A DNA stretch of 26,559 nucleotides, taken from positions 1-26,559 of the IMG/VR virus record IMGVR_UViG_3300045747_000119. The stretch is one strand, 5' to 3'. Below the pieces are notes generated by a model. That model searched no databases, was not told the DNA's origin, and saw only the letters and a program-made list of their open reading frames with translations. How positions within the stretch are numbered: the stretch's first letter is position 1; each line of letters starts with the position of its first letter. This DNA comes from a virus. Position numbers and translations under genes: made by a program. This document shows, in pieces, positions 1-26,559 of this stretch.

Positions 1-152
1 CCAGGAAAGACCCCTTGAGATATTCAAGTATTATCGTTTATTTTAAAGCATAAATCATCCAGGAAAGCAACATATTTATTTACAAAAAATGCTTGACAGC
101 AGCCAATTTTATGTGATAAAATTGGCGCGGCTAAGTCTTTAATTTTAAACGT
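1..152. repeat. intergenic cassette, copy 1 (divergent copy)
   Basis: First of three related intergenic cassettes (the others are at 802-1025 and 1360-1561). It has CCAGGAAAG boxes at 1-9 and 59-67, 58 bp apart as in copy 2, then a shared AT-rich stretch and a rightward TTGACA promoter at 93. It differs from the others in the promoter spacer, which carries another palindrome, and in a degenerate downstream hairpin (about 134-152) without a good U-tract. The left edge of the cassette is cut by the window start, so another leftward operon probably lies beyond it. Confidence 0.8.
93..122 (+). promoter_or_regulatory. rightward sigma-70 promoter of cassette 1 with embedded palindrome
   Basis: TTGACA (93-98), 18-bp spacer, TAAAAT (117-122), with a TG one base before the -10 hexamer (extended -10). 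The spacer and -10 lie inside an inverted repeat, CCAATTTTA (103-111) and TAAAATTGG (117-125), which could be an operator. The predicted transcript would run antisense into the end of the SprT-like gene. Promoter activity is inferred. Confidence 0.6.
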
Positions 153-176
153 AAAAAAGCCTGCTTATGCAGGCTT
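153..176 (-). terminator. intrinsic terminator of minus-strand operon A
   Basis: On the minus strand an 8-bp stem AAGCCTGC/GCAGGCTT with a 4-base loop is followed by six U residues (153-158 on the + strand are A). It lies 20 bases past the stop codon of the SprT-like gene. Confidence 0.85.
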
Positions 177-195
177 AGGTAAGTTATTGATTTAA

Positions 196-585
196 TTAAC
201 AAAGCATATTATGACATCTGGCATTAGAACAGCCTAACATTTGACAAACTTTTTTCCAAGGCATACCGTGGTTAGTTTCAGAATATACCCGAAAAGCTAT
301 AAAATGAGCTAACTCATGTGGAATAATATTAGTATGATAATTTTCTACATTATCCATAAACAATTTTAGGCTGAAGTCAATTTCTTCCTTCATATAAGGA
401 AAATTGATAGCATTTTTAGGAATAAGCATAAAAGCACGTCCAGCTGTTTTGGTTAGTCTTTTATTAAATTTAACAGGAGGACACACCCCTATTTTATTCC
501 CCCAAATAGAATAAGCCTTATTCCACCATAATTTTACCGAGTCGTCAAGGTAAACTTGAGCTTCTATTATAGAATTAAATCGCAT
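196..585 (-). CDS. SprT-like zinc metalloprotease
   Basis: A 129-aa protein with the zinc metalloprotease signature HELAH at residues 90-94 (His90 and His94 as zinc ligands, Glu91 as catalytic base). A third likely ligand is His106 in NHGMPWKKV, which matches the SprT/Spartan pattern of HExxH followed about 11 residues later by HG..W. Cellular Spartan proteases cut proteins crosslinked to DNA; what a phage does with one is not known from this sequence. The protein ends soon after the core in a Cys/His-rich tail (LGCSNARCHNMLC) and lacks the C-terminal zinc ribbon of E. coli SprT. Its ATG overlaps the end of the upstream membrane-protein gene by 11 bases, so the two are probably translationally coupled. 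It is the last gene of operon A and is followed by a terminator. Confidence 0.88.
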   Translation of the reverse strand: MRFNSIIEAQVYLDDSVKLWWNKAYSIWGNKIGVCPPVKFNKRLTKTAGRAFMLIPKNAINFPYMKEEIDFSLKLFMDNVENYHTNIIPHELAHFIAFRVYSETNHGMPWKKVCQMLGCSNARCHNMLC

Positions 586-793
586 AATTATATACCCCTA
601 GTATATTGATACAAAAGAAAAAACCCCATAAAGTAATATTTGCCTTATCTTTGTTTATTAAGGCAATATACAGGCAAGCCATACTACCTAGTAAGAAGGA
701 AGCATAACCTATAGCAGGGTAAAATTTAGTAGCAAGAGAAATGCTGCCTAATATGCCGCAAAATGTTCCAATCCATCCTATAACCTTAATCAC
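575..793 (-). CDS. small three-helix membrane protein (YgjV/PnuC/SemiSWEET-like)
   Basis: A 72-aa, strongly hydrophobic protein with about three membrane segments (residues 3-20, 26-46 and 52-69). The pattern G-W-x-G near the N-terminus, a glycine-rich middle and N-x-x-G-x-Y-N at the end recalls small phage proteins related to YgjV/PnuC-type three-helix bundles; this family link is by eye and tentative. The start is GTG, with GGAG nine bases upstream on the minus strand. It is the first gene of operon A, about 25 bases downstream of the expected start site of the promoter at 823-850, and it overlaps the SprT-like gene. A transport or membrane-modifying role is possible but not shown. Confidence 0.7.
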   Translation of the reverse strand: MIKVIGWIGTFCGILGSISLATKFYPAIGYASFLLGSMACLYIALINKDKANITLWGFFFCINILGVYNYAI

Positions 794-822
794 TTTGTAT
801 TACTCCTATAGTTGATGGAGTA

Positions 823-850
823 ATTATACCCCCCTTAAAATAAAAAGCAA
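823..850 (-). promoter_or_regulatory. leftward promoter of operon A
   Basis: On the minus strand TTGCTT (850-845), 16-bp spacer, TATAAT (828-823). The same arrangement occurs before operons B (1381-1408) and C (2333-2360). It leads directly to the 72-aa membrane-protein gene. Confidence 0.72.
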
Positions 851-958
851 GCATTTTTTATATTGCCCAGGAAAGACCCCTTGGGATAGTCAAGTATTAT
901 CGTTTATTTTAAAGCATAAATCATCCAGGAAAGCAAGATATTTATTTACAAAAAATGC

Positions 959-988
959 TTGACAAGTCATAGCGGGCTATGATAAAAT
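959..988 (+). promoter_or_regulatory. rightward promoter of cassette 2 with operator-like spacer
   Basis: TTGACA (959-964), 18-bp spacer, TAAAAT (983-988), extended -10 TG. The palindrome TCATAGC-GG-GCTATGA (967-982) fills the spacer up to the -10, a typical place for a repressor operator. The first possible start site (about 995) is only a few bases before the terminator hairpin at 999. Confidence 0.7.
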
Positions 989-998
989 TGGCGCAGCT

Positions 999-1025
999 AA
1001 GTCCTTATTTTATAAGGACTTTTTT
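999..1025 (+). terminator. intrinsic terminator directly after the cassette 2 promoter
   Basis: A 10-bp stem AAGTCCTTAT/ATAAGGACTT (999-1008 and 1012-1021) with a 3-base loop, followed by U residues up to 1025. It is oriented for + strand transcription. On the minus strand, just past the 31-aa peptide gene, it forms a hairpin without a U-tract. Confidence 0.8.
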
Positions 1026-1027
1026 AG

Positions 1028-1123
1028 TTAATCTTTATCAGTTAATGAATGAATTATGTCACAAATATTAGGGGTAATAAATAAAAGTACAAGGGCAAAA
1101 AGAAGCAAGAATAAATTATCCAT
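1028..1123 (-). CDS. 31-aa single-span membrane peptide
   Basis: A short minus-strand reading frame encoding 31 residues: MDN, then a very hydrophobic stretch (residues 4-18, mostly Leu/Phe/Val/Ala) and a charged C-terminus ending TDKD. Its ATG overlaps the TAA of the upstream 57-aa gene in TAATG, which argues for coupled translation and makes it more credible than its length alone. The function is unknown; small single-span phage peptides of this sort often act on the host membrane, but nothing here proves that. It ends three bases before the cassette 2 terminator hairpin. Confidence 0.55.
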   Translation of the reverse strand: MDNLFLLLFALVLLFITPNICDIIHSLTDKD

Positions 1124-1296
1124 TATTTAATTACCTTGAAATAAAAGGTTATAGCCTTACCCATAGCAAGGGCAGTATGTTTATTCATGTTATTAAGATG
1201 CCTAACAATTTTTTTAGAGTCGATAATACTGGCTACCCTATCCAGTACCATAACTTCTTTACCTGTTGCAAGGCACACCATATTTATTTTAATCAT
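1123..1296 (-). CDS. hypothetical 57-aa protein
   Basis: A minus-strand reading frame of 57 codons starting MIKINMVCLATGKEV and ending FYFKVIK. It is moderately basic with no recognised domain. AGGG about nine bases upstream of the ATG could serve as ribosome binding site. It is the first gene of operon B, about 78 bases downstream of the expected start site of the promoter at 1381-1408, and it is coupled through TAATG to the 31-aa membrane peptide. The predicted protein mixes beta-like hydrophobic strands with a central charged helix (about residues 18-35). No function is proposed. Confidence 0.6.
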   Translation of the reverse strand: MIKINMVCLATGKEVMVLDRVASIIDSKKIVRHLNNMNKHTALAMGKAITFYFKVIK

Positions 1297-1380
1297 TTTA
1301 GTTATCCCTTAACCTTTTTAACATAGAAATAATTGCTTCATTTTTAAGAAGTTTATAGAACTCCTCTAGTTGATGGAGTA

Positions 1381-1408
1381 ATTATACCCCTCTTAAAATA
1401 AAAAGCAA
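1381..1408 (-). promoter_or_regulatory. leftward promoter of operon B
   Basis: On the minus strand TTGCTT (1408-1403), 16-bp spacer, TATAAT (1386-1381), matching the promoter of operon A base for base in both hexamers. Confidence 0.72.
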
Positions 1409-1495
1409 GCATTATTTTATATAGGCCAGGAAATACTTTTTTATTTAAAAGCATAAATCGGCCAGGAAAGCAAGATATTTATTTACAAAAAATGC

Positions 1496-1525
1496 TTGAC
1501 AAGTCATAGCGGGCTATGATAAAAT
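1496..1525 (+). promoter_or_regulatory. rightward promoter of cassette 3 with operator-like spacer
   Basis: TTGACA (1496-1501), 18-bp spacer, TAAAAT (1520-1525), extended -10 TG. The palindrome TCATAGC-GG-GCTATGA (1504-1519) fills the spacer as in cassette 2. Confidence 0.7.
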
Positions 1526-1535
1526 TGGCGCAGCC

Positions 1536-1561
1536 AAGCCCTTATTTTATAAGGGCTTTTT
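1536..1561 (+). terminator. intrinsic terminator directly after the cassette 3 promoter
   Basis: Stem AAGCCCTTAT/ATAAGGGCTT (1536-1545 and 1549-1558), 3-base loop, then a U-run to 1561. Compared with the cassette 2 hairpin, one T-A pair has become C-G by changes on both arms, which supports selection on the structure. Confidence 0.8.
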
Positions 1562-1645
1562 CTACCTTACCAAGTAGGCAAGCAAGGAAGCAATAAAGAT
1601 AACAAAGATAAAGTAAAGCATTCCTTTAATAAAAATAGTAAGCAT
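1562..1645 (-). CDS. 27-aa hydrophobic membrane peptide
   Basis: A 27-codon minus-strand reading frame, start MLTIFIKGM, followed by a hydrophobic segment covering about residues 9-25 and a final arginine. The ribosome binding site AAGGA sits five bases before the ATG, well placed. It is the last gene of operon C, after the 45-aa gene. It shares no obvious sequence with the 31-aa peptide of operon B, but occupies the same place (last gene, next to a cassette) and has the same single-span character. The function is unknown. Confidence 0.55.
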   Translation of the reverse strand: MLTIFIKGMLYFIFVIFIASLLAYLVR

Positions 1646-1656
1646 AATAGTCCTTC

Positions 1657-1794
1657 TTAATAAGGTTTAATTATAATATCCATTTCAAGCCAGCGCCTCG
1701 CCTGTTGGTTACATTGTTCAAAAGTACCAATAAACAAGGCATCGCATGGAGAGTTAGAATTAAAGTCTATAGCTCTTAATATTAAGTATCTCAT
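1657..1794 (-). CDS. hypothetical 45-aa protein
   Basis: A 45-codon minus-strand reading frame beginning MRYLILRAIDF and ending DIIIKPY. A strong AGGGGG ribosome binding site lies about six bases before the ATG. Residues 24-38 look like a polar amphipathic helix with two cysteines nearby (17 and 28). It lies in operon C between the 135-aa gene and the 27-aa membrane peptide. It resembles the small single-domain proteins common in phage early regions, but no family is recognised. Confidence 0.58.
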   Translation of the reverse strand: MRYLILRAIDFNSNSPCDALFIGTFEQCNQQARRWLEMDIIIKPY

Positions 1795-1806
1795 TTCAAC
1801 CCCCTT

Positions 1807-1835
1807 ATAAACAGGGTATAAGGTACCCTGTTTAT
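1807..1835 (-). other. perfect 12-bp hairpin between two genes of operon C
   Basis: ATAAACAGGGTA (1807-1818) pairs with TACCCTGTTTAT (1824-1835) around a 5-base loop. It lies between the end of the 135-aa gene and the ribosome binding site of the 45-aa gene. No U-tract follows on the minus strand, so an RNA stability or processing role is likelier than termination. Confidence 0.7.
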
Positions 1836-1853
1836 GTTAGTTAATTAAGCACG

Positions 1854-2261
1854 TTATTTAATCAGGCAGTTATATGCTTGTACCGCTTCCAATACCTTAG
1901 CCAAGGCAGTCTTATTAGCTTTGCTCAAACTAGAAGTATCAGCTTCAGTAAGATCAAGAAGATCACCAATCATATCGGCTTGAGTCTCTTTTTTAATAAT
2001 GGCCTCACCTGTCTTAGTGACATAAATCTTGCTTACATAAACCTTCTCACGGCTTAATTTAGCCACGATAGAACGAACAGAGCGTGCCATAGTGCTAGAA
2101 AGCATAGCTACAGTCTCTTGAGTAGGATTAGCAAGATAGGCAGCTACCATAGTAGAAGTCTGTTCTTCTGTATAGTTAGGAGTCTTAGCGGTTGCAGCCA
2201 TAACATAGGCAGCACCATTAACAGTATAGTCAAGAGAGGTATAGTCGAGTATTTTATTCAT
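1854..2261 (-). CDS. conserved-type phage protein of unknown function, 135 aa
   Basis: A 135-aa minus-strand protein, first gene of operon C. The N-terminal half (residues 1-55) is Ala/Thr-rich and helical. The middle (about 58-90) reads like a compact basic unit, RSIVAKLSREKVYVSKIY, followed by a TKTGEAIIKKE segment. The C-terminus (about 95-130) has the pattern D-L-x-x-L-x-K-A-N-K-x-A-L, probably a small helical hairpin. The middle-plus-end pattern recalls small proteins seen in marine and freshwater phages, but the family has no function I can name. A winged or helical nucleic-acid-binding role is possible for the basic middle; this is inference. The ribosome binding site AGGA lies just upstream, and the promoter is at 2333-2360. 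Confidence 0.8.
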   Translation of the reverse strand: MNKILDYTSLDYTVNGAAYVMAATAKTPNYTEEQTSTMVAAYLANPTQETVAMLSSTMARSVRSIVAKLSREKVYVSKIYVTKTGEAIIKKETQADMIGDLLDLTEADTSSLSKANKTALAKVLEAVQAYNCLIK

Positions 2262-2293
2262 GATATTTTCCTAATGAACGCGGGTTAGGGTAT

Positions 2294-2325
2294 CTGGATT
2301 TCGTTGCGCTCATTTCGTCATCCAG
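2294..2325 (-). other. 5'-terminal stem-loop of the operon C transcript
   Basis: CTGGAT (2294-2299) and ATCCAG (2320-2325) form a 6-bp stem around a 20-base loop. The expected start site of the leftward promoter at 2333-2360 falls within a base or two of the stem, so the mRNA would begin with this hairpin. Confidence 0.45.
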
Positions 2326-2332
2326 TGAAATC

Positions 2333-2360
2333 ATTATACAGTAATCATCCAGGAAAGCAA
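2333..2360 (-). promoter_or_regulatory. leftward promoter of operon C
   Basis: On the minus strand TTGCTT (2360-2355), 16-bp spacer, TATAAT (2338-2333). The -35 overlaps a CCAGGAAAG box (2349-2357), whereas in operons A and B the nearest box is 16-17 bp upstream of the -35. Confidence 0.72.
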
Positions 2361-2413
2361 CATTTATTTTAATAAATATGTCGATTACCCTACAAATTAC
2401 TCAAGTATTATTA

Positions 2414-2472
2414 ACTAACCAGTTTAGGCTAAAAAGTATAGACTAACCAGTTTAGGCTAAAAAGTATAGACT
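2414..2472. repeat. 28-bp tandem direct repeat, two copies
   Basis: Two perfect 28-bp copies (2414-2441 and 2442-2469) plus three bases of a third. Each unit contains the odd palindrome TTTAG-G-CTAAA. The repeats lie in the gene-free switch region upstream of TerS. Confidence 0.92.
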
Positions 2473-2473
2473 A

Positions 2474-2506
2474 CTAGGGTTGTGTGTAAAATGCACACGA
2501 CCCTAG
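2474..2506. other. long inverted repeat in the switch region
   Basis: CTAGGGT (2474-2480) pairs with ACCCTAG (2500-2506), continued by GTGTG/CACAC and wobble pairs, giving a stem of about 13-14 bp. It is followed by GGGGG, not a U-run, so it is probably not a terminator. A protein-binding or packaging-site role is possible. Confidence 0.75.
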
Positions 2507-2538
2507 GGGGTTATCAGACAGTCAATTTTTCATAAGCC

Positions 2539-2550
2539 TGTGGGCCCACA
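2539..2550. other. GC-rich perfect 12-bp palindrome
   Basis: TGTGGGCCCACA is self-complementary and stands out in AT-rich intergenic DNA. It is followed at 2552 by CCAGGAAAA, a variant of the box seen in the cassettes. The region 2361-2603 holds no convincing gene. Confidence 0.8.
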
Positions 2551-2603
2551 CCCAGGAAAAAAATATTAATAAAAAGAGAGGTAAGCTAAGGTGCGACAGT
2601 ATG

Positions 2604-2650
2604 CATAAAGTTCCATAAAGTTCCATAAATTTGAACTTGATTTTAAGTTC
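2604..2650. promoter_or_regulatory. cluster of AAGTTC half-sites overlapping the late promoter
   Basis: CATAAAGTTC occurs twice in tandem (2604-2613 and 2614-2623), with a decayed third copy from 2624. Then an inverted pair GAACTT (2633-2638)/AAGTTC (2645-2650) overlaps the -35 of the late promoter. This is the layout of an operator or activator array. Confidence 0.6.
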
Positions 2651-2665
2651 CCCTTATGTTATAAT
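2637..2665 (+). promoter_or_regulatory. late promoter upstream of the terminase operon
   Basis: TTGATT (2637-2642), 17-bp spacer, TATAAT (2660-2665), extended -10 TG at 2657-2658. The TATGTTAtAATATG surroundings recur at the promoter at 6555-6583. The expected leader is only about 22 bases and shows no clear ribosome binding site. Confidence 0.75.
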
Positions 2666-2693
2666 ATGTATTCTGAAATAATTTTATAAAACC

Positions 2694-3164
2694 ATGCTAC
2701 CAATAGTCTCCCCCGCCCATTCTCTCACAATCTCCCCAGAAGCCTTAGAAATAGCAAATGCTTACTTGGAGACACAGTCAGTAACTGAAGCAGCTAATAA
2801 ATTAGGGATTCCTGCCGACCAAGTGTCAGAAACTTTAGATAGAAAAGAAGTACGTTCTTATATAGACCATATTTTCTTAGATGTGGGATTTAATAATAGA
2901 TTCCGTATTAGAAATGTAATGGATACTATAATCCAGAAAAAACTGCAAGAATTAGACGAAGCAGACGTGGGATCCGGTAAGGATATAGCGGATCTACTAG
3001 CCTTATCTCATAAAATGACTATGGAAGTCTTAGATAGACAAATATCACTAGAAAAGGTAAGACAAGGCAACTCTCCTAAACACCAAACAAATGTACAACT
3101 AAATGAATTCGGAGGAGAGACAAAATACTCTTCTCTTATTAGTAAGTTAATAGGGTCTAATTAA
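2694..3164 (+). CDS. terminase small subunit (putative)
   Basis: A 156-aa protein that probably recognises the packaging site and hands DNA to the large subunit. Residues 29-50 (SVTEAANKLGIPADQVSETLDR) look like a helix-turn-helix, as in many TerS proteins, followed by long helices (about 70-125) suited to ring assembly. It is the first gene of the late operon and lies upstream of TerL, with one unrelated gene between. The start at 2694 has no obvious Shine-Dalgarno sequence, and no better in-frame start is seen before the conserved HTH. The assignment rests on position, size and the HTH rather than on a strong family match. Confidence 0.72.
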   Translation: MLPIVSPAHSLTISPEALEIANAYLETQSVTEAANKLGIPADQVSETLDRKEVRSYIDHIFLDVGFNNRFRIRNVMDTIIQKKLQELDEADVGSGKDIADLLALSHKMTMEVLDRQISLEKVRQGNSPKHQTNVQLNEFGGETKYSSLISKLIGSN

Positions 3165-4394
3165 ATGGACGTAATACACGAGTATAATAAAGGTACAGAA
3201 CTATTAGCCCAAGGTAAATGGAAAAAAGCTATGTCTATATTTAAAGCCTGCTTTAAACTATATAAATGTAGAGAGTTAGCAGTTAACTTAGGTAATTGTT
3301 TTAGGGCTAACGGCCAAGAGCTAGAAGCGTATAAAATGTACCAATTCGCGGCTAAAGAAGATACTCCCGCATTAGACCCAACCACTATTAAACACGCATA
3401 TAATAATCTTGGCTTAGCAGAATATACGTTGGGCAATACGGACCTAGCTATTGAATACTATACTAAAGCTATTAAACTAGACCCTAAATTTTGGGATGCC
3501 TGGTGGAATTGTAGTACAGCAGTACTAAGAAAAGCATCTACCAACGGAACTTCTGCAGATTTTGCTAAGGGCTGGGAGATGTATAATGCTAGATTTTTAA
3601 AAGCCGCACCAGTTGCCCTTAAAAATAAAAAAGAGAATTTACTATTTTGGACTCCAAGAACTAAAGTTGGTTCTATAATAGTTCTTACTGAACAAGGTAT
3701 TGGAGACGCCATAATGTTTGGTAGATATATAGAATATCTACGAGACTATGCAGATAAAGTATATGTACAATGCGCTCCTTACCTATATCCTATATTTAAT
3801 TCTATAGAGGGAGTAGAGTGCACAGATGATGCTATTAACGTGGATGTAGAGTATGCATACCCTATATGTAGTTTAGCACAATGTTTTGATTTTATACCCT
3901 CATCCGAATGGCTGCACTTTACAAATAAAAGAGAATTTGATGATAAAACTCGTCCTAATATCGGTATTGTCTTTAGTGGCAGCAATACTCATACTAATAA
4001 TCGCTATCGTAGCGTTGACGTGGCTAGGTTTCATAGGCTTGCTAAGTATGCTAATCTTTATTGCCTTACACCTGGTTTTAAAAGCAATAAATTCATTAAA
4101 TCGCTTCCTATTAACTCGTGGATTGATACAGCAGAATATATTAACGGACTCGATCTTATCATTAGTGTCGATACATCGGTAGTACATTTAGCTGGCTCTA
4201 TGGGCAAGGAAACATGGGTGTTACAGCCTATGCAAGAAACCGACTTTAGATGGGGGGAGGGAGTTGAGAAGTGTCTATGGTATAACTCAGTAAGAATATT
4301 TGAAAATCCCAGAGACTGGACAGTAACTTTTGATAAGGTAGAGGCTACTCTAGTAAAGTGGATTGAGGAACGTAATGCTAATAATATCTCGTAA
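3165..4394 (+). CDS. TPR-containing glycosyltransferase (GT-B, GT9/GT41-like)
   Basis: A 409-aa protein whose ATG directly follows the TerS stop codon. Residues about 3-125 form three tetratricopeptide-like repeats (for example NNLGLAEYTLGNTDLAIEYY and KAIKLDP). From about 165 comes a GT-B glycosyltransferase domain like that of bacterial TPR-GT proteins: the loop EQGIGDA at 176-182, the SGSNTHTNNRYRS motif at 271-283, and the donor-site motif DTSVVHLAGSMGKETWVL at 336-353, followed by a W-Y-containing end. Relatives carry sugars from nucleotide donors to proteins or surface polymers. The acceptor here is unknown: capsid or tail protein, host surface or DNA are all possible. Its place between TerS and TerL is unusual. 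The last 20 bases overlap TerL. Confidence 0.85.
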   Translation: MDVIHEYNKGTELLAQGKWKKAMSIFKACFKLYKCRELAVNLGNCFRANGQELEAYKMYQFAAKEDTPALDPTTIKHAYNNLGLAEYTLGNTDLAIEYYTKAIKLDPKFWDAWWNCSTAVLRKASTNGTSADFAKGWEMYNARFLKAAPVALKNKKENLLFWTPRTKVGSIIVLTEQGIGDAIMFGRYIEYLRDYADKVYVQCAPYLYPIFNSIEGVECTDDAINVDVEYAYPICSLAQCFDFIPSSEWLHFTNKREFDDKTRPNIGIVFSGSNTHTNNRYRSVDVARFHRLAKYANLYCLTPGFKSNKFIKSLPINSWIDTAEYINGLDLIISVDTSVVHLAGSMGKETWVLQPMQETDFRWGEGVEKCLWYNSVRIFENPRDWTVTFDKVEATLVKWIEERNANNIS

Positions 4395-5682
4395 AAATGT
4401 ATCTAGGACAGAGATAACAGAATTTGATACCAATAAACGGTATATAAAACTACCAATTGATACCTATTTAAAACTACTGCCCGGGAGTAAAAAAGGTAGT
4501 ACAGTATTTGATGAATTAAACGACCCTCAAATTGCCTTAATTAACGCGATCAATGACCCTAGGTTCAGATTTATTAGTGCTGCATTAGCTAGACGCCTAG
4601 GAAAGACTTATATTAGTAACATAATAGGGCAGCTAGTACTGCTTATACCAAACTGTAATGTTTTAATTATGTCTCCTAACTATAACCTATCTACTATTAG
4701 TTTTGAACTACAACGTAAATTAATTGGTACATTTGATCTAGAGATAATCAGGGATAACTTAAAAGATCGTATTTTAGAGATCTCAAACGGCTCTACTGTG
4801 AGAATGGGGTCAGTTTCCCAAGTTGACTCCTGCGTAGGACGTAGCTATGACCTTATTATATTTGATGAGGCTGCTTTATCTAGTAATGGAGAGGCTGCAT
4901 TTAATGTATCTTTAAGACCTACTCTAGACAAGCCAAATTCTAAATGTATATTTATTAGTACCCCTAGAGGTAAGAAGAACTGGTTTTCTAGGTTCTACGC
5001 AAGAGGGTTTGACGAACAATATGATGAGTGGTGCTCATTAACAGCAGATTATAGTGAGAATAAGCGAATGTCTGATAAAGACGTTGCAGAAGCTAAGCGC
5101 AGTATGTCTGCTGCAGAATTTGATCAAGAGTATATGGCGTCCTTTACCTCTTACCAAGGACAGGTATATATGTTATCAGAAGAGAATATAATAGACGAAC
5201 TACCTGAAGGTAACTATGAGTACTTCGGGGGACTAGATCCAGGGTATAAAGATCCTACAGCATTCATAGTAGTTGCATATAATATAGAGACCGAAATATT
5301 TTATATTGTCGCAGACTATCTAGAAGCAGAAAAAGTAACTGCTCAGCATGCTTCAGCAATACAAGAACTTATTAACGAATACGCAGTAGAAACTATATTT
5401 ATAGATAGTGCTGCAGCTCAGTTAGCCTCAGACTTGGCTTACATATATGATATAGCTACTACTAAAGCAAAGAAAGAAATATTGCCTGGCATTACGTTCG
5501 TACAGAACCTAGTACAGCAAGATAGAATAAAGATACTGCGCAGGTGTACTAACACCTTAGATGCACTAGATCAATATCAGTGGGATCCAAACGATAATTT
5601 AACCAAAGAGAAACCTGTACATAATGAAGCTTCTCACATGGCAGACGCTTTACGATACGCACTTTACACATTTACAACATAA
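4375..5682 (+). CDS. terminase large subunit
   Basis: A 435-aa packaging motor with an N-terminal ATPase and C-terminal nuclease. Numbered from the ATG at 4375: Walker A-like RRLGKT at 73-78, Walker B IIFDEA at 161-166, the coupling motif STPRG at 195-199. The RNase H-like nuclease has acidic residues Asp288 (GLDPGYKDPTAF), Asp344 (IFIDSAA) and Asp424 (HMADALRY). The frame is open to a TTG at 4363, but the ATG at 4375 has GAGG six or seven bases before it and is preferred. The start overlaps the glycosyltransferase gene by 20 bases, implying coupled translation. The Walker A motif is slightly degenerate, as is common in terminases. Confidence 0.95.
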   Translation: MLIISRKNVSRTEITEFDTNKRYIKLPIDTYLKLLPGSKKGSTVFDELNDPQIALINAINDPRFRFISAALARRLGKTYISNIIGQLVLLIPNCNVLIMSPNYNLSTISFELQRKLIGTFDLEIIRDNLKDRILEISNGSTVRMGSVSQVDSCVGRSYDLIIFDEAALSSNGEAAFNVSLRPTLDKPNSKCIFISTPRGKKNWFSRFYARGFDEQYDEWCSLTADYSENKRMSDKDVAEAKRSMSAAEFDQEYMASFTSYQGQVYMLSEENIIDELPEGNYEYFGGLDPGYKDPTAFIVVAYNIETEIFYIVADYLEAEKVTAQHASAIQELINEYAVETIFIDSAAAQLASDLAYIYDIATTKAKKEILPGITFVQNLVQQDRIKILRRCTNTLDALDQYQWDPNDNLTKEKPVHNEASHMADALRYALYTFTT

Positions 5683-5684
5683 TT

Positions 5685-6251
5685 ATGATAATCTCGGGAA
5701 TATATAAACTAACTTTTAGAAGTGGTAATTACTATATAGGTAAGAGTAATAATATTGATCGCAGATGGTCAGAGCACTTCGATAAATTTAGTAAAGGAAA
5801 AGCCGCTAAAAATATGCAGGCGGAGTACTTCGAGTACGGATACCCTAGTCGCGAAGTAATATGGGGATGTCATTCAGACCACTTAGATATAGTAGAGACA
5901 TATTTTATAAATAATATGTGGTCTAATAAGATACTAAATACAACTAGACCCCCGCCCCTTACCAATGCAGACTACAAGGTACTACTAAGTGACCCAGAAA
6001 TATTAAAGAATTCCACAGCTAGTGTAGTACAGGCCCTACAAGAACAAGGAAAGAAAATAAAAAACTTATCTATAGAACTAGACAGGACTAATTTAGAATG
6101 TGATTATGAATTAGATCAAATTAAGAAGGGTACGAAGATACCTAAGCTGGAAAAAGAGATTCAACTTCTAAAGAGGGAATCTCAAACACTTACTGAAGAA
6201 GTGTATAGACTTAAACATCGCGGATTCTTCTCCCGCTTATTCAATTTATAA
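5685..6251 (+). CDS. GIY-YIG endonuclease with C-terminal coiled coil
   Basis: A 188-aa protein. The GIY-YIG nuclease core fills residues about 3-85: GIY at 5-7, YIG at 17-19, the catalytic Arg in the DRRW segment (25-28) and the metal-binding Glu71 in VETYFI. Residues about 103-175 are charged heptad-like coiled coil, then a short hydrophobic C-terminus (FFSRLFNL). Free-standing GIY-YIG enzymes in phages are often homing endonucleases. The position just after TerL, two bases past its stop codon and without its own clear ribosome binding site, would also fit a packaging-linked role. No DNA-binding domain of the usual homing type is visible; the coiled coil may mediate oligomerisation instead. 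Confidence 0.85.
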   Translation: MIISGIYKLTFRSGNYYIGKSNNIDRRWSEHFDKFSKGKAAKNMQAEYFEYGYPSREVIWGCHSDHLDIVETYFINNMWSNKILNTTRPPPLTNADYKVLLSDPEILKNSTASVVQALQEQGKKIKNLSIELDRTNLECDYELDQIKKGTKIPKLEKEIQLLKRESQTLTEEVYRLKHRGFFSRLFNL

Positions 6252-6261
6252 AGGAAATACT

Positions 6262-6483
6262 ATGGGATGTAAACCAAAAGTAAATAACGCAGTAGCATTG
6301 TCCTCAGATCACTTACCTTCTAGTCATGTAGGGCCTGGAGCCTCTATTCAAGAGCATCTTGGTATGTGCGCTGGAGGAAATTGTGCAGATAATACAGCAG
6401 GATCAACCTCTACTATGCACCCAACTGCTGTAGCGGATGCAGCAGTTCCAAATAAAAACTCTTCAGGAAAACCAGGCTGTTAA
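6262..6483 (+). CDS. hypothetical small Cys-containing protein
   Basis: A 73-aa protein with AAGGA six bases before the ATG, so the start is well supported. It is rich in Ala, Ser, Gly and Asn with four cysteines (3, 36, 41 and 73), one at each end and a pair in MCAGGNC. No membrane segment or signal peptide is seen and no family is recognised. It is the last gene before the terminator at 6490-6520, so it belongs to the terminase transcription unit. A zinc- or disulfide-stabilised virion accessory protein is conceivable, but this is a guess. Confidence 0.7.
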   Translation: MGCKPKVNNAVALSSDHLPSSHVGPGASIQEHLGMCAGGNCADNTAGSTSTMHPTAVADAAVPNKNSSGKPGC

Positions 6484-6489
6484 ATACTA

Positions 6490-6520
6490 AAAAGCCCACC
6501 TATAATAGGTGGGCTTTTTT
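6490..6520 (+). terminator. intrinsic terminator of the terminase unit
   Basis: A 13-bp stem (6490-6502 and 6506-6518, core AAGCCCACCTA/TAGGTGGGCTT) with a 3-base loop and a U-run to 6520, seven bases after the stop codon of the 73-aa gene. Confidence 0.93.
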
Positions 6521-6554
6521 ACGTTGGTAGCACCAGGCATAAAAATTTTTATCA

Positions 6555-6583
6555 TTGACTTCCCCCTGCACATATGTTACAAT
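6555..6583 (+). promoter_or_regulatory. promoter of the HNH-portal-capsid unit
   Basis: TTGACT (6555-6560), 17-bp spacer, TACAAT (6578-6583), extended -10 TG. It shares the TATGTTAnAATATG context with the promoter at 2637-2665 and lies 35 bases after the previous terminator. Confidence 0.75.
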
Positions 6584-6627
6584 ATGCTGTAAAATCGAAA
6601 TAGCAACAAAAATCTGGAAACTGAAAA

Positions 6628-7050
6628 ATGGCATCCAATACCAATAAAAGAGTAGCAGTTAAGCATGTACGTGATAGAGCTAAATCGGCATATGAGAAGA
6701 AAGAATGTTGTCACATTTGTTCTTCTACTGATAATTTAGAACTTCATCATACTACGTCTTTAACCCTGTTATTAGATAAGTGGTCTAGAGATACAGGAAA
6801 TCCTATTAGTACTGATGAAGAGGTACTAAATATTAGGGATCAGTTTATAGACGAGCATCATTCTGAAATTTATGTGGAAGTATTTACTTTATGTCTTAAG
6901 CACCATTTAAAACTACATTCAGTATTTGGCAAAGCTCCCCCACTAACTTCATCAACTAAGCAGAATAGATGGATTGAAATACAAAAAGCTAAAGTCTTGG
7001 GTATAGTTGATGGTACTCCTAAAGCAGGGTCTTTTGCTAAGTTCTACTAA
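6628..7050 (+). CDS. HNH endonuclease
   Basis: A 140-aa protein with a zinc-bound HNH core: CHIC at residues 28-31, LELHH at 37-41 and LCLKHHLKLH at 88-97, giving CxxC...HH...C-x2-HH-x3-H. The N-terminus is basic. HNH proteins beside terminase and portal genes are known in several cos phages to assist terminase cleavage, but stand-alone homing HNH enzymes also occur. Position next to portal and in the late unit favours a packaging partner; this is inference. GGAAA lies about eight bases upstream of the ATG, and the gene is the first of the unit starting at the promoter at 6555. Confidence 0.82.
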   Translation: MASNTNKRVAVKHVRDRAKSAYEKKECCHICSSTDNLELHHTTSLTLLLDKWSRDTGNPISTDEEVLNIRDQFIDEHHSEIYVEVFTLCLKHHLKLHSVFGKAPPLTSSTKQNRWIEIQKAKVLGIVDGTPKAGSFAKFY

Positions 7051-7058
7051 GGAATAAT

Positions 7059-8243
7059 ATGAATTTAAACCCTCTTAGTTGGTTTAAGAAAGAAAATCCC
7101 GCGCAGTCGTATATTGCGCACGAACATGGAAGTAACATATACAGTAATGCACCTATAACATATGCACAAGCTTTTGACAAATTAGAGAGTGTTAATAGAG
7201 GAGTATCTTTAATAGTAGGAGCCTGCTCCAGTCTAGATTATGATGTTAAAGATAAACTTACTCAAGGACAAGTATCGGCGGTTAGACAAAAAAGTTTAGT
7301 TAATATATTAAATACTACGCCTAATCCGTACCAATCAGCACAAGAATTCAGAACTCATATATTTACAGATTTTATCCTAGAAGGTAATATATTTATATAT
7401 TATGACGGTTTATACTTATATCATTTACCTGCGTCTAAAATGACGGTAGAACCAGATGATAAAACCTTTGTAGCTGGGTATACGTATCATGGAATTACTA
7501 AATTTAATCCATCAGAAATTATACATATTAAAGATCTAAGTAGTACCTCTGTATATAGAGGTACTAGTAGATTAGTATCTTCTGATAGAAGTGTTAAAAC
7601 CCTATATAAAATGCAGCAGTTTCAAGATCAATTTTTTGACAACGGAGCTATAGCTGGTATAGTAATCGAAACAGATAATACATTAAGCCAAATAGCAAAA
7701 GATAGAACAATCGCTAACTGGAAACAAAAATACAGCGTAAAAAACGGTGCTAGACAGCCAATGATCCTAGATAGCGGATTAAAACTAAAAAGCATCGGAG
7801 ATACTAATTTTAAAGATATGGACTTTGATAGTTCTATTACAGCCCATAACACAAAAGTACTAACAGCACTAGGTGTACCCCCAATTCTTTTAGATGGAGG
7901 TAATAACGCTAATATATCCCCTAATCTACGATTATTTTACTTAGAAACCGTTTTACCTATAGCTCGTAAGTTTACTTCGGCCGTAGAACGCTTCTTTGGA
8001 TATGACATAGAGGTAGTTACTTCAAACGTATCATCCCTTCAACCGGACATAAAAGATATCGCAGCATACCACGCATCATTGGTTAACGGGGGTATAATCT
8101 CCCCAAATGAAGCGCGTGCGGAGTTACGTTATCCTCCAATGCCTGATAGTGATAGTTTAAGAGTACCAGCGAATATAGCAGGTTCCGCTGTTAATCCAGG
8201 AGTTGGTGGTGCCCCTCCTAAGGATAAAAATCCCGCACCGTAA
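7059..8243 (+). CDS. portal protein (HK97 family)
   Basis: A 394-aa protein that should form the dodecameric portal at the capsid vertex through which DNA enters and to which the neck attaches. Family signs are the RGVSLIVGACSSLDYDV opening near residue 47, the long stem region, ALGVPPILL at about 270 and NGGIISPNEARAELRYPPM near 343. The C-terminal tail is short, flexible and Pro/Gly-rich. AAGGA lies five bases before the ATG and overlaps the stop codon of the HNH gene. Length is normal for the family. The order HNH-portal-protease/capsid is classical. Confidence 0.95.
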   Translation: MNLNPLSWFKKENPAQSYIAHEHGSNIYSNAPITYAQAFDKLESVNRGVSLIVGACSSLDYDVKDKLTQGQVSAVRQKSLVNILNTTPNPYQSAQEFRTHIFTDFILEGNIFIYYDGLYLYHLPASKMTVEPDDKTFVAGYTYHGITKFNPSEIIHIKDLSSTSVYRGTSRLVSSDRSVKTLYKMQQFQDQFFDNGAIAGIVIETDNTLSQIAKDRTIANWKQKYSVKNGARQPMILDSGLKLKSIGDTNFKDMDFDSSITAHNTKVLTALGVPPILLDGGNNANISPNLRLFYLETVLPIARKFTSAVERFFGYDIEVVTSNVSSLQPDIKDIAAYHASLVNGGIISPNEARAELRYPPMPDSDSLRVPANIAGSAVNPGVGGAPPKDKNPAP

Positions 8244-8251
8244 GGAGTCTT

Positions 8252-10177
8252 ATGAAAAAAGATAAAGTTTTATACCTTACGCAGCAATTTACAAAAGATA
8301 CAACACCAATGCTATCAGACACTATTGATTCTATCAATATTGAAGGATATGCAAATACTACACAAGTAGATAGAGTTGGTGATGTAATCCCTATGACAGC
8401 ATGGAATGATGCTTTAGTTAATTACTTGAAAAACCCTATTATATTAGCCTATCATGAAGATGACCAGCCTATAGGTAGAATGGTTGATCATAGAATTGAT
8501 GCACAGGGTTTCTGGGTTAAAGCAAGAATCTCAGCCGCTGCGGAAGATGTATTTAATTTAGTAAAAGATGGTGTACTTACAGCATTTAGCGTAGGATTCA
8601 CAATCAAAGATGCTATGTATGATGCAGTAACAGATTTATTTATTATCAAGCAACTAGAACTTCTAGAGATCTCGGTAGTATCAATCCCCTGTAATCAAGA
8701 TAGTACATTTAGTTTGTCTAAGGCTTTTGATAGTGCCGAAGATTATAGTAATTTTAAAAGTCAGTTTGCTACAAAAGAAGAATCAGCTAAAGGGCTAGAA
8801 CTTCCAGAAGCTAAGCAACTAGACACAATCACAAAGGAATGGAATATGGATCCAAAAGAATTGGAACAAATGTTAGCTAAAGCAGCTACAGAAGCAGCAA
8901 CAAAGGCAACAGAAGCAATCTTAGCTAAACAAGTAGCACAAAAAGAAGCAGAAGTAAAAGCTGCTGCAGAAGATGCTGCTCTTACTAGTAAAATTGCATC
9001 TGTGATTAAGAGTACCGACTCTGGGGCAGAAAGATTGCTTGCTGATATTGAAAAGCGTTTTGCTGATCAAACCGAAGCATCGAAAAATGTTTTAGCAGGT
9101 CTTGAAGCTTCTATAAAAGAAAAAGCAACAGAACTTGAAACTATCCAAAAGAGCAAAATGTCTTTTGCAGATAAAGGAGCTGAAACTTGTTCATATGATG
9201 AACGTGAAAAGTCAGTTATGCTTGCTAAGATTATGAATAAAAGCATTGACCAAACTAAGTTTGGTGCTGCTACAATTCAAAAAGCAGGTACACACATGGC
9301 TTCTGCTACTTGGGAACTTGAAGTTTCTACTAATATGGAAGCTGAAATTCGTCGTCGTTTAGTAGTTGCTCCATTGATTCGTTCAATCAGCATGAATACT
9401 AATGTTATGACTATCCCTGTCAATCCAGAAGCGGGTGTAGCAACATGGATGGCTAATACATCCTTCGGTACAACAGCATCTGCAGGCACTACTCAAACTC
9501 ATCAACTTAAAGAAATTACTCTTAATGCATACAAAGTGGCAACCGCCGAGTACTTAGCATACGAAGAAGAGGAAGATACACTATTGATTCTTCTACCAAT
9601 CGTACGTGATGCTATGGTTCGTCGTGTTGCTCGTGCAGTAGATAAAGCGTATTTAGTTGGTGCAGGTAGTGGTGCTGACCCAGTTAAAGGTCTTGGTATC
9701 TACGATGCAACTTCAGTAGTTGTACCAACAAATACTGGTGTATGCACTATTGCTAATCTACGTGCTATGCGTAAAGATCTAGGCTATTGGGGACTTGACC
9801 CAGCTGAAGTAGTCTACGTAGTTTCTACAGATGTCTACTACGATTTGCTAGATGACACTACTTTCCAAACAATGAATCAAGTTGGGCCTCAAGCAACCTT
9901 GCTAACAGGTCAAGTTGGTCAAGTTGGTAATAGCCCAGTTCTAGTATCTGATTCATTTGGATCTAAGGCCGGAGGTACTAGTTCAGCCACTACTAACATT
10001 GGAGCTATTTGCCTAGCCGCAGGAAACTTCCTATCAGGAAATCAACGGGGTCTACGTTTTGATACACAAGATCTAGTTGAAACTCAACGTAAAGTATTAG
10101 TAGCTAGCCTACGTACTGGCATGACTCAACTTTCTACCGTTAATGGTATGGGCGTTTCAACACTTCGTTGGTCGTAA
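8252..10177 (+). CDS. fused HK97-type prohead protease and major capsid protein
   Basis: One 641-aa reading frame with two proteins usually made separately. Residues 1-158 are the prohead protease: DRVGD at 40-44, His68 in AYHEDDQPIG, Ser113 in AFSVGF and the LEISVVSIP motif around 138-146. Residues 199-305 are helical and coiled, like the scaffolding delta domain. From about 305 comes the HK97 capsid fold, with RRVARAVDKAYLVGAGSG near 460 and the C-terminal RKVLVASLRTG and TLRWS. The protease would cut away the delta domain and itself during maturation. AAGGAG precedes the ATG closely. Arginine codons change from only AGA in the protease half to nearly all CGT in the capsid half. A hairpin terminator follows. 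Confidence 0.93.
   Translation: MKKDKVLYLTQQFTKDTTPMLSDTIDSINIEGYANTTQVDRVGDVIPMTAWNDALVNYLKNPIILAYHEDDQPIGRMVDHRIDAQGFWVKARISAAAEDVFNLVKDGVLTAFSVGFTIKDAMYDAVTDLFIIKQLELLEISVVSIPCNQDSTFSLSKAFDSAEDYSNFKSQFATKEESAKGLELPEAKQLDTITKEWNMDPKELEQMLAKAATEAATKATEAILAKQVAQKEAEVKAAAEDAALTSKIASVIKSTDSGAERLLADIEKRFADQTEASKNVLAGLEASIKEKATELETIQKSKMSFADKGAETCSYDEREKSVMLAKIMNKSIDQTKFGAATIQKAGTHMASATWELEVSTNMEAEIRRRLVVAPLIRSISMNTNVMTIPVNPEAGVATWMANTSFGTTASAGTTQTHQLKEITLNAYKVATAEYLAYEEEEDTLLILLPIVRDAMVRRVARAVDKAYLVGAGSGADPVKGLGIYDATSVVVPTNTGVCTIANLRAMRKDLGYWGLDPAEVVYVVSTDVYYDLLDDTTFQTMNQVGPQATLLTGQVGQVGNSPVLVSDSFGSKAGGTSSATTNIGAICLAAGNFLSGNQRGLRFDTQDLVETQRKVLVASLRTGMTQLSTVNGMGVSTLRWS
8846..10177 (+). CDS. major capsid protein from an internal in-frame start (predicted)
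   Basis: Inside the fusion gene an ATG at 8846 (residue 199, MDPKELEQML) is preceded by AAGGA at 8834-8838, seven bases away, which is optimal. The resulting 443-aa protein would be a complete delta domain plus capsid protein, beginning just where stand-alone HK97-type capsid proteins begin. Capsid protein is needed in far larger amounts than protease, and the switch to CGT arginine codons downstream of this point (16 of 18, against 0 of 4 upstream) fits a separately, strongly translated product. Whether both products are made is not proven by sequence. Confidence 0.6.
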   Translation: MDPKELEQMLAKAATEAATKATEAILAKQVAQKEAEVKAAAEDAALTSKIASVIKSTDSGAERLLADIEKRFADQTEASKNVLAGLEASIKEKATELETIQKSKMSFADKGAETCSYDEREKSVMLAKIMNKSIDQTKFGAATIQKAGTHMASATWELEVSTNMEAEIRRRLVVAPLIRSISMNTNVMTIPVNPEAGVATWMANTSFGTTASAGTTQTHQLKEITLNAYKVATAEYLAYEEEEDTLLILLPIVRDAMVRRVARAVDKAYLVGAGSGADPVKGLGIYDATSVVVPTNTGVCTIANLRAMRKDLGYWGLDPAEVVYVVSTDVYYDLLDDTTFQTMNQVGPQATLLTGQVGQVGNSPVLVSDSFGSKAGGTSSATTNIGAICLAAGNFLSGNQRGLRFDTQDLVETQRKVLVASLRTGMTQLSTVNGMGVSTLRWS

Positions 10178-10186
10178 TATAAAGTT

Positions 10187-10210
10187 GGGGGAGGCACCTC
10201 CCCCTTCTTT
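10187..10210 (+). terminator. intrinsic terminator after the capsid gene
   Basis: GGGGGAG (10187-10193), 4-base loop, CTCCCCC (10198-10204), then TTCTTT. Nine bases after the capsid stop codon. It should lower expression of the connector genes relative to capsid. Confidence 0.8.
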
Positions 10211-10242
10211 AATAAGAACTTATTTGAGTTCTTATTAAAGAA
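10205..10242 (+). other. perfect 16-bp hairpin before the connector gene
   Basis: TTCTTTAATAAGAACT (10205-10220) pairs perfectly with 10227-10242 around a 6-base loop. It begins in the U-tract of the preceding terminator and ends a few bases before the AAGGAG of the next gene (start 10259). It has no U-tract of its own, so an RNA processing or stability element is likely. Confidence 0.8.
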
Positions 10243-10258
10243 TATTAAGGAGTAACAA

Positions 10259-10876
10259 ATGGGAATAGACCTAATTACTCTAGCAGAGTATAAAGTATAC
10301 GCAGGAATTACAAGTACCACACAAGATGTACAAATAAAAAATCTAATCCCTATCGTCAGTAATTTTACAAAAACCTTCTGCGCTAGAAGTTTTGTAGACT
10401 ATGTAGACGACCCCAAGATCGAAGTATTTAAGGGTGGAAAAGATAAACTATTAATGAGTGAGTACCCTCTTATAGCAGTTAGTTCTGTTGAATATTCTAA
10501 TGACTTTGGACTAACGTATACAGTACTTACAGAGTTTCAAGAATATGTAGTAGATAATGAAGATAGCAGTATACAAGCAATCGCTCCTATTTCAGTGTTT
10601 TCAAGTCGTAGAAAGCCAATAAATACAGAAGCATATATTTTTCCAGAGAAAATTAATGCGTATAAAGTAACTTACACAGCAGGCTTCGACCCGCTTCCGT
10701 CGGACCTTAAAGTAGCAGTACTAGATTTACTAGGATACTATCTTAGATCGGATATGGCAGTTAAGTCCCAACGTACAGCAGGATCTTCTACAGTTCAAGT
10801 CGAGTATATTACTAAAAATACTTTACCAGCCCATATCGCACGTGTGTTCGATATATATACTTCGGCGTGGAATTAA
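10259..10876 (+). CDS. head-tail connector protein (HK97 gp6-like adaptor)
   Basis: A 205-aa protein expected to form the ring below the portal. The N-terminus, LITLAEYKVYAGITSTTQDVQIKNLIPIVSNFTKTFC, is the helical gp6-like start (two helices with a D-x-x-I-x-x-L-I pattern). The later YTAGFDPLPSDLKVAVLDLLGYYLR is the typical second helical block of this family. A middle insertion of about 100 residues with beta strands makes it longer than HK97 gp6. AAGGAG precedes the ATG by eight bases. Position right after the capsid gene agrees. Confidence 0.82.
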   Translation: MGIDLITLAEYKVYAGITSTTQDVQIKNLIPIVSNFTKTFCARSFVDYVDDPKIEVFKGGKDKLLMSEYPLIAVSSVEYSNDFGLTYTVLTEFQEYVVDNEDSSIQAIAPISVFSSRRKPINTEAYIFPEKINAYKVTYTAGFDPLPSDLKVAVLDLLGYYLRSDMAVKSQRTAGSSTVQVEYITKNTLPAHIARVFDIYTSAWN

Positions 10877-10877
10877 T

Positions 10878-12194
10878 ATGAGTGTAGAAGAATTTAGTGC
10901 TTGTTTACAAAATCAAGCGTATAAAAAGTGGTTTAAAGCATCAGACAAAAATATATTGGTGCAAACTGCCTCATATTTACGGGAAGAAGAGCAGGCAGCT
11001 AAAAAAACTTCTTTTATGATAACAGAGGATACTATAGCAGATATACTATCTTACTTATCCGGGGAAGAAGCTACTATAGAGCAGATTAAAGAAGTAAAAG
11101 ATAATATGATGTCTTTTATGGGAAAAAAGAAAAGTTTTGATATATCCCCTAATAATGATTTATACTTCCCTAGAGTTAGTTTTAAAACTATATCTAGTAT
11201 ACTTGAAAAGGGGTTTAAAGATATTATAAGTATTGAAGGGCGTAAGATTTCCGATAAGTTTGAAAAAGGACATGTATATGGTATAGCTACTAACTTGCTC
11301 TCACAAACTATGAATAATCTAGGAAGAAGTCAAGTACCTGAAGAGGCAAAGAAAATACTATTAAGTGCTCTTAGTTCTTTTGAAAAAGAGCTAATAAAAC
11401 AAGATGAAGTTACCACTAATTTAAAAAATCCAGAACATAGACTATATGCTAAGTATAAAAAGACCTCAAAAAAATACTTAGTAGAAATGCAGTTAAAATC
11501 AGACAATCAAATAGCAGGACAAAATACTAAAGTAATAACTAATCAGTTACGTAGGTATTTTGACCCAGAAAACTATGTTGCCCTAGAAAAGAATTTAAGA
11601 GAGCGCGACGATAAGTTCATGAAAACGTTAATTAATACTAAAGGATCCCCCAGTTTTGTGGATATTCTTAGTAAAGAACTAGTTAGTATACTAAAAGGTA
11701 AAAGCGAGAAACTAGAATTTAATAGTCCTGAAGTATTAGTAGCTACTAATACAGTAAAGATAGATAAAAGCGCTATTCAAAAAGCTATTAAAGATGACCT
11801 AGATAAAGTTAGAAAACTTAAAGCAACTATAGAGAAAGCGCAGATGCGCAACCTTCAAGGACGCTTCACTTCGCTTGCGTCCTTACAGGTAATACTAAAC
11901 CAAGCCCTATCTGAGCAAATAGCTAAGAATATGGGCAAAGGAACAAGTAAAAATATCCTTAACTATAGGTCTGGTAGATTTGCAGATTCTGTAACAGTAC
12001 AAAGGCTATCTCAATCAAAAGAAGGTATGATAACTGCTTTTTATTCCTATATGAAGTACCCTTATCAAACATTTGAGCCAGGATTTGCACAAGGAAGTCC
12101 TACAACACGGAATCCTAAATTACTAATCTCTAAAAGTATAAGAGAGATAGGAGCAACATTAGTAGGAAACAGAATGAGGGCAGTATCAATATGA
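10878..12194 (+). CDS. neck / tail-completion protein, large (putative)
   Basis: A 438-aa protein between connector and tail terminator, where head-closure and tail-completion proteins are encoded. The N-terminal 320 residues are charged, helical and unrecognised. The C-terminal part (about residues 350-438: GRFADSV, then a MITAFYSYMKYPYQTFEPG segment, then KLLISKSIREIG) looks like a conserved phage neck family and is the likely structural core. The frame is open upstream to a GTG at 10842, but the ATG at 10878 lies one base past the previous stop codon and is preferred. It is much longer than ordinary gp10-like neck proteins. It ends in ATGA, overlapping the next gene. Confidence 0.65.
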   Translation: MSVEEFSACLQNQAYKKWFKASDKNILVQTASYLREEEQAAKKTSFMITEDTIADILSYLSGEEATIEQIKEVKDNMMSFMGKKKSFDISPNNDLYFPRVSFKTISSILEKGFKDIISIEGRKISDKFEKGHVYGIATNLLSQTMNNLGRSQVPEEAKKILLSALSSFEKELIKQDEVTTNLKNPEHRLYAKYKKTSKKYLVEMQLKSDNQIAGQNTKVITNQLRRYFDPENYVALEKNLRERDDKFMKTLINTKGSPSFVDILSKELVSILKGKSEKLEFNSPEVLVATNTVKIDKSAIQKAIKDDLDKVRKLKATIEKAQMRNLQGRFTSLASLQVILNQALSEQIAKNMGKGTSKNILNYRSGRFADSVTVQRLSQSKEGMITAFYSYMKYPYQTFEPGFAQGSPTTRNPKLLISKSIREIGATLVGNRMRAVSI

Positions 12195-12631
12195 GCGCTA
12201 GAACAAGTATAGTAAAGGCCCTTGCAGAGAAACTAAAAGCAATAGATGGAACTGGGCAATATAAAACAAGTATTAATGGTAATGCTTATCCTAAGCTAAA
12301 GTTCTGGGATGAAGTACAAGACCTACCTGCAGTATACTTAGCAGCAGGGTCTGAGACTAGAGAGTATAAACCAGGAGCATTCAAATGGGCTTTTTTAAGC
12401 ATATCGATAAAATGTTATGTAAAAGAAGAAGACCCACAAGCAGCATTAGAGAACCTCTTAGAAGATGTAGAGAGATGTCTAGATGCAAATCGCAATTTAG
12501 TATATGATGAAACCGTTCCCGGAGCGCAATTATTGGAAATAAGTATCACTTCAATAATTACAGATGAAGGGCTGTTAGAGCCGTACGGAGTTGGTGAAAT
12601 CAATATTACAGTGCAACACTACGTGATTTAA
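12191..12631 (+). CDS. tail terminator protein (putative)
   Basis: A 146-aa protein starting within the ATGA overlap of the previous gene. The layout fits tail terminator proteins of the gpU/gp9 type, which cap the tube and join it to the neck: N-terminal helix (SIVKALAEKL), then beta strands (LPAVYLAAGSETREYKPG), a central helix (PQAALENLLEDVERCLD) and C-terminal strands (GVGEINITVQHYVI). The gene lies directly before the tail tube gene, as expected. The assignment rests on position, size and predicted fold; sequence identity in this family is low. Confidence 0.75.
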   Translation: MSARTSIVKALAEKLKAIDGTGQYKTSINGNAYPKLKFWDEVQDLPAVYLAAGSETREYKPGAFKWAFLSISIKCYVKEEDPQAALENLLEDVERCLDANRNLVYDETVPGAQLLEISITSIITDEGLLEPYGVGEINITVQHYVI

Positions 12632-12698
12632 TTATTAAGTACAGATAAATATCTAGTCAATAATATATTAAAACACATAACCATATAAAGGAATCAAT

Positions 12699-14291
12699 AT
12701 GGCATATAATTTATCAAGAAATAGTAGAGTATTTGTTACTACGAACCTAAGTACTGGAGCAGGGCAGGGAACTGTTATTACTGCAGCGGGCTCTGGAACA
12801 AGTAGCGCCGCAGGACAAGTATTTACTACAGGATTTAATACAACTAATACCTTTGAACTACAAGTACTTGACGGATTTAAATTCTCTCAAGCTACAAGTA
12901 CTGCTAATATTCAAATCAAAGAAGCAGGGAACACTCCTATTCGTGGACAGAGAGCCTTTAATACAGCTCTTAATCCTGTAGATATTAGTTTCTCTACGTA
13001 TATTCGTCCACGTAAGCCCTCAGGAACAGCAGGAACAGCATTTACCTTAGGAAATACTACAGCGGAAGAAAGAGTACTTTGGAATGCCTTACTAGGGTCC
13101 GTAGCAGTAAGTAAGTGTTCAGATCCTAACGGTACAGCAGGGGGTGCAGTAATATCTGCAACTACTATTACCGGAGCTACAGGATTTACTCGTGCAACAA
13201 CTGCCGCTTCTGCCATAACTTTAGCAGGCACAGCAATGTCTGGCCTGCCAGTAGTTAATGATATTGTTTATATTAAACAAGCTTCGGTAGCAGCAAATAT
13301 GATAGGATGGAACGGACCCGCACAAGTAGTTAGCGCTTCCGCTACTAGCATTGTATTTAACTATTTAGACACTCCTATAGTTTCAGCAGGTACAGCAAAT
13401 GCTTCTCCTGTAACAGTTACATGGGAACGAGCAGCTTGGGTAGAAAATGCTTCTGTAACAGGAGGAACTTCTTATGCAGAAGTAACTTCTGCAACTTCTA
13501 ATAAAAACCAACTACAAGCTATAGCATTTATATTTGTAGTAGATAACTCTACTTATGTTATTGAAAACTGTGCTATAGATCAAGTACAGGTAGATTTTGG
13601 TCTAGATGCTATTGCAACAGCCGCTTGGACTGCTAAAGGTACTAAGCTTATTCAACTAGCGGGAGCAAGCATAGCTACTGTATCTTCGGATACAAATGCG
13701 GGACTAGATAATGCTACAGTAGTATTTGGAGCGACTAACCTAGCAGGGACAGCCCAAGGAAAAGTAACTAGTGCAAACTACATTACTAATAAGTTGTCTA
13801 CATTACAGGTTAAGAGCTTACTAGGAAATATAGGAGATACTTTAGGATCTGATAAAACATATTCTCTAGTGCTTACTGCGGGTAATATTACTATAGCTAA
13901 TAATATTACATATGTAACTCCTACTAATATGGGTGTTGTAAATACTCCTATAGGATACTTTACTGGAACTAGAGCAATTAGCGGAACTTTAAATGCCTAT
14001 TTAAAAACAGGTACTAATGAAGCCTCTACACTATTAACGGACGTATTATCCGCAGCAGGAACTTCTGCTGAAACTAAGTTCCGTATACAAGTAGAGCTCG
14101 GTGGAGGAGCTAATGGTACTCGTCTAGAACTAGAAATGCCTGGTGTTATGTTAGGTGTTCCAAGCGTAGATGTAGCAGACGTTATCTCAACCGCTATTAC
14201 ATTCAATGCTCAAGGTACTTCTAACACTACAGCAACTAGCTACGATATTGCAAATACTAATGATATTAGTATTCGTTACTTCTCTGCTTAA
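12699..14291 (+). CDS. major tail tube protein
   Basis: A 530-aa, Thr/Ala/Ser-rich protein with AAGGA six bases before the ATG. The N-terminal segment, with LQVLDGFKFSQAT near residue 55 and RGQRAFNTALNPVDISFSTY near 80-100, matches tail tube proteins of long-tailed phages. Central and C-terminal parts (about 140-200 and 320-480) are beta-rich and probably include added Ig-like surface domains, which explains the length, since simple tube proteins have 150-250 residues. Several arginines use CGT, as in the capsid gene, in line with high expression. It is followed by a terminator at 14306-14341 and then by the tail chaperone pair. Confidence 0.85.
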   Translation: MAYNLSRNSRVFVTTNLSTGAGQGTVITAAGSGTSSAAGQVFTTGFNTTNTFELQVLDGFKFSQATSTANIQIKEAGNTPIRGQRAFNTALNPVDISFSTYIRPRKPSGTAGTAFTLGNTTAEERVLWNALLGSVAVSKCSDPNGTAGGAVISATTITGATGFTRATTAASAITLAGTAMSGLPVVNDIVYIKQASVAANMIGWNGPAQVVSASATSIVFNYLDTPIVSAGTANASPVTVTWERAAWVENASVTGGTSYAEVTSATSNKNQLQAIAFIFVVDNSTYVIENCAIDQVQVDFGLDAIATAAWTAKGTKLIQLAGASIATVSSDTNAGLDNATVVFGATNLAGTAQGKVTSANYITNKLSTLQVKSLLGNIGDTLGSDKTYSLVLTAGNITIANNITYVTPTNMGVVNTPIGYFTGTRAISGTLNAYLKTGTNEASTLLTDVLSAAGTSAETKFRIQVELGGGANGTRLELEMPGVMLGVPSVDVADVISTAITFNAQGTSNTTATSYDIANTNDISIRYFSA

Positions 14292-14305
14292 GTAATAAGT
14301 TTCAC

Positions 14306-14341
14306 AGGGGTGGGATAAAAAGCTTGCCCACCCCTCTTTTT
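14306..14341 (+). terminator. intrinsic terminator after the tail tube gene
   Basis: AGGGGTGGG (14306-14314) pairs with CCCACCCCT (14327-14335) around a 12-base loop, followed by CTTTTTT. No clear promoter is seen before the next gene, so the chaperone genes probably depend on read-through. Confidence 0.88.
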
Positions 14342-14366
14342 AACAATAATAAGGTATAATAATAAA

Positions 14367-14804
14367 ATGTCAGATGAAATCGTAAGTCTTAAAAGTCTTT
14401 TAGTTCCTACTAAATCAGTAGAAGTAGAATACCCTGGGTTTGAAGGGTTTAAACTTAATCTTTGCTTCTTATCTCGTGAAGAACTAATGAAGATTCGTAA
14501 AAAGGCTACAAAAATTGAGTATAAAAATCGTCAGCCTGTGGAAACACTAAATGATGACCTATTCCTACAACTATATGTAGATGGGTGTATCCAAGGATGG
14601 ACTGGTCTTAAGTTCGCCTACTTAGAATCTCTAGCCCCTGTAGATGTATCTGGACAAAAATCAGATAATACATTGGCTTACTCGCGTGAAAATGCACTAT
14701 TTTTAATGAAGGCGTCATCTAACTTTGACTCTTTTATTAGTGAAACCGTTACTGAATTATCAAATTTTCAGAGTCCCAGTGGGAGCAAGTCGGAATCCAA
14801 ATAA
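14367..14804 (+). CDS. tail assembly chaperone, short form (gpG-like)
   Basis: A 145-aa protein encoded between the tail tube and tape measure genes, where the gpG/gpGT chaperones of long-tailed phages lie. It starts MSDEIVSLKSLLVP and contains the compact VEYPGFEGFKLNLCFLSREELMKIRKKA region. It likely coats the tape measure during tail assembly and is absent from the mature virion. The reading frame passes the slippery site A AAT TTT at 14762-14768 shortly before its stop codon, so part of the ribosomes should move to the -1 frame. An AAGG lies about 12 bases upstream of the ATG, which is weak. Confidence 0.85.
   Translation: MSDEIVSLKSLLVPTKSVEVEYPGFEGFKLNLCFLSREELMKIRKKATKIEYKNRQPVETLNDDLFLQLYVDGCIQGWTGLKFAYLESLAPVDVSGQKSDNTLAYSRENALFLMKASSNFDSFISETVTELSNFQSPSGSKSESK
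14762..14784 (+). promoter_or_regulatory. programmed -1 ribosomal frameshift site
   Basis: Heptamer A AAT TTT (14762-14768) in the correct phase (zero-frame codons TCA AAT TTT). After a 5-base gap follows a small stem TCCC-AGT-GGGA (14774-14784). The -1 frame is open from 14756 into the downstream gene. Confidence 0.85.
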
Positions 14805-15139
14805 AATCATTTTATCAGAACTCTCAAGTAGGAATGACTAAAAATCAATATTTTGAGATGTGTGAAATGCTTAATCAGGACCCTATTAAAGAAAATATAC
14901 CTATAGAGTACGAGGATTTACATGAAGAAGTCCAAGAAGCTATAGGTGTATATAATATGCTCCAGGATAACTGGGATAGTATGAACGGAAACTATTTAGG
15001 TAAAAGTATGTCAGGTATTTATGATGTATTTAATATTATGGGCGTAGAGGATGCAAAAAGTTGCTTCTTTATTATTTCCACACTAGACAGACATAGAAGT
15101 GAAATTATCAATAGTAAAAATAAAAAGCCTGCTAAATAA
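14768..15139 (+). CDS. tail assembly chaperone T-domain, read by -1 frameshift (gpGT-like)
   Basis: The -1 frame is open from 14756 to the stop codon at 15139. Read from the slip site it adds 123 residues to the first 134 of gpG, giving a 257-aa GT fusion. The stretch before the first ATG of this frame (14834) reads SESQWEQVGIQIKSFYQNSQVG, a sensible protein segment continuous with what follows, which argues that the frame is entered by frameshift and not by a new start. No good ribosome binding site precedes 14834. In lambda the T-domain recruits tail tube protein to the tape measure; the same is inferred here. The 3' end of the gene forms part of the following terminator. Confidence 0.88.
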   Translation, partial: SESQWEQVGIQIKSFYQNSQVGMTKNQYFEMCEMLNQDPIKENIPIEYEDLHEEVQEAIGVYNMLQDNWDSMNGNYLGKSMSGIYDVFNIMGVEDAKSCFFIISTLDRHRSEIINSKNKKPAK

Positions 15140-15155
15140 AATTAGCAGGCTTTTT
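15122..15155 (+). terminator. intrinsic terminator overlapping the chaperone stop codon
   Basis: A perfect 14-bp stem AAAAAGCCTGCTAA (15122-15135)/TTAGCAGGCTTTTT (15142-15155) with a 6-base loop. The TAA stop codon (15137-15139) lies in the loop, so translating ribosomes should disturb the hairpin. Confidence 0.92.
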
Positions 15156-15177
15156 CTATGCATTAAATATTTTATCC

Positions 15178-15206
15178 TTGACATATGCTTGGTGTTATGT
15201 TATACT
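15178..15206 (+). promoter_or_regulatory. promoter of the tape measure unit
   Basis: TTGACA (15178-15183), 17-bp spacer, TATACT (15201-15206), extended -10 TG, 23 bases after the preceding terminator. It resembles the other two late promoters in spacing and in the TATGTTA context. Confidence 0.78.
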
Positions 15207-15252
15207 GGCATATAAAATTTATAAGTCTATAGACTTTACGCGAGGTATAAAT

Positions 15253-18200
15253 ATGGCCGCTGATGTACAAATAACCCTAAGTCTTGTAGATGGTGGATCA
15301 ATAAAACTAACTACAAAAGATGTACAAACGTTAAAAGAACAATTACTAGCTACAGAACAACAGGCTACCAGAACATCTAAAGCGGTTAGCCAGGCGGGTG
15401 CTAGACCTGCAGGAGCTGCTATGGCTAGTGCAGGAATACCTCAATACGCTGCTTCTTCGGGTATGGATAGGGGTACTACTGGCGCAGGAGGAGGAGATGC
15501 ATCTAAAGATTTTGCTCGTCAAGCCCAAGGGCTGGGCGGGCTTGTACACGTCTATGCAACTTTCGCTGCCAATTTATTTGCCGTAGGTGCTGCATGGACA
15601 GCCTTAAGTATAGCAGCTGATACAGCAAATCTTATTAAAGGAATGGACCAATTATCTGTATCTAGTGGAAAAAGCTTAACTAACGTGGCTAGACAACTTA
15701 GAGATGTAACAGAGGGGGCTATAAGTATGAAGGCCGCTATGACTGCTACAGCACAAGCTAATGCAGGCCAATTAAGCGGAGATCAGTTTCTTCGCCTAGC
15801 ACAGGTAGCTAAAAATGCATCTACTGCTCTAGGAAGAGACCTTCCGGAATCCTTAAGTAGATTAACCCTAGGGGTAGTTAAATCACAGCCTGAATTATTA
15901 GACGAACTTGGTATTATTGTTCGTGTAACTCAAGCCCAAAATGCGTACGCTAGACAACTAGGGGTATCAGTAACCTCTCTTACAGCGTATCAGAAAAGCC
16001 AAGCTTTCGCAAATGAAGCTATTAAACAAGGTGAGATTAAATTTGGAGCTATTAATGTAGAAGTAAATCCATATTCAAAACTAATGGCTAGTATGACAGA
16101 TCTAGCTACGTCTGGATTAAACCTAATAAATACTGTATTAGGCCCTGTTGCTAAATATTTAGCTGAAAGTCCTACTACCTTAGCTTTAGTTATGGCAGGA
16201 ATAGCAACTATGCTAGTATCAAAAGCAATTCCAGCTTTATCAGAGTGGAGGGTGGGACTTGTTAAATCAGCAGAGGCTGCCGCAGTAACAGCAAAAAAAC
16301 TAGCCGAAACTCATGAGCTATTTAAAGCAAATGCAGCTGCTCAAGCAGGAGACGCCATAATGGAGCCTCTAAATGCAAAAATTAACGCAGGAATAGCTAA
16401 TATCAGAACTAACTTAGCTAAAGCATTACCAGAAAATTCAAGATTACTTAGTAAAATAATGTCTGAGGCTTATACTCCTAGTACTTCCGATGATAAATCT
16501 TTCGAAAGACAACAAAAACTTAACGAAAGTCAGTTAAAACAGGCCAATATACTGATGGATAATAATGCTCTATCAGAAAGCCAAAAAATAATAGTACAAC
16601 AAACAATAGCCGCAAGAGAAAAAGATATAGATTTAATAAAAATAGCCAGGATGGAACTACAGGCTACTATAGTAGAGCAAGAAAAACTATCCATAGAAGC
16701 TGCAAAAACAGCCGAAGCAATAGGTAGACCAGGTAACTTCGCTAGTTTAGAAGCAGCTCATAATAGAAATGCTAAGTCCGCTGCACAGAAAGCCGAATCC
16801 GCTGCTGTACTTGCTAATGTAGGACAAAATACTCAAGAAATGGGTCCAGGAGCTGCACTGAAAAAACTGTGGTCAGATACTTTAAATGGTACAAATGCTT
16901 CATTCGATGAAAATGGTAAAGTAGTAGAGAAAAGTACAAATAGATTAATAGTATGGAGAGCAATCGCGACTTTAACGTCAGGAACAGCAAGAATATTAGC
17001 AGTATCAATAACTACCATAGCAATGAGTTTAATGAACGTATTTGCAGTTATAGGTATGGTAGTAATGGTATTTGATATGCTTAATAGTGCTTTTAATAGT
17101 AATGCAAAACAAGTAGAGAAATTTAAATCAGAAGTAGAATCTATGAGTACAGCAGTAGATACAGCCTCTAGTACTATTGATAATTTAAATAAAAAGAACA
17201 CTAAGGACTTTCTAAATGAAGAAAGTATGAAAGCAAGAAGCAATGCCGTAGCAGGACTAGCAGATAGCCTTATTAAAACAGCAGAAGCATATAATGAAGC
17301 GGATAGAAATTCAGGAATATGGAGTAGAGGACTAGATAGTATAAAATTGTACGGAGACCTTTCTAGTACTTTAATAGAGAACTTACCTAAAAATATTGAA
17401 CAATCATTAAATTTAGCTACAGATGAGGTATCTAAAAGTAAGTTTAGGGGTACTTTATCTGATATACTACAATTAAAACCTGAAGAGACTCTTAACTTAA
17501 AAACTGCAGAAGAGGCTTTAAATAGACTAACTAAACCAGAGAGAATAGCCGCGGTAGAGAAAATAGCTGCTGCAGAAAAAGCATTAAGCAATAATATAAA
17601 TAATGCTACTTCTAATACTACTACATTTACTACTAGCTTGGATAATGCAGGTAAAAGTTTTAAAGCTATGACTACAAGTTTATTACCTTCAGATACAGCA
17701 GGAAAATTTGCATCTGATCAAATAGATTCAGCAAATGCTCTTGCTAAAGCCCTACATAACCCTATTCAGGGAGTAGAAGCACTTTCAAAAGCCACAGAAG
17801 ATTTAAATATGATACAAATGATGTCCCCTAGTGTTAGAAAACAGTTTGAGGAACAATCTTCTGTAATAAACAGCCTTCAAGAAGCATACTCTAAAGCAAC
17901 ATCTGAAGCGTCTAACTACGAGAAAAAAGCACAAGACTTAAAGCAGAAGTCAGGAAGTATGGCCTCTACAGCTACTAAGTATGAGATAGTTACCCTACAA
18001 AAACAAGCACAAGAAGCTAGAGATACAGCTAATAAGCTTGCTCCTGAACTTGAAAAAATGACTAAAGGTATAGGGGCACTTGTTTCAGGAGATATGTTCG
18101 ATCAAGGAGTTAAAAACTTAACTAAAAAATTAATAGAAGCAGGGGAAGCAGCAGGTATAGCAATAGCAAAAAATGCTTTTAAAGGAGGAGTAACTACTCC

Positions 18201-21200
18201 AGAAGCAGTAGCAGCTATGACTAAGTTAGAAGTAGAAGGTATAAATACTCAAATTAGATTAATAGATGCTACATTAAGTTTATCTAAAAATATGGAAGAA
18301 GCTGCAATATCTAAAACGATAACTGATGCAGGCATAAATAGTAGTAAACAAGAAGCAATAATTAAAGATGGAGCTTCCTCCCCTGCCGCAGTAGCAGCAG
18401 CAAGAGTCGCAATAGCCTCCAATAACTCTACTATAGAGATAAGTCAAAGAAGTCAAAAAATATTAGAAGAAGTAACTAAAGCTTTTAATAGTCCAACAGA
18501 ACTACAGAAAATTTCTGATAAGTATAAAGGTGATGTTGTTTTAACCCCTGCATTAAGTTTGCTTAAGCAAGGAATTGGGGCCTCGCAACAAAAAGTAGGC
18601 TTAGGAGCTCAAAAAACAAATATCATAGAAGATGGAGCTATTGGGATACTCACAGCAACTAATACTCAATTACAAAAAGTTAGTACGTTTGAAAAAAGTA
18701 TATTAGATAATAGACTAGCAAGTAATACTACCTTAAGGAGTTCTTTAGGATCCTATAATACTGTTTTAGAAGTTGAAGCAGTATCCCTAGTTAATAGCCG
18801 TGAAGAACTGCTTATTAAAGATAAGCAAAGAGATTTACAAAATCAAATTGATAAGTCTACTAAAATTATTTCTGACCATACTAAGAAGGGAATAATAGAG
18901 GAAGGTGTGTTAGCACAACAAAATGCAGATATAACAGATAAACATAATGCTTTATTATTACAATTAAACTCATCTACAGAAGCAGTTCATGCCTCAGAGG
19001 CTGAGTATAATAAAAATAAATTTGCAGAAAGTACAAGAATAGTCGCCTTAGATAATGCACACCTACAAGCCTTAGAGGAGCAGCGCCAAAGTAAAATATC
19101 CATAGGCTTAACTGAACTAGAAACCGCTAATTCATTATATACCCTTAATCAACAACTATACGCTCAAAGTAAATTAAAATTAGAAACAGAAAGAATTAAT
19201 AGTAAAGAAGTACTAGATCTTAATAAAGTAGCAAGTGATAAAGCAATAGCACTAGGTAAAATAGAAATGGCTATTGCAGATGCTAAAATAGAAGCGCAGC
19301 TAGAGTTTAACAGAGTATCTAATAATCCTAAAGCTACTAGATCTGAAAAAGCCTCTGCTAGCAGTACTTTAGAATCAAAAATATCCTCTATCGGTGTTGG
19401 TAGATCTGCTCAAATCGCCGAGGTAAGTAAGGCATATGAGGATCAAACTAGTAAAATAATAGCAAATTCAGAGGCCCAAAGAGCTTCGGTAAAAAGTACT
19501 GCGGATATAGCAGTAGCTCAGGCAAATGTAAATGATAAACTAAAAGAGCAGCAAGGTATTATAACCAGTCTTACTTCTTTATTTAGTACTTTAGGTACTA
19601 CTATAAGCACAGTATCTAGTGATTGGGCAAATAATACAGCTAAACAAGCTAAATTAGATGCAGGATATGAAGATCAAAAGAATAAGTATGCTACAGAAAC
19701 TGCAGAAAGAGCTGCATTAGATAAAAACTACGCTAAACAAACCGATGAGCTTACCATGGGTAACTTATCGTCGACTAAAAAGTTATTTAGTGAAAAATCA
19801 TCTGCATACCAAGCCATATCTAAAATAGAAATGGCCGTTCACTTAGTAACCATGGGAATATACCTAAAAGAAAATGCTGCAAAGATGTTTAGTACAGGAG
19901 TAACTTTAGTACAAAATGGACTAAAAACAGCCTCTAATATAATTACTGGAGCTGCTGCTTTTTTTGCGGAGTCAGGGTGGGCAGGATTTATAGGGGTAGC
20001 AGCAATGATGGCCCTATTAGCAACTTTAGGACATAGCGGTGGTGGGGGAGGGGGTGCTCCTGCAATACCTGAAAATTTAGGGGCAGCACAAGGAGGTGGA
20101 GTACTTGGAGATAAAACCAAATCCTCCGACTCAATAACACAAGGTATTGACTTACTTGCTAAAAACTCAAATCCTTTATTAGACTATAATAAAAAGATGT
20201 TAGCTAGTATGCAAAGTATTGCTGGTGACATGTCTGGGTTATCTACAGCTATTTATAAAATAGCAGGAATAAACGATCCTAGTGCCCTAGACTCTCCTTG
20301 GGCAGGTATAGAGAGTAAAACAGTATCGGGATTAACTAAAGCTTTTGGAACTATTGCTCCTATATTAGGGAATATTATAGGAAGTATATTTGGAGGGAGT
20401 ACAACTACCTCTATTACTCAAACAGGCATACAAATAAAAGGGTTTATAGATGCTGTAGGAACTTTTAATGGTGCAGTAATTTCCTATGCTAATATAACCC
20501 AGAAAACTAGTGGAGGATGGTTTGCCTCAGATAGTTATAGTAGTTGGGTACAAACTTCTACAGCAGGTATGGAGGAAGCATCTGCAAAGGTAGGAAAGAT
20601 TATAACCGGAATATCTAATACAATTAAGGAAGGCCTAAAGCAAATGGAGGGCAGCATTAGTCAACAAACTATTGATCAAGCTATGGCTAAAATACAAGCA
20701 GTACCTATAGATCTTGCAATAGCTTTAAATGGGCTAACCCCCGATGAACAATTAAAGAAATTAAATACAACCTTTAGTAATGTATTTGATTCTTTTGCCC
20801 GAACTGCTATGCCTAATATTGATTTATTTATACAAGCAGGAGAATCTGCAGGACAAACATTTGCTAGGATAGCTAAACAAATACAAAATGTTGGTATGTC
20901 TCTTAAACTAATAGGGACTATATACACGGATCCCGTACATAGAGCCGCTAAAACAAATTCAGAAATTATATCTTCAAATAAGGCATATCAGCAAGTAGTA
21001 GTGCATAATATAATAGAAACTATTAAAGGAATATGGTCCCCACAATATATTAAAGATATGCAAACACCCGCCCCAATGCCTGCACAGATGCAAATAATTT
21101 ATACTAAGTTAACTAGTGCAGTAGATCTTTTTAATAAACAACCAAAGGCTACGGACTATACAAGAGCAATATTTGCATTAAGTACTGCAAAGGCCAATCA

Positions 21201-23658
21201 AACAAGCGATACTGCTAAGTATAATACACCAGGGGGGGGAGGTCTTCCTGTAATGCAACTATATACAGATGCACAAGTAGTTGCAGCGGCTCAAAGTACT
21301 ATAGATAGTTTAGAAAAAGCGACTCCTGCGTTAAAATCATTACAGGCCCAAGTAGATATTATGACTAATGCTTTTAATGGAGATAGTTTAGCATATTATA
21401 CTCAGGAAATGGCATTATTAACAGATAAACTGTATGCCGCGACAGGAGGTGTAGACGCATATAATACCCAAATGGATTTTGTTACTTCAAAATTTATTTC
21501 CGCAGATGAATCCGTAAAAATATTAGCTGACTCCTTATCTACAGAGTTTAAAGATACTACCGCAGCAACTGCAGATACTATAGGAGGATTAGGAGCACAA
21601 CTTGCATTAGCTAACCATACTATTCCAACTACTAGAGAAGAGTTTAAAACGCTAATGCAAACAGTAGCTTCTGAGCTAGATAGTACTAATTCAAATAGTA
21701 TTAATTTATATGCTTCATTACTGAAAATAGCTCCTGCCTTTGATGCAGTTCATCAGATAGTAGGTGCAGCAGCACTAAGTCTAAATGCTCTACAAAAAAG
21801 TTTTCTTGATTTACAGGTGCAAATGTTTACAGCACAGGGAAACTTATGGGGGGCTGTGGACCTACAAAGAAAATTAGACTTAGCTAATACAGATGTAGCT
21901 ACCTCCGCCGGAGCCGCAGCTTTAGCACAGTATAACTTAAATGCAACATATAAATCTTTAATGCAAAGTACCAAAGATAGTATAACTCTAAATAATAAGT
22001 TAAATGTACTAAAAGGAAATACTACTGACGCAGAAATCCAAAGAAATAATGATATAGCAGCACAGCAAGCCCTATTAGCAGCAATAGTAGATACTTCAGC
22101 TAATAGTACAGGAGCAGCAACTGCAGCTATAATTAATAATAATATAGCTCTAATAAATGAAACATATGAATTACAAAAATCTACTGCCTCATTAAAAGCA
22201 AAAAACGACTTAGAAGTTAAAATTTATACAGCACTTGGTAAGACAGAACAAGCACTACTACTTACTAGACAAGCAACTCTAGATGTTATGGATGCTTCTT
22301 TAAGGCCTATGCAAGTATACCTTAATGCTTTAGAAGATGAGGCAACAGTTAAAACCAAACTTAAAACTGCCTATGATAAAGAAAGTGCTACTTTAAGTAC
22401 TACAATTACTAGTCTTAAAGCAGCAGTAATAACTTTGTCAGATTTAAGAAAGTCACTACAACAAGGAACTTTAAGTACTCTAACAGCTAAACAAAAATAT
22501 GATAATTCTAAAGTAGACTTTTTAAATATTAAAACAGCAGCGCAGCAAATACTTAATCCTTTAACTGCTACAGCAGAGGAAACTCAAGCAAAGAATGATG
22601 CTATAGGAAAAATTTCTCAAGCAGCTAACGACTTATTAACTAACTCCCAAGTCTTATATGCTAGCTCAGATGCTTATACGGTAGACTATCAAAGTGTTTT
22701 AGATGCTTTAGGAAATACAGGAACAGTATTAGGGGAACAAGCTACTATTGCAGACCTCCAATTAAGTGCTATGACAGAAAGTGTTACAGCACTTGGATTA
22801 ATACAAGATAATACTGATACAACAGCTTCTTTATTACAACAACTATTAGATATGGCCTTAGTCACAGAAGCAGCAAGACAAGCTTCAGTAGATGCAGGGT
22901 CTATGTCCTCTATGAATAGTTCAAATAAAAAGACTATAATGCCTATATCAGACTCCTTAGTGCCGTCTAAACTTACAAGTACTTCTAGTTTAACTCAACA
23001 GCAGGTATCCGCTGCTAATGATGCTAATACTACTGCACAAGTAACTGCAGCAACCCTAACAGCTCAAGCTACTCAGGCTGCTGCATCAGCAAGTATACTA
23101 AATACAAATGCTGGAGATATTCAATGGCAGGCAGGAATACTAGATCAATTCGCTAATAATAATGATATGCAGGCAGCGTATAAGTACTTACTTCCTAGAG
23201 GGGGCCACTTAGCTGATATGGAAAATGCATGGTTAGGTGTAGGTATTAGATATGATAATTATCAAAATGCCGATGGTGAAGGGTATCAAAGTTTTGCAGA
23301 TTTTGCATCAGATACTCAATATGTTCCGTACTTCGCGCAAGGCGGCCGCCATACTGGCGGTGCGAGAATTGTAGGAGAGAAAGGACCAGAACTAGAAGTA
23401 ACCGGACCTTCTAATATATTCTCTCATGACCAAACTAGAGCTATGTTTAAACAAGATAATAGTGAGCTAATTGCAGAAATTCGTTCACTACGTGAAGAAG
23501 TAGCTTCTCTTAGACAAGAACAACAAGTACAAACAGGGCATCTAATACAGACAGTCTTTACTAGTAGTAATGATAGTGCGGCCAGAATAGTTAATGCAAC
23601 ACAAGAAGTAGCAGTAGACACACAATGGGCAAATCGCTCAGCATTAAAAGTTGCATAA
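15253..23658 (+). CDS. tail tape measure protein
   Basis: A 2801-aa protein that sets tail length and is probably expelled during DNA entry. The open frame extends upstream to 15178, but that part overlaps the promoter; the ATG at 15253 has GAGG seven bases before it and is chosen. Most of the protein is Ala/Ser/Lys/Glu-rich helix and coiled coil. Hydrophobic stretches lie at about residues 97-120, 310-330, 571-610 and 1544-1595; the last ends in a run of seven glycines with one serine near 1597. The C-terminal GGRHTGGARIVGEKGPELE and TGPSNIF (about 2697-2723) is the motif common at tape measure ends. No peptidase motif was recognised. Confidence 0.95.
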   Translation: MAADVQITLSLVDGGSIKLTTKDVQTLKEQLLATEQQATRTSKAVSQAGARPAGAAMASAGIPQYAASSGMDRGTTGAGGGDASKDFARQAQGLGGLVHVYATFAANLFAVGAAWTALSIAADTANLIKGMDQLSVSSGKSLTNVARQLRDVTEGAISMKAAMTATAQANAGQLSGDQFLRLAQVAKNASTALGRDLPESLSRLTLGVVKSQPELLDELGIIVRVTQAQNAYARQLGVSVTSLTAYQKSQAFANEAIKQGEIKFGAINVEVNPYSKLMASMTDLATSGLNLINTVLGPVAKYLAESPTTLALVMAGIATMLVSKAIPALSEWRVGLVKSAEAAAVTAKKLAETHELFKANAAAQAGDAIMEPLNAKINAGIANIRTNLAKALPENSRLLSKIMSEAYTPSTSDDKSFERQQKLNESQLKQANILMDNNALSESQKIIVQQTIAAREKDIDLIKIARMELQATIVEQEKLSIEAAKTAEAIGRPGNFASLEAAHNRNAKSAAQKAESAAVLANVGQNTQEMGPGAALKKLWSDTLNGTNASFDENGKVVEKSTNRLIVWRAIATLTSGTARILAVSITTIAMSLMNVFAVIGMVVMVFDMLNSAFNSNAKQVEKFKSEVESMSTAVDTASSTIDNLNKKNTKDFLNEESMKARSNAVAGLADSLIKTAEAYNEADRNSGIWSRGLDSIKLYGDLSSTLIENLPKNIEQSLNLATDEVSKSKFRGTLSDILQLKPEETLNLKTAEEALNRLTKPERIAAVEKIAAAEKALSNNINNATSNTTTFTTSLDNAGKSFKAMTTSLLPSDTAGKFASDQIDSANALAKALHNPIQGVEALSKATEDLNMIQMMSPSVRKQFEEQSSVINSLQEAYSKATSEASNYEKKAQDLKQKSGSMASTATKYEIVTLQKQAQEARDTANKLAPELEKMTKGIGALVSGDMFDQGVKNLTKKLIEAGEAAGIAIAKNAFKGGVTTPEAVAAMTKLEVEGINTQIRLIDATLSLSKNMEEAAISKTITDAGINSSKQEAIIKDGASSPAAVAAARVAIASNNSTIEISQRSQKILEEVTKAFNSPTELQKISDKYKGDVVLTPALSLLKQGIGASQQKVGLGAQKTNIIEDGAIGILTATNTQLQKVSTFEKSILDNRLASNTTLRSSLGSYNTVLEVEAVSLVNSREELLIKDKQRDLQNQIDKSTKIISDHTKKGIIEEGVLAQQNADITDKHNALLLQLNSSTEAVHASEAEYNKNKFAESTRIVALDNAHLQALEEQRQSKISIGLTELETANSLYTLNQQLYAQSKLKLETERINSKEVLDLNKVASDKAIALGKIEMAIADAKIEAQLEFNRVSNNPKATRSEKASASSTLESKISSIGVGRSAQIAEVSKAYEDQTSKIIANSEAQRASVKSTADIAVAQANVNDKLKEQQGIITSLTSLFSTLGTTISTVSSDWANNTAKQAKLDAGYEDQKNKYATETAERAALDKNYAKQTDELTMGNLSSTKKLFSEKSSAYQAISKIEMAVHLVTMGIYLKENAAKMFSTGVTLVQNGLKTASNIITGAAAFFAESGWAGFIGVAAMMALLATLGHSGGGGGGAPAIPENLGAAQGGGVLGDKTKSSDSITQGIDLLAKNSNPLLDYNKKMLASMQSIAGDMSGLSTAIYKIAGINDPSALDSPWAGIESKTVSGLTKAFGTIAPILGNIIGSIFGGSTTTSITQTGIQIKGFIDAVGTFNGAVISYANITQKTSGGWFASDSYSSWVQTSTAGMEEASAKVGKIITGISNTIKEGLKQMEGSISQQTIDQAMAKIQAVPIDLAIALNGLTPDEQLKKLNTTFSNVFDSFARTAMPNIDLFIQAGESAGQTFARIAKQIQNVGMSLKLIGTIYTDPVHRAAKTNSEIISSNKAYQQVVVHNIIETIKGIWSPQYIKDMQTPAPMPAQMQIIYTKLTSAVDLFNKQPKATDYTRAIFALSTAKANQTSDTAKYNTPGGGGLPVMQLYTDAQVVAAAQSTIDSLEKATPALKSLQAQVDIMTNAFNGDSLAYYTQEMALLTDKLYAATGGVDAYNTQMDFVTSKFISADESVKILADSLSTEFKDTTAATADTIGGLGAQLALANHTIPTTREEFKTLMQTVASELDSTNSNSINLYASLLKIAPAFDAVHQIVGAAALSLNALQKSFLDLQVQMFTAQGNLWGAVDLQRKLDLANTDVATSAGAAALAQYNLNATYKSLMQSTKDSITLNNKLNVLKGNTTDAEIQRNNDIAAQQALLAAIVDTSANSTGAATAAIINNNIALINETYELQKSTASLKAKNDLEVKIYTALGKTEQALLLTRQATLDVMDASLRPMQVYLNALEDEATVKTKLKTAYDKESATLSTTITSLKAAVITLSDLRKSLQQGTLSTLTAKQKYDNSKVDFLNIKTAAQQILNPLTATAEETQAKNDAIGKISQAANDLLTNSQVLYASSDAYTVDYQSVLDALGNTGTVLGEQATIADLQLSAMTESVTALGLIQDNTDTTASLLQQLLDMALVTEAARQASVDAGSMSSMNSSNKKTIMPISDSLVPSKLTSTSSLTQQQVSAANDANTTAQVTAATLTAQATQAAASASILNTNAGDIQWQAGILDQFANNNDMQAAYKYLLPRGGHLADMENAWLGVGIRYDNYQNADGEGYQSFADFASDTQYVPYFAQGGRHTGGARIVGEKGPELEVTGPSNIFSHDQTRAMFKQDNSELIAEIRSLREEVASLRQEQQVQTGHLIQTVFTSSNDSAARIVNATQEVAVDTQWANRSALKVA

Positions 23659-23675
23659 ACCCTTCTGGGTTTATG
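23654..23675 (+). other. hairpin at the end of the tape measure gene
   Basis: CATAAACCC (23654-23662) pairs with GGGTTTATG (23667-23675) around TTCT and covers the TAA stop codon. No U-run follows, so it is not a good terminator. It may act as a 3' stability element or partial attenuator before the hub gene. Confidence 0.6.
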
Positions 23676-23702
23676 TAATTACTCTTAAATATGGGGAAGT
23701 AA

Positions 23703-25406
23703 ATGGCAAATATAACTATTAATTTACCGGGAGGTAGCTTATCAAGCACTAGAGTAGGTACTCTTATACCTCCTACTACTATTTATATAGGAGGTAATAA
23801 TGTGTATACTTGGCCAGGAGACATTATTTCTCCCAATATCTTAAATTTACAAAGTTGGGTAGAAAGACCTTCCTCTATTAAGGGTATATTCGTAAAAGTT
23901 AATACTTTATACTCTGCTAATTCTTGGGTAAGTTCTTCTATAAATACTTTCTATCTATCTAATACAAGTTATACAACACAGGATGGGGTTGTTACCTATG
24001 ATGCAGTATTAACTCAAGGTATACAATTTACAGAAAGTATATCTATAGAGGGAACTACTAGTTTATCCTATGGATCATTACAAATTAAAAACTTAAATGG
24101 AGAGTATGATACTTGGTTAGACAGTAATAAGTATATATGGAATAATCAAAGTATACAGATATTTTTAGGAGACCCATTTACCCTAACACCTTCTCAAGTG
24201 CAACTAGAGAACGACTTTTTAATGATATTTAATGGAGTAGTGAGTAGTATAGACTCTAAAAGTAGAGAGTTATTAAGTATAAATTTAGTGGATAAACTAC
24301 AAAGATTAAATACCCCTCTTACAGAAGATAAACTAGGGGTATATGGTACCTGGTCTGGAGGACAGACTAATAAAGATATTATAAAACCTATTGTATTTGG
24401 GGAAGTATTTAATATATCTCCTACGCTTATAGATCCCCCTAATAGAGAATATTATATAAATAATGGTACAATGGAAAGAGTTATTGAAGTTAGAGATAGT
24501 GGAGTACCCATATCCTATACAGCAAATAATTCTACAGGTAAAATAACACTTACTTCTGGAGCCACTGTAGCACAAATTACTGCGTCAGTACAAGGAGTTA
24601 AACAATCCCTAGATTTAGGAAATAGAGGAGTAGTAAGTATATCTTCTTTATTTGATAATAATATTGCTAACTTGATAGGGGTTATATCTACTCAGTACGG
24701 TAATACTAATAATAGGCTATTAGCAACTGACTTAGACTATACTAATCTATCTATATTTAAAGCTTTAAATCCCCAAAAAATCGGATACTATGTATCAGAT
24801 AGAACTAATATATTAAATATATGTCAAGATATTGCAGGTAGTATAGGGGCACAGCTGTATATGACTAGAACTGGGAAGTTACAAATACTACAACTAGGAG
24901 TACCTACACTAGATACTCCTGTAACTATTACAGATAACGACATTATACTACATAGTTTAAGTATATCTAATAGGCCACCAGTTAAAGCAGCCTCTACCTT
25001 AGCATACTGTAAAAACTGGACAGTACAGTCTAATCTAGTTACTGATATTCCTGCAGCACATAAAGATAGTTATGCGCTAGAGTTCTTTACTACAACACAA
25101 TCAGATGCTACAATACAGTCCCGTTATAAATTAGACCTAGCTCCAGTTGAAAAGCAGACAATGTTAATAACTACAGAAGATGCTATCGCTGAAGCCATAA
25201 GACTTAGAGATTATTTTAAAATCCCTAAAACCGTTTATAAATTTACTGGAATAGCAAAATTACTAACTCTTAAGTTAGGGCAGCAAGTTACTTTAGTACA
25301 TAATAGATTTAATCTATATAACTCAGGTAACGGACAAGTAGGACAAGTAATATCCTTATCCCCAGACTGGATAAGATCCACAATAGATATAGAGGTAATA
25401 ATTTAA
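23703..25406 (+). CDS. tail hub / distal tail protein (putative)
   Basis: A 567-aa protein following the tape measure gene, with GGGGAAG four bases before the ATG. The segment GIQFTESISIEGTTSLSYGS and LQIKNLNGEYDTWLD (about residues 106-140), followed by QIFLGDPF and a FNGVVSSIDSKSRELLSINLVDKL stretch, is the typical start of tail hub proteins related to gp27/gpJ-like platform proteins. It is followed by KPIVFGEVFNISPTLIDP near 230. The C-terminal half is beta-rich, with LRDYFKIPKTVYKFTGIAKLL near 500. It should form the tip platform that plugs the tube and carries the fibres. Family placement is by recognised pattern and gene order, not by a measured match. Confidence 0.78.
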   Translation: MANITINLPGGSLSSTRVGTLIPPTTIYIGGNNVYTWPGDIISPNILNLQSWVERPSSIKGIFVKVNTLYSANSWVSSSINTFYLSNTSYTTQDGVVTYDAVLTQGIQFTESISIEGTTSLSYGSLQIKNLNGEYDTWLDSNKYIWNNQSIQIFLGDPFTLTPSQVQLENDFLMIFNGVVSSIDSKSRELLSINLVDKLQRLNTPLTEDKLGVYGTWSGGQTNKDIIKPIVFGEVFNISPTLIDPPNREYYINNGTMERVIEVRDSGVPISYTANNSTGKITLTSGATVAQITASVQGVKQSLDLGNRGVVSISSLFDNNIANLIGVISTQYGNTNNRLLATDLDYTNLSIFKALNPQKIGYYVSDRTNILNICQDIAGSIGAQLYMTRTGKLQILQLGVPTLDTPVTITDNDIILHSLSISNRPPVKAASTLAYCKNWTVQSNLVTDIPAAHKDSYALEFFTTTQSDATIQSRYKLDLAPVEKQTMLITTEDAIAEAIRLRDYFKIPKTVYKFTGIAKLLTLKLGQQVTLVHNRFNLYNSGNGQVGQVISLSPDWIRSTIDIEVII

Positions 25407-26559
25407 TGGCAAATACAATAAATACAAGAGACTTAGTAATATCCGGTGCTATAAGAAGTACAGGATCTTCTGTTACTGTAATAGGTACAGGATCTAGTTT
25501 TCTTACTTTAAAAAATAATGCTGGAACAGTACCTGCTTCTATTGTTTTAACTGCAACTCCTGTATTATATAGTACAGCAGCAACAATTACTTGGCAGTAT
25601 TATACAACAATTAATCCAAGTATACTTACTACAGTATCCTCAACATACCTATCCTCTACTGATGGGTTTACTAATAATAGAGCTATTATTAGTAATGAGG
25701 TGTATCTATCTTTAATTTCCCAAAATACAGATATTATATATAGGTGTACAGTAGTAGAGACCGGATTAGATACTAGCTCATATGACTATCCTATATCTTA
25801 CTCCATACAAGGGAGTGACGGTACAGCAGGTACTAGTGGAGTAGCTACAGCAGTAGTACCTGTATATTATTATAGTACTACTACCCCTACTCCTACTACA
25901 GCTCCTACTACTACTACTCCCACGTATACTTTTGCTACGGGATTTATATCTCCCGCATTTAATGCAGGATGGAGTACTACTCCTACTACTCCTACCCTAA
26001 CTGCCCCCTGCTATGTAAATACAGCTACCTTTATAGGAACGCCGGGAGGTACTACTGCTATATCTTCTTGGTCTAGTAATCAAGTATTTTCAATGTTTGG
26101 TACTGCAGGTACTAACGGTAAATTTTATTATGTAGCTGTAACAGGAGGTAATCGTACTCCCACGTATGATGCTACTGGAGCTAATCCAGTACCAGCACAG
26201 ACTGCGTATACTGCCGCACTTTATGAAAATGGCACAGCAGTTGCTGTGGGCAGCATGACATCGGTTACTTGGACAACTTCAGGAAATTTAACTGGAACTG
26301 GTAGTGCTAGTTTAACTTTTACCCCTACTATGGCGGGATCCTATACTGCAGCCTCTGTAGATACTATCACATTTAGTGCAACCTATGCAGGTCAAACATT
26401 TACTGAAATAGTTCCTGTTGCAGCAACTAAAATAGGTGCTACAGGTACTGCAGGTACTAATGGAGTATCTACAGCAGTAGTTCATATATATAGCAATACT
26501 ACCTCTACTATACCTCCAGCAGCTCCAGCATTTAACTTTACTACAGGGGCTGTAACTTC
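25406..26559 (+). CDS. modular tail fibre / tip protein, 5' part (runs off the window)
   Basis: The ATG overlaps the stop codon of the hub gene in TAATG, and the frame stays open to the window end (384 codons, no stop). The protein is rich in Thr, Ser, Ala and Gly. A collagen-like module start, GTAGTSGVATAVV, at 25820 returns as GTAGTNGVSTAVV at 26444, exactly 208 codons later, and in both cases is followed by a Tyr/Ser/Thr/Pro-rich linker. A shorter GTAGTNGKFYYVAV occurs between them near 26100, and the intervening part looks like an Ig-like beta domain. Such repeat modules are common in phage fibres and tip proteins that contact the host. The total length is unknown. Confidence 0.82.
   Translation, partial: MANTINTRDLVISGAIRSTGSSVTVIGTGSSFLTLKNNAGTVPASIVLTATPVLYSTAATITWQYYTTINPSILTTVSSTYLSSTDGFTNNRAIISNEVYLSLISQNTDIIYRCTVVETGLDTSSYDYPISYSIQGSDGTAGTSGVATAVVPVYYYSTTTPTPTTAPTTTTPTYTFATGFISPAFNAGWSTTPTTPTLTAPCYVNTATFIGTPGGTTAISSWSSNQVFSMFGTAGTNGKFYYVAVTGGNRTPTYDATGANPVPAQTAYTAALYENGTAVAVGSMTSVTWTTSGNLTGTGSASLTFTPTMAGSYTAASVDTITFSATYAGQTFTEIVPVAATKIGATGTAGTNGVSTAVVHIYSNTTSTIPPAAPAFNFTTGAVT

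Follow-up and report, generated by a model that had tools for sequence, protein, structure and literature searches.

A phage protease-capsid fusion frame as a candidate nested gene with a conserved internal start and a coding-embedded RNA stem-loop

The DNA analysed here, referred to as the window, is the whole stretch of 26,559 nt (positions 1 to 26,559) of the IMG/VR virus record IMGVR_UViG_3300045747_000119. One open reading frame in it encodes both a prohead protease and a major capsid protein. The features of this locus, given in window coordinates, are as follows:

8241-8247, plus strand: TAAGGAG, Shine-Dalgarno (SD) sequence of the full-length fusion, read from the sequence and overlapping the portal stop codon (8241-8243)
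8252-10177, plus strand: fused frame of 641 aa with prohead protease, delta (scaffold) domain and HK97/T5-type major capsid protein (TIGR01543, TIGR01554, Peptidase_S78, Phage_capsid)
8327-8719, plus strand: S78 protease domain, residues 26-156, from the profile match
8760-8824, plus strand: conserved RNA stem-loop within the linker codons, directly 5' of the internal ribosome site, based on covariation and fold stability
8783-8799, plus strand: apical hairpin UCAGCU-AAAG-GGCU(a)GA, with the lowest synonymous change of the whole frame
8834-8838, plus strand: internal SD sequence AAGGA, conserved as nucleotides
8840-8854, plus strand: small hairpin UGGA...UCCA whose loop contains the internal AUG; less strong than the main stem-loop
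8846-8848, plus strand: ATG (Met199), the internal start codon, aligned with an ATG in relatives
8846-10177, plus strand: candidate inner product, a capsid precursor of 443 aa (MDPKELEQ...), framed from the internal ATG
8846-9280, plus strand: delta (scaffold) domain, long helices predicted at residues 201-249 and 259-302, 3' boundary approximate
9281-10174, plus strand: mature capsid part, with an approximate boundary near the invariant K344
10187-10204, plus strand: terminator-like hairpin just past the capsid stop, with equivalents in relatives

The first-pass annotation had placed protease and capsid in one frame, and this holds: positions 8252-10177 are open for 641 codons and both profiles match. 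The protease part belongs to the HK97-type prohead proteases of family S78 (TIGR01543, 70.3 bits, cut-off 59; PF04586, 59.4 bits). H68 and S113, which we take from family knowledge to be the active-site histidine and serine, are unchanged in an alignment of 26 diverse relatives. The C-terminal part has the HK97-fold major capsid profile (TIGR01554, 39.6 bits, cut-off 27.5; PF05065, 43.9 bits). The protein falls outside the prohead protease/MCP fusion family NF045541, scoring 52 bits where the cut-off is 525, with a match confined to residues 64-299.

Relatives were collected from IMG/VR. A first scan found 80 fused loci; one of these is identical to the window, and the rest show 50-76% identity. 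Because the junction is covered by one of the six patterns of that scan, a second scan relied on patterns confined to the protease domain; this set was thus not chosen for the junction, and it reached down to 46% identity. Two extra fused loci, at 35% and 43% identity, came from genome contigs. The fused relatives form a large T5-like group and are uncultured contigs, and the frame is open across the junction in the window and in all aligned relatives.

The AAGGA and the ATG named in the first-pass annotation lie exactly at 8834-8838 and 8846-8848, with a spacing of 7 nt. From 8846, where that annotation had a normal-sized capsid precursor with a delta domain begin, the frame encodes 443 aa; the separate capsids of T5-like phages have 458-468 aa. 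An ATG stands in the Met199 column in 159/159 rows of fused relatives covering the junction, where some contigs come from both scans. The junction of a divergent 160th relative (L167), placed by its own sequence, reads CAGGAGAAAAACGT-ATG. Across 26 diverse members, Met199 is the sole invariant residue between residues 170 and 261. Synonymous change is suppressed at residues 195-203 (observed/expected 0.23, against about 1.0 elsewhere in the frame). The internal SD is not the top in-frame match in every relative; it ranks 1-3 among in-frame starts in 125/159. The locus therefore has the marks of a nested in-frame pair, namely an internal start whose own SD is under selection.

The SD is not the site of strongest synonymous constraint; this lies 50-70 nt 5' of the ATG, where a 7-codon window centred on residue 179 has an observed/expected ratio of 0.14 (z -11). 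A two-tier stem-loop folds here in nearly every relative and ends about 10 nt before the SD. No other nucleotide-level signal in the frame is as strong as this stem-loop, which was absent from the first-pass annotation. The full structure was taken from a single-sequence fold and afterwards tested by pair counts; RNAalifold on the raw MAFFT alignment gives a 4-pair apical helix only. In 46 relatives, pair counts give 80.2% paired, compared with 27-46% in slid controls, and doubly changed cells number 52 against 23.2±3.9 after shuffling. A covariance model matches 58/62 further loci; in these, counted on an alignment (A4) that was fitted to the model and is biased towards structure, 83.5% are paired, two-sided changes occur in 20/25 pairs, and doubly changed cells number 79 against 27.7±4.4. 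The stem-loop is also more stable than versions of it with shuffled synonymous codons, with a mean z of -2.14; the values for ten control windows range from -1.08 to +0.10. Rfam 15 gave no match above the gathering score at 8760-8860, and the stem-loop model found nothing when run on unfused T5-like loci. By eye, TCAGCTAAAGGGCTAGAA resembles the T3 promoter core; this candidate promoter was rejected, as each locus has a single copy, the rest of the window has none, and its bases form stem pairs that covary. Covariation of base pairs indicates a structured RNA and not a motif at the DNA level.

Two roles can be suggested for the stem-loop. It may act as an insulator that keeps the AUG free, and this is partly supported by folding predictions averaged over the relatives, in which its presence raises mean AUG accessibility (0.845 vs 0.752, p=1e-5). 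For the SD the predicted gain is not clear (p=0.10), and none is predicted for the window's own sequence. It may also protect an mRNA 5' end. It would then either insulate the start or mark the 5' boundary of a capsid cistron. At the other end, each of the 44 relatives for which this region is covered has a strong hairpin, usually followed by T residues, within 60 nt 3' of the capsid stop; this hairpin, too, was absent from the first-pass annotation.

We read the frame as a nested gene that yields a little protease-capsid fusion and much plain capsid precursor from the internal start, and give this reading a probability of about 0.85. The idea of two products from one frame had been put forward in the first-pass annotation and is supported by the comparison: the ATG is universal (159/159), the SD is kept, synonymous change is suppressed, codon usage breaks, the T5-like genes match, and an RNA element and a 3' hairpin flank the capsid part. 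Ribosomes starting at 8252 would make the full protease-delta-capsid fusion, and those starting at the internal AUG at 8846, with its own SD and upstream stem-loop, would make the delta-capsid precursor in far larger amount. Fusion and precursor would co-assemble via their common capsid part, so that the protease would enter the procapsid on a minority of subunits. A cut at the delta/capsid boundary would then strip delta from both forms and leave a single mature capsid protein. We infer that both products are made, and likewise their ratio, their co-assembly and the convergent cleavage; a dosage of few fusions and many precursors is suggested by codon bias and by the biology of such heads. 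If the protease were on every subunit, a T5-size procapsid would hold hundreds of proteases. A nested start would offer an easy route by which a few proteases enter in cis while most of the protein made is plain capsid protein.

The most credible alternative, itself rather unlikely, is that the capsid precursor starts at the internal AUG mainly on its own shorter mRNA, arising from an internal promoter or from RNase processing at the stem-loop, with levels set at the RNA level. The conserved stem-loop before the SD and the terminator-like hairpin past the stop do bound the capsid cistron, and it is common for a processed phage mRNA to be shielded by a hairpin at its 5' end. However, the conserved motif is unlike a phage promoter in having one copy per locus and no other in the window, and sigma70-like matches show no excess between 7000 and 10400 (8, against 11.2±3.6 in shuffles). 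The promoter form of this alternative is further weakened by the covariation, which fits a folded RNA better than a DNA element.

It is improbable that the full-length fusion is the only product and that the junction is conserved as protein, for example as a self-cleavage site or as the start of delta, with the SD-like bases following from a KEWNM motif. KEW-x-M is indeed frequent, and a released protease would end at the junction. Against this, the SD bases stay while the residues change: L049 has AAA-GGA-AAA, L045 has GAG-GAA, and L141 and L159 encode K-G-T and E-R-K. In L055 the SD is displaced by 3 nt and still present. All non-redundant relatives with a lysine at residue 195 encode it by AAG (43/43), although AAA is synonymous; AAG is the minority at nearly all other conserved upstream lysine codons, most of which prefer AAA. 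The suppression of synonymous change argues in the same direction, as does an expression-linked codon bias that begins here. In an AlphaFold2 model of low confidence (mean pLDDT 62, pTM 0.38), linker residues 173-200 have a pLDDT of 30-42 and no secondary structure, and the delta helices begin at 201. The linker is thus predicted to be disordered, and the conserved nucleotides sit without evident protein constraint. On this model, Met199 is the predicted natural N terminus. Judged from the alignments, the ATG, the ribosome-binding bases and the stem-loop are conserved as nucleic acid.

Codon usage gives a further view of the same boundary. Arginine codons of the window before 8846 are AGA in all four cases (8372, 8477, 8492 and 8525), and those after it are CGT in 16 cases, AGA in one (9032) and CGG in one (10046). 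With 6 non-CGT codons among 22, the chance that all four pre-start codons are non-CGT is C(6,4)/C(22,4) = 0.002 (hand calculation). The counts in the first-pass annotation were exact, but its switch is not pinned to the ATG: the first arginine codon past the start is still AGA, so that from the window alone the switch can be located no more closely than 8525 to 9056. With relatives pooled, this narrows to a change point between residues 153 and 204, and in a second set, with linker codons used, to 187-204. The change point lies about 140 residues ahead of the mature capsid part, and CGT/CGC makes up 15/15 arginine codons at residues 199-245. In 46 pooled non-redundant relatives, AGA/AGG/CGA/CGG drop abruptly past the linker, as do ATA and GGA/GGG.

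Such sharply different codon usage on the two sides could in principle also stem from the recent fusion of two genes with separate origins, rather than from expression; this explanation is very improbable. The break recurs in the 46 non-redundant relatives and again in the second relative set. Other structural genes of the window share the style of the protease part: the AGA/AGG/CGA/CGG share of arginine codons is 16/23 in TerL, 10/14 in the portal, 58/67 in the tape measure and 6/13 in the major tail gene, compared with 2/18 in the capsid part, which alone among the genes counted shows CGT-type bias. Separate T5-type capsid genes likewise lack rare arginine codons (0/21 to 0/25), and none has more than one ATA.

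One of the closest known arrangements is that of T5-like phages (Demerecviridae), whose head module has homologous proteins in the order portal-protease-capsid. In Shivani, Ceto, D51, KIT04, Kpn9-P3 and D425 the gene order is the same, and protease (191-210 aa) and capsid are separate genes, with a capsid start that aligns near Met199. In T5 the protease is pb11 and the capsid protein pb8, of which 775 subunits are assembled; the capsid precursor has an N-terminal scaffolding domain, also present in the window, that is removed by the protease (PMC5292684). The window differs from this family in lacking two separate genes with a stop codon between them and in having an RNA stem-loop without a T5-like match. 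In a capsid tree, unfused T5-like and fused rows fall on opposite sides of one branch (100/99), with L168 on a long branch. Least probable of all is that the internal start is an unused relic of a once-separate capsid gene, as the matching T5-like start might suggest, since a relic would decay and the ATG, SD and stem-loop are strongly constrained over 46-76% protein identity.

Nested head genes are known from other systems. In lambda C/Nu3 and Mu I/Z, nested protease and scaffold genes use an in-frame internal start to make a C-terminal product, which outnumbers the long form and assembles together with it. The window resembles lambda in having an internal in-frame start inside a head-protease gene, from which a second product is predicted. 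In lambda, however, the internal start yields the scaffold and the capsid has a gene of its own, whereas in the window the inner product would be the major capsid protein, with an RNA stem-loop 5' of its start. Herpesvirus UL26/UL26.5 are 3'-coterminal and encode a long protease-scaffold and an abundant short scaffold. This pairing of a long protease form with an abundant short form is similar, but the herpesvirus forms come from separate transcripts and share a scaffold, not a capsid part.

Single-gene fusions of protease and capsid are already known, from Microbacterium phage clusters EE and EL (PMC7302621) and from Rhodococcus cluster CF (PMC13313380); in the available text of these two reports an internal start is not discussed. 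Together with NF045541 and NF045540, they resemble the window in having one frame, many with an SD and ATG shortly past the protease domain, and differ in belonging to other capsid lineages. Distant fusions (NF045541-like, ClpP-type) tend to show an SD and ATG 10-62 aa past the protease domain. Among 37 long frames from genome samples, a list with a few false rows and with the protease end set by a regular expression, the mean SD score was 7.0, compared with 4.7 in synonymous shuffles (Fisher p=6e-5). The same test on six cultured-phage fusions gave no significant excess (p=0.54). Five more fusions also have an SD and ATG 20-56 aa past the protease. After the protease, Bordetella PBb002 reads AAAGGGGAAGGT-ATG (GMDPKELE), Paenibacillus Pd_22F GAAGGAGATGACTTGAAT-ATG and Paracoccus Psul1 AAGGAGAAGGCC-ATG. 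Seven unrelated fusions (L228, L271, L222, L187, L333, L335 and L342) have a good SD and ATG 20-56 aa past the protease domain. Moraxella Mcat1 was considered as a fusion control and rejected, its protease and coat being separate genes. As a general rule of fusions, the SD and ATG past the protease may be taken as a lead, not as proof.

We tentatively propose, at somewhat below even odds, that protease-capsid fusions of tailed phages are generally nested with a hidden capsid start, and that the present group evolved a dedicated, previously undescribed RNA element, embedded in the coding sequence, that sets the fusion-to-capsid ratio. In the open-access literature searched, neither an internal start in a protease-capsid fusion nor a dedicated RNA element there was found. 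A nested start of this kind would mean that the main product is often not the annotated 'protease/major capsid fusion' protein, that the capsid lengths given in databases for these phages are incorrect, and that head assembly is tuned by a conserved RNA element embedded in a coding sequence.

Several other features of the window can be mentioned. Three near-identical cassettes, at 1-130, about 868-1005 and about 1428-1545, consist of CCAGGAAAG ... AAAAAATGCTTGACA ... TATGATAAAATTGGCGC with strong sigma70-like hexamers; they are probably repeated early promoters with CCAGGAAAG as an operator-like repeat. A frame for a SprT-like metalloprotease is found on the minus strand at 196-585. A tetratricopeptide-repeat frame (3165-4394) lies between the terminase subunits, an unusual location, and a GIY-YIG endonuclease gene (5685-6251) lies immediately 3' of the large terminase gene.
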